Origin: Arthrobacter sp. QXT-31
GTDB lineage: Bacteria > Actinomycetota > Actinomycetes > Actinomycetales > Micrococcaceae
Assembly: GCF_001969265.1 (NCBI RefSeq)
Contig: NZ_CP019304.1
Coordinates: forward strand, 4,960,001-5,024,000
Length of the DNA stretch: 64,000 nt
Direction: 5' to 3'
The notes beneath the pieces were generated by a model that had not been told where the DNA came from, ran no database searches, and saw only the letters and a list, made by a program, of their open reading frames with translations. Position 1 is the stretch's first letter. Each line of letters begins with the position of its first letter. A program made the translations under genes and the position numbers. Shown piece by piece: positions 1 through 64,000 of the stretch.

Positions 1-417
1 AGCCGCCTCCCCCGCAAGAAAGTTCTCACCGGAGCCGCTATCCTGGGCTGCCTGGCAGGACTCGGAATGGCGTTCCTGGCAACCGACATCCTTGTCATCG
101 TCCTCTGCGGAGTACTCTTCAACTTCTCGGTCATCATCCTGAACACCACTATCTGGCTGTTCGCCCCGGAACTATACCCCACGCGCACCCGCGGCTTCGG
201 CACCTCCATCATCCTGGCCGCAGGCTCCCTCTCAGGCGGACTCTTCCCGCTCGTGTCGGGTGTCATCTTCGACGCCGCCGGCCTCACGGGAATGTTCGCC
301 ACACTCGCCGGCCTGTTCATCGTTCTCGCCATCGCGGTGCAGTTCCCACCGGAAACATTCGGACAGCCCCTTGAAGAGGACACCAGCGAAGACGAAGGAG
401 CGATCTATGGCCACTGA
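1..417 (+). CDS. MFS transporter, C-terminal part (5' end outside window)
   Basis: The frame is open from base 1, so the gene begins upstream and only the last 138 residues are here. They hold about four hydrophobic segments (roughly residues 8-25, 28-50, 63-85 and 92-112) and a cytoplasmic loop with PELYPTRTRG, a pattern common after TM10 in major facilitator sugar and metabolite porters. The tail is short and acidic. The stop overlaps the start of the following racemase-like gene by 11 bases, so the two are probably co-transcribed and the transporter may import the substrate of that enzyme. The substrate itself cannot be read from this fragment. Confidence 0.85.
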   Translation, partial: SRLPRKKVLTGAAILGCLAGLGMAFLATDILVIVLCGVLFNFSVIILNTTIWLFAPELYPTRTRGFGTSIILAAGSLSGGLFPLVSGVIFDAAGLTGMFATLAGLFIVLAIAVQFPPETFGQPLEEDTSEDEGAIYGH

Positions 418-1126
418 CACCACCCCGAGCCGGAGCCGGGTGCTCTTGATAAACCCCAACAGCAACCGTCGGACCACTGACCTGATGACCGGTATCGCCG
501 AAAAGATCCTGGCCCCGGAAGGATTGGAAGTGGTGGGACTGACGGCCACCGAAGGCCCTGACATGATCATCGATCCTGTGGCCCTGCAGAGCTCAGTCAA
601 GCACGTGCAAACCGCCGTGCATCACTATCTGGATGGGTCGGATGGCTCAGCTGTTGTGGCAGTAATTGTCGCGGCCATAGGCGATCCCGGCCGCGTTGAG
701 CTCGCCCGAAACCTCAACATACCCGTTGTGGGTATAGGGCAAGGGGCTATCCGTGCAGCCGCAGGACCCGGGCGGCGGTTTGGCATGGCCACCAGCACTC
801 CGCTACTCGCCGACTCCCTCGCCTCGCTGGTCGAGGAACACGGACAGACGCAATGGTTCACCGGAGTCAGGCTCACCCCATCCGAAGCACTGGTACTGGC
901 CGCAGAACCTGAAAAGCAGTTCCAAGAGTTGCTCGAAGCAGTAAAGCAATCGAGCCGGGACGACGGGGCCCAGGCGGTCATCATCGCCGGCGGCCCGCTC
1001 AGCGAAACAGCACAACGGATAGCTGCGACAGGCACAGCTGAGATCATCCAACCCGTACCCAGCGCGTGCTCGCTGGTTCTGAACGCCATCAACAGACAAC
1101 CGCTGGCCACCCACGGCGGCGAGTAA
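407..1126 (+). CDS. Aspartate/glutamate/hydantoin racemase family protein lacking both catalytic cysteines
   Basis: A 239-residue protein starting LLINPNSN after a short leader, the N-terminal hallmark of hydantoin racemases. ATG 407 is chosen because AAGGAG sits 6 bases upstream; an in-frame extension back to 260 would run through the transporter gene. Known members use two cysteines, one just before GDPG and one in a later GCAG-like motif. Here the first motif reads VAAIGDPG (Cys replaced by Ala) and the second IIAGGP (Cys replaced by Gly). The fold, the PVVGIG strand and the C-terminal QPVPSAC helix are kept. Classical two-base racemisation therefore looks impossible. It may be a decarboxylase, an isomerase with other residues, or a binding protein. 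The family call is firm, the function open. Confidence 0.85.
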   Translation: MATDTTPSRSRVLLINPNSNRRTTDLMTGIAEKILAPEGLEVVGLTATEGPDMIIDPVALQSSVKHVQTAVHHYLDGSDGSAVVAVIVAAIGDPGRVELARNLNIPVVGIGQGAIRAAAGPGRRFGMATSTPLLADSLASLVEEHGQTQWFTGVRLTPSEALVLAAEPEKQFQELLEAVKQSSRDDGAQAVIIAGGPLSETAQRIAATGTAEIIQPVPSACSLVLNAINRQPLATHGGE

Positions 1127-1154
1127 GGCAACTTCCAGCCGCTGCTGCGAGTCC

Positions 1155-1202
1155 AGGCCAGGGGCGCACCTCCGCAAGAAGGCGGGGGTGCACCCCTGGC
1201 CT
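1155..1202 (+). terminator. Strong hairpin after the racemase-like gene
   Basis: Two arms of about 22 bases pair around an AAGAA loop with one mismatch and one wobble pair, 28 bases after the stop codon. There is no real T-tract, which is common for actinobacterial terminators. It probably ends the transporter-racemase transcript. Confidence 0.7.
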
Positions 1203-1476
1203 TGATTGCATACCGAACGCCTCGAACGTCTGTCACCAGTGACTGTATGGCCTTAATCGTTGGGGGCTGAATCCACCGGCACCGCCGGAGATCGAAGGGT
1301 AGGAGAAGTACGTGCTGGACCTTCATGACGGCGGCCCCGCATGGGGTCCTGGAAGAAGTGAAGGACGACTAGGCCGGGCTCCCTACTCCGGCCGCCTGCC
1401 GATGGAAAAGGGACGCAGGGCCGCTCCCCCGGATGATGGAATCCCCCGTATTGCCGTTCAGCATCCCCGAAGATCA
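1203..1476. other. Intergenic region, no convincing gene
   Basis: The space between the hairpin and the end of the oppositely oriented oxidoreductase. A short open frame around 1312-1370 has codon usage that could be an old coding remnant, but it has no ribosome site and no recognisable motif. No RNA gene was seen. Confidence 0.4.
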
Positions 1477-2583
1477 TTATCGGCGCGCTCGTTCGATGAT
1501 TCTGAGAACCTCAACAGCGTCGCTGGGATCGACAGGAGGAGCGCTCCCCGTTTGTACGGCATGCGCCAGCTGTGCATAGAACTGAGGATAGTCGCCCCGG
1601 CGTGTCGGCTCATCCCGAAAGGATCCAGGGACGCCTAACTTCCCCCATCTTTCCGGAGGTTCAATGCCGTATTCAAGATCGGTTGGGACCATACCCTCCC
1701 CCAGCGCCTTTTCCTGTCCATCAAGTCCCCATTTCGTGTAAGCGGCTTGGGAGCCAAGGACATGGAAGCGGGGACCTAACCGGGCAGCGTGGCCGTTCAT
1801 CCACAGGCGCGATCGTGTGCCGGAGCGGTGCAGAAGCGAGAGGAAGGCATCCTGGTCTGCGTCGGACTTATTGGCATAGTCATATCGGGCGGTTTCCCCG
1901 TAGATTTCTGCGACCGGGCCAAACAATTGGATGGCCTGGTCGATCAGGTGGGCGCCGAGGTCGTGAAGAATCCCTCCGCCCTCGGCCAGCAGTGCTGTGT
2001 CCCGCCAGTTACGGAACCCACCCGGCATCCACCACTCGAAGCGGGATTCAAAGGTGCGGACTTTGCCAAGCTTTCCGTCGTGAATCAGCTGCTTGAGGGT
2101 AAGGAAATCACCGTCCCATCGGCGGTTCTGGAAGACCGTCAGGCACCGGCCGGCGTCAGTGGCCGCGGCAATAAGCTCTTCACCATCTTCAGAGCACGGG
2201 ACGAACGGTTTGTCGACGACGACGTGGAGGCCTCGTTCGAGGGCTGCTTTAGCCAGTTGTTTGTGGTTGAGGGGAGGTGTGCCGATGACGACAACATCCA
2301 GGGCTAGTTCCCCTTCATCAACCTTGGCAAAGAGCTGCTCAGGGGTGGCAATGATCCGGGCATGCGGATAACTTGCCCGGGCAACTTTGACCCTTCCGGG
2401 GTCTGAAGTGACGATGGCTTCCAGAACATAAGCGTCGTCTGCCTGAATGAGCGGGGCGTGGAAAACCCGGCCGGATATCCCGAAGCCGATAATTGCGGCT
2501 CGTAGTGAAGGTCTGCCGTTTGCTCTTGCCACTTGCGGATGTGATTTGTGGTCTTCGCCGGTTAGCGCTGGCTGGCGGATCAT
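1477..2583 (-). CDS. Gfo/Idh/MocA family NAD(P)-dependent oxidoreductase
   Basis: A 368-residue protein. After a roughly 27-residue leader comes the Rossmann strand AAIIGFGISGRVFHAP (GxGxxG type) that binds NAD(P). The VVVDKPF motif near residue 126 corresponds to the family's E-K-P motif, with Asp for Glu. Next is the substrate domain with RFEWWMPGG and a DLGAHLIDQ motif, whose His is the usual active-site residue. The closest general type is the YdgJ/IolX group acting on cyclic polyols or sugars. The ATG at 2583 has GAGG about 9 bases upstream. It stands alone on the minus strand, about 110 bases from the nitrilase gene start-to-stop, so it may be the last gene of a nitrilase transcript. 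The substrate is unknown. Confidence 0.88.
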   Translation of the reverse strand: MIRQPALTGEDHKSHPQVARANGRPSLRAAIIGFGISGRVFHAPLIQADDAYVLEAIVTSDPGRVKVARASYPHARIIATPEQLFAKVDEGELALDVVVIGTPPLNHKQLAKAALERGLHVVVDKPFVPCSEDGEELIAAATDAGRCLTVFQNRRWDGDFLTLKQLIHDGKLGKVRTFESRFEWWMPGGFRNWRDTALLAEGGGILHDLGAHLIDQAIQLFGPVAEIYGETARYDYANKSDADQDAFLSLLHRSGTRSRLWMNGHAARLGPRFHVLGSQAAYTKWGLDGQEKALGEGMVPTDLEYGIEPPERWGKLGVPGSFRDEPTRRGDYPQFYAQLAHAVQTGSAPPVDPSDAVEVLRIIERARR

Positions 2584-2691
2584 TGGGCATCCTCTTCGGT
2601 CGGATGATGAACGCAGTTGAGTAAATGGAATTGGCCGGGGTCCACGAAACGTGTTCCCCGGCCAATTCCCTACGGCTAGGCCTCGTATAAG

Positions 2692-3783
2692 TCAGGCCTT
2701 GTAGCCAGACGGCGGCGTGAGAACACCGCGTTCGATCAGCCTCTCGATATTGGCAGCCCGTGTTGAGTCTTCCCGGGCCAGCCAGTCCTCGCTCGGTGGT
2801 GCGTCGAGGTACTGGTTCTTCGGGTAGATCGGGTTGTCGTAAATGACCCGGTACTGCTCTGTGCGCAGGTCCTTGAACTGGTTGTACAGGCCGTTCGAGA
2901 CACGGGCACGGCGGAGCGCCTCGATGTCGATGGTGGTGCAGACGAACGAGTCGCCCGACGTCCAGCCCTGCTGCTTAGTCAGGATCTGGCCCCGGGGACC
3001 GACGATCATGGACTGCCCGCCGAACAGGTCCTGCATGCTCCCGTCGTCACGGACTTCGGGCCCCAGGTTCGGGGCGACGACGTACGCTGAGTTGAACATG
3101 GCGTGTGCCCGGTTCTGCAGTTCCCACATGCCGTTCTGCACAGCCGGCTCGATCAGGGTGCCCCGGATAATGATCTCGGCGCCGTTCATCGCGAGCCCAC
3201 GCGCCACCTCGGGGTAGACACCCTCGTGACAGATGGCGTACCCGATATTGCCGATCTCGGTTTTCGCCACCGGGAAGATGGCGTCCATTGCATTGCCATT
3301 GCCCTTCTTTTCAATCCACTCGTCCCACACGTCGTGGGGGTTCATGTTGCCGAGCATGCCTCCTTCGTAGGCATCGCTGGTGGCCTTGTAGCGCTTGTAA
3401 ATGATCTCGCCCTCCGGATCGATGATGAAGGCGACATTGAAATGGCGGTCGGGGAAGTCCTCATCCTTGACCATGTACAGCTCAGCAGCGATGTAGGTGT
3501 TGAGTTCCACGGCCTTTTTCGCCAGTTCGTCCGTCTCCGGACCAGGGATCGTCACGGCAAAGTGGCGCTCCCGTTCGCGGTTACCTGGCGTGTTGGCGAT
3601 CATGCCCTGGATTGCCATTTCGGGCAGTACTACCAGCTTGACCGGAGAGCCCTCCCAGGCGCCGACCATGACTGCCGTGTCGATGAATTCGTTGATGCGC
3701 TTGACGTTCGCTACGCCGTCGCCGGGATTCTTCACATTGATTGTCCGCGGCGAAACCGCAACGACGACAAATGGATCGACCAT
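2692..3783 (-). CDS. Nitrilase-superfamily amidase (aliphatic amidase/formamidase-like)
   Basis: A 363-residue carbon-nitrogen hydrolase. All three catalytic residues are visible: Glu in LPEMAIQG (about residue 54), Lys in IYKRYKATSD (about 131-134) and Cys in YAICHEGVYPE (about 185). Length and the long C-terminal extension (FKDLRTEQYR region) resemble aliphatic amidases and formamidases more than true nitrilases. No signal peptide, so cytoplasmic. The upstream region carries a perfect 18-bp palindrome of LacI type, 33 bases before the start codon. A near copy precedes the LacI gene at 12664, which implies control by that regulator or its neighbour. A role in releasing ammonia from a small amide tied to the adjacent sugar locus is inference. 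Confidence 0.88.
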   Translation of the reverse strand: MVDPFVVVAVSPRTINVKNPGDGVANVKRINEFIDTAVMVGAWEGSPVKLVVLPEMAIQGMIANTPGNRERERHFAVTIPGPETDELAKKAVELNTYIAAELYMVKDEDFPDRHFNVAFIIDPEGEIIYKRYKATSDAYEGGMLGNMNPHDVWDEWIEKKGNGNAMDAIFPVAKTEIGNIGYAICHEGVYPEVARGLAMNGAEIIIRGTLIEPAVQNGMWELQNRAHAMFNSAYVVAPNLGPEVRDDGSMQDLFGGQSMIVGPRGQILTKQQGWTSGDSFVCTTIDIEALRRARVSNGLYNQFKDLRTEQYRVIYDNPIYPKNQYLDAPPSEDWLAREDSTRAANIERLIERGVLTPPSGYKA

Positions 3784-3815
3784 TGTTCTTCTCTCTTTTC
3801 TCTTCTTCGAGTACC

Positions 3816-3833
3816 TGAGTTAGCGCTAACTCA
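3816..3833. promoter_or_regulatory. LacI-family operator (perfect palindrome)
   Basis: TGAGTTAGCGCTAACTCA, a perfect 18-bp palindrome 33 bases upstream of the amidase start. Seven of nine and eight of nine positions recur in the two half-sites at 12592-12609, and one half-site recurs at 12459-12476, both in the divergent ABC/lacI promoter region. The central CG and length fit LacI/GalR operators. Confidence 0.75.
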
Positions 3834-3960
3834 CGGTATTAGGGTTTTGCGGGGAATTGCAAGACCTGTGTCGTTGATTTTTCTAAAATGAGGCAGGAGC
3901 CCCTGGTCCCACGGTCTTGACTGCAGCCGTGGGTGCGCGTGCAGGCACGCGCGGGTAGTG

Positions 3961-5040
3961 TCAGCGCCGGCTGCGCGGCGATGCCGTGGTATCCCGCAGG
4001 ATGAGGAGCGGTTCCAGCAGGGGGATATCCCCCTCCGCCTCCTCTTTGATCATGGCGAGGATGCGGCCCACAGCGATATGGCCGATGGCTTCGAAATCAA
4101 GCTTCACGGTCGTCAATGCGGGCCGGAAGAACGGTGCTTCCTTGACGTCGTCGAATCCCACCACGCTGACGTCGCCCGGCACGTTGCGTCCGGCGTCGTC
4201 CATGGCTTTGATCACTCCGAGCGCGAAAGGGTCGTTGGCGGCAAAGACCGCAGTGACGTCCTTCCGTGCGGCGAGTTCACGTCCGGCGCGGTATCCCTCC
4301 GCGGCGGACCAATCCGCGGTGGCGAGGGGCGTCGGAACGACACGTCCAGCCGCCCCCAGCTCCGCCGCCCAACCCTGGACCCGGGAGGACGTTGCCATCC
4401 AGCCCGGCGGGCCTTGAACGTGCCACACTGTTTCGTGCCCGAGGTCCAGCAGATGCCGCACCACCATCCGGGCACCCCGCACTTCGTCAACGGAAACGCT
4501 GGTCGGGCTCGGATGCGATCCTTGCTGGAAGGTCACCACCGGGACACCGATGTCGAGGCCCTCGAGCACCGTGATCGCATCCAGCAGGGGCGCGAGCACG
4601 ATCACGCCGTCAACGGTGTCCGAGTTGATGGATTCGAATGCAGCCCGGATATCCCGCCGTTCCAGACTGGCCAGCGTGACTAAACGCGTCGCATAGCCAT
4701 GTTGCCGGGCTTCCTCGGAAATACCGTACAGCGCCACCGTTGGTCCCAGGACCGACAGCTCGAAGCTGACAACACCGATCGTCATAGTCCGGTTGCTGGC
4801 GAGAGCCGCGGCCGCCGGGTTCCGCCGGTACCGCAGTTGTGCGATGGCGTGCTCCACGCGTTGACGGATGTCAGGGTCCACGTTGGTCGCTCCCCTGACA
4901 ACCCGTGACACCGTCTGCTGGGACACCCCGGCCAGCCGGGCAACGTCGGACATCCGGGGAGCCTTTGACCTGGAGGCCAGGCGCTCCCCGCGCCCATTGG
5001 AGTTTCGGGCTTCTGAGGGGGCAGGGGTCGTGGACACCAC
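3961..5040 (-). CDS. LacI family transcriptional regulator
   Basis: A sugar-responsive repressor. It has an N-terminal helix-turn-helix with MSDVARLAGVSQQTVSRVV, then a periplasmic-binding-protein-like effector domain with the conserved TAVFAANDPFALGVI and VSVVGFDDV motifs. The start is uncertain. GTG 5040 (GGGGA 7 bases upstream) is preferred, giving about 359 residues. An ATG at 5151 has a better GGAGG but would overlap the preceding dehydrogenase subunit gene by 49 bases and add a Pro/Ala-rich leader. It is the last gene of the ABC/AKR/GMC operon, so it probably responds to that operon's substrate. It is a distant paralogue of the LacI at 12664, which reads away from the other end of the same operon. 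Confidence 0.9.
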   Translation of the reverse strand: MVSTTPAPSEARNSNGRGERLASRSKAPRMSDVARLAGVSQQTVSRVVRGATNVDPDIRQRVEHAIAQLRYRRNPAAAALASNRTMTIGVVSFELSVLGPTVALYGISEEARQHGYATRLVTLASLERRDIRAAFESINSDTVDGVIVLAPLLDAITVLEGLDIGVPVVTFQQGSHPSPTSVSVDEVRGARMVVRHLLDLGHETVWHVQGPPGWMATSSRVQGWAAELGAAGRVVPTPLATADWSAAEGYRAGRELAARKDVTAVFAANDPFALGVIKAMDDAGRNVPGDVSVVGFDDVKEAPFFRPALTTVKLDFEAIGHIAVGRILAMIKEEAEGDIPLLEPLLILRDTTASPRSRR

Positions 5041-5102
5041 TCCATTATCCCCGGCTACCCCCGACGAGCCCGGGAAGGCGACACCGGTCGGCGCGCCAGC
5101 TG

Positions 5103-5816
5103 TCAGGGGCGCCGGTACCGCAGGACTTCGGGATGCTGGTCGTACGGCCACTCCGCCCCCTCCACCATGTACTTACGGGTCGTGTAGCTGCCGTCCATCG
5201 TTGACGCCAGCGACGGGGGTCCGTCGAAGCCGATGACACCCCACCCGACGCGGTTCTCGTTGCCCCCGTACACCGGGTCGCCGTAAAACCCCTGGCGGGT
5301 GTTGAGCACCAGCAGCGGGAAGAACTCCAGAAAGTCCTCGTTGACCGGTTGGTTGCCTGCCGGCGCGCCTCCAAGGCCGGCCTCGGAGTGCTCCAGCGAG
5401 AATGCGTGTGGCTTCGCCGCACCGGATAGTGTCTCGAGCACCGCGTCCTGGTCCTCTGCCGGGAGGTCGAGGAATTCGACGTCGGCACGCTCTTTGGCCA
5501 GCCGGTCCAACTCCACGACGCCCTCGCGGTAAAACTCCCGGCGCTGCTTGATGCGCTCCTGCCACGCGGCCTCGTCGCGGCCCTCCATCCGGAGGAACCC
5601 GTTGCCGTCAGCAGCCGGGAAGATGAACTGTGTTCCCGCCAGCATCCGGTCGATGAAGCGTACGACCTTGGCCTCACGCGCGCCCGGATGGTGGTCGGTG
5701 GGGATGATCCGGGCGGTTGCGGCCTCGATCGTCTTCCACTCGTGATCGGTGAAGAAGACCGGCCCGTCGACGTCCCGTGTTGAGATGGGCACCGTAGCCC
5801 ATTCCGCCTGTCCCAT
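5103..5816 (-). CDS. Gluconate 2-dehydrogenase subunit 3-like small subunit of the GMC dehydrogenase
   Basis: A 237-residue protein of the gluconate 2-dehydrogenase subunit 3 family. It shows TDHEWKTIEAATARIIPTD, the start of the helical bundle, and a central block around LPAEDQDAVLETL. Members act as the accessory subunit of a membrane- or quinone-coupled GMC flavoenzyme. The large subunit lies 36 bases upstream in the same operon. Unlike many relatives there is no obvious twin-arginine leader at the N-terminus, so a cytoplasmic complex is likely here. The two genes together suggest an FAD-dependent sugar or glycoside dehydrogenase. Confidence 0.85.
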   Translation of the reverse strand: MGQAEWATVPISTRDVDGPVFFTDHEWKTIEAATARIIPTDHHPGAREAKVVRFIDRMLAGTQFIFPAADGNGFLRMEGRDEAAWQERIKQRREFYREGVVELDRLAKERADVEFLDLPAEDQDAVLETLSGAAKPHAFSLEHSEAGLGGAPAGNQPVNEDFLEFFPLLVLNTRQGFYGDPVYGGNENRVGWGVIGFDGPPSLASTMDGSYTTRKYMVEGAEWPYDQHPEVLRYRRP

Positions 5817-5852
5817 GTGAGATGTGTCCTTTCGTATCCTGTGAAGTGAGGG

Positions 5853-7505
5853 TCAGTTTTCGGACCAGCCGTGGCGGTCGACCTGGAGGATGCGGTCGGA
5901 GCACCGCCAGGCGTTCGCCATGATCGTCAGGGCCGGGTTGATGCCGGTCGCGGTCGGGAAGAAACTCGCGTCGAAAACGTAGAGGTTGGGTACCTCGTGG
6001 GAGCGGCACCAGCGGTCGACGACGGACGTTGCCGGATCGTCGCCCATGCGGGCGGTGCCCAGTTCGTGGGAGGTGTTGCCCGTGATCCGTTCCATGTTGA
6101 CCGGAATGACCTTCTTCGCCCCCGCGGCCTCAAGGATTTCCCCGTTTTTGGCGACCTGCCAGCGTTCCTGGGCAAAGTCGTTGGAGTGGGGAGTATGGGT
6201 GATACGGGCCACCGGCAGACCCCAGGCGTCCTTGACGTTCGGGTCAAGATCGACCCGGTTGTCCTCAACCGGCAAATCATGCAGCAGGACCCCGATTTTC
6301 ATGCTGTGGTTGAAAAACTCGCGGTCTGCGTCCTTCGCCGCCTGGCCCCATGTGGGCCGGCCGGGGAAGCTCCAGTTCACCGGGTGGCCGATCATCGACG
6401 GGAAGATCAGCGATCCGAGAATGTGGCCGCGGCTTTCGTCCGTCTCGTAGAAGTCGAACGAACACAGGCTCATGTAGTGGCCCGCCCACCCGAACAGCGG
6501 GTCGCTGACCTCACGGTCAAACAGGCCGACCGAGAAGGAGTACTGATGGAAGGTCGCGTTCTTGCCGACCATGCCGCTGCCGTTGCCGAGGCCGTCCGGG
6601 AAGAGCCCTGACTTGGACATGAGCAGCAGGCGCGGGGTCTCGATGCCGCCGCCGCAGACGATCACGGCTTTCGCGTGCTGGACGAACTCGTCGCCGTCTT
6701 CGTCCTGGTAGCGGACACCGGTGGCCCGGCCGTCCTTGCCGACGAGTATCTCGCTGACATAGGAGTCGGGGCGGAGGTCGTAACGGCCGGTGGCAATGGC
6801 GTCGGGAATGAAGCTGATCAGCGTGGAGGACTTGCCGTTGCCGGGGTCGGGATACTGCTGCCAGAAGCCGTTTTCGCTGAATGGCTGGCGCCCCCGGTAG
6901 GGTTCGGTGACCATGCCCTGCGGCATGGGGAACGTGCCATGGCCGAGCTTGGACATCGCGGTGGCAAAGGTCCGCCCGATCTGGCTCAGCGGTGACGGCT
7001 TGGTCGGGTAGCCGCGGCTGCGCCACGCCTCCCACTTGTTCGCCCCTGCCAGGCCCGATGTGCCGAACTCCCATTCGACCCGTGTGTAGTACGGCTCCAG
7101 CTCGTCATAGGAGATTGGCCAGTCGACCAGGCTCGCGCCCGGAACATCACCGTGCAGGCTGCGGAGCTTGAAGTCGCTCTCGGCCATGCGCGGAACCATG
7201 CCGCCCCAGTGGGTGGTGCCGCCGCCGACGACCTGCGGCGTGGCTGAGAAGTTGGTGATTTCCGCCTCGACCTTGTCGTTGGGGCGGTAGGTCCGGGGCT
7301 TGACCTTCGGATCTTGCCAGATGAAGTTCCGGTTGAGGAACTTGAGCTCGTCTCCTGAGGCGTGCTCGGGCTTCAGCCATGGCCCGCGCTCGAGGCCCAC
7401 TACCTTCAGGCCAGCCTCGGACAGCACCTTTGCCGCGGTTGCCCCGCCCGCGCCTGCGCCGACGATGACGACGTCGACCGGCTCAGGCTGCTTCTTCCTA
7501 GTCAT
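5853..7505 (-). CDS. GMC-family FAD-dependent oxidoreductase (sugar/glycoside dehydrogenase type)
   Basis: A 550-residue protein. The FAD-binding Rossmann motif VVIVGAGAGGATAAKVL is at residues 11-27, the GGGTTHWGGMVPR flavin motif around 110-122, and the C-terminal GMC block HELGTARMGDDP, FPTATGINPALTI near the end. ATG 7505 is used because AAGGA lies 9 bases upstream; the frame is open back to 7631 but that stretch is Arg/Gly-rich and without motif. It is paired with the subunit-3 gene downstream and an aldo/keto reductase upstream. Related pairs oxidise sugars at C3 or inositols. Which hydroxyl is oxidised here cannot be told from sequence. Confidence 0.9.
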   Translation of the reverse strand: MTRKKQPEPVDVVIVGAGAGGATAAKVLSEAGLKVVGLERGPWLKPEHASGDELKFLNRNFIWQDPKVKPRTYRPNDKVEAEITNFSATPQVVGGGTTHWGGMVPRMAESDFKLRSLHGDVPGASLVDWPISYDELEPYYTRVEWEFGTSGLAGANKWEAWRSRGYPTKPSPLSQIGRTFATAMSKLGHGTFPMPQGMVTEPYRGRQPFSENGFWQQYPDPGNGKSSTLISFIPDAIATGRYDLRPDSYVSEILVGKDGRATGVRYQDEDGDEFVQHAKAVIVCGGGIETPRLLLMSKSGLFPDGLGNGSGMVGKNATFHQYSFSVGLFDREVSDPLFGWAGHYMSLCSFDFYETDESRGHILGSLIFPSMIGHPVNWSFPGRPTWGQAAKDADREFFNHSMKIGVLLHDLPVEDNRVDLDPNVKDAWGLPVARITHTPHSNDFAQERWQVAKNGEILEAAGAKKVIPVNMERITGNTSHELGTARMGDDPATSVVDRWCRSHEVPNLYVFDASFFPTATGINPALTIMANAWRCSDRILQVDRHGWSEN

Positions 7506-7548
7506 TGCTTCGTTTCCTTTCGTGAATTCCTGCTTCGCGCCCTGGTGC

Positions 7549-8499
7549 TCAGACCGTCGCGGCTTCGATGCCGTTCCGGCCCGCGCTGGCAAGAGGCAGC
7601 AGCTGGTCCCAGAGTTCCTGCGGGATGTCATGGTTTAGCAGCCGGAGGGTCTCTTCGACCCGGCTCGGGCGGGACATTCCAACGATGGTGGAGGCCACGC
7701 GCTCAGCGCGCACCGAGAATTGCAGGGCAGCAGCGGCCAGCGGGACGCCGTGCTGCCCGCACAGCGCTTCCATGCGCAAGACCCGGTCGAGGGTCGCCTG
7801 GTCAACGGGTGCGTAGCAGTAACGCGGAACGGCCCGCGGTCCCTTGACGAGCATCCCGCCGCCGAACGGGGCGGCGTTGACGAAGGCGACCCCGCGTCGG
7901 GCTGCGTCCTCGAGGAGCGGCTCGGCGGTCTGTTCGACGAGGGTGTAGCGGTTGTGGCTGATGACGGCGTCGAACGCGTCCGTCGCAAGGTACTGCAGTT
8001 CCAGATCGATGGGGCCGCCGGCGACGCCCAGGTGCTGGATAACACCCTGGTCCCGGAGGTCGATGAGGGCTTCGAGAGGGCCTCCCTTGGACACTCCCTC
8101 CTCGAACGAGATCTTCTCGGGGGCGTGCAGGTAGACGAGCTGGAGTTTATCGAGGCCAAGGCGCTCAAGGCTTTCCTCGACGGACCGGCGGACGCGGTCA
8201 CCGGAGAAGTCGGTGCTGCCGGGAAGCGGGTCGACCTTGGTGGCGATGACGTATCCTTCGGGGATGCCGCCGCGCTCGGCGATCGCCCGGCCAATTCGCT
8301 CTTCACTGGCACCTCCGCCGTACTCGTTGGAGGTGTCGATAAAGGTGAAGGGTCCGTCGAAGACGCGGTGGATCGTGGCGACGGCGGTGTCCTCATCGAC
8401 TTCATAGCCGTACTGGGCGGGAAAACTCCCGAGCGCACTCGTGCCGACACAGATATCGGAGACATTCAGGCCGGTGCGGCCTAAGGGGCGAATGGACAT
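7549..8499 (-). CDS. Aldo/keto reductase
   Basis: A 316-residue TIM-barrel oxidoreductase. It carries LGRTGLNVSDICVGTSALG at the N-terminus, the DTSNEYGGGASEERIG block with the catalytic Asp/Tyr, and VIATKVDP with the catalytic Lys. Its overall pattern resembles D-threo-aldose 1-dehydrogenase and pyridoxal reductase type AKRs. NADP-dependent reduction or oxidation of an aldose or keto-sugar is expected. It lies between the ABC permease and the GMC gene in one minus-strand operon, so it likely acts on the imported sugar or the GMC product. The start has AGGA 6 bases upstream. Confidence 0.88.
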   Translation of the reverse strand: MSIRPLGRTGLNVSDICVGTSALGSFPAQYGYEVDEDTAVATIHRVFDGPFTFIDTSNEYGGGASEERIGRAIAERGGIPEGYVIATKVDPLPGSTDFSGDRVRRSVEESLERLGLDKLQLVYLHAPEKISFEEGVSKGGPLEALIDLRDQGVIQHLGVAGGPIDLELQYLATDAFDAVISHNRYTLVEQTAEPLLEDAARRGVAFVNAAPFGGGMLVKGPRAVPRYCYAPVDQATLDRVLRMEALCGQHGVPLAAAALQFSVRAERVASTIVGMSRPSRVEETLRLLNHDIPQELWDQLLPLASAGRNGIEAATV

Positions 8500-8560
8500 G
8501 ATTCCTGCTTTCTGAAGCTGGATGGATTGGACGGTGGGTAGGCGGTTAAGCGGCCTGGGT

Positions 8561-9619
8561 TCAAGCAGCTTGGGTGCGCCGGAAATGTTTGGAGAAGAAG
8601 GCGGAGATCCTTTGGACGCCGCCTGCGCTGGAGAGAAAGACGGCGAGGATGATCACTGCGCCCTTGATTACCAGCTGCGGTTCGGAGGAGATCCCGACGA
8701 GGTTCATGATGTTGATGATGGTCGTCAGGATGAACACGCCGATCACTGCGTTCAGGGGGTCGCCCTTGCCGCCCATGAGGGAGGCGCCGCCCACGACGAC
8801 GGCAGCGATGGCGTCGAGTTCGTAACCTACGCCAATGAGCGAGCTTCCCTGCCGTAGCTGGGCCGCGGCGACGAGGCCTGCCAGGCCGGCGAGCACGCCG
8901 GAGATGGTGTAGGTGACGATCAGGTTCCGCGCGACCGGCAGGCCCGAAAGCCGGGAGGCTTCAGGGTTGCCGCCGATCGCGTAGAGGGAGCGGCCGAACG
9001 TGGTGTACTTGGCCACCAGAGCCGCGATCACGGCAACGATGATGAAGATCAGGACGGGGTTGCGGATGCCGAGGAAGCTGCCGCGGGAGAAGGCCTGGAT
9101 GAGCTCCTGATCGCGGATCTCGATCAGGCTTGTGGACTGGATGATGTAGCTGAAGCCCTTGACGGCGCTCATCATGGCGAGCGTTGCGATGAACGGGGGG
9201 ATGTTCAACCAAACAACGAGGATGCCGTTGATCAGTCCGGCGACAGCGCAGCAGGCAAGCACGAACACCACTGACGCGCCGGCAGGCATGCCGGCCTGCA
9301 AGGTCAGTGCCGTAAGGACCGTGGACATCGCCAGGATTGACCCTACGGAGAGGTCGATGCCGCCCGTCAGGATGACAAAGTATTGACCGATCGCCAGCAC
9401 GACGACGATTGACGCGGCCGTGATCACGTTTTCAGCGTTCCGGAACGTCAGGAAGTCGTCGGAGACGTAATAGCCCACCGCGATGATCGCGAGGAGCACA
9501 AGGATCAGGTAGCTCTTTGGCAGGGCGCGGAGGGCGCTGCCCCGCAGGCGGGAGCCGACGCCGGCGGATGGGGAGGGGACGCCACTCTTGGGAGGCAGGG
9601 GCGACAGGGTCCGGGACAT
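8561..9619 (-). CDS. Ribose-type ABC transporter permease
   Basis: A 352-residue membrane protein of the RbsC/AraH family with about 9-10 hydrophobic helices. It carries the typical ILTGGIDLSVGSILAMS loop and the GGASLMGGKG block that contacts the ATPase. ATG 9619 is chosen for AGGAGA 8 bases upstream; the frame extends to 9712 but would run into the ATPase gene. One permease gene suggests a homodimer. It works with the ATPase and binding protein immediately upstream. Confidence 0.93.
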   Translation of the reverse strand: MSRTLSPLPPKSGVPSPSAGVGSRLRGSALRALPKSYLILVLLAIIAVGYYVSDDFLTFRNAENVITAASIVVVLAIGQYFVILTGGIDLSVGSILAMSTVLTALTLQAGMPAGASVVFVLACCAVAGLINGILVVWLNIPPFIATLAMMSAVKGFSYIIQSTSLIEIRDQELIQAFSRGSFLGIRNPVLIFIIVAVIAALVAKYTTFGRSLYAIGGNPEASRLSGLPVARNLIVTYTISGVLAGLAGLVAAAQLRQGSSLIGVGYELDAIAAVVVGGASLMGGKGDPLNAVIGVFILTTIINIMNLVGISSEPQLVIKGAVIILAVFLSSAGGVQRISAFFSKHFRRTQAA

Positions 9620-9656
9620 GGTTGTTCTCCTGAATAGAAACTGGTCGAGGGGGCGG

Positions 9657-11234
9657 TCAGGCGAAGCGCTCAAGGATGGCGTTGCCGGAGGGGTCGATGT
9701 CGTCGTGGTCAAGTTCGGCGACCACTTGGCCGCGCGCCATCACGAGGACGCGGTCGCACATCATCGCCTCCGTGATCTCAGAGCTCGCCACCACGACGGT
9801 TCCTCCGGCCTGCGCGAACTCACGGATGAGCTCGTACATGTCTTCCTTGGCCCCGACATCCACACCGCGGGTTGGTTCGTCGCACACGAGGATGCGTGAC
9901 TGGCGGACAAGCCAGCGGGCCAGGATGGCCTTCTGCTGGGTTCCGCCGCTCAGCGTCTTGAGCGGCTGGTTCACCCCGGACACCTTCATGCCGAGCCGGG
10001 TCACCATCTCCCCGGCCACGCTCCGCTCCCGCTTGGACTGGATCACGCTCAGACGGCTGAATTGCGGCAGGCTGGCCAGCGTAATGTTGCCGGCCACGCC
10101 CATGTCCGGGATGAAGCCGGCGGCTTTGCGGTCCTGCGGCAGCAGGCCGATCCCCCGGCGGATCGCGTCGCGGGGGGCACGGAAGTCCACCGCCTTCCCG
10201 TCGACGCGGATCTCGCCGGAGGTCCGCCGCCGTGCACCCGCGATGAGGCCAGCCAGTTCTGACTGACCGCTGCCGATGAGCCCCGAGATGCCTAGGACCT
10301 CGCCCTCGCGCAATTCGAACGACACCTTGTCCACGTATCCCTGCTCGCAGAGGTCGCGGGCGGAGAGGATGACGCTCTCGCGAGGGCCGGAGCCGAGGCT
10401 GGGCGAGCGTTCCCCGCGGAGGGCTGCGTCGGCAATGGACCCTTCGAGGCTCTTCCCAACCATTGCCGTGACGACGTCGGCGGGCCTGGAGTCCGCCGTC
10501 TTCAGATCAGCGGCGTTTACACCGTCGCGCAGCACGGTCACGGAGTCGCAGAGCGAGAAGAGCTCGTCCATGCGGTGCGAGATGTAAAGGAGCGTCACAC
10601 CCTGCTCGGACAGCGAGCGGAGGACGGTGAACAGCCGCTCCACATCGGGCATCGGCAACGTGGACGTGGGCTCGTCCAGCAGCAGGACCCGCGCGTCCTT
10701 GTGCAGCGCCTTGGCAAGTTCCACTGCCTGCTGCTCTGCGGTGGAGTAGCTGCCGACGGGGCGACGCACGTCAAGGTCGAAGCCCACCCGGTCCAGGGCG
10801 GCCCGTGCCTGCGCCTGCATCCGCTGCCAGTCCACCGCGGCCCCGCCGCGAAGTGGCAGCTGGCCCAGGAAGATGTTTTCGGCTACGGACAGGGAAGGAA
10901 CGAGCGAGAGTTCCTGATAGATGGTGTGAATACCGGCCTGCTGGGCGTCCATTGGATCCCGGAAACGCTGGAGCTCGCCACCCAGGCGGATGCTCCCGGA
11001 GTCCGGGGATTCGGCGCCGGAAAGGATCTTGACGAGCGTGGACTTGCCGGCCCCGTTTTGTCCGGCCAACGCGTGGATCGATCCGCGGCCGACACTGAAG
11101 CTGACGCCCTTCAGCGCCTTCACGCCAGGGTAAGACTTGGTGATGCCCTCGAGTTCGAGCTCTGGGGCACTTGAATGGGATTCCCCCGCGGTCCCGGTGG
11201 CTGATGTCACCGGGACGTGGTTGTTGGCGGACAT
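9657..11234 (-). CDS. Sugar ABC transporter ATP-binding protein (double ABC cassette)
   Basis: A 525-residue RbsA/MglA-type ATPase with two fused nucleotide-binding domains. The first has a full Walker A GQNGAGKST (about residue 58) and Walker B LLLDEPTS. The second has the degenerate Walker A GLIGSGQSE typical of this family, the signature LSGGTQQK and Walker B VCDEPTRGVDVG. The length is normal for the family. AAGGAA precedes the ATG by 7 bases. It powers the transporter made with the neighbouring permease and lipoprotein. Confidence 0.95.
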   Translation of the reverse strand: MSANNHVPVTSATGTAGESHSSAPELELEGITKSYPGVKALKGVSFSVGRGSIHALAGQNGAGKSTLVKILSGAESPDSGSIRLGGELQRFRDPMDAQQAGIHTIYQELSLVPSLSVAENIFLGQLPLRGGAAVDWQRMQAQARAALDRVGFDLDVRRPVGSYSTAEQQAVELAKALHKDARVLLLDEPTSTLPMPDVERLFTVLRSLSEQGVTLLYISHRMDELFSLCDSVTVLRDGVNAADLKTADSRPADVVTAMVGKSLEGSIADAALRGERSPSLGSGPRESVILSARDLCEQGYVDKVSFELREGEVLGISGLIGSGQSELAGLIAGARRRTSGEIRVDGKAVDFRAPRDAIRRGIGLLPQDRKAAGFIPDMGVAGNITLASLPQFSRLSVIQSKRERSVAGEMVTRLGMKVSGVNQPLKTLSGGTQQKAILARWLVRQSRILVCDEPTRGVDVGAKEDMYELIREFAQAGGTVVVASSEITEAMMCDRVLVMARGQVVAELDHDDIDPSGNAILERFA

Positions 11235-11303
11235 AGATGTTCCTTATCTGGGACTTTCGGCGCCGAGCGGGCCGGCTGAAGATTGCTGTCCGGGCCGGCA
11301 GGC

Positions 11304-12395
11304 TTAGTCCTTGGCACGGACGTAGGTGTCTCCGGGGACGTAATATTTGGCCGCCTCAGCGGGCGTGACGACGGTCGTATCGATGTACTTCGTCTTGTCC
11401 GGGCACTGGGACTGGTCACCCTGGGCAGCGGCAACTGCCATGCGCACGGCTGCGGCTCCCTGGTCCCACGGCTGGTTGGACGCGTCCGCCTGGAGCGGTC
11501 CCTTTGGGTTGTCCACCATCTCCTTGATGGCTCCCATGCCGCCGTCATAGCTGGCCATGATGATCCCATCTCCCCACAGGCCGGCCTGCTGCAGGCCCTG
11601 GACGATGCCGCCATGCATGACATCGCTCATGCTGTAAATGACCTTGAGGTCGGGATTGGCGGTGGCGACGTCACGGATCGGGGCCAGGGCCTTGTCCGGC
11701 TTCCACTCCCCGTACTTGGTGTCAAGCTTCACGGTGGTGACACCGGGATGCTTCTCCATGACGCGGTTCCATCCGGCCATGAAACCGTTGAACCGAAGGT
11801 CGCTGAGCACATCTCCGGGGAAGCCGCCGATGCCTACGAGCTTGATCTGTCCCTGCTCGCCGTACTTCTCCAGCGCCCGCTTTGCAGCTACTTCGCCGGC
11901 TAGCGAGCCGGTGTGCTCCTGGTCCTCGGCGACGTAGCAGAACATGTCCGGTACCAGGGACTTGTCTACGCTTGAGTTGACTGTCACAACGGGTATGCCC
12001 GCATCCTTCAGCGCCTGAATTGACGGGCCGACCCCAATCGGATCATTTGGGTTCATAACGACCACGTCCACGCCCTTCGTGATCAGGGTCTGCACGTCGG
12101 CGTTTTGCCGCACCGTGTCACCGTTGGCGTCCAGCAATTCCAGGCGCGCCCCGATCTTGCCCGCCTCGGCCTGGCCGCCCTCAACGAGGGTCTTCCACCA
12201 GTCACTGCCGCTGATGCCGCGCTGGCTCCAACCGATGACCAGCCCCTCGCCGGAGGCCTTCTCACCTCCGCCGTCAGCGGCAGCACCGCCCTTGCAGCCA
12301 GCAAGCGCAAGCATCGCGACCGTCAGGACAGAAGCGCACTGAGCAGCCCTGCCAAGTTTCTTATTTCGACGAATACCAGTTGCAGTTCTCTTCAT
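11304..12395 (-). CDS. Sugar ABC transporter substrate-binding lipoprotein
   Basis: A 363-residue periplasmic-binding type 1 protein. The N-terminus has a basic region, a hydrophobic stretch and the lipobox LALAGC near residue 32, so it is a membrane-anchored lipoprotein. The mature part has the GLVIGWSQRGISGSDWW start, TLITKGVDVVVMNPND and DAGIPVVTVNSS motifs of ribose/galactose/inositol binders. ATG 12395 is preferred over an in-frame start at 12449 because it begins with a correct signal peptide and has GGGAG upstream. It is the first gene of the minus-strand operon, read from the divergent promoter region facing the LacI gene. Confidence 0.93.
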   Translation of the reverse strand: MKRTATGIRRNKKLGRAAQCASVLTVAMLALAGCKGGAAADGGGEKASGEGLVIGWSQRGISGSDWWKTLVEGGQAEAGKIGARLELLDANGDTVRQNADVQTLITKGVDVVVMNPNDPIGVGPSIQALKDAGIPVVTVNSSVDKSLVPDMFCYVAEDQEHTGSLAGEVAAKRALEKYGEQGQIKLVGIGGFPGDVLSDLRFNGFMAGWNRVMEKHPGVTTVKLDTKYGEWKPDKALAPIRDVATANPDLKVIYSMSDVMHGGIVQGLQQAGLWGDGIIMASYDGGMGAIKEMVDNPKGPLQADASNQPWDQGAAAVRMAVAAAQGDQSQCPDKTKYIDTTVVTPAEAAKYYVPGDTYVRAKD

Positions 12396-12458
12396 GAACA
12401 ACACTCCCTTGTGTTCGTGACACCCCACCCTTGGGGTTACGTGAGCCACGTTACAGTC

Positions 12459-12476
12459 TGAGTTAGCGCACTATCA
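12459..12476. promoter_or_regulatory. LacI-type operator half-site upstream of the ABC operon
   Basis: TGAGTTAGC at the left is identical to the left half of the palindrome at 3816-3833. The right half matches 5 of 9 positions. It lies about 64 bases upstream of the binding-protein start and is probably a weaker site for the same repressor. Confidence 0.5.
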
Positions 12477-12591
12477 AGAGCTTCACGGAAATCTATTGAA
12501 CTTTTTGAAACCACTGGAGTTTCGGCCAAAAATCGCCGAAAATAAGGGCAGCGGGGACGAGACCTCCGTTCAGAAGTGTTAGTAAGCCTGC

Positions 12592-12609
12592 TGATTTATC
12601 GCTAACTCG
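12592..12609. promoter_or_regulatory. LacI-type operator upstream of the divergent lacI gene
   Basis: TGATTTATCGCTAACTCG matches the 3816-3833 palindrome at 15 of 18 positions and sits 55 bases before the start of the LacI gene at 12664. This suggests autoregulation. Confidence 0.6.
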
Positions 12610-12663
12610 ACTGCTATGGCAGGGATGCCCGCGAAGCGGCTCGCGGCAAACTAGGTAGGACAA

Positions 12664-13830
12664 ATGTGCGCGGATCTTGACGAGAACCTTCCCCCGGAGC
12701 AACAGGGGCGATTGGAAAGTACAGACTGGATTCCCGCCCGTCGGCTCCGCGCGGACGGCCGGCCGAAAGGCGCGGTTGCCGGGCCTTCGAAGACAGCCAT
12801 TAACCGTGTATCGATGGTGGACGTGGCGGTGTTGGCGGGGGTCTCGACCCAGACCGTGTCCCGGGTGGCGAACGGGAGCCGTGACGTGCGCGCTGCCACC
12901 AGGCGGCATGTCATTGCTGCGATGAATGAGCTGGGGTACCGGCCCAACAGTGCCGCACGGGCACTGAAGCGGGGCACTTTCCGGACCATCGGGGTGATCA
13001 CGTTCCCGCTGTCTTCACAGGGGAACATGCGCACCCTGGAGGCTATTGCCCTTCACGCAGCCCGGCAAGACTTCGCTATCACGCTGATCCCGGTCACCGC
13101 CCCGACACAGGCCGGCATCCAGGGCGCGTTCTCGCGCCTGGGTGAACTTGCCGTTGACGCGGTGATCGCCATCATGGAGGTCCATCTGCTCGAGGCGGCC
13201 ACGGTCACCTTGCCGCCGGGGGTAAAGATTGTCGTCGTCGATGCCGACGCCGGTGACCAGTACAGCGTGGTGGACATAGATCAGGCCGATGGCACCCGCA
13301 AGGCCGTCCAACACCTCCTGGACCTCGGCCACGAGACCGTCTGGCACGTCGCCGGCCCCAAGGAGTCCGTCACCAGCGAACGCCGCGCAGCCGCTTGGAG
13401 CACCACCCTCAGCGCCGCGGGCCGACCCGTCCCGCCCGTCATCCGCGGCGACTGGTCAGCGGACTCAGGCTACGCTGCCGGGCTGCGGCTCGCCGACGAA
13501 ACCGGCTGCACAGCAGTGTTCGCCGCCAACGACCACATGGCCCTGGGCCTGCTTAGGGCCTTCCGCGAAAAAGGGAAAGCCGTCCCCGAAGACATCAGCG
13601 TGGTCGGCTTCGACGACGTCCCCGACGCCTCCTCCTACCCTCCCCCGCTTACCACCGTCCACCAGGACTTTGCCGCCGTCGGCAGGCAATGCGTCGACAA
13701 CGTCCTCCGGCAGATCCACACCAACACCATCGAACCGCGCGTCACCCTCGACCCCGCCCGACTCGTGATCCGACAAAGCACCGCAGCTCCCCTGGCCGCC
13801 TCCCGCGCAACCATCCAGCAGCGCTGCTAA
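12664..13830 (+). CDS. LacI family transcriptional regulator
   Basis: A 388-residue repressor. A roughly 50-residue leader precedes the helix-turn-helix SMVDVAVLAGVSTQTVSRVANG, which is followed by the hinge and the effector domain with TAVFAANDHMALGLL and SVVGFDDV. ATG 12664 has AGGA upstream; a start at 12814, right before the HTH, is possible and would give a protein of standard length. It is divergent from the ABC/AKR/GMC operon and carries an operator in its own promoter. The same operator controls the amidase 9 kb away, so this is the likely regulator of all three units. The paralogue at 3961 has a related recognition helix. Confidence 0.92.
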   Translation: MCADLDENLPPEQQGRLESTDWIPARRLRADGRPKGAVAGPSKTAINRVSMVDVAVLAGVSTQTVSRVANGSRDVRAATRRHVIAAMNELGYRPNSAARALKRGTFRTIGVITFPLSSQGNMRTLEAIALHAARQDFAITLIPVTAPTQAGIQGAFSRLGELAVDAVIAIMEVHLLEAATVTLPPGVKIVVVDADAGDQYSVVDIDQADGTRKAVQHLLDLGHETVWHVAGPKESVTSERRAAAWSTTLSAAGRPVPPVIRGDWSADSGYAAGLRLADETGCTAVFAANDHMALGLLRAFREKGKAVPEDISVVGFDDVPDASSYPPPLTTVHQDFAAVGRQCVDNVLRQIHTNTIEPRVTLDPARLVIRQSTAAPLAASRATIQQRC

Positions 13831-13911
13831 GGCGCCAGCGCTCCGAAACGGCCCCAATCAAGACAGTCCTCGGGCGCAGCATTTTTGCAGCACTTCACAC
13901 GAACCCCCCCC

Positions 13912-14008
13912 TGTTGCCTCATTGCAATACCTCCGGGAAGGGTAATACGTTGCCTCATGTGAAATCCTCCGGATGCGTGGCTTCGTTGCCTCGTTGAAAA
14001 GCCTCCGG
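13912..14008. repeat. Three 25-bp direct repeats in 36-bp phase, left IS end
   Basis: Units start at 13912, 13948 and 13984. All follow the pattern GTTGCCTC...CCTCCGG. The exact 36-base step, about 3.5 helical turns, suggests cooperative transposase binding. Confidence 0.8.
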
Positions 14009-14013
14009 ATGGT

Positions 14014-15198
14014 TCAGCCGTTCCAGGCGCGGTTGACGGGTTTGCTGGGTGCAGGTTTCTTGGCCAGGGCGAGTGTTTCAAGCTCGGCCGTCAGGGCCAG
14101 GATCTGGCGCGAGAGGGCGCCGGGTTTGATGCGTTTGAAGGCTGCGTTCATCTGGATGACCGGGCGTTTACGCATGCGCTCGTGCCTGACGGCACGCTGG
14201 TGGGGCGTGGCCGGCGCGTCGTGTTTCTTGATGACCTTCGCTCCGTGCCGGTGCTTTTCGATGAGCTTTTGCTGGGGCAGCAGGTAATTGGTGAAGACGC
14301 GGTCCAACTCCCAGATTTCGTTGAGCTTGTCCAACTCGGCGGGCGTGTCGTAACGCAGGTAACCGACCAGTTCCCGCACCCGTGCCCAGTTCTTCTGCTC
14401 CACGTGGGCGCCGTCATTCTTGTTCCCCGGCCGGGAACGGGTGAAGGTGATTTCGTGCGCGTGGCAGTAAGCCAGCAGGTGCTCGTTGATGAACTCTGAG
14501 CCGTTGTCCGAATCGATGCCGTTGATGGGGAACGGGAACACCGCGGTGACGTGCTCAAGGGCCTCAAAGACCCATTTGGCAGCCTTGTTCCGCACCGACC
14601 GGTTCACCGTCCACCCGGTGCAGACATCGGTCACCGTCAGGGTGAAGCAGAACTCGCCGAAGCTGTTGCCGCCCTCGTGACCGACCAGATCGATCTCCAC
14701 AAACCCCGGGACCGCGTCGTCCCATTCGGCCCAGGTGCGGACCGGGATCTGGGATTTGAGCAGCGTGCCCGGCTTGGTGTGCGAGCGTCCCCGCGGGATC
14801 AGTCTGGCCCGCTCCTCGGCGAGTTTCCGGTCGATCGTGGCCGCACTCATCCGCATCAGCAGCTCCGCCTGCTCATCGGTGATGTCAAGCTCCCCGTCCC
14901 GGCGCAGCAACGGCACCAGCACCGGCAGCATCGGAGCCAGCAGCCTGCCGGCCGGGGCGCGCAGCACCGCCCAGCACCTGATCAGCGCCGGCAGCAGGTC
15001 CGGCCCGTAGACCGGCGTCCTGCCTGGCCGTGGCCTGACAATTTTCAGAACCAAGGCATCCCGCAGCGCCGCACGCGCATAGTCGCGGTGCCATCCGGTC
15101 AGATCGACCAGCTCGTCCAGGATCCGGGACTTCCCTGCACGGTCAGCGCTCTGATAGGCGAGGGCCTTCTTCTTCGTCACAGCTTGCCGCTGGGCCAT
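14014..15198 (-). CDS. Transposase with integrase-type DDE catalytic core
   Basis: A 394-residue transposase. The N-terminal half is helical and DNA-binding (LVDLTGWHRDYARAAL). The catalytic core has the first Asp in GFVEIDLVGHEG, the second in GIDSDNGSEF and the Glu in GAHVEQKNWARVRE, i.e. a complete D-D-E triad. ATG 15198 has GGAGGT 5 bases upstream, so an in-frame start at 15231 is rejected. The gene appears intact, so the element may still be active. Confidence 0.92.
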   Translation of the reverse strand: MAQRQAVTKKKALAYQSADRAGKSRILDELVDLTGWHRDYARAALRDALVLKIVRPRPGRTPVYGPDLLPALIRCWAVLRAPAGRLLAPMLPVLVPLLRRDGELDITDEQAELLMRMSAATIDRKLAEERARLIPRGRSHTKPGTLLKSQIPVRTWAEWDDAVPGFVEIDLVGHEGGNSFGEFCFTLTVTDVCTGWTVNRSVRNKAAKWVFEALEHVTAVFPFPINGIDSDNGSEFINEHLLAYCHAHEITFTRSRPGNKNDGAHVEQKNWARVRELVGYLRYDTPAELDKLNEIWELDRVFTNYLLPQQKLIEKHRHGAKVIKKHDAPATPHQRAVRHERMRKRPVIQMNAAFKRIKPGALSRQILALTAELETLALAKKPAPSKPVNRAWNG

Positions 15199-15263
15199 CG
15201 TTACCTCCATGAAAACGGGCATAGCCCGCAACCGCCGCCAACACCCTCAACCACGCCGCTACG

Positions 15264-15322
15264 CGGAGGTATTCAAATGAGGCAACGAATCCGGCTACGC
15301 GGAGGTTTTCAATGAGTCAACG
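15264..15322. repeat. Two inverted copies of the IS end repeat, right end
   Basis: Units at 15264-15287 and 15300-15322 are reverse complements of the left-end unit and again start 36 bases apart. Confidence 0.8.
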
Positions 15323-15578
15323 CGCCCCCTCGACATCCTTACTAAGTGTGCTTAGCATTAGGGTTCGTTCAGTATCTATTTCGCGAAGGGGCTGGCCAAC
15401 CCGCTTTCCAAGGCAGCCAGCTACCTCAAATCCTCGGGTCGTCAGTCGCCCATTCGGGTGGACTCAGAGGTCCTATACATATCCCACTCCCTCGCGGCTT
15501 GCACACGTACCTAGGTGACTTGTGCCTTGGACGACAGATGTGTGCAGTCGCTGGATGGACACAGGAAAAGAGCGAACA
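15323..15578. other. Region between the IS and the dehydrogenase operon
   Basis: No gene found. It probably contains the promoter of the zinc dehydrogenase operon. A polypurine stretch just before 15579 is the only ribosome-site candidate. Confidence 0.4.
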
Positions 15579-16727
15579 ATGAAGGCAGTAGTTTACAAGG
15601 GACCCAACGACGTCAGTGTCGAGGAGATCCCCGACGCCAAAATCGAGCACCCCGCCGACGTACTGGTGCGCATCACCTCAGCAAACATCTGCGGCTCGGA
15701 CCTGCACATGTACGAGGGCCGCACGAGCTTTGAACCCGGTCGCTCCTTCGGGCACGAGAACCTTGGTGAGGTGGTGGAGACCGGCCCCGCGGTGAGCAAG
15801 GTGAAAGTGGGTGACCGTGTGGTGCTGCCGTTCAACATCGCCTGCGGATTCTGCAAGAACTGCGACCGTGGCTTCACCAACTACTGCCTGACCATGCAGC
15901 CCGAACCCCAGCTCGCCGGCGCGGCCTACGGATTCGCGGACATGGGCCCGTACCAGGGCGGACAAGCCGAATACCTGCGCGTGCCGTACGGAGACTTCAA
16001 CTGCCTGCGCCTGGGCGAGGACTCCGTAGAAAAAGAACTCGACTACGTCATGGTCGCCGACATCTTCCCCACCGGCTGGCACGCCACGGAACTGGCCGGC
16101 GTGTACCCGGGGGACTCCGTGGTCATCTACGGTGCAGGACCGGTCGGACTCATGGCCGCCTACTCAGCCATCATCAAAGGCGCCGGAAAAGTCATGGTGG
16201 TGGACCGCCAGACTGACCGCCTGAAGCTGGCGGAACAGATCGGTGCCATCCCTGTGAATGATTCGGAAGTGGATCCGGTGGAGTTCGTCAAGGACCAGAC
16301 CATGGGCTTCGGTGCGGACCGGGGCTGCGAATGCGTGGGCTACCAGGCGCACGATCCCGGCGGAACCGAACATCCCAACATGACCCTGAACCGGCTCGTG
16401 GACTCCGTGCGGTTCGTCGGCGGCCTCGGCGTGGTGGGCGTGTTCCTGCCCCAGGACCCTGGCGGCCCCGACAAACTTGAGCAGCAGGGCCAGGTGGCCT
16501 TCGACTACGGAAACTACTGGTTCAAGGGACAGACGATGGGCTCGGGCCAATGCCCGGTCAAAAAGTACAACCGCGCCCTGCGCGACCTCATCGCCGGCGG
16601 AAAGGCCAGCCCCTCCTTCATCGTCAGCCACGAACTGCCACTCGACCAGGCTCCCGAGGGCTACCGGAACTTCGACAGCCGCGAAGACGGCTGGACAAAA
16701 GTCGTCCTCCACCCGGCCGGAGCCTGA
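15579..16727 (+). CDS. Zinc-dependent dehydrogenase, glutathione-independent formaldehyde dehydrogenase-like
   Basis: A 382-residue medium-chain dehydrogenase. Catalytic zinc ligands are in ICGSDLHMYEG (Cys) and GHENLGEV (His-Glu). The structural zinc loop has four cysteines in ACGFCKNCDRGFTNYC. The NAD site is VVIYGAGPVGLMAA. The long insertion with QDPGGPDKLEQ and PQYxGGQAEYLRVP-type sequence is characteristic of Pseudomonas-type formaldehyde dehydrogenase, which needs no added glutathione. ATG 15579 matches the family's MKAVVY start. It is followed after 51 bases by a second, related dehydrogenase; the pair may come from duplication. Substrate could be formaldehyde or another small alcohol or aldehyde. 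Confidence 0.88.
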   Translation: MKAVVYKGPNDVSVEEIPDAKIEHPADVLVRITSANICGSDLHMYEGRTSFEPGRSFGHENLGEVVETGPAVSKVKVGDRVVLPFNIACGFCKNCDRGFTNYCLTMQPEPQLAGAAYGFADMGPYQGGQAEYLRVPYGDFNCLRLGEDSVEKELDYVMVADIFPTGWHATELAGVYPGDSVVIYGAGPVGLMAAYSAIIKGAGKVMVVDRQTDRLKLAEQIGAIPVNDSEVDPVEFVKDQTMGFGADRGCECVGYQAHDPGGTEHPNMTLNRLVDSVRFVGGLGVVGVFLPQDPGGPDKLEQQGQVAFDYGNYWFKGQTMGSGQCPVKKYNRALRDLIAGGKASPSFIVSHELPLDQAPEGYRNFDSREDGWTKVVLHPAGA

Positions 16728-16778
16728 GAAAGGTCAAATGTCGATGTCGAAACGAGCGATTTCCAGGACGTGGTACTG

Positions 16779-17927
16779 ATGCGGGCAATGGTTTACCGTG
16801 GACCGTACAAAGTGCGCGTCGAAGAAAAAGACATTCCCAAGATCGAGCACCCGAACGATGCCATTGTGCGGGTCAGCAGGGGCGCGATCTGCGGGTCCGA
16901 CCTGCACCTCTACCACGGCATGATGCCGGACACCCGGGTGGGGATGACGTTCGGGCACGAGTTCGTGGGCACCGTGCATCAGGTGGGCTCCTCCGTGCAG
17001 AACCTGGCGGCCGGCGACCGCGTCATGGTGCCGTTCAACGTCTACTGCGGCTCCTGCTACTTCTGCGCCCGCGGCCTGTACTCCAACTGCCACAACGTCA
17101 ACCCGAACGCGACGGCGGTCGGCGGCATTTACGGCTACTCCCACACCTGTGGGGGTTACGACGGCGGCCAGGCGGAATTCGTGCGTGTCCCCTTTGCGGA
17201 CGTGGGGCCTTCGAAGATTCCGGAGTGGATGGACGAAGAGGACGCGGTCCTGCTGACCGACGCCTGTCCCACGGGCTATTTCGGTGCCCAGCTCGGCGAC
17301 ATCGCCGAAGGCGACACCGTGGTGGTGTTCGGCGCCGGCCCGGTGGGCCTGTTCGCCGCCAAGTCCTCCTGGCTGATGGGCGCCGGGCGGGTGATCGTGA
17401 TCGACCATCTGGAGTACCGGCTGGAGAAGGCCCGGTCCTTCGCGCACGCCGAGACGTACAACTTCGCCGAGCACGACGACATCGTGGTGCACCTGAAGAA
17501 GGAAACCGACTACCTGGGCGCCGACGTCGTGATCGACGCCGTAGGGGCCGAAGCGGACGGCAACTTCCTCCAGCACGTGACAAGCAGCAAGTTCAAGCTG
17601 CAGGGCGGCTCCCCCATCGCCCTCAACTGGGCGATCGATTCCGTCCGCAAGGGCGGCACCGTGTCCGTGGTGGGCGCCTACGGGCCGATATTCAGCGCGG
17701 TGAAGTTCGGCGACGCGATGAACAAGGGCCTGACATTGCGGATGAACCAGTGCCCGGTCAAACGCCAGTGGCCGCGCCTCTTCGAGCACGTCCGCAACGG
17801 CTACCTGAAACCCAGCGACATTGTGACCCACCGTATTCCGCTGGAACACATCGCAGAGGGCTACCACATCTTCTCCGCCAAGCTGGACAACATCATCAAG
17901 CCGCTCGTTGTCGCCGGCCAGTCCTGA
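16779..17927 (+). CDS. Zinc-dependent alcohol dehydrogenase
   Basis: A 382-residue medium-chain dehydrogenase related to the preceding gene. It has GAICGSDLHLYHG and GHEFVGTV (catalytic zinc), YCGSCYFCARGLYSNC (structural zinc) and VVFGAGPVGLFAA (NAD site). ATG 16779 is preferred over GTG 16770 because AGGA lies about 11 bases upstream and the N-terminus MRAMVY matches relatives. The reading frame ends 14 bases before the next start, so the three genes form one operon. Probably oxidises an alcohol or hemiacetal; substrate unknown. Confidence 0.88.
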   Translation: MRAMVYRGPYKVRVEEKDIPKIEHPNDAIVRVSRGAICGSDLHLYHGMMPDTRVGMTFGHEFVGTVHQVGSSVQNLAAGDRVMVPFNVYCGSCYFCARGLYSNCHNVNPNATAVGGIYGYSHTCGGYDGGQAEFVRVPFADVGPSKIPEWMDEEDAVLLTDACPTGYFGAQLGDIAEGDTVVVFGAGPVGLFAAKSSWLMGAGRVIVIDHLEYRLEKARSFAHAETYNFAEHDDIVVHLKKETDYLGADVVIDAVGAEADGNFLQHVTSSKFKLQGGSPIALNWAIDSVRKGGTVSVVGAYGPIFSAVKFGDAMNKGLTLRMNQCPVKRQWPRLFEHVRNGYLKPSDIVTHRIPLEHIAEGYHIFSAKLDNIIKPLVVAGQS

Positions 17928-17941
17928 AGGGAAAGCGCACC

Positions 17942-18526
17942 ATGACTGACACAGCCACACCATATATCGCCGGCAAACGCACCCCGCAGCAGTCCGCGGA
18001 AGACCTGCGGGCCCGGATCCCGGGATGGGGCGCTGACCTCGACCCGGCCGACCGGCCCTCCTACCCCCGTGAACAACCCGGGATCGAGACGGGCGCGCAC
18101 TGGGACTTCCCGGAGCGCCAACCGGAGAAGTGGCCCCGGGAACGGTCCGTGGAGCACGCCATGCTGCCACCCGTTTTCGGGACCTCGACACCTCCCGCCG
18201 GGGTGTCGGGGGCCATCCGGAAATACGCCTACAAGTACAGCGAGGGACGGGCCGCGCACTGGCTGCTGCTCATCGCCGCCGACCGCGTGGACGCCTGGGA
18301 ACACCACCTGAAGTCCCTTGCGACCCTGCGCCCCGACAACCCCGTCACCGAAACCGGCGTGCTCAGCGAGTTCTCGGCCCACGGTGTCCGCTCACGGTTC
18401 GGCCAAAAACGCGCCGACCTCAGCCACCAGTGGATGGACCCGATCATCGTCGGTGCCCCTTGGGTACTGGCGGCCGGAGGAGTCGTAGCCGCTTTCAGGG
18501 CCCTGCGAAAGCACCGCAGAGTCTGA
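17942..18526 (+). CDS. Hypothetical protein with C-terminal membrane helix
   Basis: A 194-residue protein I cannot name. The first 120 residues are Pro/Arg/Trp-rich and look poorly ordered. A segment WLLLIAADRVDAWEHHL follows, and the C-terminus is one membrane span (IIVGAPWVLAAGGVVAAF) with a basic tail. The start is supported by AAGGGAAAG just upstream. Its position 14 bases after the second zinc dehydrogenase suggests a linked role, perhaps tethering the enzymes to the membrane, which is inference only. Confidence 0.75.
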   Translation: MTDTATPYIAGKRTPQQSAEDLRARIPGWGADLDPADRPSYPREQPGIETGAHWDFPERQPEKWPRERSVEHAMLPPVFGTSTPPAGVSGAIRKYAYKYSEGRAAHWLLLIAADRVDAWEHHLKSLATLRPDNPVTETGVLSEFSAHGVRSRFGQKRADLSHQWMDPIIVGAPWVLAAGGVVAAFRALRKHRRV

Positions 18527-18698
18527 CACCCCTCTGTGACGGCGGACGACATGTTTCCCAAGGCCGATCTCTCTCAGGAAGTCAACCCAACGACGGCCCA
18601 TCAGGCCTTGTAACGATCGCGCCTTGGGGAACGAACCTTGCCCGGCTGCGATGCCCCGGGGCCAGGGCTGACGCACAACACCCCCTCGAGGAGCACCA

Positions 18699-19340
18699 AT
18701 GAACGGTCGGATCCTGTCAGCCCGCCGTGCTCTCGTATGCGTCGCGGTCGGGACGGTGGCCGGCATCATCGCAGCGGTGGCCGTATCACCTGCCCTGGCG
18801 CCCCTGGTTGCGTGGTGCACCGCTGGCGTCATCGCTCTGGTATGGGTATGGCGGATATGCTGGCGGCAGGACCCGGCGGGGACTGAACGCCTCGCGCGCG
18901 AGGAGTCCGCCTCCCGTGTGACCGACAATGCGATTGTCACCGCCTGTATCGCGAGCATCGCCGCCGTGGTGGTCGCATTGATCCAGTCGAGCAGCCAGAA
19001 GGGAGATCCAACCTCGGTGGCGTTGGTCATCTTGGGCGTCCTCGGCACGATTGTTGCCTGGGCGCTCGTCAACACGGTCTATGCATTAAAGTACGCCCGC
19101 ATGCACTTCCTCGATAACCCTAACGACGGGCTCAACGTCAAGCATGAGACGCAACCTACCTACAGCGACTTCGCCTACTTCGCCTTCACAGTCGGGATGT
19201 CCTACGCTGCGCCTGAGGTCGAGCCGAGCAACAGTGAGATCCGGCGCAAGGCTCTTCTGCACGCTCTCCTGTCGTATTTCTTCGGCACAGTCCTGATCGC
19301 GGTCTCGATCAACCTGGTCACGAACCTCGGCCAAGGATGA
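18699..19340 (+). CDS. DUF1345-type membrane protein
   Basis: A 213-residue integral membrane protein with about five hydrophobic segments (near residues 11-30, 35-50, 78-97, 108-128 and 190-208). The motif TYSDFAYFAFTVGMSY is the signature of the DUF1345 family of unknown function. GAGGAG lies 6 bases upstream of the ATG. It stands alone, converging with the MFS gene. A short GC-rich self-complementary stretch at about 19380-19400 may act as shared terminator. Confidence 0.85.
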   Translation: MNGRILSARRALVCVAVGTVAGIIAAVAVSPALAPLVAWCTAGVIALVWVWRICWRQDPAGTERLAREESASRVTDNAIVTACIASIAAVVVALIQSSSQKGDPTSVALVILGVLGTIVAWALVNTVYALKYARMHFLDNPNDGLNVKHETQPTYSDFAYFAFTVGMSYAAPEVEPSNSEIRRKALLHALLSYFFGTVLIAVSINLVTNLGQG

Positions 19341-19443
19341 TGGGAGAGATCCGGCCAACACCTCCTCGAGTCTTGGGTCCCACCCGGCGCCGGCGGGCCA
19401 GGCCGAGTGCGTCATTGTTTAGGTTGCGGCTGTCAGCGCTGAG

Positions 19444-20745
19444 CTAGCCTTCCTGGTGCGCGACACGCTTGATGAAGTAGGACGCGACGATTGAGACAGT
19501 TGCGCAGCTGGCTACATACACCGCGATCGGCCACCACTGTTGCCCACTGACTTGGAAGAGCCAAGCCGCGACGATTGGGGCTGTGCCGCCGAAGACGGCT
19601 GCACCGAGCTGGTAACCGAGGGACGCGCCGGTGTAGCGCACCTCGGGGGCGAAGTTCTCGGCGATCAACGTGCCGAGAATCGCATTAACGCTGCCCCACA
19701 GCAGGCCGAAACCGACGACGGTGGCGGCGAACAGTGCCCACGTCGCGCCTGTGTTGATCACCAGGTAGTAGGGCACTACAAGGACAATCGTCGCGGCGGC
19801 CGACCACCGGTAGAGCACGGCCCGTGAAACACTGTCGGAAATGCGGCCAAAAATGGGCATCCAAATCGTCGCAACGAACGCGGCAGCAGCAACGGCGAGG
19901 AGGACGGTGTTCTCCCGGGCTCCCAAGACACCCGTAGCGTAGGCAATGACGTACGTGCCGAAGATGTAGAACGGGCCCGTCTCTGCCGCCTTCGCGCCGA
20001 TAGAGACCAGCACGGCCCCCCAGTGCTTTGTGACAACCTCTTTGATAGGCAGTCGCAGCCGGGCGCCCGACTCGCGCACCCGCTTGAACTCGGGAGTCTC
20101 GTCGAGGCCGTTGCGGATCCAGAGGCCGACCAGGACAAGCACAACGCTCGCCACGAACGGCACTCGCCATCCCCAAGTCAGGAACTGCCCATCCGGGAGC
20201 AGGGTCAGCAGAGCGACAACGCCGGCAGCCAGCAGCATTCCCAGGCTAATACCCATCTGCGGCACCGCACCGTACAGGCCGCGGCGGTTCTTTGGTGCGT
20301 ACTCGTAAGCGAGCAGGAGCGCGCCGCCCCATTCACCGCCGATGCCGAGGCCCTGAAGGATGCGGAACAGAATGAGCAGGATCGGCGCAGCCATGCCAAT
20401 GGTGTTGTAATCAGGCAGCAGGCCGATGGCCACCGTGCCACCACCCATGAGCATGAGGGTGATGAAGAGAGTCTTCTTCCGACCGATACGGTCACCGATA
20501 TGCGAGAAGATAACGCCGCCCAGCGGGCGGAAGAAGAATGTGAGCGAGAACGAGATGTAAGCCAGCAGTGTCGACACGAACGCGTTGTCGCTCGGGAAGA
20601 AGAGCTTGTTGAAAACCAGGGCAGCAACAGTGCCATAAACAAGGAAGTCGAACCACTCAATGACGCTGCCGCTGAGGCTGCCGATCAGCACGCGATAGTT
20701 CAGTTTCTCGCCGGTCGTTGTCTTTTCGGGGGCTGTGGTACTCAA
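19444..20745 (-). CDS. MFS transporter, metabolite:H+ symporter (MHS) type
   Basis: A 433-residue 12-helix transporter. The GSVIEWFDFLVYG start of TM1 and the GDRIGRKKTL loop between TM2 and TM3 are MHS-family hallmarks (relatives move shikimate, proline/betaine, alpha-ketoglutarate or dicarboxylates). Translation starts at a TTG (20745) with AAGGAGA 5 bases upstream; no ATG fits. Its promoter contains a FadR-type operator, and the GntR regulator gene lies directly upstream. A second MHS gene, clearly related, is at 31359. The substrate is probably an organic acid. Confidence 0.92.
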   Translation of the reverse strand: MSTTAPEKTTTGEKLNYRVLIGSLSGSVIEWFDFLVYGTVAALVFNKLFFPSDNAFVSTLLAYISFSLTFFFRPLGGVIFSHIGDRIGRKKTLFITLMLMGGGTVAIGLLPDYNTIGMAAPILLILFRILQGLGIGGEWGGALLLAYEYAPKNRRGLYGAVPQMGISLGMLLAAGVVALLTLLPDGQFLTWGWRVPFVASVVLVLVGLWIRNGLDETPEFKRVRESGARLRLPIKEVVTKHWGAVLVSIGAKAAETGPFYIFGTYVIAYATGVLGARENTVLLAVAAAAFVATIWMPIFGRISDSVSRAVLYRWSAAATIVLVVPYYLVINTGATWALFAATVVGFGLLWGSVNAILGTLIAENFAPEVRYTGASLGYQLGAAVFGGTAPIVAAWLFQVSGQQWWPIAVYVASCATVSIVASYFIKRVAHQEG

Positions 20746-20785
20746 GTCTCTCCTTCGAGAACGCCAAAATTATGCGGCCCGACCA

Positions 20786-20800
20786 TGTGGTCCGACCACA
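20786..20800. promoter_or_regulatory. FadR/GntR-type operator
   Basis: TGTGGTCCGACCACA is a 15-bp palindrome. Its core TGGTCCGACCA fits the FadR-subfamily consensus TNGTNNNACNA exactly. A partly overlapping GACCATGTGGTC extends it. It lies 41 bases upstream of the MFS start and downstream of the gntR gene. Confidence 0.65.
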
Positions 20801-20874
20801 AAGAAGTGTAGGGGTGTGACACGGGGCACGTCAAAGGTGGATGCGGACGGACGCAGGCGTGGCGGGTACGCCGT

Positions 20875-21561
20875 TTAGTTTGCCGTCTCCAGGTAGTATC
20901 CGCGGATGTGTTGGCGCAGAAGCTCTGCCGCCAATGTGCGGTCGCCAGCGCGAAGGGAGTTGCAGATCGCAAGGTGTTCAAGACGCAGTCTGCTGGCGGT
21001 TTTCTCCCAGTCAGGGAGAGCCTGGGCGCGGGCCAGGGTATGGTCGGCAATAGAAGTGCGCATGGCATCCATAAGCGTGCTGATCAGCGGATTACCTGCG
21101 GCCCGTGAAACCAGCACGTGGAACTCGGCATCGAGCCGGAGGAAATCGGCAATGGCGATCCCCGGGTCATTCATGAGCTCCAGGAGCCGCTCGGCGGAGT
21201 CCCAATCTGCCCCTGCGGGATCCGAGTGTTCGGCGGCCCATGTTTCCAGCAGCAAACGGACTTCATATACGTGCGAGTGTTCGACGTGGCTCGTTGCCAA
21301 CTGCAAGTTGAGGGCCAGTGCCAACGCCTGCTCCGGCGCAGCCGTTATCACGGTCCCTGATCGCGGTCCGGAGCCAGTGGTGGCCTTGATTGCGCCAAGT
21401 GCCTCAAGCACGCGCAATGCCTCGCGCAGAGAACTGCGGGACACCTTGAGGGTTTCAGCGAGCGTCCGTTCACTGGGAAGATGATCACCTATGTGCAAGC
21501 GGCCGCTTGAAAGTTCGCCGGTCACCCAATTCATAACTGTCTCGTGCGCTTTCATCGTCAT
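20875..21561 (-). CDS. GntR family regulator, FadR subfamily
   Basis: A 228-residue regulator. The N-terminal winged HTH has LPSERTLAETLKVSRSSLREALRVLEALG (key residues near 29-57). The C-terminal all-helical effector domain has the D...H pattern of metal-binding FadR/FCD domains (RLDAEFHVLVSRAAGN). It is followed by the MFS gene it probably regulates through the operator at 20786. FCD regulators usually sense organic acids. No strong ribosome site was found before ATG 21561; ATG 21555, two codons on, is equally possible. Confidence 0.9.
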   Translation of the reverse strand: MTMKAHETVMNWVTGELSSGRLHIGDHLPSERTLAETLKVSRSSLREALRVLEALGAIKATTGSGPRSGTVITAAPEQALALALNLQLATSHVEHSHVYEVRLLLETWAAEHSDPAGADWDSAERLLELMNDPGIAIADFLRLDAEFHVLVSRAAGNPLISTLMDAMRTSIADHTLARAQALPDWEKTASRLRLEHLAICNSLRAGDRTLAAELLRQHIRGYYLETAN

Positions 21562-21638
21562 CGATTATTGCAGGACAGCACGAGCACCCGCTCCCTACCG
21601 TCGAAGTACACCCGAACCTGACACACATATGCCCCCGT

Positions 21639-22979
21639 CTAGAAACCCACCGTGGGTGTGGCCCGAAAGGCGTTAACAGCCCTGTCTGCGATAACTTGGG
21701 CGTCTGTTCCGGAATCAAGGATCGTATTCCTCGCCGATCCGGGATCGACCACGACGGCCGCAACGGCGAGGCTGTCGGAGGACCCGGTCGTCAACAGGGC
21801 GTCCACCTGGGACTCGAAGCAGGAGTCACTTGTCTTGGAGGCAACGTCCTTCGCCACCACATGGTTGTTGGAGACGAAGTTGCCAACCCCGCCCATCAGC
21901 CGGATGATGACAGGCATCCCACCCGTGGGCCGGATGCTCTGTGAGTCGATGATCTGGGAGAAGTGGTTGCCGATGACAGAGTTGTTGCTGCCGGTGACAC
22001 AGAGAAGCCCGGTGAGGTCGTCCAATCCGTTGTCGACTCCCAGGAAGGGCGTCCAGGGCTCATGGTCACGCAGGAAGTGGTTCGTGGCCACGAGGTTTTC
22101 CGAACTGTTCGCCGCGAGAATCACCATCCCGGGGTAGAACGAATGCAGACGGTTGTTTGTGACGCTTGAACGCGTGACGCCGTTGAGATGGACGCTGCTC
22201 GCACCACGGGGGAAGACATTGTTCGCGGTGATCAGGAGCCCGCCATGGTTCTCGGCGTAGATCGAGTGCCCCTTGGGGCCCGCCCCGACCAAATTATCGG
22301 TGATCTTTGAGGCCTGTCCCCACCCGCGCAGTTCGATGCAGCTTCCACATTCAGCGATGAAGTTGTGATGGATGGATAGCGCGTCCGCTTTGTGGATGGT
22401 GAGCGCGTTCTCCAAGTAGACGAACCCCATATCGGTGACCCGGAACGAGTCATTGGCGCTGGCTACATATATGCCGGTTTTGCCGTTGACGTAGGTGTTC
22501 TCGGGAGGCATCGCGGAACCGTCCGGGATGAAATGCAGGCCGTCAATACAGAAGTTGGAGAACTCGACCGAGCTGATCCGCGGGCTCCCGCTTCTCTCAA
22601 CAAGGAAGGCAGCTCCCTTGGATTCCTCCCCCTCACCGGCGGAGGGAAGGTCGACGATGATGCGGCTCCCCCCGGGCCAGAGCTCATGCAGGTCGGGCCA
22701 TTCGTCTCCAGGAACGTTGAACCGGATGCTCGACGACGTGAACCCGTGTCCCGAGCCTTCGATCCGAAGGAAGCTGACGTCGATCACCACCTGCGTGCGA
22801 AGGTGGTAGTCCCCCGGCGGAAGGTAGATAACAGCACCGGGCTTTCCTCCGTTGTTCACGTCGGCGGCGTACTGCCGTTCCTTGATGTCGGCGATGATGC
22901 TGTTGATGACTTCACCGACGTCCTTGGCCGGGTTGCCGACGGACCAGGCCGTCACGTCGTAGTAGTTGTTGCTTGGCAT
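21639..22979 (-). CDS. GH91 beta-helix enzyme: difructose anhydride hydrolase / inulin fructotransferase
   Basis: A 446-residue right-handed parallel beta-helix protein with repeated N-rich turns (e.g. RSSVTNNRLHSFYPG, NNSVIGNHFS). The N-terminus YYDVTAW, the AVIYLPPGDYHLRTQVVIDV block, NGKTGIYVAS and the HIS/CGSCIEL region are those I associate with inulin fructotransferases and DFA-III hydrolases of Arthrobacter. Secreted inulin fructotransferases carry a signal peptide; this protein starts directly at the mature sequence, so it is predicted cytoplasmic. That favours hydrolysis of imported difructose anhydride over attack on inulin outside. It is the last gene of the operon with a GH32 fructosidase, LacI and ABC transporter. 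Family firm; hydrolase versus transferase inferred. Confidence 0.85.
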   Translation of the reverse strand: MPSNNYYDVTAWSVGNPAKDVGEVINSIIADIKERQYAADVNNGGKPGAVIYLPPGDYHLRTQVVIDVSFLRIEGSGHGFTSSSIRFNVPGDEWPDLHELWPGGSRIIVDLPSAGEGEESKGAAFLVERSGSPRISSVEFSNFCIDGLHFIPDGSAMPPENTYVNGKTGIYVASANDSFRVTDMGFVYLENALTIHKADALSIHHNFIAECGSCIELRGWGQASKITDNLVGAGPKGHSIYAENHGGLLITANNVFPRGASSVHLNGVTRSSVTNNRLHSFYPGMVILAANSSENLVATNHFLRDHEPWTPFLGVDNGLDDLTGLLCVTGSNNSVIGNHFSQIIDSQSIRPTGGMPVIIRLMGGVGNFVSNNHVVAKDVASKTSDSCFESQVDALLTTGSSDSLAVAAVVVDPGSARNTILDSGTDAQVIADRAVNAFRATPTVGF

Positions 22980-23099
22980 AGCTTCTTCCCTTGATGTTGT
23001 TGTTCCTCAGCCGTTATTTCAGCGCCCCGGCGAGGTCAATGTCGGTGTGCTGAACTGTTGGCATTTGGGGACCCTTTCCTGTTTATCCGTTCGTTGGCG

Positions 23100-24683
23100 C
23101 TAGCCGAGCGCCGTGACAGTCAGCGTCCGGATGGTGGCCGGCCCGCCCTCAATCGTCAGCCGGTTCTCCGCATGCCCCTGGGCGGGAAAAACAAGGTCGG
23201 TCAAAACCACCTTGCCGTCCTGTGCGAACACCTCCACGGAGCAATGGTCCACGACGATGTGCAGCTTGAGTGCGCCGTCCTCAAGGACCAGCGGGGCCGA
23301 CTCCACGGAGGGAAACTTCCCGTGAAAGCCGGTGTCGCCTGACCGCCTGCGGTCCAGGAGAAGTTCGGCCGTGGCGGCGTTGTAGCTCAGCACGGTCCCC
23401 GCACTGCCGTCACCAATTCCTAACAGGTGGAAGGTCACTTGTTCGGCGTCTCCGGGCAGAATCTCCGTCTCAATGACCTGGGCGCTGCCGGGTACCGCAT
23501 CCGGCAACCGAAACACTGAATCATGCAGCTCAAAGGTGCCTGCGTCCATGACATTCTGGGTCGCCGCCGGCTCTTCACCTGCGCAGAGGCCGGCCAGGAC
23601 CGGCTGCTGGATCAGATGTGCGGAACCATTGACTGCTGTGAGGCACACTTCGCGGGCGAGGGTCATCGAGGACCGCCAGGGGGCGGTGGGCAGCTCGTTG
23701 GCGTAGTCCCAGTTGTTCATCCAGCCGATGATGATGCGCCGGTCATCCGGGGCGTTGCTAAAGGATACGGAGGCGTAGCAGTCGCGTCCCCAGTCCAGCC
23801 ACAGGCATTGCTGCAAGGCTGCAGAGCCCGCCTTGGGGTCGGGCAGGGAGGCCAGCCCTTCGGGCGCCACGACGGAGCCGGGATCGGGGGTGAAGCTGAC
23901 GCCGTTGAAGTGCCCGATGAAGTACTGGCCACCGGAGCCTCCTGCCACGGCGCCTGGGTTCACGTTGACGATCAGTACCCATTTGATGTTCTCCGGGTCC
24001 CCGTCCACTGCCAGGGGAAAGAGATCAGGGCATTCCCATTCTCCGGCGTCGGCGTTGGCCGGGCCGAAGTCGCTCAGGAAGTGCCAGGTTTTGAGGTCTT
24101 CGGAACGGTAGAGGACCACCTTTTGGTGCTGGGCTTCGACGGCGGCCATGACCCAGCAGGCGCCTTGGTCCCCCTGGTAGCGGAAGACTTTGGGATCACG
24201 GAAGTTTGCGGAGTTTCTGGTGAGGACCGGGTTTCCTTCGTATTTTCGCCACGTCATTCCTGCGTCCGTGCTGTAGGCCAGAGACTGGGCCTGTGTGCCG
24301 CTGTGTTCGGACCCGGCTTTGTAGGCACTGGTGTAAATGGCTACGAGGGCGGGTGAGTCCGGCGTGCCGAGACCGGACGTGTTGCCGTGGTCAACGACCA
24401 CGCTGCCTGAGAAGATGTCCTCTGTCTCGTCGCAGGCGATAGCAACGGGGTGTTCCGACCAGTGCAGTAGATCACGGGAGGTGGCGTGGCCCCAGGACAT
24501 GTTGCCCCAGGTGTTGCCGTGCGGGTTGTTCTGGAAGAAGAGATGGTACATGCCGTCGTAGAAAACCAGGCCGTTGGGATCGTTCAGCCAGGTATCCCCT
24601 GCCGTGAAGTGGATGGCAGGCCGGAACCTGGAGGTTTCTGCCGGGGCTGTTTCCGGGCGTGCGTTATCAAGGCAACTGGACAT
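23100..24683 (-). CDS. GH32 beta-fructosidase (cytoplasmic levanase/invertase/inulobiase type)
   Basis: A 527-residue glycoside hydrolase family 32 enzyme. The nucleophile motif WLNDPNG is at about residues 32-38, the stabiliser FRDPKVF near 163 and the acid/base WECPDLF near 216. A C-terminal beta-sandwich follows (LHIVVDHCSVEVFAQDG). There is no signal peptide, so it acts inside the cell on imported fructo-oligosaccharides, sucrose or the inulobiose released by the neighbouring GH91 protein. The 120-base gap to the GH91 gene contains no gene. The start ATG 24683 has GGGGAA nearby. Confidence 0.93.
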   Translation of the reverse strand: MSSCLDNARPETAPAETSRFRPAIHFTAGDTWLNDPNGLVFYDGMYHLFFQNNPHGNTWGNMSWGHATSRDLLHWSEHPVAIACDETEDIFSGSVVVDHGNTSGLGTPDSPALVAIYTSAYKAGSEHSGTQAQSLAYSTDAGMTWRKYEGNPVLTRNSANFRDPKVFRYQGDQGACWVMAAVEAQHQKVVLYRSEDLKTWHFLSDFGPANADAGEWECPDLFPLAVDGDPENIKWVLIVNVNPGAVAGGSGGQYFIGHFNGVSFTPDPGSVVAPEGLASLPDPKAGSAALQQCLWLDWGRDCYASVSFSNAPDDRRIIIGWMNNWDYANELPTAPWRSSMTLAREVCLTAVNGSAHLIQQPVLAGLCAGEEPAATQNVMDAGTFELHDSVFRLPDAVPGSAQVIETEILPGDAEQVTFHLLGIGDGSAGTVLSYNAATAELLLDRRRSGDTGFHGKFPSVESAPLVLEDGALKLHIVVDHCSVEVFAQDGKVVLTDLVFPAQGHAENRLTIEGGPATIRTLTVTALG

Positions 24684-24722
24684 ATGTGGCGTTCCCCTTG
24701 GGAAGTGGAAGGGTCTGGTTGC

Positions 24723-25775
24723 CTATTTCCGCGGAGCCGCGATGGAATCGCGTCTCACGAGGGGGCAACCCAGGATGGTCGGGTGAAGTGCCATGAGGGT
24801 AAGGTCGGTCTTCCCCTCGACGGCGTCAATCAGGTGCTCGGTGGCCCAGGCACCCATCTCGTAGTGGGGCAGGGCCACCGTGGTGAGGCCCGGGTGAAGG
24901 TTGGCGGCGATCAGCTCCTGGTCATCGAAGCCAACAATTGAAAGGTCAGCAGGAATGTTCAGTCCCAGCTCAGCAGCTGCGCGATAGGCTCCCATCGCCA
25001 TCCGGTCGTTGTAGCAGAACAGTGCCGTAGGCATATCGGCCCGGTCCTCGCGTGCCAGGATCCGGCGGGCCGCCTCATAGCCGCCTTGCACCTCAGACAC
25101 CTCGGACTCGACAGGTGCCGCATCGCCGTCGAGCCCTGCTTCAGCCAGCGTGGCCCGGAAGGCCTGGAGCCGCTGACTGGTTGCGGGGACGTCGTCGGTG
25201 TTGTTGATGAAGCCCACCCGGGTGTGGCCCGCTTCGAGGAGCGCGCCCACGGCGGCGCGTGCACCACCTTCCTCGTCCGGGATCACGGCTGTGATGTTTC
25301 CACCTGTGGCCACCGAGTCGACCAGCACGGAGGGCACGCTGCCGAGGTTGGCCGGCAGCTCCACGTCGCGGTGGTACATGGTGGCGTAGAGGATTCCGTC
25401 CACCCGGCGTTCCAGGAGGGCCTCGACGTCGGCCTGCCGGGATTCGAGGCTGGCTGAACCTGAGGTGTTGATGATCATGAGGTTGTACCCGCGGGCCTTG
25501 GCGGCCTCGTCAGCGCCGAGGATGATCCGTCCGGCGTGGGGCGTGGTGGCGATGTCCTCGCTCACCAGCCCCAGCATGCCGGTCCTCTGGGTGCGAAGGG
25601 CCTGGGCAAGGCGGTTGGGACCATAGCCCAGTTGCTCGGCAACGGCCCTGACCTTGTCCCTGGTTTCGGGCCTGACCCGGGCGTAGGAAACCTCGTTGAG
25701 GACATGGGAGACAGTCGTCACGGAGACGCCGGCGGCGACGGCCACGTCCTTGATGCCGATGTTCCTGCTGCTCAT
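24723..25775 (-). CDS. LacI family transcriptional regulator of the fructan operon
   Basis: A 350-residue repressor: HTH IGIKDVAVAAGVSVTTVSHVLN at residues 6-27, hinge GPNRLAQALRTQRTG, then the effector domain with ALFCYNDRMAMGAYRA and LSIVGFDDQELIA. The length is standard for the family. It lies between the GH32 and permease genes in one orientation. The probable operator is the 18-bp palindrome upstream of the binding-protein gene at 29142, whose central TCGA is of the type recognised by CcpA/CytR-like members. Confidence 0.93.
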   Translation of the reverse strand: MSSRNIGIKDVAVAAGVSVTTVSHVLNEVSYARVRPETRDKVRAVAEQLGYGPNRLAQALRTQRTGMLGLVSEDIATTPHAGRIILGADEAAKARGYNLMIINTSGSASLESRQADVEALLERRVDGILYATMYHRDVELPANLGSVPSVLVDSVATGGNITAVIPDEEGGARAAVGALLEAGHTRVGFINNTDDVPATSQRLQAFRATLAEAGLDGDAAPVESEVSEVQGGYEAARRILAREDRADMPTALFCYNDRMAMGAYRAAAELGLNIPADLSIVGFDDQELIAANLHPGLTTVALPHYEMGAWATEHLIDAVEGKTDLTLMALHPTILGCPLVRRDSIAAPRK

Positions 25776-25859
25776 CTCTCTCCCACGTCCTTATGGTTGG
25801 CGATGCCCCTGGGGGCTATCAGTAGGCTACTCGTACTGCTGGTCTAGCCCTTGACGGCG

Positions 25860-26810
25860 CTAGCCCTTGACTGCCCCCAGCGTCATGCCGGCGACGATCT
25901 TGCGCTGCAGCAAAAGGGTCAGGAGGATGACCGGGATGGAGTAGACGGCGGCCAGCGCCGTCATGGATCCCCAGTCCAGGCCGAACTGGGTCTGGAAGTT
26001 CGCGATCACGACTGGGGTTGTCTGGGAGCGGATTGCTGTCATCAGGAGCGCAAAGAGGAACTCGTTCCAGGAGGCCAGGAAGGCGAAGATCGCGGTGACG
26101 GCGATGCCGCCGGAGACCACCGGGATCACCACTCGCCACAGGGCGCCGAGCCTGCTGCAGCCATCCACAGTCGCAGCTTCCTCCAGGTCTTTGGGGACCG
26201 CCTCGAAGAAGCTGGACATCAGCCAGATCGAGAGCGGCAGGGAGATGGTGGTGTGGGCAATGGACAGAGCAATGGGAGTATCTGAAAGGCCAACGGCTGC
26301 CATCATCGAAGCCAGCGGAATACCGATCGCCACCGGGGGCACCATGCGGGTAACCAGGGCGGCCATGATGAAGATCCTGCCGCTTATTGTTTGGTACCGG
26401 GTGATGCCGTAGGCAGCCGGTACCGCCAACACGAGCGAAAGCACGGTGCTGATGATGGCCGTCTGGATGCTGTTGATGAAGGAAGCGAGGACTCCGTTGC
26501 GGCCCAGCGCGTTGGTGTAGTTCTCCAGCGTCCATTCCCGGGGGAGGATGGTGGGTGGCACCGCGATGGTGTCAATCGGCGTCTTGAAGGAAGTGAAGAT
26601 CAGGTAGAGGAACGGGAATCCATAGAGCACCAGCGCTGCTGCGAGCAGGATCCACAGCAGGGTCCGGGTGCTGCGGCGGCCGGCTTCCAGGCCCTCGCGG
26701 TTGGTGCCTCGGCGCCTGCGGGACCCGGGTGTGGTGACAGCTACGGAAGGTTCCGCGGGCACGTCGACCGGTATCCCGGCGTCGTGCCTGATTCTCTCGG
26801 CGACGCGCAT
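25860..26810 (-). CDS. Carbohydrate ABC transporter permease (MalG type)
   Basis: A 316-residue CUT1 permease with six membrane helices. The EAA loop is EEAATVDGCSRLGALWRVVIP, followed by the conserved NEFLFALLM. ATG 26810 is chosen because AAAGGAC lies 5 bases upstream and the ATG overlaps the ancestral stop of the preceding permease gene (TGATG). An in-frame start at 26924 would be an artefact running through that gene's tail. The first ~45 residues are a basic, disordered leader. It partners with the truncated permease upstream. Confidence 0.92.
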   Translation of the reverse strand: MRVAERIRHDAGIPVDVPAEPSVAVTTPGSRRRRGTNREGLEAGRRSTRTLLWILLAAALVLYGFPFLYLIFTSFKTPIDTIAVPPTILPREWTLENYTNALGRNGVLASFINSIQTAIISTVLSLVLAVPAAYGITRYQTISGRIFIMAALVTRMVPPVAIGIPLASMMAAVGLSDTPIALSIAHTTISLPLSIWLMSSFFEAVPKDLEEAATVDGCSRLGALWRVVIPVVSGGIAVTAIFAFLASWNEFLFALLMTAIRSQTTPVVIANFQTQFGLDWGSMTALAAVYSIPVILLTLLLQRKIVAGMTLGAVKG

Positions 26811-26920
26811 CAGTTGTCCTTTCCTGGCCGCCAGATGGTGGCCACCGCGACGAATGCGACGGCGAGCATCGCCAGCAGGTAGATAGTGCCCATGGCGCTT
26901 GCCAGCCCCGGATCGCCGAA
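26810..26920 (-). other. Detached 3' tail of the upstream permease gene
   Basis: Downstream of the TGA at 26921-26923 the same frame stays open for 36 more codons. It encodes FGDPGLASAMGTI followed by a hydrophobic helix and a basic end, exactly the sixth membrane span expected for a MalF-type permease. It stops at 26812 overlapping the next ATG. The TGA is therefore a nonsense change or a sequence error. Confidence 0.85.
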
Positions 26921-27697
26921 TCAAATCATGGTCCGGTAGATCAGCAGGCTCATGGTTTCCGAAGCGGACTGGGGGCCGCCGTTAGTCTGAATGAGGATGG
27001 TGTCGAAGGCCCTGGCGGCGTCGATTCCGCGGACCACCAGGGCGACGGCGATGACGGGCCGCAGCAAGGGCAGGATAATGCGGAACAGCAGCGCCGGTGC
27101 GCGTGCACCGTCAAGGCGTGCTGCTTCGATCAGATCCCCCGGAATGTTCTGCAGTCCTGCGAAGAGGACCAGGCACATGAATGAGGTGGTGAGCCAGATG
27201 TCCGGGATGGCCACCGAGTAGAGCACAATGCCCGGGTCCGACAGCCAGCCGATCTGGTTGGGGTTGGACAGAATGCCGGCCTGGTGCAGGAGGGTCCCGA
27301 TGAGGCCGAAGTTATCGATCATGAGGAACTTCCACAGCAGACCTGCCACGATCGGGGCGATCATCAACGGATACATAAAGACGGTCCGCCAGATTTGGGA
27401 ACTGCGGCCCAGCGTGGTGAACAGCAGGGCCATGCCCAGGCCGAGGGCGAATTCGAGGGTGACCACCACCATGGTGTAGGCCAGTGTCCGCCACCCGGCA
27501 CCAGTGAACGCTTCGGAGGCGAAGACCCGAAAATAGTTATCCAGGCCCACGAAGTCCCGGGGCCCGCCGGCGATCGGCGAGATCTTGAAGAAGCTGTCCG
27601 CCACCAGGCGGAACAGCGGGAAGGCGACAAAGACTGCCAGGAACAGCGCCGCTGGTGTCATCAGGAACAATGCGGAGCGGCGATCGGAGATGCGCAC
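26921..27697 (-). CDS. Carbohydrate ABC transporter permease (MalF type), cut short by in-frame TGA
   Basis: A 258-residue product of a gene that should give 295. It starts at GTG 27697 (GGAAGAG upstream) and has five membrane spans and the EAA loop IEAARLDGARAPALLFRIILPLLRP. Translation stops at TGA 26921-26923 right after SLLIYRTMI, although the same frame then continues with the last membrane helix. CGA to TGA or TGG to TGA by one substitution would explain it. Without the last helix the permease may not work, which would disable the fructan transporter unless read-through occurs. Confidence 0.88.
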   Translation of the reverse strand: MRISDRRSALFLMTPAALFLAVFVAFPLFRLVADSFFKISPIAGGPRDFVGLDNYFRVFASEAFTGAGWRTLAYTMVVVTLEFALGLGMALLFTTLGRSSQIWRTVFMYPLMIAPIVAGLLWKFLMIDNFGLIGTLLHQAGILSNPNQIGWLSDPGIVLYSVAIPDIWLTTSFMCLVLFAGLQNIPGDLIEAARLDGARAPALLFRIILPLLRPVIAVALVVRGIDAARAFDTILIQTNGGPQSASETMSLLIYRTMI

Positions 27698-27777
27698 GGT
27701 TTTCTCTTCCGCTGGTTGGGGCCGCGGCCGGCACCGGACTTGCTGTGCCTCTTCGGCAGGCGCCGGCCGCGGGGGTC

Positions 27778-29061
27778 TTACTTAAGGAGATCCTCGATCT
27801 GCTTCTTGGCGTCGGCAAGGAGGGCGGCGGTGTCACCGCCGGCCACAGCCTTCTGCAGCATGGGAACCAGCACGGTGTCCACGATCTGCTGCCACTTCTC
27901 GGTGGCGGGGCGGGTGGCCGTGGCCTTGCCGTTAAGGGTTTCGATCAGCGGCTTGAAGCTCTCGTAGCCTGCCTTGTCCTGGTACTTCTCGAAGGCGGAG
28001 ATGCGGGAGGCCAGGCCCAGGCTGGATTCGAGGCCCTTGTCGTTGTAGTCGTAGGCGCACTTCACGAATTTCTTGGCCGCTTCGGTGTTCTTGGTGGCCT
28101 TGGGGACGGTGAGGTACCACGGTCCGGGGACGGCGCCGACACCGGCTGACCCGGCGATCATCGGAGCCGCACCGACCTTGCCGGCCACCAGTGAATCCTT
28201 GGGGATCTGCCGGTAGGCGTGGGCCCAGAACCGGGTCATCGCCGTCTTCCCCTGGTTGAACAGGTTTTGTGCAGCGGCCCAGTCCACCTGCGCCGCGCCG
28301 GAGGGAGCGGACTTGGCAAGGCCGACATAGAAGTCCAGTGCTTCCTTGTGGGCGGCATTGTCGATAACCACCTTGTTGTTCCCGTCCACGACCATGGGTG
28401 AGCCGGCCTGCAGGACATGGGCGAGCCATTCCGTTTCCACACCGCCCTTGACGTCCGTACCGTACATGCCGTCCTTGGTGAAGAAATCTGAGATCTCCTG
28501 GTACTGCTTCCAGGTGGTGGGGGCGGCCAGGTCGTAGCCGTACTTGGTCTTGAAGTCCGCCTTGTTCTTGGCGTCCTCAAACAGGTCCTTGCGGTACAGG
28601 ATGATCTCGGCGTTCGTCCAGGCAGGCATGCCGATGAAGTGCCCGTCCACGCTTGCTTCCTTGACCAGGGCCGGGAAGATGTCCTTCTTCGCGTCGTCGG
28701 TGAAGAGCTCGTCAATCGGCTGAACGGCGTTCTTGAAGCTGGGCAGCCAAACGGAGTCCAGTGCGGCGACGTCGAAGGAGACATTGCCGGAGGAGAACTC
28801 ACTGGAAAGCCTGTTGAACATGCCGTCGTAAGGCAGCTCGACGAAGTTGGCGTTAACGCCTGTTTCTTTCTTGCACTGTTCGGCAACGCCTGTAAGTTCG
28901 GCATGGCCGCCCGCCTCGACGAGTACGTTGACCGTGCTGGCACCGGCACTACCCGGCGTTGCTGCCGGGCCCCCTGCGCCGCAGGCAGTTGCTGCCAGAA
29001 GCACCGCGGTGGACAGACCGCCGATGGCGGTGATCCGGGAAATCGTGGTTCGAGAGGACAT
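27778..29061 (-). CDS. ABC transporter substrate-binding lipoprotein (CUT1, oligosaccharide)
   Basis: A 427-residue extracellular solute-binding protein of the MalE/family 1 type. The signal peptide ends in a lipobox LLAATAC near residue 27. The mature part has NVLVEAGGHAELTGVAEQCKK, then FDVAALDSVWLPSF and the hinge block VPKATKNTEAAKKFVKC. GGGAG precedes the ATG. It is the first gene of the fructan operon and should bind the fructo-oligosaccharide or difructose anhydride taken up. Confidence 0.93.
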   Translation of the reverse strand: MSSRTTISRITAIGGLSTAVLLAATACGAGGPAATPGSAGASTVNVLVEAGGHAELTGVAEQCKKETGVNANFVELPYDGMFNRLSSEFSSGNVSFDVAALDSVWLPSFKNAVQPIDELFTDDAKKDIFPALVKEASVDGHFIGMPAWTNAEIILYRKDLFEDAKNKADFKTKYGYDLAAPTTWKQYQEISDFFTKDGMYGTDVKGGVETEWLAHVLQAGSPMVVDGNNKVVIDNAAHKEALDFYVGLAKSAPSGAAQVDWAAAQNLFNQGKTAMTRFWAHAYRQIPKDSLVAGKVGAAPMIAGSAGVGAVPGPWYLTVPKATKNTEAAKKFVKCAYDYNDKGLESSLGLASRISAFEKYQDKAGYESFKPLIETLNGKATATRPATEKWQQIVDTVLVPMLQKAVAGGDTAALLADAKKQIEDLLK

Positions 29062-29141
29062 CGCTGTCGACTCCCTTTCTTTTGACGGAATCTACGTTGG
29101 TAAGGATGGGAAAAGTAAGACCGAAAAGTGAAAAATCGTTT

Positions 29142-29159
29142 TGCCAAATCGACTTGGCA
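29142..29159. promoter_or_regulatory. LacI-type operator of the fructan operon
   Basis: TGCCAAATCGACTTGGCA is an 18-bp palindrome with one mismatched pair and a central TCGA, 81 bases upstream of the binding-protein start. It is the natural target for the LacI protein encoded at 24723. Confidence 0.65.
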
Positions 29160-29290
29160 CTCAGGTTAGGCGCGGACGCAGAAAGGTGTCAAGCGTCACA
29201 CCCAGTTTTTCGAAACCCTTGACTGCTGCCGGAGAGCGGCCATCAGAGACGTCCCGCCCTCTGGCGTAAGGGTTGCGTGAGACTTTGCCT

Positions 29291-29307
29291 GTCTCGCTGA
29301 ATGAGAC
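29291..29307. promoter_or_regulatory. IclR-type operator, upstream copy
   Basis: GTCTCGCTGAATGAGAC, arms GTCTC/GAGAC with a 7-base spacer, 4 bases before the IclR start. The same pattern occurs at 30100-30116. Confidence 0.6.
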
Positions 29308-29311
29308 CATA

Positions 29312-30097
29312 ATGCTCTACGTGAATTCCACTGATTCGAAGCCGGCTGCCAGCATGATTGAGCGGGTTTCACTGATCCTTGACGTATTCAGTCCTGAAGA
29401 GCCGGTCCTGACGGGAGGGGAGATCGCTCGCAGGGCCGGACTTTCCCGGGCGACGGCGGCGCGGATACTCTCGGAACTCGCCAAGCACGACTTTGTCGAC
29501 CGGGTTCAGTCCGGATACCAGATCGGTATCCGGTGTTTTGAGTTGGGGCAGATGGCGCAACAGCCAAAGGATCTTCGGCGCCTGGCTCTGGCAACGATGT
29601 TCGACCTCCGGCGGGCTACGGGCTTGACTGTTCAGCTGGGCGTTCTCGAAGGTAATGACGTCGTCTATATCGAGATTTTGCGCGGCCAGTATCGGGACCT
29701 AACAATCCCATCCAGGGTTGGTGGACGTGTACCGTGCTATGCCACTGCTGGTGGGAAGGCCCTGCTTGCACACGCCCCTGACCAGCTGGTCGAGGATCTC
29801 CTGAACGGCCAGCTGGAGAAGATCGGACCCAACACTGTTACCGATCCCCAGGAGCTTCGCGCCGAACTGGACCTGGCCCGACGTGAGGGTATTGCCTATG
29901 AGCGGGAGGAATCCCATGCTGGCCTGGCATGCGCGGCGAGCCCCATTCTCCGGGGCGATGGTACCGCTGTGGCCGCTATTTCCATCACCGCTCCGGTGGG
30001 CGTGGTGGAGATGAGACTGGTTGGTCCCGCTGTCCATGCAGCGACACTGGGGCTGAACCGCCAGATGGCGGCAGCCCCGCATTGGGCCAAGCTATAG
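29312..30097 (+). CDS. IclR family transcriptional regulator
   Basis: A 261-residue regulator. The N-terminal winged HTH has LTGGEIARRAGLSRATAARILSELAKHDFV. The C-terminal effector domain has VVYIEILRG and CYATAGGKALLA, plus REGIAYEREESHAGLACAASPI near the end, all IclR hallmarks. ATG 29312 is preferred; the frame is open to 29273, but that would place the operator inside the coding region. Matching operators lie before this gene and before the dehydrogenase operon that follows, so it probably controls both. Confidence 0.92.
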   Translation: MLYVNSTDSKPAASMIERVSLILDVFSPEEPVLTGGEIARRAGLSRATAARILSELAKHDFVDRVQSGYQIGIRCFELGQMAQQPKDLRRLALATMFDLRRATGLTVQLGVLEGNDVVYIEILRGQYRDLTIPSRVGGRVPCYATAGGKALLAHAPDQLVEDLLNGQLEKIGPNTVTDPQELRAELDLARREGIAYEREESHAGLACAASPILRGDGTAVAAISITAPVGVVEMRLVGPAVHAATLGLNRQMAAAPHWAKL

Positions 30098-30099
30098 GT

Positions 30100-30116
30100 G
30101 TCTCATTGAGTGAGAG
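30100..30116. promoter_or_regulatory. IclR-type operator, downstream copy
   Basis: GTCTCATTGAGTGAGAG agrees with the 29291-29307 site at 13 of 17 positions. It begins 3 bases after the iclR stop and 97 bases before the zinc dehydrogenase operon. Confidence 0.55.
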
Positions 30117-30212
30117 GAAGATTTTGACGACGGCGGCCCGCGCCTGATGCTTATGCCAGTCCCCGTGATCTGAAGCACGGGGATGTGAAAGCTAAGCAAC
30201 AAGGAGTGACCG

Positions 30213-31316
30213 GTGAAGGCCGCAATCATGAACCAAGCAGGCGCACCGCTTGCCGTCGTCGATCTGGATCTACAGCCCCCTGGTCCGGGCGAAGTCCGCG
30301 TGCGGGTTGACGCGGCAGGCATCTGCCACAGTGACTACCACTACATGGTCCAGGACCTGCCATGCCGGACGCCTATCGTGCTGGGCCACGAGGGCGCGGG
30401 CATCGTGCAGGAAGTCGGAGTCGGGGTCACCCATGTCAGGCCGGGCGATAAGGTCATACTGACCTGGCGGCCAAGCTGCGGCAGGTGCGAGTACTGCACG
30501 AGCGGGTCGCCTGCGCTCTGCCGCCTCGGCGCGGTGCACGCTACCCATAACGAACTGCTGCGCGGCGGAACACGGCTGTCACAGGACGGACAAGCCGTCC
30601 ATCACCTGATGGGGGTGTCCTGCTACGCCGAGGAATGCGTCGTCTCCGGCGAATCGGTGATCAAGATCCCCCAGGAGGTTCCCCCCGCTGTAGCAGCCAT
30701 CATGGGCTGTGCCGTGATCACAGGGATGGGAGTTGTGCTGAACGGAATGGGGGCTCCGGCCGGGGAGTCGATCCTTGTCGTTGGAGCCGGCGGAGTGGGG
30801 CTTTCGGCGGTCATAGGCGCAGCAGCAGTCGGGGCCTACCCGGTGATCGTTGCCGACATTGACGACGAAAAGCTCGCAAAGGCGCGGGAGCTTGGAGCAA
30901 CCCACACGATCAACACGCGCGAACACGACCTGGCCGCCACTGTGCACGAGATCACTGGCGGAGGAGCCCACTGGGCTGTCGAGGCAATCGGCCGGCCCCA
31001 GACCATTCGCGAGGCAGTCATGGCGCTTCGCCCCCGCGGCACGGCTTTCGTGGTGGGACTGTCCAACGCCGAGGCCGAGATCAACGTGCCCTTGAACCAG
31101 GTTGTCCAGCAGGAGAAATCGGTGAGGGGGAGTCTGTACGGCTCCTCCAATCTGTCAGTGCAGATCCCTCAGATCCTGGACATGTATCTGGCCGGCCGTT
31201 TGCAGCTTGATGCCCTTGTCGGTGAGAAGTTCAGCCTGGTCCAGATCAACCAAGCATTCGACTCGCTGGCCAAGGGAAACATCGGTCGTTCGGTGATCCT
31301 GATGGGCAGCAACTAA
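30213..31316 (+). CDS. NAD-dependent zinc alcohol dehydrogenase
   Basis: A 367-residue medium-chain dehydrogenase close to class III/mycothiol-type alcohol dehydrogenases. It has AGICHSDYHYM and GHEGAGIV (catalytic zinc), SCGRCEYCTSGSPALC (structural zinc) and LVVGAGGVGLSAV (NAD site). It starts with GTG 30213, with AAGGAG 7 bases upstream. It is first in an operon with a transporter, an aldehyde dehydrogenase and an aldolase, so it likely makes the aldehyde oxidised by the gene at 32718. Confidence 0.92.
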   Translation: MKAAIMNQAGAPLAVVDLDLQPPGPGEVRVRVDAAGICHSDYHYMVQDLPCRTPIVLGHEGAGIVQEVGVGVTHVRPGDKVILTWRPSCGRCEYCTSGSPALCRLGAVHATHNELLRGGTRLSQDGQAVHHLMGVSCYAEECVVSGESVIKIPQEVPPAVAAIMGCAVITGMGVVLNGMGAPAGESILVVGAGGVGLSAVIGAAAVGAYPVIVADIDDEKLAKARELGATHTINTREHDLAATVHEITGGGAHWAVEAIGRPQTIREAVMALRPRGTAFVVGLSNAEAEINVPLNQVVQQEKSVRGSLYGSSNLSVQIPQILDMYLAGRLQLDALVGEKFSLVQINQAFDSLAKGNIGRSVILMGSN

Positions 31317-31358
31317 TCCATACCTTCAACGTCGAAGGTCTTCCCTTAGGAGAGAAAC

Positions 31359-32666
31359 ATGTCATCAACTGTCGCAGCGCCACAGATCGTGGTCTCCGAC
31401 GAGGACCGGAAACGCGCCCTGTGGGGCAGCGCAGTCGGTAGCACAATCGAGTGGTACGACTACTTCCTTTACGGCACCATGTCCGGGCTGGTATTCGGTC
31501 CGTTGTTCTTCCCGTCCAACGATCCGACCGTCAGCCAGCTCTTGGCCTTGGCGTCCTTCGCCCTGGCCTTCTTGATCCGTCCGATCGGCGGCATTCTTTT
31601 CAGCCATGTCGGAGACCGGATCGGCCGGAAGAAAACACTGGTCGTCACGCTGACCCTGATGGGCGTCTCTACTGTCGCCATGGGTTTGATGCCGACCTAT
31701 TCGGCTATCGGCGTCGCGGCGCCCATCATTCTGACTGTGCTCCGCCTGCTTCAGGGCCTTGCCCTGGGCGGCGAATGGGGAGGGGGCCTGCTTCTGGCCG
31801 TCGAGTACTCCCCCAAGAACCGGCGCGGATTCTTCGGTGCAGTCCCGCAGACCGGTGCTATGCTCGGGCTTGCACTCGGCAACATGATCACTTTGGCCGC
31901 GGGCGCGGTCTTCTCTGATGAAGCTTTCTTGGCCTACGGGTGGCGGATACCGTTCCTTCTGTCGGTTGTCCTGTTGGCTGTCGGCCTGTGGATCCGTCAC
32001 AAGGTCGACGAGACACCGTCATTCCGGATGGTGAAAGCCGCGGGAGCGACGAAACAGGTTCCCCTCGTCGACACCCTGAAGCACCACTGGCGTGAAGTCC
32101 TTATCGCAACCGGCGCCAAGATCGTTGAGACCTCGACGTTCTTCATGTTCGCGACGTTCACCGTCTCCTACGCCATGACCCTGGGCTACGACCGCGAAGC
32201 CGTACTCGCCGTGCTGCTGGTCTGCGCCGTGATCGGCGTCTACTCGATGGTCAAGTTTGGTGCGCTCTCGGACCGAATCGGCCGGAAAAAGGTTTTCCTC
32301 TGGGGCACCGTGGCCCTGATGGTGTTTATCCTCCCGTACCTCTGGATGCTCAACCAGAAGTCCCTGCCGTTCCTTGCCGTTGCGCTTTTCATCGGGTTTG
32401 CCGTCATCTGGCCCACCTATGGGTCACTGATCGGCACCGTGATCGCAGAGAGCTTCTCCCCCGACATCCGCTACACAGGCGCTTCCCTCGGCTACCAGCT
32501 TGGAGCAGCTATCGCGGGCGGGCCCGCTCCGCTAATCGCCACGGCACTCCTCGCAGCCTTCGGCGGCAGCTATCTTCCGGTGGGCCTTTTCATCGTCCTT
32601 TGCGGCGCCATCTCACTGGTGGCTGTGTTGTTCGCCAAAGAAAAGAGCAACCAGGAGATCGACTAG
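31359..32666 (+). CDS. MFS transporter, metabolite:H+ symporter (MHS) type
   Basis: A 435-residue 12-helix transporter and a paralogue of the gene at 19444: TM1 GSTIEWYDYFLYG, loop GDRIGRKKTLVV, and LGGEWGGGLLL in TM4. AGGAGAGAAAC precedes the ATG. It is the second gene of the IclR-controlled operon and presumably imports its substrate, likely an organic acid or a polar alcohol. Confidence 0.93.
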   Translation: MSSTVAAPQIVVSDEDRKRALWGSAVGSTIEWYDYFLYGTMSGLVFGPLFFPSNDPTVSQLLALASFALAFLIRPIGGILFSHVGDRIGRKKTLVVTLTLMGVSTVAMGLMPTYSAIGVAAPIILTVLRLLQGLALGGEWGGGLLLAVEYSPKNRRGFFGAVPQTGAMLGLALGNMITLAAGAVFSDEAFLAYGWRIPFLLSVVLLAVGLWIRHKVDETPSFRMVKAAGATKQVPLVDTLKHHWREVLIATGAKIVETSTFFMFATFTVSYAMTLGYDREAVLAVLLVCAVIGVYSMVKFGALSDRIGRKKVFLWGTVALMVFILPYLWMLNQKSLPFLAVALFIGFAVIWPTYGSLIGTVIAESFSPDIRYTGASLGYQLGAAIAGGPAPLIATALLAAFGGSYLPVGLFIVLCGAISLVAVLFAKEKSNQEID

Positions 32667-32717
32667 GGCCCACGCGTCCACCGACCACCCTGGATACAAA
32701 CAAGAGAGCAAGCCAAG

Positions 32718-34160
32718 ATGACCACCGAAACTATTGGAACCCTGAACCTGGACGAGGTCCTGAGCGCGGCCGAAACCGCTTTCGAGAGCTGGTCCGCGAT
32801 GCCCTCCGCTGGCCGTGCCCGTCACCTTGAGGCGATGGCTGCAGCCATGGAGACGCATGCCGACGAGCTCATCGAACTCGCCATGGCAGAGACGCACCTG
32901 CCCGATGCGCGGCTGCGGGGTGAATTGAGGCGGACGGTTTTTCAGATGCGGCTCTTCGCCGAGGAACTGAGGATCGGCCGCTTCGTTGACGCACGCGTCG
33001 ACCACTCCGATCCCCAATGGCCGATGGGTGCACCCCGCCCCGATCTACGACGGATGCTGCTCCCGCTGGGGCCGGTGCTGGTCTTCGCCGCCAGCAACTT
33101 CCCCTTTGCCTTTTCCGTCGGCGGCGGCGACACAGCTTCAGCCCTGGCGGCAGGCTGCACCGTCATCGTCAAGGCGCACCACGGACATCCAGAGGTCTCG
33201 GCGCGCACCGCCACGATTCTCCTCAGGGCCTTGGAAGAGTCCGGGGCACCTGAAGGCGTTCTGGCCCTGATCCACGGAACAGAAACCGGCGTCCGGGCAC
33301 TGAAAGATCCCAAGATCCAGGCGGGCGCCTTCACCGGAGGAATCCCCGGCGGACGGGCACTGTTCGACATCGCCCAACAACGGGATGTTCCGATTCCGTT
33401 TTACGCGGAGATGGGCAGCAACAACCCGGTTTTTGTTACCCCCGCGGCGGCAGGAGAACGTCCGGCTGCCATCGCTGAGGGATACCTGGGCGCAGTGACC
33501 GGCAGTGCCGGCCAATTGTGCACCAAGCCGGGAACCCTCTTTGTTCCGGCGGGAAGCCAGATCATCGAACACCTGCGCAGCGCGGAACTGCCAAGCGCCA
33601 CAAGGCTCCTGACCGAACGGATAGAAGCGGGTTACACCCGGGAAGTTGCCGAACTCGCAGGCCACCGGCAGGTGCGGATTCTTAACGGGAACATTCCCGG
33701 CGAGGCCGCCGGCCCGGCGCCGCTGATCCTGGGCACCGACATCGCAGCAGTCCTCGCGGATCCGGACCTGTTCCTGGCCGAGCGGTTCGGGCCGTTCTCC
33801 CTGGTGGTTGAGTACGAGGACATGAACCAACTCCTGGCGGTTGCCCGGAGGATGGACGGCCAGCTCACCACGACGGTACAGGCCACAGACCAGTGCGACG
33901 TCCGCCATCTGCTCCGTGTTCTGGCCGGCAAAGCAGGACGTGTCCTGTGGAACGGCTGGCCCACGGGGGTCTCTGTAACACATGCTCAGCAGCACGGCGG
34001 ACCATACCCGGCAAGCACCGCCGTCCAAACCACCTCTGTCGGGACGGCAGCGATTCAGCGGTTCCTGCGCCCGGTGGCACTGCAGGGGTTCCCCGACCAT
34101 CTCCTCCCCGCGGAGTTGCAGGACAGCAACCGGCTCGGGATTCCGCGGCACCTAGGATAA
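32718..34160 (+). CDS. Aldehyde dehydrogenase, alpha-ketoglutarate semialdehyde dehydrogenase type (NADP+)
   Basis: A 480-residue aldehyde dehydrogenase. The substrate/cofactor core FAASNFPFAFSVGGGD is the pattern of the KGSADH group. The general base Glu is in AEMGSNNPVFV (about residue 231) and the catalytic Cys in GQLCTKPG (about 267). This group ends several pentose and hexarate pathways and accepts other aldehydes. It sits between the transporter and aldolase genes. AAGCCAAG is a weak ribosome site. Probable role: oxidising a semialdehyde made in this operon. Confidence 0.9.
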   Translation: MTTETIGTLNLDEVLSAAETAFESWSAMPSAGRARHLEAMAAAMETHADELIELAMAETHLPDARLRGELRRTVFQMRLFAEELRIGRFVDARVDHSDPQWPMGAPRPDLRRMLLPLGPVLVFAASNFPFAFSVGGGDTASALAAGCTVIVKAHHGHPEVSARTATILLRALEESGAPEGVLALIHGTETGVRALKDPKIQAGAFTGGIPGGRALFDIAQQRDVPIPFYAEMGSNNPVFVTPAAAGERPAAIAEGYLGAVTGSAGQLCTKPGTLFVPAGSQIIEHLRSAELPSATRLLTERIEAGYTREVAELAGHRQVRILNGNIPGEAAGPAPLILGTDIAAVLADPDLFLAERFGPFSLVVEYEDMNQLLAVARRMDGQLTTTVQATDQCDVRHLLRVLAGKAGRVLWNGWPTGVSVTHAQQHGGPYPASTAVQTTSVGTAAIQRFLRPVALQGFPDHLLPAELQDSNRLGIPRHLG

Positions 34161-34244
34161 TCCCTGGCGGCTTGAACCCTCCGGGTTACGTGGACCGGGC
34201 CGGCCAGCGGACACAATGAACAGATCTCGTAGAAGGATGACCAG

Positions 34245-35069
34245 ATGCACGACAACCCCGTCAAGGAGGCTCTGCGCTCCGGCGCCACCACGACCGGAAC
34301 GTGGTTAACCCTGGGTTCAACTGCGGTGGCCGAGGCCCTGGCCCATTGCGGGTTCGATTGGCTAGTAGTCGACCTTGAGCACGCCCCCAACAATCCCGCC
34401 AGCGCTGTGGAACAGTTGAGGGCCGTCGACGCCGCCCGGGCTAACGGCGCGCGTGCCGAGGCAATCGTACGCCTCGCCGAAAACGATCCCGTGCTGGCCA
34501 AGCGGGCCATCGACATTGGTGCGCGGACTCTTATCTTCCCCAATGTCAATAGCGCGGACGAAGCGCAGGCGGCTGTCCGTGCGATGCGTTACCCGCAGAA
34601 CGGTAACGCCGGCGTGCGGGGCGTGGCAGGGTTGGTCCGGGCCGGCCGGTACGGTCTTGACCCGGTGTATGTAAAGAATGCCAACGAACAAGTGTGCACC
34701 ATCGTGCAGATCGAATCCCGGTCCGGCGTGGACAACGCTGCGGGCATCTGTGCAACCGAAGGTGTCGACTGCGTTTTCCTGGGCCCGTCCGACCTAGCCG
34801 CTTCCCTGGGCCACCTGGGTGACACCTGGCATCCAGAGGTCGTCGACGCCATGCGGTCGGTTGTGGCCCAGGCACGCGAGGCTGGAAAGGCCGTCGGCGT
34901 TTTCGCGAACGACGCAGACGATGCCAAGCTGTTTACCAGCTGGGGAGTTACTTTCATCGGGCTGCACTCCGACGTTCGCTGGCTATGCCAGGGAGCGAAG
35001 CAAGAGACCGGGCGGCTGGCAGCCGGACTGCAGGCAGAGCAGGCGACCGAGGTCCACTCCGCGTCATAA
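34245..35069 (+). CDS. HpcH/HpaI family aldolase
   Basis: A 274-residue class II, metal-dependent TIM-barrel aldolase. Markers are GTWLTLGS at the start, DWLVVDLEHAPN, the Arg motif VRGVAGLVRAGRYG, metal ligand Glu in TIVQIESRSG and Asp in VFLGPSDLAASLG. Relatives split 2-keto-3-deoxy sugar acids (glucarate, rhamnonate) or 4-hydroxy-2-oxoheptanedioate into pyruvate and an aldehyde. With the aldehyde dehydrogenase before it, it would complete degradation of a 2-keto-3-deoxy acid. The exact substrate is not fixed by sequence. Confidence 0.9.
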   Translation: MHDNPVKEALRSGATTTGTWLTLGSTAVAEALAHCGFDWLVVDLEHAPNNPASAVEQLRAVDAARANGARAEAIVRLAENDPVLAKRAIDIGARTLIFPNVNSADEAQAAVRAMRYPQNGNAGVRGVAGLVRAGRYGLDPVYVKNANEQVCTIVQIESRSGVDNAAGICATEGVDCVFLGPSDLAASLGHLGDTWHPEVVDAMRSVVAQAREAGKAVGVFANDADDAKLFTSWGVTFIGLHSDVRWLCQGAKQETGRLAAGLQAEQATEVHSAS

Positions 35070-35191
35070 CCCGGCGGCAAGGAAAAATCCCTTGCAGTAG
35101 CTGTGGGTACGTCGAGGATTGCCATACGGCCCGCTCCCAAAGGGCGGGACCGCCGTCGCCCGCTTCAACCACCCAGGGCAGCTCTCGCACT

Positions 35192-35236
35192 AAAGGAGGC
35201 CGACGACGACACCCAGTGTCGTCGTCGGCCTCCTTT
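35192..35236. terminator. Bidirectional terminator hairpin
   Basis: A perfect 21-bp stem with a CCA loop, flanked by A3 on the left and T3 on the right. It lies between the aldolase operon and the convergent small gene, so it can end both transcripts. Confidence 0.85.
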
Positions 35237-35273
35237 CTACGCCGCTTGGTGCCATCCGCAAAGTCGCTTGGGC

Positions 35274-35552
35274 TTAGGCTGCCGTCGGAAGCGTTATGTA
35301 GCTGCCCTCGACGAGGCCGGCGGCAACAGCGGGAGCGCCAGCTACGGTGACATAGCTGCCACGGGTGACGGGAAGCATGTGCCGGATGGCGGGGACGGTG
35401 ACGTAGGTGCCTTCAACACCGGCCGCGGCGCTGCCGACGGGCAGAGTTACGTAGCTGCCGCCGCGCAGTGCGGTGCCGACGACAGTGATGCCGGGAGCGG
35501 TCTCAGGGGCGGCGGGTTCGGTGGTTGCGGGGCGTTCGGCAAGCAAAGTCAT
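35274..35552 (-). CDS. Small protein with four GSYVTLP-type repeats
   Basis: A 92-residue protein of unknown function. The heptad G-[ST]-Y-[VI]-T-[LV]-[PA] occurs at residues 32-38, 48-54, 65-71 and 83-89, spaced 16-18 residues apart, with low-complexity Ala/Val linkers. The N-terminal 25 residues are Pro/Ala-rich. There is no signal peptide and no membrane helix. GGAG sits 9 bases before the ATG, so it is likely translated. The repeats could form beta strands or be recognised by a kinase or a binding partner through the central Tyr/Thr. It is a single-gene unit. Confidence 0.75.
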   Translation of the reverse strand: MTLLAERPATTEPAAPETAPGITVVGTALRGGSYVTLPVGSAAAGVEGTYVTVPAIRHMLPVTRGSYVTVAGAPAVAAGLVEGSYITLPTAA

Positions 35553-36175
35553 GGGTTCTCCTCGGGGTTCAGGATAAGGGCCAGTTTCGGGTTCCAGTGC
35601 CGCTCAAGCAGAAGAGCGTTGCGGGGTGTCGCTTGCCCTGCCGGCCCGGGGATGTTCACCGGTGCGGTACTCGAGGGCTACTCTGGCCTACATCCAAGTT
35701 TAATGTCTTATTGATAGCTACTCAAAATAACGTGGGGAGACTCACGCTGCAGTGGCAGCGCGTCGACGAGCTTGTCGCGGTCGGAGAAGCGAAAGCCTTG
35801 CTGGGCTGCCTGGATAATTGAGCTTGGTTCTTCCGCAAGGCGCCGTCCGGCCAGCTGCACTGGTTTTGACACAAGTCATCCTGGCCTCCCCAGCCCCCGC
35901 GATAAAGAAGCAGCCCCTGCACAGGGAACATGACGAGCCCCGGCACGTTCGAACGTGCCGTTCGACGGCGATACTTACAAAACGCTGTTAATTCCCTGTG
36001 ATCGCTGGACTTCAACAGGGGTAGGCCTGCATGCTTTATCCTGCATGCTGAGGCGAGATCGTAGTTGCTGAGTTGCTTGATCCGGGACCGGATGGTCCCA
36101 GTATGAGTCCTTGGCAGTGCTCTTGGGGGTGGCGGTGCTATTGGCCGAACTTTTATCCCTGCCACGAAGCCCGAG
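35553..36175. other. Intergenic region with a 20-bp perfect palindrome
   Basis: No gene is convincing here. The marked element is CGGCACGTTCGAACGTGCCG at 35941-35960, a perfect palindrome. It marks the start of the sparse accessory stretch. Confidence 0.5.
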
Positions 36176-36409
36176 GTGACGCAATTGTCTATCTCCATCC
36201 ACCCTCCAGATTTAATCTCTGCGTCGGGCAAAGCGTCCGTAAGCATTGTGATGCCCACCCCGAACAAGGAACAACGCATCCCCGGGCTCTTGTGCCCCGT
36301 GCCCTTGTGTGTGGATGAGGTGGTCATTCTTGACCGCCGCTCCACGGACGATACAGTTCGTGTTGCCAGGGCAGTGCGTGGTTATGTGGGCCGGGTTCCT
36401 GCTCGATAG
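36176..36409 (+). pseudogene. Truncated family 2 glycosyltransferase (N-terminal fragment)
   Basis: A 77-residue frame from GTG 36176. It contains VSIVMPTPNKEQRIPGLL and VDEVVILDRRSTDDTVRVA, which match the first nucleotide-sugar-binding strand and the D-x-S/D-D-T region of GT2 enzymes. Everything after about residue 65 of the catalytic domain is missing; the frame runs into the start of the flippase gene and stops. It is a remnant of a polysaccharide locus. Confidence 0.65.
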
Positions 36410-37691
36410 CGGCCGCGCCACGTTCAGGAAGATCGTGCGTCCGGCTGCGGAAGGTCGCTCTCTTGCGGGCAGCACACTTTGGCTTACCGCCGCCAGAGTC
36501 ACGCCCATGGCCACCGGCTTTCTGTTCTGGTTCCTGGCCGCACTCACATTGGCGCCCAAAGACCTAGGTCTCGGGTCGGCGGTCGTAGCAGCGGCGCTGC
36601 TGACAGTACAGGCAGGAATGCTCGGAGTCGGCCCGGCGACGCTAACCCTTCTGCCCTCGCAAGACGACGCCGGGCGCCGTCGGCTCATGGCTACATCCTT
36701 GGCCACGGTAGGGCTTTCGTCGCTTGCAGTCGCCACCGCACTGCTTTTGATTACCCTGGGCCTCGGGCCCGGCGTCGGCCAGGCTTGGGATGACGCTGCG
36801 GTAACCGCGGGGTTCCTGGCCGCCGCTTTATTCGCCTCCACCGCTTATCAGCTTGACCATATCAACGTCGCCCAGTCCCGGGCCGACTTGGCGTTGGTGC
36901 GCAGCCTGCTGCAAGGGCTCACCCAGTTAGCGGTTCTGCTCTTTTGCCTGGCCAGCGGCTACCGCACGGTCATGGCCGTGATCGGCGCCGTCGCTGCCGG
37001 AGCAGTAGGCAGCGTAATTCTCGGAATGCACCAACTGCACCGGGCGGGCATTGGTCCTCGATGGAAAGACGGGGTCAGGCTTTCGGAAGCGACGAGATTA
37101 TTGGGCCCGGCACTTCGGAACTACCCCCTCATGCTCGCAGACAGGGCTCCCGGCTACCTTCTACCTCTCATTGTCGCCGCAACACTGAGCGCCTCGGCGA
37201 CAGCGGCTTGGTACGTAGTCTGGATGATGGCGTCGGCGGTCTTTTTCGTGCCGCAATCGGCCGGTTACTCGCTCCAAGCGAAACTCGCCGCCCCCGGCTC
37301 CGAACTGGCGCTGGCGGGACGGGCATTGAAAATCAGCCTCCTACTCACCCTTGTTTCCGGGGGAGTTTTGCTGGGAGCGGGCCCCATCTTCTTGAATGTG
37401 CTCGGTCCGCAGTATGCACCGCACTGGATTCTATTGCCGCTACTCGTTCCGGCCCTGATCCTAAGCTGCACAACCCAGATTTATTACGGTATTTGCCGGG
37501 CTTACGCCCGCTTCGCTGAGTCAACGGCCGTCGCGGTCCTGGCGGCCGTCGTCGCGGTAATCCCGGGCACGGCCGTAGCGCATGCCTATGGGTTACCCGG
37601 CATATCAGCGCTGTGGCTCTTTGCCCAGTTATCGGCTGCTGTCATCGCGGCCACGCGGTTGAAGTATTTGGCCCGCGGGCCGGGAGGCTAG
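36384..37691 (+). CDS. Polysaccharide flippase-like membrane protein (Wzx/MATE fold)
   Basis: About 435 residues with some 11-12 hydrophobic segments. It resembles lipopolysaccharide/teichoic-type flippases: an N-terminal basic segment RKIVRPAAEGRSLAGSTLWLTAARV, then paired helices through to a C-terminal LWLFAQLSAAVIA. The start is uncertain: ATG 36384 lacks a ribosome site, and a GTG near 36437 is another option. It overlaps the truncated glycosyltransferase, so the original operon was for capsule or exopolysaccharide export. The frame itself is intact. Confidence 0.75.
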   Translation: MWAGFLLDSGRATFRKIVRPAAEGRSLAGSTLWLTAARVTPMATGFLFWFLAALTLAPKDLGLGSAVVAAALLTVQAGMLGVGPATLTLLPSQDDAGRRRLMATSLATVGLSSLAVATALLLITLGLGPGVGQAWDDAAVTAGFLAAALFASTAYQLDHINVAQSRADLALVRSLLQGLTQLAVLLFCLASGYRTVMAVIGAVAAGAVGSVILGMHQLHRAGIGPRWKDGVRLSEATRLLGPALRNYPLMLADRAPGYLLPLIVAATLSASATAAWYVVWMMASAVFFVPQSAGYSLQAKLAAPGSELALAGRALKISLLLTLVSGGVLLGAGPIFLNVLGPQYAPHWILLPLLVPALILSCTTQIYYGICRAYARFAESTAVAVLAAVVAVIPGTAVAHAYGLPGISALWLFAQLSAAVIAATRLKYLARGPGG

Positions 37692-37749
37692 CACCCGAAC
37701 GCTTTACGGAAACGCCTATCCGAATACTTCCAACCGGGCTCGGTCCGGT

Positions 37750-38117
37750 CTAGCGCGGGAGTAAGTGCCGCGATATCAGCGCGGCAGACTTCCGCAGATT
37801 GAGGTCGCCGGCGGCCACACCGACTATGAGGTCAAAGCCGCCGTCGGTCGTGAAGTCATGACGGTAACCATTAATCCACAACAGCAACACCGTAAGCGTC
37901 CAGGCAGTACGTTTGTTGCGTAAACCAGAGGGTCGAACCGCGCCACCGATTCGAGCCACGCAGCCGCCTTCATCGAAAAATCGGGATAGGCTTCGGCGCC
38001 CATCACAGCCGTCCCGGGCCGCGCCAGAGCCGAGGCGAGCAGTCCGACGTCCCGGATGTGAATGCCGTACCGGTCAACAACCTGCAGAGCATCCTCAATA
38101 TCGAGGTACGCTGTCAC
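37750..38117 (-). pseudogene. Doc-type Fic toxin, frameshifted
   Basis: The first part (GTG 38117) reads MTAYLDIEDALQVVDRYG, the start of Doc/Fic toxins, up to FDPLVYATN. The second part, in another frame, gives NKRTAWTLTVLLLWINGY and the usual Doc C-terminus ending at 37750. Restoring one G near 37913 would join them as LVYGNKRTAW, so one base is missing inside the Fic motif. Even then the catalytic His of HxxLVDGNKR is Asp and the metal-site Asp is Tyr. The toxin is therefore dead twice over. It overlaps the antitoxin gene by 4 bases. Confidence 0.8.
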
Positions 38118-38320
38118 GCGTCTTCAAGACGGGTAAGCAATTCAGCGTCATGGCTCATCACAAAATCCAGTCCTTCACTGATCTCCCGACGGCGGGCGTG
38201 GCGCTGCAAAACCAATTCAGCCCCGTGGAGCAGGAGCGCGGACTTGGAGGTGTGCTCCTCGGCTGCAAGCTGCTCAAGACGGCGATCAAGGTCTTCGGGA
38301 ACGCGGAGATTCATGGCCAT
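38114..38320 (-). CDS. Ribbon-helix-helix antitoxin of the Doc pair
   Basis: A 68-residue protein. MAMNLRVPEDLDRRLEQLAAEEHTSKSALL is a ribbon-helix-helix (CopG/Arc-like) DNA-binding domain. The C-terminal EGLDFVMSHDAELLTRLED would be the toxin-binding tail. ATG 38320 is used; a TTG at 38335 would extend it by five residues into the operator. GTGA overlap with the toxin shows translational coupling. It remains intact although the toxin is broken, as expected if it still represses its own promoter. Confidence 0.8.
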   Translation of the reverse strand: MAMNLRVPEDLDRRLEQLAAEEHTSKSALLLHGAELVLQRHARRREISEGLDFVMSHDAELLTRLEDA

Positions 38321-38327
38321 ACTCAAT

Positions 38328-38360
38328 GGCACCAATCTAGTACCAATCTGGTACCAGTCA
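38328..38360. promoter_or_regulatory. Three 11-bp tandem repeats, antitoxin operator
   Basis: Units GGCACCAATCT, AGTACCAATCT and GGTACCAGTCA follow directly, starting 8 bases before the antitoxin ATG. One-turn spacing suits cooperative binding of ribbon-helix-helix dimers. Confidence 0.65.
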
Positions 38361-38859
38361 TCGAGCCCCGAGTGACGTCGACTGGGGACCCGCCCGCTTC
38401 AAAGGCTGCCGTCATCTTTTTCACGTGCGCCGTGAACGTTTCAGGGGTGTGCCGTCGGTGCAGCGCGAAAAGACGACCGTGGCTGTGACCGGCACGGAAT
38501 ATCAGCTCGGTCCCCAGCTGCGGGACGTGAGCTTTCAGCCGGCCCAGCCGATCCCCGGCGACACGATCCGCGCTACATTCCGGGCACAGGATCTGCAGGG
38601 CATCCGCAGCCACCATGTCTACACCAGCAGCTCCTCGCCAACTCGGCCTGCCCCTGGGCGAACTCTGGAAACTCGGTCCCCTCGCCCGGCAGGCTGCCGG
38701 GGAGCGGGACGCGCTCGTAGCATCAAACCGCTGAACATTACCGACGCCCCGGGATCGCCCACCAACACGACCACGATCACCTGAGAACAGCCAGTCCCCC
38801 AAGGCAGCTTCGGCTCTAAGCTCTTTCAAAGAGACTTCAACGCGTGGAAGGGACCAGTC
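38361..38859. other. Region without a clear gene
   Basis: Several overlapping frames, none with a ribosome site and motif. A 39-codon frame from 38615 (MSTPAAPRQLGLPLGELWKL) and a minus-strand stretch with a CPEC pair near 38580 may be coding debris. Confidence 0.35.
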
Positions 38860-39363
38860 ATGGTAGGTAGTACGGCTCATGAGACAGTCACCAAGGTGCA
38901 CGCGGAGCACCAGGAGAAGTTTAGGGCTCATCATGAGCGGTTCGCCGCACAATCCTGGTACGACGTCGATCCCCGTCTGGCGCTGCTGCTGGCCCCGATC
39001 TTCAAAGGTGATCCGGACGCGACCATTGAGCTAACTGTGGTCGCGGACGGCACCGTCATCTCCGGATCCGTCGTATCCGAACAGGCATGGGCAAGACGGC
39101 AGCATGACCAGATCCGCCCCGGCAGTCCCGCCATCGCGGACGCCCTCGATGCCTTGGAATCGGCAATGGACGAACAGCGGCACCAGGCAGCGGCAGAAAC
39201 GAACGCCAACCCGCAGCTGAAAACCCAGGACCGGTACATCCATTTCCTGGGCCCGCTGCTGCTGTCCGGCGGAGACCATGTGCACCTACAGGCCACCAGG
39301 GTCGACCTCCGCAAAGTCTCCGCGTGGAGCATCGGTCGGGTGCCTGCGGACCAAGAGCTGTAG
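38860..39363 (+). CDS. Hypothetical protein, possible GvpU-like
   Basis: A 167-residue soluble protein. The central block ATIELTVVADGTVISGSVVSEQ resembles beta-rich proteins listed as gas-vesicle GvpU, and the C-terminus has HVHLQATRVDLRKVSAWSIG. The first 45 residues are charged and helical. GGAAGGGACC lies before the ATG. No gas-vesicle genes are nearby, so the name is only a resemblance. It stands alone. Confidence 0.65.
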   Translation: MVGSTAHETVTKVHAEHQEKFRAHHERFAAQSWYDVDPRLALLLAPIFKGDPDATIELTVVADGTVISGSVVSEQAWARRQHDQIRPGSPAIADALDALESAMDEQRHQAAAETNANPQLKTQDRYIHFLGPLLLSGGDHVHLQATRVDLRKVSAWSIGRVPADQEL

Positions 39364-40180
39364 CGCTTCTCTGGTAAAGCCGAACGGCATCCGGCGGGTG
39401 GAAGACGATGGCCGCCGAGCAGGTAGGCTACAGCCGTGACCAACCCACCGCCCCCTGCGCCGGCCTATACGATGACCGAGAAAGCGTCCTGCCGCTTCAC
39501 CTGGCTCACTCTAAGAGAGCTGCTGTTCCACCGGAGCAGCTCCGACCGACCCATGATCCACTGGACGACCCTCGCCTTCTCCTTCTCCTCGGCGTGGTCG
39601 GCTACATGGAATTTTTCCTAAGTCATGCTGGCCGCACAGTGAACGTCCATAAACAGGTGTGGAACGACAAACCGACTGTGCCCGAGGTGGGACTCGAACC
39701 GGGCGCCAACCCCTGAAAACCCGCCACTCCCCCGAAAACATCCCCAATCCGAACCAGTCCAACACCGGAACGGGCGCGCACGGTCACTCCGCCTGATGTC
39801 CGGAGAAACCGGGCCTAACCGAGCCCGACGCACGGCCTTGCCCGTGCATTTCTGTCCGGGGCAAGCCGGGGACAAGAATTCCATAAACGTCATCGCGTGG
39901 TGACCTCCTTCGAACATCTCATGGGCGAACATCACAGAAGAGGCATGACCGAACGTCGACCTACCGGGCACCGGAGTGCCACAAGGCCCCGCACGCTCCG
40001 ACATGACGGAATCACCATTATCGGCGCATCAAAATGAGCTGCGTAGACGCCATTGGCCACGATGGTGTCCCGGCCCGGCGACATTTCTAAGTGACGCGGT
40101 TGTGGAGGCTGCCGGGTTCGTGGCGGACTTCATCTTGGCCTGCAGCCACATCCAGGCCCGATCCGGGTCCTTGGCCGCCG
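39364..40180. other. Gene-poor region with tRNA fragment
   Basis: No complete gene is supported. A 61-codon frame from GTG 39436 has weak support. The one marked element is the tRNA 3' end at 39678-39700. The rest looks like unstructured, possibly decayed DNA. Confidence 0.4.
39678..39700 (-). other. tRNA 3'-end fragment, possible attachment site
   Basis: Read on the minus strand the 23 bases contain GGTTCGAGTCCCACC, a T-loop with its 3' stem strand, followed by CTCGGGCAC, an acceptor 3' strand. The bases before it do not pair as a T-stem, so the rest of the tRNA is absent. Integrases often use exactly this part of a tRNA gene, so it may be an old att site. Confidence 0.6.
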
Positions 40181-40504
40181 CTACAACAATAAAGCCCCGG
40201 ACCAGGCAGGTCCGGGGCTAGCTACTACGTTACGCTCGATGATCACGCTGAGATCCACGTGTATGTCATTGTCTGCTTGGAGGCGGGTCTCAAGGTAGCG
40301 GGCCAGGCGTGTGTCGCTGGCTGTGTGCTCGCCCTGCGGGATCGCACCGCTAAAAACTGCTTTGGTCTCTGTGGACTTCAGTACGTCCAGCGGCGCCCAG
40401 CCACGACGGGTGGAAGTCATCCGCTCGATGTCGGTCCGGAAGGATAACTTGTGTCCTTCGCGGGCTGTGGCGCGCATAGTGAAGGGGATAAAAGTTATTG
40501 ACAA
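40181..40504 (-). CDS. Hypothetical protein (weak)
   Basis: A 107-residue frame from TTG 40504 with AAAGGA 5 bases upstream. The middle (MTSTRRGWAPLDVLKSTETKAVFSG) and the EHTASDTRLARYLETRLQ helix have coding-like composition. A terminator-like hairpin overlaps its last codons. No family recognised; it may be spurious. Confidence 0.35.
   Translation of the reverse strand: MSITFIPFTMRATAREGHKLSFRTDIERMTSTRRGWAPLDVLKSTETKAVFSGAIPQGEHTASDTRLARYLETRLQADNDIHVDLSVIIERNVVASPGPAWSGALLL
40193..40219. terminator. Hairpin, 11-bp perfect stem
   Basis: AGCCCCGGACC pairs with GGTCCGGGGCT around AGGCA. It overlaps the end of the weak minus-strand frame and may be its terminator. Confidence 0.6.
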
Positions 40505-40782
40505 GGGGTCCTTTCATAAGGGCTGCCAGTCTTCGGCGCCCGCATATAACAAGGCCTCCTGCCGGGGCTCTTATTCCCTTCCCGTACTCAAAGAGTCGAG
40601 CATCACTACGGTTCGGGTGCTTCCTTTTCCCGCTCCGGATCAACGCGCTTCGGGCGCCCGCACGCATACCCGGCGCCAGTACCTGTGGTCCTGCGGGACC
40701 AAGCTCGGGCAGGCACGGATGTATGGTTGTGCTGGCTAATAGTTGCCGCACGTCCTACACGAGGAAGCCACGAGGTGCAGGT
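40505..40782. other. Region upstream of the small helical gene
   Basis: Open frames here are discontinuous and without motif. Probably the promoter region for the 40783 operon. Confidence 0.35.
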
Positions 40783-41019
40783 GTGAACGAGTACGAGGCT
40801 TCACTGGTCATCAAGTCCGGAGCGGAACTGCTGTCTTCGGCTTCTTCCGACCCCCGCTCGGAGGAAGGCTACGCGGCTGTCAAGGCCAACATCTCGGAAG
40901 CACTGGAACGCATAGCGGAAGCTCTTGACAACTTTGAATCCAGTTCGGGAGCGCCCAGCCGTTCAACCGGCTGGGTCCAGGACCTCCACCGCGTAGCGGA
41001 CGACCTGGCGGAACGATAA
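40783..41019 (+). CDS. Small helical hypothetical protein
   Basis: A 78-residue acidic protein with helices in EEGYAAVKANISEALERIAEALDNFE and WVQDLHRVADDLAER. It starts at GTG 40783 with GAGG upstream. It ends 13 bases before the diacylglycerol-kinase-like gene, so the two are likely one operon. No family recognised. Confidence 0.65.
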   Translation: MNEYEASLVIKSGAELLSSASSDPRSEEGYAAVKANISEALERIAEALDNFESSSGAPSRSTGWVQDLHRVADDLAER

Positions 41020-41032
41020 GGCCGAAACGCCG

Positions 41033-41938
41033 ATGACAGCGAGTGACCCGGACCGGCCACCTGCAGCACGTTTTGATCGCGCCGTGCTGGTCTTCAACCC
41101 CGGCAAGCCTGGCATGACCGCCACGATCATCGAGCTGCAACGCGAGCTGGCCGCCGGAGCCCCGGATCTGCAGGTTGACTTGCTGCCCACCGACTTCGCC
41201 GGGCACGCACGGGACCTTGCACGGTCCGTCGCGGCCGTAGGGTCCCCACTGATTGTTTCGGTCAGCGGCGATGGCGGGTACAACGAGGTTGTCAACGGGG
41301 TGATGGACGTTCCTGGCAGCAAGGCCGTGTGCACCGTCGTCGCGGCAGGTAACGCCAACGACCATCACCGGAGCATGCCCGAAAGACCCTTGCTGGAGGC
41401 TGTCCGGGAAGGCCCGGTCCGGCAGATCGACCTTTTGCGCATCACGTTTGGGGAGGGACAGCCGGAACAGGTTCACTACGCCCATTCCTATGTCGGTTTC
41501 GGGCTTACGCCGTTGATGGCCATCGGTATCGAGAGCGGCGGAAAGGGGAAAATCCTCGAACTTCTGTCCGTCGCCCGCACACTCTCGCACTTGCGCCCGT
41601 TCGAGCTTGTCCGGGCCGACGGGGCGACCGCCCGCTTCGACAGTCTGATCCTGGCCAACATTTCGCGGATGGCCAAGTACGGGACGGTTAGCGAGTCGGT
41701 CGGTCCCGATGACGGCAGGTTCGAGGTTGTGACGCTCCCCCACTCCGGGCGCTGGAAGATGGTACTGATGACTCTCCGGGCGGTGACGATGGGACTGGGG
41801 AATCAACCGAGCGTCAGCAGCTACGCCTTCACCACGCGTGATGCTGTCCCTTGCCAGATTGACGGCGAGGTCAGGCATCTTCCCGCAGCCACCCATGTTC
41901 TGGTGGAAAGCGCGAAGGGCGCCCTGGCCGTTATCTGA
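41033..41938 (+). CDS. Diacylglycerol/sphingosine kinase-like lipid kinase
   Basis: A 301-residue protein of the DAGK catalytic family. The nucleotide motif VSGDGGYNEVVNGV (GDGG in place of the common GDGT) is at about residues 77-90. AAGNANDHHRSM follows, corresponding to the GTGNDFAR block, and the C-terminal DGE motif is QIDGEVRHL. Members phosphorylate diacylglycerol or related lipids at the membrane. A palindromic hairpin follows 2 bases after the stop. The substrate is open. Confidence 0.85.
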   Translation: MTASDPDRPPAARFDRAVLVFNPGKPGMTATIIELQRELAAGAPDLQVDLLPTDFAGHARDLARSVAAVGSPLIVSVSGDGGYNEVVNGVMDVPGSKAVCTVVAAGNANDHHRSMPERPLLEAVREGPVRQIDLLRITFGEGQPEQVHYAHSYVGFGLTPLMAIGIESGGKGKILELLSVARTLSHLRPFELVRADGATARFDSLILANISRMAKYGTVSESVGPDDGRFEVVTLPHSGRWKMVLMTLRAVTMGLGNQPSVSSYAFTTRDAVPCQIDGEVRHLPAATHVLVESAKGALAVI

Positions 41939-41940
41939 CC

Positions 41941-41954
41941 CAGGGGCGCCCCTG
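41941..41954 (+). terminator. Short hairpin after the lipid kinase
   Basis: CAGGGGCGCCCCTG followed by CTTTAT, directly after the stop. A compact probable terminator. Confidence 0.5.
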
Positions 41955-42000
41955 CTTTATCTGATGACTCGCGGGCTTGCCGCTCCGCGCGGACCTATTT

Positions 42001-42444
42001 TTAGTGGAAGTGGATCTCGGCGGCGGCCCTGCGGACCGATTCGAGCCGTTGTTCCTCGATGAGGCCGAGGGCATCGAGCTCCTCGGCCCGTTCGGTGCGC
42101 TCCAGCGCCGCTTGGGTAGTGACCTCGTTCAGGATTATGCCAAGGAGGTGGGCCAACCCTGCCTTGAGATCCATCAGGTTCGTGTTCGTGATGAGGAGGC
42201 GGCGGTCTGAGACACGGAGCTCGACGTCGCTGTACCCGGCATCTGCGAGCCGCCGGCTGATGTTGCTTCCCTGGAGCAGCTCGAGTTCCCGGGGCTCGGG
42301 CCGGCGCGAGAACACTACCGGAACGGTGTAGCGGGAGGCGGCCCGTGCTGTCCCGAGATCATCCGGTAATGCGGAGGCGAGGATCCCACTGAGCGATAGC
42401 GGCGAATCGGTGCGTGCCGGAGGAGGGATTTGTGTGGTGGTCAT
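42001..42444 (-). CDS. Hypothetical protein
   Basis: A 147-residue soluble protein from ATG 42444 (a GTG at 42474 is possible). The central part SNISRRLADAGYSDVELRVSDRRLLITNTNL looks like an alpha/beta fold. The C-terminus is a long charged helix (ERTERAEELDALGLIEEQRLESV). No family recognised. Confidence 0.65.
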   Translation of the reverse strand: MTTTQIPPPARTDSPLSLSGILASALPDDLGTARAASRYTVPVVFSRRPEPRELELLQGSNISRRLADAGYSDVELRVSDRRLLITNTNLMDLKAGLAHLLGIILNEVTTQAALERTERAEELDALGLIEEQRLESVRRAAAEIHFH

Positions 42445-42784
42445 GGCGTTCTGCCAACGTTCTTGAGGATGCACTGCCGGACCCGCGGGAGCGTGGACGG
42501 CTGTGACTGAGGTTCAGTGACCCGGGACCGGGCCAGCTGGAGGGAGGACTTTGCCAGCGGGCGCAGAAGCAGCGCGCTTATGTCCGCCCTCTTTGTCCCA
42601 GCTCTCGGCCGCATCAGAGTCGGAGTGGCTCGATGCCGTGTTCCCGGTTCTACGGGGCTGTGCGCAGAGGAGTTGGGGACGTTCACCGGAAGCGGATGTC
42701 CAATCACGACTTCCCGATAGCTCCGAGCATACAGGCGGAACGTTGTTCGTGGTCATGTATGCGGCAGATTCCGTGGGAGTTGGG
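42445..42784. other. Intergenic, nothing convincing
   Basis: Short overlapping frames on both strands with low motif content. No RNA gene seen. Confidence 0.4.
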
Positions 42785-43170
42785 CTAACAGCTTAAGATG
42801 CGGCGTCCAAGGTTGATGTCCGGCGCCTGGTTCTGCCCGTCCCGCTGATCGGTGATCTTGACTCTGGAACCGGGCAGCTGCCCGGCCCCGGCCGCCATCA
42901 GCTCGCACGCCTCGACCAGGGTCTGTGCGGCCAAGGGGCGAGCTTGGTCTGGTCGTTGTGGTGCTTGCAGCCTGGGCACGCCACGCGCACCGGGTACTTC
43001 GCTGGACCTTTCGATCCAGGAACTCGCCCCGGCAGGCGCCCACCTCCATTTCCGCCGGCGGGTGCACTGGAACCGACACCACGACAGGAACAGCACGCAA
43101 AAGCGCTGGAAGTATCCAGGTGAAGCCGGTGTCCGGGCTGGTGTTCTTGCGCTGCCGGCAGTCCATTCGC
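42785..43170 (-). pseudogene. Frameshifted zinc-ribbon protein remnant
   Basis: On the minus strand VRVACPGCKHHNDQTKLAPW is in one frame and QTLVEACELMAAGAGQLPG through GRRILSC in the next. A one-base shift near 42937 separates them. The CPGC pair could be half a zinc site. The 5' boundary is unclear and may reach about 43300. The original function is unknown. Confidence 0.5.
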
Positions 43171-43413
43171 TTTCGGGCGGGATTTCTTCCCGCGCGCACA
43201 GATTACCGTCCCCACAGCGTTGCCGTCCGGCCTGACTGCGCCGGCGCTTTGCCTCCCGGGCAAGACGTCCTCACTTTTCGCCCAGATTGCCACAGGACTC
43301 CTCCAGAGGCAGAGCATCCCAGGGATGCGGGCCGACAGCTCCGCGGCTGCGTTAGGCCGGTACCTGTATCGTTCGAAGTCAGGAACCCCTTCGGTTCCGC
43401 GACAGGAGCAACC

Positions 43414-43560
43414 ATGGCTGACAAGTCCCCCCGCCAAGCAGCATCCAAGAAATCCGACAAAACCATCAAGCAAAAACGCGCCGACAAGAAGGCCGCCGCG
43501 GCAGCCTCCAGTTCAGGAGACAAGGCCACCGCGGCCAAGGCGACGAGCCCTAAAAAGTGA
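43414..43560 (+). CDS. Small lysine/alanine-rich protein
   Basis: A 48-residue basic protein (MADKSPRQAASKKSDKTI...) made almost only of Lys, Ala, Ser and Asp. AGGAG lies 6 bases before the ATG. The stop overlaps the next start as GTGA, so the two are translationally coupled. Similar short basic proteins are widespread in actinobacteria and unassigned. Confidence 0.75.
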   Translation: MADKSPRQAASKKSDKTIKQKRADKKAAAAASSSGDKATAAKATSPKK

Positions 43561-44716
43561 GTGTTTTGACAGATCACCTCACCCTCGGCGTGCTTTCCAG
43601 CACCAGAAAACCTGACGAGCAGCGCCTTCCGATACATCCCCTGCACCTGAAGCGCGTTGCCCCTGAAATCCGGCAGCACCTGATTTTGGAAGAAGGCTAC
43701 GGGGAGCGTTTCGGCGTTCGGGAATCCGATCTCGCACCACTTGTGGGGCGCATCGTCCCGCGCGAGCAACTGCTGGCGGAGGCCGACGTCGTTCTTCTGC
43801 CCAAACCGCAACCCGAAGACCTTGCCGAACTCCGCGACGGGCAGGTCCTATGGGGTTGGCCGCACTGCGTCCAGGACCGGGCCATCACCCAGCTGGCAAT
43901 CGATAAGAAACTCACGCTGATTGCCTTCGAGGCGATGAACCACTGGGCCAGCGACGGCGGCTTTGGCCTGCACGTGTTCCACAAGAACAACGAACTGGCC
44001 GGCTACTGCTCGGTGCTGCACTCCCTGGCCCTGACCGGCTCCACCGGGGACTACGGCAGGAGGCTGAGCGCCGTCGTCATCGGCTTCGGCGCGACGGCGC
44101 GCGGGGCCGTCACCGCCCTCAACGCCCACGGCATCCATGACGTCCAGGTCCTGACCAACCGGAGCGTGGCCGCCGTGGGTTCGCCCATCCATTCGGTACG
44201 GATTGCCCAGTTCGATCACGACGACAAAGCACCATTCCTCAGCGAGGTCATCACCGAACGCGGACGGGTACCGCTGGCGCCGTTCCTGGCCGAAAGCGAC
44301 ATCGTGGTCAACTGCACGCTGCAGGACCCCAACGCACCATTGACCTACCTCCGCACCGAGGACCTGGACGCTTTCCGGCCCGGCAGCCTGATCGTGGATG
44401 TTTCCTGCGATGAGGGATGGGATTCAGCTGGGCGAAGACCACCACGTTCGCCGAGCCGATGTTCACGGTCGGGGACCACATCGACTACTACGCAGTGGAC
44501 CATAGCCCCTCCTACCTCTGGAATTCCTCCACTTGGGAGATCAGCGAGGCCCTGCTGCCCTTCCTGGAAACGGTCATCACCGGTCCCACTGCCTGGACCG
44601 GAAACGACACCATCAGCCGCGCCATCGAAATCCGCGAGGGCGTGGTCCTGAACCAGGACGTGCTGCGGTTCCAGCAGCGGGAACCGCAGCACCCGCACTT
44701 CCCATTGCCCGCCTAA
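43557..44716 (+). pseudogene. N5-(carboxyethyl)ornithine synthase-like dehydrogenase, frameshifted
   Basis: The first 285 codons from GTG 43557 encode an alanine-dehydrogenase/transhydrogenase-fold enzyme: LGVLSSTRKPDEQRLPIHP at the start, EEGYGERFGV, and the NAD site SAVVIGFGATARGAV. At about 44415 one base is lost in GATGAGGGATGGG. The correct continuation (MGFSWAKTTTFAEPMF to PHFPLPA) is in the next frame and ends at 44716. Unless the base is a sequencing artefact, the enzyme loses its last 100 residues. It is coupled to the small basic gene before it. Confidence 0.82.
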
Positions 44717-44913
44717 GGCACGTCACCGCATTGCCCGCGTTGGGCGAGGGGTTGTTCGCCCCCGCTCGGGTGCGGCGGTCGGCCTGATGACCGGAGACCG
44801 GCGAAAGAGCCGGGACTAGTGACCGGGAAGTGCTGCATCATCGAAAACCATGAAGCCATAAACGTCTTTATCCCTGGGCAATGCCGGTTAATCGGCCCCG
44901 CGCGCAGCAGCAT

Positions 44914-45369
44914 TCATGATTGAAGGACGCTGCCCGGACCGGTAGGCAGATGCATGACGGGTTCGAGTTCGTCGATCACGGTACGGTTCCCGGGGAGAAC
45001 CACATGGGCGAGAAATTCCGATTCGAGCGTCGCAACACCGGCTGCCACGGCTGCGAGTTTGGCGTCTGTGGACAAGGCGAAAGAATGCCAAAATCTGCGG
45101 GCAGCGAGCTCCAAGGCTTTTGCTGTATCTTCCCGGCTACGGGACCCTTCGACCTCACCCCGGACAGGAGGGATTCGGTCAGGTTGCGGTATAGAGATGA
45201 CGATGCGGAACTGCCTTCCGCAGGCCCTGAACGCAATGGCGCTGAGCCGCCCGCGTTGACTGAAACGAACATCGGTCGCCCCAAAGTTCAGGAGCGCACG
45301 CTCGACATGTTCCCGTGCATCCCCAACGCTGAAGGAGTCACCACGGGGGCAAAAAACTCCGGCTATCAA
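44914..45369 (-). CDS. Conserved hypothetical, paralogue of the 49266 protein
   Basis: A 151-residue protein, probable TTG start. It shares with the protein at 49266 a layout of GA-x-x-x-R/C-F-S, RQFRIVISIPQPD (FRLVLPHPEP there), W-x-x-L-S and the C-terminal KLAAVAAGVATLESEFLAHVVLP (KLEAVAAGIVTFDEEFLAYMLMP). This is one protein family in two inverted copies 4.4 kb apart. I know similar proteins from mobile and plasmid regions but no function. Confidence 0.7.
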   Translation of the reverse strand: MIAGVFCPRGDSFSVGDAREHVERALLNFGATDVRFSQRGRLSAIAFRACGRQFRIVISIPQPDRIPPVRGEVEGSRSREDTAKALELAARRFWHSFALSTDAKLAAVAAGVATLESEFLAHVVLPGNRTVIDELEPVMHLPTGPGSVLQS

Positions 45370-45544
45370 AAGTTGCCATCGTCTAACTATGCGCCCCCAT
45401 GCCGCCCTCGACTGCTTCAGCCCATCGGCGGGCCGAAGAAAGCTACAGGACCGATTTTTTGGGGACTTTAGGTGCAGTGGGGTTAACCGGGCCTAGTGTT
45501 GGGTGTGTCGGCACATGCCGCGCAACTACCCTCAGGGAGGGTGC

Positions 45545-46054
45545 ATGAACTCCAAGCAGTCCAGGTCCGAACAATTCATGCTGTACCTGAAAAGTCTGGG
45601 TGGTTCGGAAGCTGACGTTACCGGATCTGCCTGCGCGGTCAGCGATGAGGACACCGTGGAGACGGTAATCTCGCGGCTCAGGATGGAGAAATACGCTCAG
45701 GGCAGTAAACTCGTGGACCCCTCGATTCTTCAGGCCTGCGCCCAGGTCCTAATTAGCAGGCGCGACGAGAACAAACCCCTCCACCTGCCGCGACATCCCC
45801 AAGAAGGGGACTATCAGTTGGATATCCGCCTCGCCGGGTCCCTCACAACCAGGGAACCCATTCCTGTGAAGAGCCTGAAAGACGCCAAAGTCTGGGCCAC
45901 GGAACGACTCGACGCCATCGGCGCCCAAGCCGGTGTTATCTACCTCTCCACCCCTGGCAACACTGGAGCGGGAACGGGGACGCTCGTTTCCAACTTTGAA
46001 CGCTCCGTCGGCTGGCTGGTACCGATAACCACGCCGCCCGCCACCGCAGAATGA
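45545..46054 (+). CDS. Hypothetical protein
   Basis: A 169-residue soluble protein. AGGGAGG 5 bases before ATG 45545 decides the start (the frame is open from 45503). The first half is helical, EQFMLYLKSLGGSEADV. The second contains LDIRLAGSLTTREPIPVKSLKDAKVWATERLD, a possible beta-rich domain. No family recognised. Single gene. Confidence 0.7.
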   Translation: MNSKQSRSEQFMLYLKSLGGSEADVTGSACAVSDEDTVETVISRLRMEKYAQGSKLVDPSILQACAQVLISRRDENKPLHLPRHPQEGDYQLDIRLAGSLTTREPIPVKSLKDAKVWATERLDAIGAQAGVIYLSTPGNTGAGTGTLVSNFERSVGWLVPITTPPATAE

Positions 46055-47162
46055 AGGACATCATCGACTGGATCGGGCGAAAAGGAAAACAATCTCCACA
46101 TCCCGGCTGGCCATCTGGACCTCGGTCACCCATGCAACGACGCTATATGAGTGTCGAAAGTCTCGTGCGAACGCTCCCGATCGGACTCCGCGGTCGCTTT
46201 AAAAACGCCATTAGGCCCTGACCTGCAGCGTTACGGGGCTCTCACCACCACGTAGCAGAGTCACTGCGCCGTCCATGAGCGGTGACTAACTCCAGTCAAC
46301 AGCCCTGATAGCAGCTGGGCTGGCAATTAGGGGTTAATGCGCCCATGCTGGTCAAGAGCAGAGCGATGAATCGGTCAAGCCAACGGCCCCTGAATCGTGA
46401 ACCTCAGGCGCTGATTAACGACCAGTTCACAGTTCCCGGTCAGAGCCGTTATGCAGTCAGCGGCTCTGATGGACCACGTCGCAGCCCCTGGCAGCGACGT
46501 TTCTCGCGACCCAACATATTGGGTGTGCTCCACACAGGCGGCAGCAAGAACGAGTCCCAATTTTCATGACCGGGCCTGCCATATGTGGAACACTCCCCAC
46601 AAATCCTTGGACAGCTTCGTGATCGAAACCTCGGCCCGGACTGTCGCTGTTCCAACTCCGGAATCGACAGTGAACTGCCTGGAGCTGAACGGTGCACTGA
46701 AAACGTCCACGAGCAGCTGGGCCCAAGGTAACTTGAAGGCTATAAGAGCATCGTCGAAGCCTCGAAGCAGGAAAATCGAAGCCAAAGAACTTGGATGGCT
46801 GGGTGAAGCTGGAGGGGATAGACATCAGGCGAGGCAGGCCTCCAATGCGTGCAGGTCCGAAAGTAAGCAAGCTGGGTGCGCCGATTGCCGCTGCCGGTAC
46901 TCGTCCACCAGACAGCGCTCCTTGGTCCCTAAGCCGGGGACTGTTGGAAGAGGCTTCTGTCTAACCGGGAAGTCGCCGCGTACCCCTTACGCCACCCGCA
47001 TTCCCGCCCTGACGGGCGGCGAGCTCCCGCTACTTCCGGAAAGTCGCTTCACGGGACGGTGTCCTCGCACACTGCATGACTGCCCGCGGCCGAGCCCGGC
47101 CGCGGCGCATGGCCTTGTGTTTTAGGATGGCCAAACAAGCCAACTCTAAAAGGGCAGGGGCC
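46055..47162. other. Gene-poor region (1.1 kb)
   Basis: Base composition is lower in G+C than the flanks. A 224-codon plus-strand frame from 46451 lacks a ribosome site and motifs and is rejected. A minus-strand stretch around 46570-46785 may be a coding remnant. No RNA genes or repeats were identified. Confidence 0.45.
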
Positions 47163-47366
47163 ATGTCATCGTCTTCCAAGGACTACTGGACCCAGGACGA
47201 AATTGCGGCGCACGAGGCGCGAGGTGGAGGGTGGGGCGGCGGTGGCCGGCCCATTCCGGGCATTGATTACTCCACTGCTCCGTACTTCATGCAGCCTGTG
47301 AAGACCAACCGCGACCGGAACCGCGAATCCAGCCCGGAGGGTGACAGCGATGATGATTGGGCGTGA
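47163..47366 (+). CDS. Small hypothetical protein, Gly-rich
   Basis: A 67-residue protein (MSSSSKDYWTQDEIAAHEARGG). A Gly/Trp-rich stretch is followed by an acidic tail SPEGDSDDDWA. The AAAGGGCAGGGG stretch before the ATG supports this start over upstream ones. Function unknown. Confidence 0.65.
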   Translation: MSSSSKDYWTQDEIAAHEARGGGWGGGGRPIPGIDYSTAPYFMQPVKTNRDRNRESSPEGDSDDDWA

Positions 47367-48021
47367 GGCCACAACGCCAGGATCTGGCTCGATAGGGTGG
47401 GTTGCTAAAGAATATCTCTGAGAGGTTGCGACCCCAAGCTGCGTTCTAGCCCTTCTGATCGTCCATTGCCGCCGGGCGAGTTCCGGACCGCGGGCTTTGG
47501 GATACGAAGCCACGGGTAGCTTGCTGCCGAACTTTACCTGGGAAGTTGAAAGCACTCCTCCATGGAACGCCGCTCCTACAGGGCGTCCAGGCAGAATTCC
47601 TCGACCTGGCCGCGCTCCTGTCAGTGACAAACCCAGTGGCATGTCCTCCAAGTTTGGCTGGGCGTGTAGACTTGCTCAAACGCGTCCACGCAGATGGTGG
47701 TCCCGTTCAGGACGCCCTACCCGGCTTCTCTTTTCTTATCTCGAAGCGCTCGACTAAGAGATCGGTGCCGCGCTGCTCACCGCAAAACGCAAGGTTCCTC
47801 AGCGGACGCGGCACCAACTCCCAAACCCGCATGTGCGCCCGCACACCCTGTGGGGACACCTCTGCACCGCGCCTTGCACGTCCCGCTCGCCGTCCTTATC
47901 GGGGCTAAGCGGCGAAATCCGTCCGGTCTGCTTCGAAGAGTCGGGCGGCGGCAGGTCCCTGCCGTGCCCGGTTCCAACACAGTATTGTTTCCCGATTGCG
48001 CTTGTGCGCACGTAGCCTGAA
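47367..48021. other. Intergenic region without a clear gene
   Basis: Several short frames, none with motif or ribosome site. Nothing else recognised. Confidence 0.4.
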
Positions 48022-49141
48022 ATGGGTGTTCCGATCACCACCACCGTCCCCAGTCCCTCCCTCCTGCCCGCTCGCGGGCCTCACGCCTACTCAGGCGCGC
48101 AGGCGTTCCCTGTGCTGACCAAGGCGTACCTCCAGCTCTCCCAACAGGTCCGCGAGACGGGCCTGCTGCGCCGGACTCCGTGGTTCTACGCCCTTGTCGG
48201 CGGCGTTCTTGCCATCGGGATCGCCGGCTGTGCCGCCTTGTCGGTTCTGCTCGGGCCGAGCTGGTTCCAGCTATTGATCGCCGCCGCGCTCGGAATTCTG
48301 TTCACGCAAGTGCCTTTCTCGCGCACGAGGCAGGGCACCGCCAAATCCTGGCAGGGGGGCCGGCCAACGACGTGCTCGCCCGCTTTCTGGGCGCTGTGGC
48401 GGGGATGAGCTATTCGTGGTGGGACTCGAAGCACTCCCGCCACCACGCGAACCCCAACAAGGTAGGCCGCGACCCCGACATCGAGGTGGACACGATCTCT
48501 TTCCTCCACGTGGACGCGGCGAAAGCCAGGGGCATTCGTGCCCTGGTCACCCGCCGTCAGGGCTGGCTGTTCTTCCCGCTGCTGACACTGGAGGGCCTGA
48601 ATCTGCACTATCTCAGCCTTCGCCACCTGCTCTCCCGAGGACCGGTCAAGGGCCGCAGGTCGAGCTTGGCCTGCTGGCGCTGCGCTTCGCCGCTGTCCTC
48701 CTGCCGCTCTTCTGCTGCTCCCGCCCGGCATGGCGTTAGCGTTCCTTGGAGTCCAGCTGGGAGTTTTCGGCCTGTACATGGGCGCGACGTTTGCCCCCAA
48801 CCACAAGGGCATGCCTGTGATCGACCGGGATGTGAAGCTTGACTTCTTCTCCAAGACAGGTGCGCACGTCACGGAACATCTCCGGAGGTTGGTGGGCCAC
48901 GTGGCTCATGGGCGGTCTGAACTACCAGGTGGAGCACCACCTCTTTCCGAGCATGCCGCGCCCGCACCTGGCCAAAGCCCGCCGGCTTGTGCGTGAGCAG
49001 TGCACCCGGCTTTCGGTTCCCTACACCGAAACCAGCATCTGGAGCTCGTACGGCACCGTAATCACCTACCTGAACAGGGTGGGCCTCGCCGCGCGCGACC
49101 CCTTCGAGTGCCCCATGACCGCCCAGTACAGGCGCAGGTAG
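48022..49141 (+). pseudogene. Fatty acid (acyl-lipid/acyl-CoA) desaturase, multiply frameshifted
   Basis: All three histidine boxes are present but in different frames: HEAGH near 48327, HSRHHANPN near 48435 and QVEHHLFP near 48930. The path needs shifts at about 48305 (N-terminal membrane part to first box), about 48655, about 48720 and about 48860 (to the last 90 residues, ending at PMTAQYRRR). The third box with Gln is typical of front-end/linoleoyl-CoA-type desaturases. Four indels mean a dead gene unless the sequence is faulty. Confidence 0.85.
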
Positions 49142-49265
49142 TGGCCTGCAGGGGGACAGAACACAAGCATCGAGCAGTCCGCATCACAGCGCGGTGCTTG
49201 AACAGCACGTTCTGGCCCGGCTGGTGCCCCCCGCTCAGATCCTGCCGAAGGGCGTACGCTGAATC

Positions 49266-49757
49266 ATGACTAGCAACTACGTTCGGGGCGCTTCCCTCAG
49301 CTGCTCCTCGCTCCAAACGGACATCCAGCAAATGCTCGACGGGGCCGGGGCCCATTATTGCCGTATTACTTCCGAGCACGGCAACGGAGCGGTCACCTTT
49401 AGCTTCGGAGACCATCAGTTTCGTCTGGTCCTGCCGCACCCTGAGCCGACCGATCCGCCTAGGGTGCCTCGGCACCAGCCAGCGCGGCGAAACATCAACG
49501 GTCAAGAACACCCGGCCGATCTGGAAGCCGCGCGCCATTCCTGGCGTCAGTTGTCTCTGCTGATCAAGGCCAAGCTCGAAGCTGTCGCAGCCGGCATCGT
49601 CACTTTCGACGAGGAGTTCCTCGCCTACATGCTCATGCCCGAAGGCGGGAACGTCTTCCAAGCCACCTCCCCCACGATCGCTTCTTCCTACGCCGCCGTT
49701 GAAGTCCTTCACATGAGCGGGCCGGCTACCGCTGCTGTGAGGACAAGCTCCGACTAA
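49266..49757 (+). CDS. Conserved hypothetical, paralogue of the 44914 protein
   Basis: A 163-residue protein of the same unnamed family as 44914-45369, inverted relative to it. The family core AHYCRITSEHGNGAVTF, FRLVLPHPEP, RHSWRQLSLLIKAKLEAVAAG and EEFLAYMLMP are visible. The C-terminal 40 residues are variable. The start has only weak ribosome-site support. Confidence 0.7.
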   Translation: MTSNYVRGASLSCSSLQTDIQQMLDGAGAHYCRITSEHGNGAVTFSFGDHQFRLVLPHPEPTDPPRVPRHQPARRNINGQEHPADLEAARHSWRQLSLLIKAKLEAVAAGIVTFDEEFLAYMLMPEGGNVFQATSPTIASSYAAVEVLHMSGPATAAVRTSSD

Positions 49758-49914
49758 CACACCTCAACATCCTGGCTTTCGATCCGATCGTCCGGACCCA
49801 CGTCTTTCATAACTTCTCCCAGGCGTGCGCTCCCAAGTCGGTGCTGGCCATCATCCCGGCGCAGAAATACATTTATCGAAACGAGCAAGTTCCGATAAGG
49901 AGTGAAGTGAAAAG

Positions 49915-50475
49915 GTGACACCTGATTCCACGGCCCGCCTGGCAAGGATCGAAGCCACCCGGGATCTGCAGGACGCGTTGGCGCTGTTCGATGAGCTGCC
50001 GGCCGTGAAGATCGCTGAAATGCATGGCACATGGAAGGGATCAGGAGTCGAAACGGGCAACGCCTTCGACGGCCTCCTAGAAACGTTCGGCTGGTGGGGG
50101 AAGCGGTTCGACGACGCCGACAACGCGCACCCTCTGGTCTTCGAAGACAAGCGCGGCAAGTTCAACGTGAACCCAGCCGGCTTGCCGATAGGGTTCGTGG
50201 TTCGGAATGCCGCGGTCTTGCACAACGGCGCGGTGGCGGCCATCGCCAAACGCGTTCTTCGACTGCGATGGACTCACGAGCCACGTGCGCGGCTGCGGAT
50301 GATCGAGTACCGCGGAGTCGTGACCGGGACCATGTCCTACGATGCGCTGCCTATCAATGATCACTTCCGCAAGGTCGATGACAAAACGCTGCTGGGCGTC
50401 ATGGACCTGCGGGGCGCGACCGCTCCGTTCGTCTTCCTCCTGCGACGGACGGGATCGGCGGGTGAGCCCGCGTGA
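49915..50475 (+). CDS. DUF4334/GXWXG domain protein
   Basis: A 186-residue protein. The GXWXG motif is in EMHGTWKGSGVETGN (about residues 40-54). The DUF4334 part ends with NDHFRKVDDKTLLGVMDLRG. The family has unknown function and may be a small-ligand beta-barrel. It starts with GTG 49915; AAGGAG lies about 12 bases upstream, slightly far. It is followed at once by the tail of a TetR regulator. Confidence 0.82.
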   Translation: MTPDSTARLARIEATRDLQDALALFDELPAVKIAEMHGTWKGSGVETGNAFDGLLETFGWWGKRFDDADNAHPLVFEDKRGKFNVNPAGLPIGFVVRNAAVLHNGAVAAIAKRVLRLRWTHEPRARLRMIEYRGVVTGTMSYDALPINDHFRKVDDKTLLGVMDLRGATAPFVFLLRRTGSAGEPA

Positions 50476-50481
50476 ACCTGG

Positions 50482-50631
50482 AAAGCAGCGTCCTACCTCT
50501 CCCACCTGCTCATCGGGGCCCTCTTCACACCGGTGTCCGTCGGCGAGGCGCCTGAACAGATGACGGCTCCATATCTGCTGCGCTACCTCCACACGGCGAT
50601 GATGCCCCTCCTCGAGCAACCCGTTGTCTAG
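50482..50631 (+). pseudogene. C-terminal fragment of a TetR-type regulator
   Basis: Fifty codons, AASYLSHLLIGALFTPVSVG then TAPYLLRYLHTAMMPLLEQ, without any upstream HTH. The pattern is that of the last helices of TetR effector domains. A stop codon at 50473 precedes it. A remnant. Confidence 0.5.
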
Positions 50632-50759
50632 AAGGTTGACGGAATCATTATTATCGGCGTTTCGCCGGCGTGCTCGTTCAACGGGAGAATCCCGCATCCC
50701 TGCGCAGTTGTCACCCATCTGGACTTCCCCCAGTATCGAAGGACCAAGTAATGCTGCTA

Positions 50760-51004
50760 GGCCCCTCGAAGGAGTCGCGGCGCGCCACATCCAGGAGGAG
50801 CACAAGGTCATCATGCAACTGGGCGACAGCCTGCATGACTTCGCTGGGGACTACGCCGACGCCCAACTCGACCGCGGCAGCTCGTCGAAAAAGACGCCAA
50901 GCACTTCGGCTACGACAGGGCTCATCCTGCCTAATCCCACCTAGGGCTCCTGGAAGGATGCCGAGCTCGACCAGTGGGACGCCAAACTGGAACTCAATAA
51001 GTGA
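50760..51004 (+). pseudogene. Degraded small gene of unknown family
   Basis: Fragments ARHIQEEHKVIMQLGDSLHD, VEKDAKHFGYDRAHPA and SWKDAELDQWDAKLELNK (stop 51004) lie in successive frames with stops between. Together they look like one decayed small acidic protein. Confidence 0.4.
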
Positions 51005-51311
51005 TTTTCCTGCTGGCCATCGCCCGGTCCTTCGCACCGTCCCCTAGGTAGGCGCCCAGAACACAGTAGTCATCGCAGGGAAAAACCCTCCGAGACACGC
51101 CCAGGGTGGCGGTGTTCCCCCACAAAAGTCCGGGTACCAGCTCCAAAGCCAGTACCTGCGCTTCCTGATAAAGAGTGTCCGTCTGTACCAAGACATGGTG
51201 CTTGGCATAATCACCGTACGAAGCCCTGAGCCAGACCGCTGCAGTAGAAACCGCGCTTCCTAGGCCAGCGGCCACCTCGGCTTCGCCGGGACCGCCGATC
51301 CTGGAGCACAC
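50994..51311 (-). CDS. Hypothetical protein (weak)
   Basis: A 105-residue frame from GTG 51311. ASYGDYAKHHVLVQTDTLYQ and AQVLALELVPGLLWGNT give it coding-like composition. There is no good ribosome site. It might be the end of a longer lost gene. Low confidence. Confidence 0.3.
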   Translation of the reverse strand: MCSRIGGPGEAEVAAGLGSAVSTAAVWLRASYGDYAKHHVLVQTDTLYQEAQVLALELVPGLLWGNTATLGVSRRVFPCDDYCVLGAYLGDGAKDRAMASRKITY

Positions 51312-51431
51312 TCCAGGATGAACTCGCTGTTTGGGGAGATGGCCAGAACCCGCATGACGGTTCCGGGGCGGTGGAGGGCGTTCGGTTTCATCACGGGGCC
51401 AGGCTGTGGTCCCTTTCCGGAGCTGGCGGGA

Positions 51432-52823
51432 TTAGACGAATTGGTACAGCAGCGCCGCCATTGCGAAGCCCACGATGGACAGGACAGTTTCGAGCACTGT
51501 CCAGGTCTTCAGGGTGTCCTTGACGGACATGTTGAAGTACTTGGAGATGATCCAGAAGCCGCCGTCGTTGACGTGGCTGGCGATGATGGAGCCGGAGGAG
51601 ATGGCGATGGCGATCAGGGCCAGCTGCGGCTGGGAGTAGTCCCCGGAGGTCAACTCGGGGGCGAGGATGCCGCCGGTGGTGACGATGGCCACGGTAGCAG
51701 ACCCTTGGGCTACCCGCATTCCGCAGGCGATCACGTAGGCGGCAAGGATGAGCGGCAGACCGGCCGCTGAGAGCGTTTCGGCCACGGCCGCGCCTACGCC
51801 GGTGGCCGAAAGCACGGCACCGAAGAACGCGCCCGCGCCGACTACGAGCAGGATCATGCCTACGGGCTTCAGGGAGGCCGAGCTAAGGTCGGAAAGGTCC
51901 TGGACGGTCATGCCGCGCCGGATGCCCAGCAGCCACATGGATAGTACGACGGCAACGGTCAAAGCGATGGCAGGGTTGCCAAAGAAGATCAGGACATCGC
52001 GGAATGTTCCCGCTGGCAGGAAGACGTTTCCGAAAGTGGCGCCGAGGATAAGGATCATGGGAAGGCCAATGGCGAGGGCGACCAGGCCGATGGACGGTTC
52101 GTGGCCCTTGGCTTCTTCGGCTTCCGGAATCACGCGGTCTTCCGGCACGGCAACGTTCACGCGTTTGCCGATCCAGGTTCCCCACAGGATGCCGGAGGCG
52201 AACCAGGCCGGAATGCCGCAGGCGAGCCCCATAATGATGATCCAGCCCAGCTCGACTTGGAAGAGCCCGGCCGCGGCGACAGGGCCCGGGTGCGGGGGCA
52301 GGAAGGCGTGGGTCACGGACAGCCCGGCAAGCAGCGGCAGAGCGTACAGGGCGAGGGATTTACCGCCGCGGACGGCGGCTACGTAGACAAGCGGGGCGAG
52401 GACGAAGATGCCGATGTCGAAGAAGACCGGGATGCCGAGAACGAAACCGGTGATGCCCATCGCGAGCGGCGTGCCCTTCTCGCCGAAGACTTTCACGAGC
52501 TTGCCGAGCAGCACCTCCGCGCCGCCGGAGCGTTCCAGGATAGCGCCCAGCACGGTACCCAGGCCGATAATCAGGGTGATGTGGCCGAGGATTCCGGCGA
52601 AGCCCTTTTCTATGAGGGCGTCACCGCTCTTAACGGGTGAACCTACCAGCGCCTCCACGGTGACCCCGCCCACGAGTGCCACGAGGACGCTGGTGGCCAC
52701 CAGGGCGATGAACGGTTCGATCTTGACCTTGATGATCAGGAACAGCAGGAGCGCGATGCCGCTGCCTGCCAGGAGGAGCAGGCCGGCGGTGTCGTGCCGC
52801 AGCCAGTCGATGAATTCATTCAT
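51432..52823 (-). CDS. GntP-family permease (gluconate-type:H+ symporter)
   Basis: A 463-residue protein with about 12-13 membrane helices. The GntP family pattern includes GTVLGAILERSGGAEVL, GFVLGIPVFFDIGIFVLAPL and THAFLPPHPGPVAAAGLF. AAGGAAACTCCC precedes the ATG. It is last in a minus-strand operon with KDPG aldolase, deacylase and D-amino-acid lyase-like genes. Relatives import gluconate, fructuronate or D-serine. In this context an amino- or acetamido-sugar acid is likely. Confidence 0.93.
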   Translation of the reverse strand: MNEFIDWLRHDTAGLLLLAGSGIALLLFLIIKVKIEPFIALVATSVLVALVGGVTVEALVGSPVKSGDALIEKGFAGILGHITLIIGLGTVLGAILERSGGAEVLLGKLVKVFGEKGTPLAMGITGFVLGIPVFFDIGIFVLAPLVYVAAVRGGKSLALYALPLLAGLSVTHAFLPPHPGPVAAAGLFQVELGWIIIMGLACGIPAWFASGILWGTWIGKRVNVAVPEDRVIPEAEEAKGHEPSIGLVALAIGLPMILILGATFGNVFLPAGTFRDVLIFFGNPAIALTVAVVLSMWLLGIRRGMTVQDLSDLSSASLKPVGMILLVVGAGAFFGAVLSATGVGAAVAETLSAAGLPLILAAYVIACGMRVAQGSATVAIVTTGGILAPELTSGDYSQPQLALIAIAISSGSIIASHVNDGGFWIISKYFNMSVKDTLKTWTVLETVLSIVGFAMAALLYQFV

Positions 52824-52846
52824 GGGAGTTTCCTTTCTCGGTAGTC

Positions 52847-53482
52847 CTATTTGAGGGTCCCGGTGAAGGCGGCGGCACGTGCCGCGATCTCGGCCCAGTC
52901 GCCGGCAGCGACGGCTGCGGGCGGGACCACGCTGGTGCCGCAGCAGACTGCGGCGGCGCCGGCGTCGAGGTAGCTCTTGGCGTTGGAGGCATCGATTCCC
53001 CCGGAGGGCAGCAACCGGATGTCCGGGTACGGGCCGCGCAGATCCTTCAGGTATGCCGGGCCGAGCTGCCTGGCGGGGAAGATTTTGACGGCGGCGGAGC
53101 CCAGATCCTGGGCCTGCGCCACCTCCGTGGGAGTCATGGCGCCCAGGCTGAACGGGATGCCTGCGGCGGCGGCGACGGCTGCCACTTCCATTCGGAGCCC
53201 GGGCGTCACCAGGAATTGTGCCCCGGCGTCGATGGCGGCACGGGCTTGGTCGGCGGTCATGACGGTGCCGATCCCGACGGTGGCGCCATGGTCCGCGGCC
53301 GTCTCGGCGGCGCGCCGTACGTGGTTGAGGGCGTCTGGGGTGGTGAACGTCAGTTCCACCGTGCGGATGCCGCCGGAGGACAGTGCCCGGCAGAGCTCGG
53401 CTGCGTCGGTGATGGACGGGGCCCGGACCACCGCGAGGGTGCGGTCGGTCTCCAGTTGATGGACGAGTTCTTCAGGGGTCAT
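52847..53482 (-). CDS. eda: 2-dehydro-3-deoxy-6-phosphogluconate aldolase (KDPG/KHG aldolase)
   Basis: A 211-residue class I aldolase. The catalytic Glu is in TVELTFTTPDAL, the Schiff-base Lys in SAAVKIFPA and the phosphate loop in RLLPSGGID. It cleaves KDPG to pyruvate and glyceraldehyde-3-phosphate. The start overlaps the stop of the deacylase gene by 4 bases. The matching KDG kinase is in the divergent half of the cluster. Confidence 0.93.
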   Translation of the reverse strand: MTPEELVHQLETDRTLAVVRAPSITDAAELCRALSSGGIRTVELTFTTPDALNHVRRAAETAADHGATVGIGTVMTADQARAAIDAGAQFLVTPGLRMEVAAVAAAAGIPFSLGAMTPTEVAQAQDLGSAAVKIFPARQLGPAYLKDLRGPYPDIRLLPSGGIDASNAKSYLDAGAAAVCCGTSVVPPAAVAAGDWAEIAARAAAFTGTLK

Positions 53483-55125
53483 GGGTTGGTGGTGCTTTCT
53501 TCTCGGGTGAGTCCGTCGCTGCTGCGGCGCAGGGCGCGGCCAGCGCGTGCGCCGGTGGGCTGGCCACCGTCGATGGCTGCCACGCCGTTGACGAACACGT
53601 AGTGGATGCCTGTGGCGGCTTGGCGTGGATTCTCGAATGTGGCCTGGTCGCGGACGGTTTCCGGGTCAAAAAGCACGATGTCGGCGGCGTAGCCTTCGCG
53701 GATCAGTCCCCTGCGGTGGAGCTTGAGCCGTGCGGCGGGGCGGCCGGTGAGGTGGTGGACGGTTTCCTCGAGGCTGAGGAGGCCAAGGTCGCGGGAGTAG
53801 TGGCCGAGGTAGCGGGGGAAGGTGCCCCAGGCCCGGGGATGCGGCTTTGCTCCGACGAGCAGCCCGTCGCTTCCTCCGGTGTGGGTGCTGTGTTGCATGA
53901 TGGCCTGGACGTTTTCTTCATGGCCTACGTGCTGCAGGATGCCGGTACCGAGGCGGTCCTCGTGCAGGATCTGTGCGAAGACGTCGAAGGGCTCCTGCTG
54001 CCTCTCCACCGCGATGTCCTTGATCGTCTTTCCGACGTAACCGCTGAGTGCCGGGTTCTGGACGCCGCTGATTTCCAGGGTGTCCCATTCTGCGACCACT
54101 CCATGACAGCCGTCGGATCCATAGATCTCCACGGACTCGCGGATTTTTTCGCGGGTCTCGGGATCGGCCAGGCGTGCCAGGGTGGCCTCGGTACCGCCGG
54201 AGGATGCCCAACTCGGCAGGACCGCAGAGAGTGTGGTGGCACCGGGCAGGTACGGGTAAGTGTCCAGGGTGATATCGACGCCGGCGTCCAGCGCCTCATC
54301 GATCAGGTCCAGTAGCTCGCCGGCGCGGCCCTTGTTCTCGGCGAAATTCATGGTGGCGTGGGAAAGATGCAGCGCGCAGCCGGTGTCCCTGCTGAGCCCG
54401 ATCATCTCCGCATACGCATCGAGCGCGCCTTTGCCGTAGGAGCGGTGGTGGGGTGCGTAGAAGCCGCCAAGCTCGCCAACGGTGCGGCAGAGCCCGGCGA
54501 GTTCCTCAGTTTGGGCGTACATTCCAGGGGTGTACGTGAGCCCTGAGGACATGCCCACGGCTCCTTCCTCCATCGCAGTGCGGACCACATCCTGCATGCG
54601 CTGCTGTTGTTCAGGTGTGGGATCCCCGGCTTCAAAGCCCATCACCAGTGCGCGCACGGTTCCCTGCGGTACGAGGTAGGCGGCGTTGGTGGCGATGCGG
54701 CCATCGTTTTGGGGTTCGTCAAGGCGGTCGAGGTATTCGCGCACGGTCCGCCAGTTCCAGTCGAAGTCGGCCGGGTTGTCGTTCCAGCCGGCTATTTTCT
54801 CGCGGACCCCGGCGAGCGTGGTGTCATCGACCGGGGCGTAGGACAGGCCGTCCTGTCCCAGCAGTTCCGTGGTGACTCCCTGGCTCAGCTTGGCGTAATG
54901 GTCCCTGTTCAGCAGCAGCTGCAGGTCAGAATGTGCGTGCATGTCGATGAAGCCGGGGCTAAGGACAAGACCGCTGGCCTCTATGGTGCGGTCAGCGCCG
55001 GAGGCGGTGAGGGAACCGGCCTCGGCCACGGCGGTGATGACCGGACCGTCCAGCAGGACGTCCGCGGCGCGGCGGTCCGCGCCCGTGCCATCGATCAGTG
55101 TGGCGTTGCTGATGAGGATCTTCAT
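53479..55125 (-). CDS. N-acyl-D-amino-acid deacylase family amidohydrolase
   Basis: A 548-residue amidohydrolase. The metal motif GFIDMHAHSDLQ is near residues 58-69. GLTYTPGMYAQTEEL, HHRSYGKGALDAYAE and the GGSDGLLVGAKPHPRAWGT block are typical of D-aminoacylase/D-glutamate deacylase proteins. AGGA of the start overlaps the stop of the preceding gene. Placed with KDG kinase and KDPG aldolase, it more likely removes acetyl from N-acetyl-D-glucosaminate than from an amino acid; this is inference. Confidence 0.9.
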   Translation of the reverse strand: MKILISNATLIDGTGADRRAADVLLDGPVITAVAEAGSLTASGADRTIEASGLVLSPGFIDMHAHSDLQLLLNRDHYAKLSQGVTTELLGQDGLSYAPVDDTTLAGVREKIAGWNDNPADFDWNWRTVREYLDRLDEPQNDGRIATNAAYLVPQGTVRALVMGFEAGDPTPEQQQRMQDVVRTAMEEGAVGMSSGLTYTPGMYAQTEELAGLCRTVGELGGFYAPHHRSYGKGALDAYAEMIGLSRDTGCALHLSHATMNFAENKGRAGELLDLIDEALDAGVDITLDTYPYLPGATTLSAVLPSWASSGGTEATLARLADPETREKIRESVEIYGSDGCHGVVAEWDTLEISGVQNPALSGYVGKTIKDIAVERQQEPFDVFAQILHEDRLGTGILQHVGHEENVQAIMQHSTHTGGSDGLLVGAKPHPRAWGTFPRYLGHYSRDLGLLSLEETVHHLTGRPAARLKLHRRGLIREGYAADIVLFDPETVRDQATFENPRQAATGIHYVFVNGVAAIDGGQPTGARAGRALRRSSDGLTREESTTNP

Positions 55126-55132
55126 GGCGTTC

Positions 55133-56467
55133 CTAGAAGAAGGTGTGGATGAGGTCGGCTACGGACTGGTCACCGTTCGTGTCCGCGAGGACCGGAATGA
55201 TGGTCCATTTATCGAAGGCCGTGCAGGGGTGCGAGAGGCCCAGCCGCACGACGTCGCCCGGGCGCACGCTGGTGCTTTCGGCGTCGAAGGTCATGAAGCA
55301 GTGCTGGTCGTTGACGGAGGTGATCTCCGCTCCGGTGAGCGGCTCCATCGCACCGCCCAGCACCGGCCCGATGAGCTGGGGCCGGGGCAGCCCTTCATCG
55401 AAAGGCAGGTCGCGTTTGCCGGCGTCGAGGATCGCCAGGCCGGGCTCCGGCTGCGAGACAACCCGCGCCCAGCCATGCATCCCGGCCCTGAAAGGATCAC
55501 CGCCATCGCGGGAGAAGGGCGAGATTCCGCGGTAGAAGCCGTCATCATGAATGATGTACGCGCCGCTGCGGATCATGACGTCGACCCGGGGACCGCCGTC
55601 CGACTGCTCAACAATGCACGGGGCAAGGACGGACACGACATCGTCAAAGTAGGCGCTTCCGCCTGCGGTGACGATGACCGACTCGGCCCCGTAGAGGCCC
55701 TCAGCGTGCAGTCGCTCGTGAAGCAGCCGCATCTGGGCGAGGTAACCGCGGACGGCGGCGAGGCCGGCGTCGTCAGCGGTGTGGGCGAGCGAGCCTTCAT
55801 ACCCGCTGACACCAACCAACCGCAGGTGCTTTGAGTCGGCAATGGCGCGGGCCACGGCCACGGCTTCCTCGACTGAACGGGCACCGGTGCGGCCGCCCGG
55901 CGCGCCGAGTTCGACCAGGACATCCAGGACGGCCTGGCCGCTAGCCAGCGTCCTGTTAAGGACCTCGACTGTGCCGGCAGAATCCACCCACGAAAGGATC
56001 GGTTCTTCGGCGCTGGTGTGGGCGGCGACCCACTCGATGGCATGCGGATCGGTGAGGGAGTTGGCCAGCTGCAGCCGCCGCACGCCGAATTGGCGCGCGA
56101 CGCGAAGCTGCGCGAAATTGGCCAGCGTGATGCCCCAGGCGCCCCGGTTAAGCTGTTCGGCCCACAGTTGCGGAGCCATGGTCGTCTTGCCGTGGGGCGC
56201 CAGCAACACGCCGTGCTCCCAGCACCACGAGGCGAGTCGATCGGCATTGCCACGGATGGCGCCTGCGTCAAGGGTGAGCAGCGGTGTCTGCAGATCGGCC
56301 AGCGTATGGCCGGAAGCGACGAAACCGGTGTGTGTGGTCCCGCTCGCGGTGGCGGGCACGGCCTTATGCCGCCAGTCCAACCGGACCTCTGTCAAGGCTG
56401 CCACGGACGCGGCTGAAATGGCCGGAGCCGTTGTGTCTGCGCCGGACGCGGAAGTGTTCACGGGCAT
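55133..56467 (-). CDS. PLP-dependent D-serine-dehydratase-like / amino acid deaminase
   Basis: A 444-residue fold-type III PLP enzyme. PLP Lys is in LLAPHGKTTMAP (near residue 98). The DSD1-like zinc-binding C-terminus includes RPGDVVRLGLSHPCTAFDKW. Family members act as D-serine dehydratase, D-threonine aldolase or deaminate other D-configured amino acids. D-glucosaminate is also a D-2-amino acid, and its deamination gives KDG. AAGGGA is very close to ATG 56467, so the exact start is uncertain. First gene of the minus-strand half. Confidence 0.88.
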   Translation of the reverse strand: MPVNTSASGADTTAPAISAASVAALTEVRLDWRHKAVPATASGTTHTGFVASGHTLADLQTPLLTLDAGAIRGNADRLASWCWEHGVLLAPHGKTTMAPQLWAEQLNRGAWGITLANFAQLRVARQFGVRRLQLANSLTDPHAIEWVAAHTSAEEPILSWVDSAGTVEVLNRTLASGQAVLDVLVELGAPGGRTGARSVEEAVAVARAIADSKHLRLVGVSGYEGSLAHTADDAGLAAVRGYLAQMRLLHERLHAEGLYGAESVIVTAGGSAYFDDVVSVLAPCIVEQSDGGPRVDVMIRSGAYIIHDDGFYRGISPFSRDGGDPFRAGMHGWARVVSQPEPGLAILDAGKRDLPFDEGLPRPQLIGPVLGGAMEPLTGAEITSVNDQHCFMTFDAESTSVRPGDVVRLGLSHPCTAFDKWTIIPVLADTNGDQSVADLIHTFF

Positions 56468-56528
56468 TCCCTTCGCGGTGCTGCGCTTTTGAAGCTGCGC
56501 TGTGGGCGGGATCTTGGTGATTGCGTAT

Positions 56529-56548
56529 TTTGCAACGCTGGTTGCAAA
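56529..56548. promoter_or_regulatory. Inverted-repeat operator in the divergent promoter
   Basis: TTTGCAAC-GCTG-GTTGCAAA, perfect 8-base arms, between the PLP enzyme and KDG kinase genes. It is the likely target of the IclR regulator at 57719 and could control both directions. Confidence 0.65.
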
Positions 56549-56693
56549 TCTGTTGCTGTTATGTCTAACATGGTGCCGGATCGAGAGTCAAGGCCGCGGT
56601 ATACCCGCAGAGCCACTCAAACCGCCACGGACCCCTTCCGGACCGTGGCGCCGGAAAGCCGCTGGAAAGCGCACAAGTAGGTACGGGAGTTAC

Positions 56694-57722
56694 ATGCTGT
56701 CTGCTGTATGTCTTGGCGAGACAATGGCCATGCTGACGCCTGCCCAAGCCGTTCCCCTGCACCAGGCCACCGAGCTGCACTGCGGGATTGGCGGGGCGGA
56801 GTCGAATGTGGCTATGGGCCTGGCTGCCATGGGCATGGACACCCACTGGATTGGGCGGGTGGGCCGTGACGGCTTCGGCACCCGCATCCTCCGCGAACTC
56901 GAGGATCACGGAGTGGGGGTTTCCGGAGTCGAGGTCGATGACTTCCTGCCCACTGGGCTTTACGTGAAGGTGCCGGCCCAGGACTCCGATCCCCATGGCG
57001 GCAGTTCCGTCCTGTACTACCGGCAAGGGAGTGCGGCTTCAGCCATGGGACCTGCCATGCTGGGTAATCCGGCAGTGTCTTCGCTGCTGGATAATGCCGC
57101 CCTGATCCACCTGAGCGGCATTACTGCCGCCCTCTCCCCCGAGTGCCTGGAACTGGTCGAGACTGTTCTCACTGAACCCCGGGACGGCGGGCTTATCAGC
57201 TTCGACGTGAACTGGCGCGCAGCATTGTGGGCCGGCCGTGACCGTTCGGTCCTGCAGCGTCTGGCGAACCTGGCCGACATCGTGCTGGTTGGTAAAGATG
57301 AAGCCGGGAACGCCTTCGGCACCACAGACGAAGCCGAGCTGCGCAGCATGCTGCCGGACCCCGAAGTGCTGGTCATCAAGAACGAGGCGATCAGCGCCAT
57401 CGCCCTCACGCGCGGAGACTCTGCCGGGGACGGCACCAGGGAAGAGGTGCCCGCACTCTCCGTCGCCGTCGTCGAGCCTGTGGGTGCCGGCGACTCATTC
57501 GCCGCCGGCTACCTCAGCGGTATGCTTTTCGGCCTGGGCCAGAAGGCGAGTCTTCGCAGGGGTCACGTCGCGGCGGCGTGTACGCTCACTGTGCACGGGG
57601 ACCGCGGTCCCCTGCCCGACGCGGCCCAGCTCTCGTCCATCCTGAATTCTGCAGATGAGGACTGGACTGCCATCCATGTTGAAGACGGACAATTTCACCA
57701 GCACCGGAGCGTGACACCGTGA
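56694..57722 (+). CDS. kdgK: PfkB-family sugar kinase, 2-keto-3-deoxygluconate kinase type
   Basis: A 342-residue ribokinase-fold enzyme. CLGETMAMLTP at the start is typical of KDG kinases, followed by GIGGAESNVAMGLAAMG. The anion hole and base motif is VEPVGAGDSFAAGYLSG with Asp near residue 267. ATG 56694 has GGGAG upstream (the frame is open to 56502, rejected). It makes KDPG, the substrate of the aldolase at 52847. It overlaps the IclR gene by 4 bases. Confidence 0.9.
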   Translation: MLSAVCLGETMAMLTPAQAVPLHQATELHCGIGGAESNVAMGLAAMGMDTHWIGRVGRDGFGTRILRELEDHGVGVSGVEVDDFLPTGLYVKVPAQDSDPHGGSSVLYYRQGSAASAMGPAMLGNPAVSSLLDNAALIHLSGITAALSPECLELVETVLTEPRDGGLISFDVNWRAALWAGRDRSVLQRLANLADIVLVGKDEAGNAFGTTDEAELRSMLPDPEVLVIKNEAISAIALTRGDSAGDGTREEVPALSVAVVEPVGAGDSFAAGYLSGMLFGLGQKASLRRGHVAAACTLTVHGDRGPLPDAAQLSSILNSADEDWTAIHVEDGQFHQHRSVTP

Positions 57723-58480
57723 GCCAGAGCCTTCTGCGGGCCCTCGACCTCCTCGCCGAACTGGCAGCCAAGCCAGCGACACTGGATGAGCTCGCTTCCA
57801 GTGCTTCAGTGCACAAGACCACGGTGATGCGCCTCCTGCACGCCCTGGAGGAAAAGCGCTTTGTGGTGCGGGACGAGGAACAGCGGTTCATGCTCGGCTC
57901 CAAACTGTTCGAGCTGTCCTCCCTTGCGCTGGAGCAGCGCGACATCCGCAAGGTCGCCCACCCCCATCTGGCCGAATTCAATGGGCGCACGGGGCACACA
58001 GTGCACCTGGCCGCCTTCGAAGGAAACCAGGTGGTGTACATCGATAAGTTCGAGTCACACCACCCTGTCCGTATGTACTCGCGCATCGGCCTGACTGCTT
58101 CCTTGCACTCAGCCGCTGTATCGAAGGTCCTCCTCGCCGACATGCCGCGCAGCCGGCAGGAAAAGATCGCGGCGGGGCTGGATTACGTGAAAGTTACCGA
58201 GAACACCCTGACCTCCCCGGAAGCCTTGCTGGCCGAATTGGAGCAGGTCAGGATCCAAGGCTGGGCGCTCGACAACGCCGAGCACGAAGCGTTCGTGCAC
58301 TGCATTGCGGCTCCCATCCGCGACGCCAGCGGCGCCGTTGTAGCGGCAGCCTCCTGTTCGGTACCGGTAGTGATGCTCAGCCATGAGGGATTGCTTGAGC
58401 TGCTGCCCGACCTCAAAGCCAGCACCGAGGCCATTTCCCGTGACCTCGGCTGGAACAGCCACGAAAGGAACTCAGCATGA
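57719..58480 (+). CDS. IclR family transcriptional regulator
   Basis: A 253-residue regulator. HTH TLDELASSASVHKTTVMRLLHALEEKRFV, then the effector domain with VVYIDKFESH and SAAVSKVLLADM. It starts at GTG 57719, overlapping the kinase stop (GTGA). It is co-transcribed with KDG kinase and RidA; the TTTGCAAC inverted repeat at 56529 is the probable binding site. Many IclR regulators sense KDG or related keto acids. Confidence 0.92.
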   Translation: MSQSLLRALDLLAELAAKPATLDELASSASVHKTTVMRLLHALEEKRFVVRDEEQRFMLGSKLFELSSLALEQRDIRKVAHPHLAEFNGRTGHTVHLAAFEGNQVVYIDKFESHHPVRMYSRIGLTASLHSAAVSKVLLADMPRSRQEKIAAGLDYVKVTENTLTSPEALLAELEQVRIQGWALDNAEHEAFVHCIAAPIRDASGAVVAAASCSVPVVMLSHEGLLELLPDLKASTEAISRDLGWNSHERNSA

Positions 58481-58881
58481 CTGAAAAGACCGTAGTACTG
58501 ACCGAAAACGCCCCTGCCCCGGCGCACGTATTCTCGCAGGGAATCAAAAAAGGCGGGTTCTTCCAGGTCTCCGGCCAGGGTCCGATGGATCCGGCCACCA
58601 ACCAATACATTGGCGAGGGCGACGTCCGTGTCCAGACACGCCGCACCCTGGAAAACGTGAAAGCCATCCTCGAAGCCGGTGGCTCCTCAATGGAAGACGT
58701 CCTCATGTTCCGGGTCTACCTCACCACCCGTGACGACTTCTCCGCGATGAATGAAGTCTACGGCGAGTTCATCCGCGAAAACATCCCCAGCGGCGCTCTC
58801 CCCAGCCGAACCACCGTGTTCGTCGACCTCCCCCACGAAGTCATGCTGGTAGAAATCGATGCTTTGGCAGTCACCGCCTAA
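58477..58881 (+). CDS. ridA: RidA family enamine/imine deaminase
   Basis: A 134-residue YjgF/YER057c protein. The active-site Arg is in LPSRTTVFVDLP, and EIDALAV closes the family signature. RidA hydrolyses enamine/imine intermediates made by PLP dehydratases. Its ATGA overlap with the iclR gene and presence of a PLP lyase in the same cluster make that role very plausible here. Confidence 0.93.
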   Translation: MTEKTVVLTENAPAPAHVFSQGIKKGGFFQVSGQGPMDPATNQYIGEGDVRVQTRRTLENVKAILEAGGSSMEDVLMFRVYLTTRDDFSAMNEVYGEFIRENIPSGALPSRTTVFVDLPHEVMLVEIDALAVTA

Positions 58882-58940
58882 ATTTCCGCAGAACCGGCCT
58901 CCGGACGAGGGCCGACAGGCCCTCCAAAGGAATATTCAAG

Positions 58941-58980
58941 ATGGGGTGGCGACACATGAAACCAAGTGCCGTCACCCCAT
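58941..58980 (+). terminator. Terminator after ridA
   Basis: ATGGGGTG pairs with CACCCCAT, extended with two mismatches, and followed by TTTCTCTC. It ends the kdgK-iclR-ridA transcript. Confidence 0.75.
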
Positions 58981-59010
58981 TTCTCTCATTGAACAACCGG
59001 GAGCGCGCAA

Positions 59011-59466
59011 GTGATCACTGAAGGTGCAGACGTACCAACCGCGGCGAGTGGAGCGGCGGAGTTCTTCGAAGCCAAACTCGAATTCGAAATAGACGTTATG
59101 GACGTCGCGGATGCGCCCCCGGGAACGCTCGTCGTGGTCGACACGCGCCGGCAATCATCCTGGGAGCACGGGCACATACCCGGCGCCGTACACATACCCA
59201 CCGCCCACGTCGCGTCCCGCGCCCCGGAAATAATCCCGCCCGCGGTTAACGTCGTGGTCTACTCCTGGGGGCCCGGCTGCAACGGCAGCACCCGCGCCGC
59301 CCTCGCCTTCGCCAAGCTGGGTTATCGTGTGCGGGAAATGATCGGCGGTATCGAATACTGGATCAGGAACGGACTCCCGGTAGAAACGGTGTACGGAACG
59401 AGCTCCGGCAAGCCAGACGGACTCGTAACGGCGCACTCGGAACGACGTAACCACCCCCAAGACTAG
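59011..59466 (+). CDS. Rhodanese-like sulfurtransferase
   Basis: A 151-residue single-domain rhodanese: LVVVDTRRQSSWEHGHIPGA at the front and the Cys loop SWGPGCNGSTRAALAFAKLGY near residues 88-108, then EMIGGIEYW. It starts with GTG 59011 and has GGGAG about 9 bases upstream. The loop holds one Cys and can carry a persulfide. No nearby partner indicates its acceptor. Confidence 0.88.
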   Translation: MITEGADVPTAASGAAEFFEAKLEFEIDVMDVADAPPGTLVVVDTRRQSSWEHGHIPGAVHIPTAHVASRAPEIIPPAVNVVVYSWGPGCNGSTRAALAFAKLGYRVREMIGGIEYWIRNGLPVETVYGTSSGKPDGLVTAHSERRNHPQD

Positions 59467-59756
59467 TGTTGCGCGCCATCACTAGTCCGGTTTCTCCCGG
59501 GCCGAGGTTTGCCAGGCCTGTTAACCGGCTACCGAAAGCAGCGAGAATCGGCAAGCTCGGTCACGAGCGCGAAGACCCCCCTCCCAGCAGTGAGCGAAAA
59601 ACATGGTCCGTTTCGCCCTTTTCTGACGCCCGACCAAGACGCTCTTAGAGATCAATCTGACATCAACTGACTTCACTAACGCGCTGTTCCACGTCATGGG
59701 CTTTTACGGGTTGGCCAGCTCTAGTTTGCTTCGGTCCCTGGTGGGACGATGCCCTC
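59467..59756. other. Intergenic
   Basis: No gene seen. Contains no clear terminator or repeat. Confidence 0.4.
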
Positions 59757-59960
59757 ATGGCGGAGGGCAACACTGTGCGGGCAGCGGTGGAAAAGGCGCG
59801 TGAGGAGATGCTCTTCATCGGGCCGGACCACCCTTACTACCCTCTTCTGGCCGAGATGGTGACCGCCGTGGAGGCAGCCTGGCAGCAAGGGTATGACGCG
59901 CACCGCAATGGCAGGCCGAAATCCAACCCCTACAGTTGGTACCCGGGGAATACACGCTGA
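59757..59960 (+). CDS. Small hypothetical protein
   Basis: A 67-residue protein with helix VRAAVEKAREEM and C-terminal AWQQGYDAHRNGRPKSNPY. Coding composition is good although the ribosome site is weak. Unknown function. Confidence 0.55.
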   Translation: MAEGNTVRAAVEKAREEMLFIGPDHPYYPLLAEMVTAVEAAWQQGYDAHRNGRPKSNPYSWYPGNTR

Positions 59961-60302
59961 CAGTCTTCCTCCGGATGGTTTGTGCTGGTTCCTCGTTGTG
60001 TGCGCATGTTTTATGGAGCCGGATCGCAGCAGTAAGCGGTTGGGATTGGACGTTCAGGCTGTAAGCAGCGGAGTGCAGGGTGTGGCGGCCGCGTGGGAGT
60101 ACGGCCGAAGCAATACTGCGCCATCTTGTCGGCTAACCCCTTCAGCGGAGGCGGGAGGGCAACGTCGCAGGTCTTATCGCGGAATCACTGCAACAAGCAG
60201 CAGCTTGGTTCCGGACATGGCTTATACGTCCGCTCCCGTAGGACCCGCTGATTCTTGCGGGCTTGAGCGGCGGTGGTGTTCTCGTGGGGAAAATCCCACT
60301 TC
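59961..60302. other. Intergenic, nothing recognised
   Basis: About 340 bases between two small hypothetical genes. No motif, tRNA or repeat was seen. Confidence 0.4.
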
Positions 60303-60587
60303 CTACGTTAGATTCGGGGCGCTGAAGAGGATGTAGTCCGCGGCGGCCGGCCCTGTCATCGCCAGGTTTTTCTTCTCCGGGTCGATGCCCTTCGAAGCCA
60401 AGGCCGCCCACAGTGCCTCTTCAGATTCTGAAGGACATCGGCTAAGGGTGCACCAGCTCTCGTAGAGGCCAAAGATTGCCTCTCTGCTCAAGCCTTGCTC
60501 GCTGCCTGGATCGGTTGAGGTCGCTTCCCTCAGGAAATCCTCAAAGTGCGTAGCGTTCACCCGTATGCTTTCTGCCGGCCGGGACAC
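60303..60587 (-). CDS. Small hypothetical protein
   Basis: A 94-residue protein, start GTG 60587 or GTG 60560 (VNATHFEDFLREA). The middle has EAIFGLYESWCTLSRCPSESEEALWAALAS, reminiscent of small helical DNA-associated domains of phage origin. No family recognised. Confidence 0.6.
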   Translation of the reverse strand: MSRPAESIRVNATHFEDFLREATSTDPGSEQGLSREAIFGLYESWCTLSRCPSESEEALWAALASKGIDPEKKNLAMTGPAAADYILFSAPNLT

Positions 60588-60909
60588 GCCCTGACCCGCA
60601 GGACCGGGGCGTCAGCACCGGAGCTGCTGAACAGAAGCTATGCCCCCGTTGCGTACCCTGTCCAGCCACAACCAAAGGCCTTAACAAACTCAGCATAGGC
60701 TTCCGCTCCCGGCCACCTCGACCGAATACCCCTGAACGACGCTCAGCAACGACAATTTTGAGCACACCGGGAAGGGGTTCCTTTTCTTCGCACAAGATCC
60801 TCCGGCGGACCTCACCCACGGTGAAGCCCTTAAGGCGTCATGGCCGCGGTGCAACCGCGCAGATCCTTGCGGGTTGTCAACGGAAATCCCTTGCAAGTTG
60901 TTAACAGCA
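60588..60909. other. Upstream region of the first hsp20 gene
   Basis: No gene. The final 70 bases belong to the hsp20 promoter (see next entry). Confidence 0.4.
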
Positions 60910-60947
60910 GTGCTAAAAAATCTATATCAGCGGATGAAGATATCCGC
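60910..60947 (+). promoter_or_regulatory. hsp20 promoter element and 5'-UTR hairpin
   Basis: GTGCTAAAAAATCTATATC at 60910-60928 recurs with a 2-base insertion at 63857-63877 (minus strand) before the other hsp20 gene. CTATAT could be the -10. Right after it GCGGAT/ATCCGC at 60930-60947 forms a stem with a 6-base loop, 28 bases before the start codon. Confidence 0.6.
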
Positions 60948-60975
60948 CCTTTGTTGATGATCAAGGAGGTATGTG

Positions 60976-61401
60976 ATGTTGATGATGAGCGATCCGTTCC
61001 GGCAGCTGGACCGGCTGACCCAGCAGGTGCTGGGCACTGCGGCGCACCCGGCGGCGATGCCCCTGGATGCCTGGCGGGAAGAGAACGAGTTCGTCGTCGC
61101 GGTGGACCTGCCGGGCGTGGACGTGAACTCGATCGATCTGGATGTTGAGCGGAACGTCCTGACCATCCGGGCTGAGCGGAAGAACGGCGCCCCGGAAGGT
61201 GCTGAGCTGGTGGCCGGTGAGCGGCCGCAGGGTGTCTTTAGCCGGCAGTTGGTGCTCGGTGAGGCGCTGGATGCGGACAACGTGAAGGCCGGGTACGACG
61301 CCGGGGTGCTGACCCTGCGGATCCCGGTCGCTCCCAAGGCACAGCCGCGGAAGATTGAGATCACCAGCGGCCAGGATGCCCAGCAGCAGATCAGCGCCTA
61401 G
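60976..61401 (+). CDS. Hsp20/alpha-crystallin small heat shock protein
   Basis: A 141-residue ATP-independent chaperone. The alpha-crystallin domain runs from [18 protein letters not shown] to the strand [10 protein letters not shown] (about residues 35-125), with the C-terminal anchoring [11 protein letters not shown] 60976 is chosen over GTG 60973 because AAGGAGGT ends 5 bases before it. About three quarters identical in the core blocks to the Hsp20 at 63370. The cluster of heat-shock genes implies HspR control. Confidence 0.93.
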
Positions 61402-61430
61402 CAGCGGCGGCCAGCGCGGTCACGCCCTGC

Positions 61431-61464
61431 GCGGTTCCCCGGCACCCGTGACCCGGGGAACCGC
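61431..61464 (+). terminator. Strong terminator after hsp20
   Basis: GCGGTTCCCCGG pairs with CCGGGGAACCGC, a perfect 12-bp stem. Confidence 0.75.
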
Positions 61465-61524
61465 ACCGCCGCCCCCTCCAAGAAAGGAACAAACCGCGGG
61501 ATAAAGAGAGGATGAGGTCCGCTG

Positions 61525-62274
61525 ATGCCAGTCACACGCAACGTTGCCTGGGACGGGCGTTTGGAGTCCTTCAAAGGCAGGGACACCGCTCAGTACGTGC
61601 TCACTGCTGCCTCCATGGCCAGCGCGTGCGCTGCCTGCCGGGCGCCCCTGGACCCCGGCGAGCCGCTCTCCCTGCTGGTTAATGTCACGGAAAGCACCGC
61701 CCCGGACGGAACCAATTACGTGACCTTCACCGACTGTGTTTACCACAGCGGCTGCAGCGGACCTGGCCTGAGCGTCCAGCGGAGCCAGTGGGCTCCCAGC
61801 GAGCTCACCCCCGTGGCCGCCCGGATGGTCCTGACACAGCTCTCCAGTGACGGGCAGGAACGGCCGGTGCCGGTACTGGCCTACACCCTGGTCCCGGTCG
61901 TGGCCTTCCGCGAGGGAGACGGCGACCTGACCTCCGCCCTGGTCTCGGTCCTGCTCTTTCATGGCTTCCAGCTTGCCGTCACCCCTGACTTCGGTGGCAT
62001 TGTCGGCGACGTGGCAGAAACGGCGGCCAGCTGCACCATGGCCGTGGACCCCGAAGGGCTGATGACCTTCAGCATCGGCGGCAGACTGTTCTTCCGGGAC
62101 CGGCTCCCCCCCGAGAGCCCGGATGACGCCCTATGGCTGGAGGCCGTGTCCGGCAGCGACCACGTCCTGGTCATCAGCGGGGACAACCTCGTCATCACCA
62201 ACACAGGTCTGGACACCCGTCACGCCGCCGTGCAAGGCACACTGGTCATCGGCGCGGTCCGCATCCACCGGTAG
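61525..62274 (+). CDS. Hypothetical protein beside hsp20
   Basis: A 249-residue soluble protein. The N-terminal 80 residues hold SACAACRAPLDPGEPLSL and DCVYHSGCSG, spaced Cys/His that could bind zinc. The remainder is beta-rich, ending with a strand-rich SGSDHVLVISGDNLVITNT. No family recognised. It is probably co-regulated with the heat-shock genes by location. Confidence 0.75.
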   Translation: MPVTRNVAWDGRLESFKGRDTAQYVLTAASMASACAACRAPLDPGEPLSLLVNVTESTAPDGTNYVTFTDCVYHSGCSGPGLSVQRSQWAPSELTPVAARMVLTQLSSDGQERPVPVLAYTLVPVVAFREGDGDLTSALVSVLLFHGFQLAVTPDFGGIVGDVAETAASCTMAVDPEGLMTFSIGGRLFFRDRLPPESPDDALWLEAVSGSDHVLVISGDNLVITNTGLDTRHAAVQGTLVIGAVRIHR

Positions 62275-62372
62275 CACTTTGTCGGTTCGGTGGTAGGCCC
62301 AGCTGTTCATCGGGTCGCTTCAGTCCACCACAGCCGGAGTCCACACCGGCCGGCCTTAGACCTGGAGTAGCC

Positions 62373-62765
62373 TCAGTCCACAAGCGGGGGCGGTCCGAAG
62401 AGGAATTCATTGGCGTGGGATACGGCTTTGCGGAATGCGTCATTCCGCAAAGCGACCAGGTGCCCGACATCGTCAGCGGCGGGTTCCAGGAACCCTGTAA
62501 AGCCCGGCCGGAGCATCCAGATGTCCCCTGCCGGCGGCAGGTAGAACACCCCGAAGGAACGGTGCTGGCTGTCCTTCTCGTCCGTCCAGATGGGCACCAC
62601 AGCCAGGGCGGCACCGGTGGCCGGATTGATCCACTGCGCCCGGGGCACCGGTTCCTCATGCGCCTCGGGATCCAGGAACGGTGCAGTGCCCTTGCCCCAG
62701 CGCTGTTCGAAGCGCTCGTGGAAGGCCGGGATCAAGTGTGAGTCGTAGCGGCGCCAGTCACTCAT
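62373..62765 (-). CDS. Hypothetical protein
   Basis: A 130-residue protein from ATG 62765 with GGAGGAGG upstream (the frame is open to 62828). SDWRRYDSHLIPAFHERFEQ and HRSFGVFYLPPAGDIWMLRPG suggest a compact alpha/beta fold. The family is not recognised. It follows the J-domain gene by 38 bases, so it is likely in the same transcript. Confidence 0.75.
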   Translation of the reverse strand: MSDWRRYDSHLIPAFHERFEQRWGKGTAPFLDPEAHEEPVPRAQWINPATGAALAVVPIWTDEKDSQHRSFGVFYLPPAGDIWMLRPGFTGFLEPAADDVGHLVALRNDAFRKAVSHANEFLFGPPPLVD

Positions 62766-62803
62766 AATGGTTTGTCCTCCTCCGGAGTGTGCTTCAGGTG
62801 CTC

Positions 62804-63233
62804 TCAGATCCACGGGCCGCGCTCCCACCGGACCGGCGTGACACGCAGAGGTGGCTCCCGGCGGCGGACCACGCGGACCGGGATCACCTGCGGGTCGCCG
62901 CTGCCGCGTTCTTCCCTGCTCCGGTGTTCGTCCCGGGGACGCGGCTCCTGTGCGGCCGCGCCCTGCCGGGCGGGATAACGGCTTTCCCCGGCCTCGGGCG
63001 CGGCACGCCTGTTCCGGGCGGCTTGCCGGTCATAGGCGCGGCGGCGCTGCGGGTCCCGGAGCACGGAAAAAGCGTCCATGATGAGCTGCAGTTCCGCCGG
63101 CACCGCGTCCGCACCGCCCACATCAGGATGGTGGCGGCGCATCAGGGCCCGGTAGGCGCGCGATCTCCTGTGGCGATGCGCCATGGGAGACGTGCAGCAC
63201 CGCGTAATGGTCCGGGACAGGTACGGTCATCAT
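62804..63233 (-). pseudogene. J-domain (DnaJ-like) protein, frameshifted
   Basis: ATG 63233 with GAGGGG upstream starts TVPVPDHYAVLHVSHGASPQEIAR, the first helices of a J domain. The rest, AYRALMRRHHPDV (HPD intact) to ERGPWI, is in the frame that opens at 63184. Two bases (one GC) are missing from the GCGCGC run near 63158. With GC restored the protein is one J domain plus a basic tail. Either slippage or a sequencing error. Confidence 0.8.
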
Positions 63234-63369
63234 GAACACCCCTCAGCCACCCAAAGGGCTGGCGCAGGGCCGTGACAGCGGTTCCGGCGGCAGCCGCCGG
63301 TCCCCGGCTCCGGCTGTGGCCCGGGGCCGGGGACCAGGCGGCCGCCCCCGTCACGTGCGCGTCGCAGGG

Positions 63370-63795
63370 CTATGATGCAATCTGCTGTTGCTGGCCCTTG
63401 CTTTCGATCTCGATCTTCCGGGGCTTGGCCTGCTCGGCGACCGGGATGCGCAGTGTCAGCACGCCGGCGTCGTAGCTGGCCTTGATGTTCTCGGTATCCA
63501 GGGTGTCGCCGAGAATGAGCTGCCGGCTGAAGACACCGCGCGGCCGCTCGGAAACCACCAGCTCAACATTGGGCTGGGTGGCGTCACGGCGTTCGGCCCG
63601 GACAGTCAGGACGTTGCGTTCAACGTTCAGATCGACGGCGTCCGGGGAGATTCCGGGCAGGTCGAACGCCACCACAAATTCCCCGTCTTCCTGCCACGCG
63701 TCCATCGGCATGGCGGCCGGACGGGCTGCTGTTCCGAAGACCTGCTGTGTGAGCCGATCCAGCTCACGGAACGGGTCAGTACGGATCAACATCAT
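63370..63795 (-). CDS. Hsp20/alpha-crystallin small heat shock protein
   Basis: A 141-residue paralogue of the protein at 60976. The alpha-crystallin domain has [32 protein letters not shown] and [12 protein letters not shown], ending [16 protein letters not shown] lies before the ATG 63795. Divergent from the HspR-like gene; the promoter region has a copy of the hsp20 element and a large inverted repeat. Confidence 0.93.
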
Positions 63796-63856
63796 TTCCC
63801 ACTCCCTTCAGCATGTAGGTTTCACGGCTACCCACCGCCTGCTATCTGTGACAGTG

Positions 63857-63877
63857 GATATAGATTTCTTATAGCAC
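63857..63877 (-). promoter_or_regulatory. hsp20 promoter element, second copy
   Basis: On the minus strand this reads GTGCTA then AAATCTATATC with TAAG between, matching 60910-60928 except for a 2-base longer spacer. Confidence 0.6.
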
Positions 63878-63894
63878 CAGTGCCAGACTGGTGC
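63874..63894. promoter_or_regulatory. Inverted repeat between hsp20 and the HspR-like gene
   Basis: GCACCAGT and ACTGGTGC, perfect 8-base arms separated by 5 bases. The spacing and location suit an operator for the adjacent MerR-type regulator, although the sequence is not the classical HAIR consensus. Confidence 0.55.
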
Positions 63895-63929
63895 AAGAGG
63901 AAAAACCAGCCATTTGACGGGAAAGCCAG

Positions 63930-64000
63930 ATGACAAACCAACGCAGCAACGCCCGCGGCCTGTACGCCATTTCCGTAGTGGCAGAACTGCTGGGAACAGG
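63930..64000 (+). CDS. MerR-family regulator, HspR-like (N-terminal part only)
   Basis: The first 23 residues, then the window ends. LYAISVVAELLGT matches the first helix of the MerR/HspR HTH (ISVAAELTGM type). Position next to hsp20 and J-domain genes supports HspR, the repressor of heat-shock genes in actinobacteria. Confidence 0.65.
   Translation, partial: MTNQRSNARGLYAISVVAELLGT

Follow-up and report, generated by a model that had tools for sequence, protein, structure and literature searches.

A divergent seven-gene cluster in Arthrobacter sp. QXT-31 that probably serves the catabolism of N-acetyl-D-glucosaminate, with a candidate first enzyme distinct from OngB

The window analysed here (the whole 64,000 bp stretch of contig NZ_CP019304.1 from Arthrobacter sp. 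QXT-31) contains seven genes at 51432-58881, all of which were assigned to the expected families by Pfam and NCBIfam profile searches, in agreement with the preliminary description, which had named the same seven families. They form two divergent arms (51432-56467 on the reverse strand and 56502-58881 on the forward strand); the tight packing described earlier was also confirmed, with three 4-base overlaps (aldolase/amidohydrolase, kinase/IclR, and IclR/RidA). The reverse arm encodes a GntP-family permease, a candidate aldosaminate importer (51432-52823; PF02447, E = 1.3e-121; above the TIGR00791 cut-off); an Eda-type KDPG/KHG aldolase (52847-53482; PF01081, E = 1.1e-44; above the TIGR01182 cut-off); an Amidohydro_3 protein with a GQDG motif, a candidate N-acetyl-aldosaminate deacylase (53479-55125; PF07969, E = 4.2e-41); and a fold-type III PLP enzyme of the DSD1/OngC family, a candidate D-glucosaminate ammonia-lyase (dehydratase) (55133-56467; PF14031, D-ser_dehydrat, and PF01168, Ala_racemase_N). 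The forward arm encodes a PfkB kinase, a candidate KDG kinase (56694-57722; PF00294, E = 4.4e-46); an IclR-family regulator (57719-58480; PF01614, E = 3.2e-49), whose top NCBIfam matches are KdgR and BhcR, below their cut-offs; and a RidA-family protein (58477-58881; PF01042, E = 1e-29).

A conserved operator, TTGCGTATTTTGCAACGCTGGTTGC, the presumed IclR site, is located at 56521-56545 (forward strand). One such site is found in each of 21 out of 21 clusters, and 19 of these 21 contain a TGT[CT]TA[AG]CAT box (counted by eye). A likely promoter of kdgK-iclR-ridA was read by eye at 56542-56571 (forward strand), with TTGCAA (56542-56547) as the -35 and TAACAT (56566-56571) as the -10 element. Since the operator and the -35/-10 pair occupy 56521-56571, the kinase probably starts at the ATG at 56694, rather than at 56502, from which the ORF was listed. 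The site at 56521-56545 is the only match to the operator consensus without mismatches in its own genome; allowing up to three mismatches gave 27 matches, versus 48 for a reversed control; we limited the sites in this genome to the one with zero mismatches.

All seven genes occur in the same layout in 13 of the 15 other Micrococcaceae loci that have an orthologue (the amidohydrolase is split in one of the 13), and all seven are also present in 37 of the 80 top-ranking loci out of 566 (a set that includes loci truncated at contig ends and partly overlaps with the 15); thus the cluster is not a chance arrangement. Among the same best 80 of 566, the PLP gene is found alongside the amidohydrolase in 79, a RidA gene in 76, a GntP gene in 63, and an Eda-type aldolase gene in 52. 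The operator pattern is present in 8 of 20 class-level loci, the remaining 12 including the GH20-fusion loci described below. The cluster and its single operator recur across many Actinomycetes loci.

We consider it probable that these genes make up two operons which by themselves catabolise an N-acetylated, C1-oxidised hexosamine; the likeliest substrate is N-acetyl-D-glucosaminate (GlcNAc1A), the oxidised terminal unit of chitin. GntP would import the aldonic acid, the amidohydrolase would take off acetate to yield D-glucosaminate, and the PLP enzyme would form KDG by eliminating ammonia, while RidA would dispose of the enamine/imine that arises at this step; KDG would then be phosphorylated by the PfkB enzyme and cleaved by the Eda-type aldolase to pyruvate and glyceraldehyde-3-phosphate, and the IclR protein would act at the single operator in the divergent promoter. 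The gene families and their layout favour this route, and the gene set matches the OngB-OngC-KdgK steps with RidA; PMC9537276 reports for Pseudoalteromonas that these steps were shown experimentally and that RidA (OngD) is required for growth.

Compared with the ong cluster of Pseudoalteromonas prydzensis ACAM 620, as presented in PMC9537276, the window shares, by family, an amidohydrolase deacylase, an OngC-family PLP deaminase, RidA, and a KDG kinase; and some relatives of the window cluster have a GH20 gene beside or fused to the deacylase, the ong cluster having the GH20 gene OngA. In contrast, the window deacylase is of another clade, a GntP permease stands in for the sodium:solute symporter (OngIT), and an IclR regulator for RpiR (OngR); Eda lies inside the cluster, which contains no TonB receptor or GH20, and there is no LPMO match (PF03067) in the genome. 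Against one ong cluster, identities are 29% for the amidohydrolase, 32% for RidA, and 33% for the PLP enzyme, with no kinase match at 1e-6; at this threshold P. piscicida and Vibrio loci do give a kinase match, the CF6-2 locus none. The survey in PMC9537276 required at least four co-occurring genes with >30% identity to ong genes, and reported the ong cluster together with LPMO in Gammaproteobacteria and one Betaproteobacterium. With identities near or below 30%, a separate branch on land would have escaped it. Our searches of open-licence PubMed Central listed no article describing an ong-type cluster from actinobacteria or a fusion of GH20 to an amidohydrolase.

Over 404 columns, the PLP enzyme shares 33.7% identity with CF6-2 OngC, and it has the motifs PHGKTTM (with the core HGKTTM), DQH, GKRD..FD, and SHPC..FDKW in common with OngC, which places it in the OngC family. 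Its nearest PDB chain, 3gwq (E = 7e-57; 36.6% identity), which we take to be a Burkholderia 'D-serine deaminase', shares these motifs. In the tree, the window enzyme falls in the same family as OngC and 3gwq but in a separate subgroup, with several weak forks and flagged long branches; this was the second tree of the PLP enzymes, from which the long-branched L103 was left out. A quite different role for the cluster would be that of an operon scavenging N-acyl-D-amino acids by deacylation and subsequent D-serine/D-threonine deamination. The family names given in annotation speak for such a role, some relatives of the PLP enzyme adjoin amino-acid ABC transporters, and OngC itself deaminates D-Ser and D-Thr as well (PMC9537276); we counted the last two points against the GlcNAc1A route. 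D-amino-acid scavenging, however, needs neither a KDG kinase nor a KDPG aldolase, and we regard it as improbable, also in view of the amidohydrolase.

The tree places the window amidohydrolase outside the OngB/D-aminoacylase clade. With the GlcNAc1A deacetylase OngB (PDB 9KB1/9KB3; PMC12017989) it shares the Amidohydro_3 family, the HxH motif, two further histidines, the catalytic Asp, Tyr194, Tyr285, and Arg379. Both metal-site histidines are retained, but the metal ligand Cys97 is replaced by Asp, and the OngB substrate residues are replaced as well (Glu226 by Tyr, Lys254 by Thr, and Ser290-292 by Gly-Ala-Thr). The OngB-clade signature of Ser292 and Gln298 is absent, with Thr at 292 and position 298 in an indel region where the alignment is uncertain. 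The Cys/His/His metal site of D-aminoacylase (a subtype V amidohydrolase) is likewise lacking, and from its alpha-carboxylate set only Tyr285 and Arg379 are kept, Lys254 being Thr and Ser291 being Ala, which argues against D-amino-acid scavenging. By clade and residues alike, the amidohydrolase does not belong with OngB, and since Cys97 and the substrate residues have changed, its substrate is not readable from OngB; we counted their loss against the GlcNAc1A route. As the candidate first enzyme and OngB are not orthologues, Amidohydro_3 probably supplied an enzyme for this step on a separate occasion, and the cluster is, by its sequence, a variant of the known pathway type with a non-orthologous candidate first enzyme. 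We rejected Asp97 as a marker of this pathway, since dpaL-linked relatives share it yet retain Glu226 and Lys254.

In two Microbacterium loci (L174 and L175), an amidohydrolase of the window clade forms an in-frame fusion with a GH20 beta-N-acetylhexosaminidase (1103 and 1110 aa), and both fused copies retain T193, Y226, T254, N256, G290, A291, and T292 of the window protein. Both domains are present in all of the best 120 of 259 matches to the fusion (8000 candidates scored). The fusion genes adjoin an OngC-type gene, RidA, and genes for two ROK proteins, one of which has a helix-turn-helix match; L174 also has a PF01182 (glucosamine-6-phosphate isomerase/6-phosphogluconolactonase) gene nearby. 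Neither fusion locus has a KdgK or Eda match, which we counted against the GlcNAc1A route. The fusion is difficult to reconcile with D-amino-acid scavenging, and it points to an N-acetylhexosamine product. That also makes it very unlikely that free D-glucosaminate or acids of the gluconate type are what the cluster handles, with the amidohydrolase removing a different acyl group or acting on another amide: GntP is a gluconate-type permease, and the carboxylate-anchoring lysine and serine of OngB are altered in the window, but the near-constant pairing of the amidohydrolase and PLP genes described above would be unexpected.

The GlcNAc1A route is further favoured by other neighbours. Twelve of the best 80 of 566 loci (3 Arthrobacter and 9 Amycolatopsis) carry GH20 and ABC permease genes inside the ~20-kb region of the cluster, and GH20 is also found in G024 and in G071, by length and identity the contig of L188; GH20 is absent from the other 68 of the 80, including 7 of the 10 Arthrobacter or Paenarthrobacter loci among them, which we counted against the route. 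Of 147 loci, 11 (nine of them Amycolatopsis) have lactonase-type genes adjacent to the cluster (Pfam was checked on L210 only). A plasmid cluster of Cupriavidus campinensis (L125) resembles the window in its GntP, Eda, KdgK-like, OngC-type, and RidA genes, but its deacylase has the OngB signature (S290-S292/Q298), and it has no IclR match; an OngB-signature deacetylase is thus joined to GntP, Eda, and KdgK, with a PLP enzyme of the type that resembles OngC. Together with the GH20 fusion and the OngC-family PLP enzyme, these neighbours support the pathway type proposed in the preliminary description, an actinobacterial version of the marine route with its own importer; a simple copy it is not, given the non-OngB deacylase, the different transporter and regulator families, and the genome content described below.

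The same chemistry could instead start from a different N-acetyl-aldosaminate, such as N-acetyl-D-galactosaminate, and lead to 2-keto-3-deoxygalactonate. GH20 enzymes do not separate gluco from galacto, nor does the kinase family: the top NCBIfam matches of the window kinase are bifunctional KDG/KDGal kinases, below their cut-offs. Moreover, in a Klebsiella plasmid cluster an OngB-signature deacetylase occurs together with genes whose annotations read 2-dehydro-3-deoxygalactonokinase and -6-phosphogalactonate aldolase. The window aldolase, however, passes the Eda subfamily cut-off and falls below that of the KDPGal aldolase model, and the PF01182 gene near the L174 fusion likewise argues for gluco; we therefore consider a galacto substrate unlikely, if somewhat less so than D-amino-acid scavenging, both being less likely than the GlcNAc1A route.

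We also checked for the operator elsewhere. The GH20/ABC genes close to the cluster have no operator alongside them, nor do the fusion loci L174/L175 contain one, which we counted against the GlcNAc1A route. A position-weight scan of seven LPMO loci (L035-L038, L068, L071, and L073) gave a best score of 14.6, versus 27.4-40.8 for true sites, and a regulon link to LPMO or GH20 was rejected, as these scans gave no site in the true-site range. A loose-pattern match near a solute-binding-protein gene in L245 was also dropped (best score 19.5, versus 23.9 for the lowest true site).

The genome itself has no match to LPMO (PF03067), GH18 (PF00704), or GH20 (PF00728), so the strain would be a scavenger; this, too, we counted against the GlcNAc1A route, along with the genus-level result for LPMO. 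Of 74 genomes that carry the amidohydrolase (E<=1e-120), 58 have LPMO, versus 62 of 320 that lack the amidohydrolase (p = 1.3e-21), but 38 of the 58 belong to one family, and at genus level the difference is not significant (9/21 versus 31/116, p = 0.19); we set this co-occurrence aside as lineage-driven. Within the Micrococcaceae, in counts that ignore kinship, GH20 is found in 10 of 16 genomes with the amidohydrolase versus 12 of 133 without it, and LPMO in 4 of 16 versus 2 of 133. In three genomes, all from genus g26, some 19-40 kb separate LPMO from the amidohydrolase gene, a distance that we judged too great to count.

Taking the step further, we lean slightly towards the amidohydrolase being a second, non-orthologous family of GlcNAc1A de-N-acetylases with an Asp/His/His metal site. 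The ability to use the oxidised ends of chitin would then have two origins. One would be a broad branch among terrestrial actinobacteria, in which a bifunctional GH20-deacetylase would both free and deacetylate GlcNAc1A within a single protein, and strains that do not break down chitin, this one among them, may scavenge GlcNAc1A left over by LPMO-bearing neighbours. If the proposed GlcNAc1A route is right, it becomes possible to test what happens to LPMO products among soil Actinomycetes, and many 'D-aminoacylase' annotations would be incorrect.

We assigned all seven genes of the cluster at 51432-58881 to families, which bears out the gene content claimed in the preliminary description: a GntP permease, an Eda-type aldolase, an amidohydrolase and a PLP enzyme on the reverse strand, and a PfkB kinase, an IclR regulator and RidA on the forward strand, with three 4-base overlaps. 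The Arthrobacter sp. QXT-31 genome is a single contig of 5.04 Mb (completeness 99.99%). For the kinase, ATG 56694 is a more probable start than the listed GTG 56502, since the stretch after the GTG is occupied by a conserved operator (56521-56545) and, upstream of the ATG, a -35/-10 pair (spacing of 18 bases, read by eye). Each of the 21 clusters first examined contains a single copy of a TTGCRYANNNYGCAAYNNNNRTTGC-like element, which is also found at least once in 75 of the 80 named loci (the best 80 of 566). Among 20 class-level loci at greater distance, 8 have the element; the QXT-31 genome has one match with no mismatch. We infer a local regulator dedicated to the cluster.

Orthologues of the amidohydrolase (at least 66% identity) are present in 16 of the 149 sampled family genomes, QXT-31 included, and more distant relatives (34-43% identity) also occur. 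All seven genes are found in 13 of the 15 other family loci with an orthologue, one of which (G144) has an amidohydrolase split across two frames; in locus L083 GntP is only 31% identical, and no GntP lies within the examined stretch of L084. The cluster is whole in Tsukamurella; in three genomes of family f4, assumed here without proof to be Streptomyces, the aldolase is absent beside the cluster, as is GntP in one of the three. Among the named loci (best 80 of 566; some lie on the same contigs as other loci examined, so the sets overlap), the PLP gene is found in 79, RidA in 76, the kinase and IclR in 73 each, GntP in 63, the aldolase in 52, and the complete set in 37.

According to PMC9537276, the marine Pseudoalteromonas ong cluster converts N-acetyl-D-glucosaminate (GlcNAc1A) to KDG-6-phosphate via OngB, OngC and KdgK, its RidA gene is required for growth, and OngC also accepts D-Ser and D-Thr. 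We compared ong-type loci that are annotated (Pseudoalteromonas sp. CF6-2, Klebsiella) and unannotated (P. piscicida, a Vibrio, Cupriavidus). The window PLP enzyme shares 33.7% identity with CF6-2 OngC; five of eight motif blocks are strongly common (PHGKTTM, GGSAY, GKRD..FD, DQH, SHPC..FDKW) and the remaining three match in part. A tree places the two enzymes in one family, separate from a D-threonine aldolase, although support is weak at several inner forks and the tree joins long branches. Some relatives of the PLP enzyme adjoin amino-acid ABC transporters, however, which counts against GlcNAc1A as the substrate.

The deacylases are of different types. In a 58-row amidohydrolase tree, OngB-type proteins group with the D-aminoacylases AfDam and BbDam (support 100/100), whereas the window type is placed elsewhere, in its own 25-row clade (100/100). 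Of the active-site residues named in PMC12017989, the window enzyme keeps His68, His70, His222, His252, Tyr194, Tyr285, Asp368 and Arg379, but Cys97 is replaced by Asp, Glu226 by Tyr, Lys254 by Thr and Ser290-292 by Gly-Ala-Thr; the alignment at position 298 is uncertain. Close orthologues keep this pattern, some with Ser or Cys at 291; in eight more distant proteins from the class-level set (44-53% identity), residue 254 is His. The OngB substrate therefore cannot be carried over to the window deacylase, which was probably recruited separately.

Even so, an N-acetylhexosamine acid is suggested by a GH20 fusion, by GH20/ABC and lactonase neighbours, and by a gene combination in Cupriavidus. 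In Microbacterium loci L174 and L175, a window-clade amidohydrolase, with the pocket residues of the window enzyme, and a GH20 enzyme form a single ORF; the L174 protein is 100% identical to one of Microbacterium sp. M28, and both domains are present in all 120 matches listed of 259 database matches to the fusion. The fusion ORF adjoins the PLP gene and RidA, then two ROK-family genes, by inference a regulator and a kinase; L174 also has a PF01182 gene. KdgK, Eda and the operator were looked for at both fusion loci and not found. GH20 and ABC permeases share the locus in 12 of the named loci (three Arthrobacter, nine Amycolatopsis; best 80 of 566), but the other 68 have no GH20 nearby, which counts against the link. 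A GH20 and IclR pair adjoins GntP in G024; in G071 (apparently the same contig as locus L188) such a pair is separated from RidA by about 2 kb containing two ORFs. Eleven of 147 loci examined (nine Amycolatopsis and two others) carry a lactonase-like gene, which in the Amycolatopsis loci separates the amidohydrolase from the ABC/GH20 genes; the N-terminal leader of the one protein read looks twin-arginine-like by eye. GlcNAc1A occurs in both lactone and acid form (PMC12017989). The Cupriavidus cluster combines an OngB-signature deacetylase with GntP, Eda, KdgK-like and RidA genes, so these genes do accompany an OngB-type deacetylase.

Neither GH20 nor the kinase separates the gluco from the galacto configuration. 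Judged from sequence, the cluster likely encodes a GlcNAc1A-type pathway related to the marine one, with a distinct first enzyme; what is new is this deacylase and its fusion to GH20. A point against this reading is that searches of the QXT-31 genome for LPMO, GH18 and GH20 families gave no match, so that its GlcNAc1A could come only from scavenging what other organisms produce. We rejected LPMO co-occurrence as pathway evidence, since lineage explains the association.

Other Micrococcaceae have a second layout (RidA-PLP-amidohydrolase-kinase-aldolase) with His in place of Lys254, which counts against the pathway. This layout is co-directional in L097-L101, partial in L101 (a short contig), and the window operator was not found in the four loci L097-L100. 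In genus g22, amidohydrolase relatives (36-41% identity) have lost nearly all metal and catalytic residues in L091 (G111), L092 (G022) and L114 (G050), where they adjoin an aldolase 62-63% identical to that of the window, and some in L090 (G094); these copies may be non-functional or have taken on another role. Locus L124 (Klebsiella pneumoniae plasmid pKLP00155_3) has an OngB-signature deacetylase, RidA, an SSS transporter and genes annotated as 2-dehydro-3-deoxygalactonokinase and KDPGal aldolase, possibly an N-acetylgalactosaminate variant. Asp97 relatives in Cetobacterium and Rhodovastum (L118, L127) adjoin dpaL and YgeY-type genes, which suggests use of the Asp-ligand type in another pathway. 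Locus L203, recorded under Sporosarcina beigongshangi, has a G+C content of 68% and a cluster that lacks GntP; it more probably reflects contamination or mislabelling of the assembly than transfer.

Elsewhere in the window, the only match of an ORF at 43557-44651 (364 aa) is to the N-terminal domain of alanine dehydrogenase/PNT, and a second ORF at 48839-49141 (100 aa) matches the end of a fatty-acid desaturase; both are perhaps gene remnants. Two HSP20-family genes (60973-61401 and 63370-63795) lie on opposite strands and have similar N-termini.
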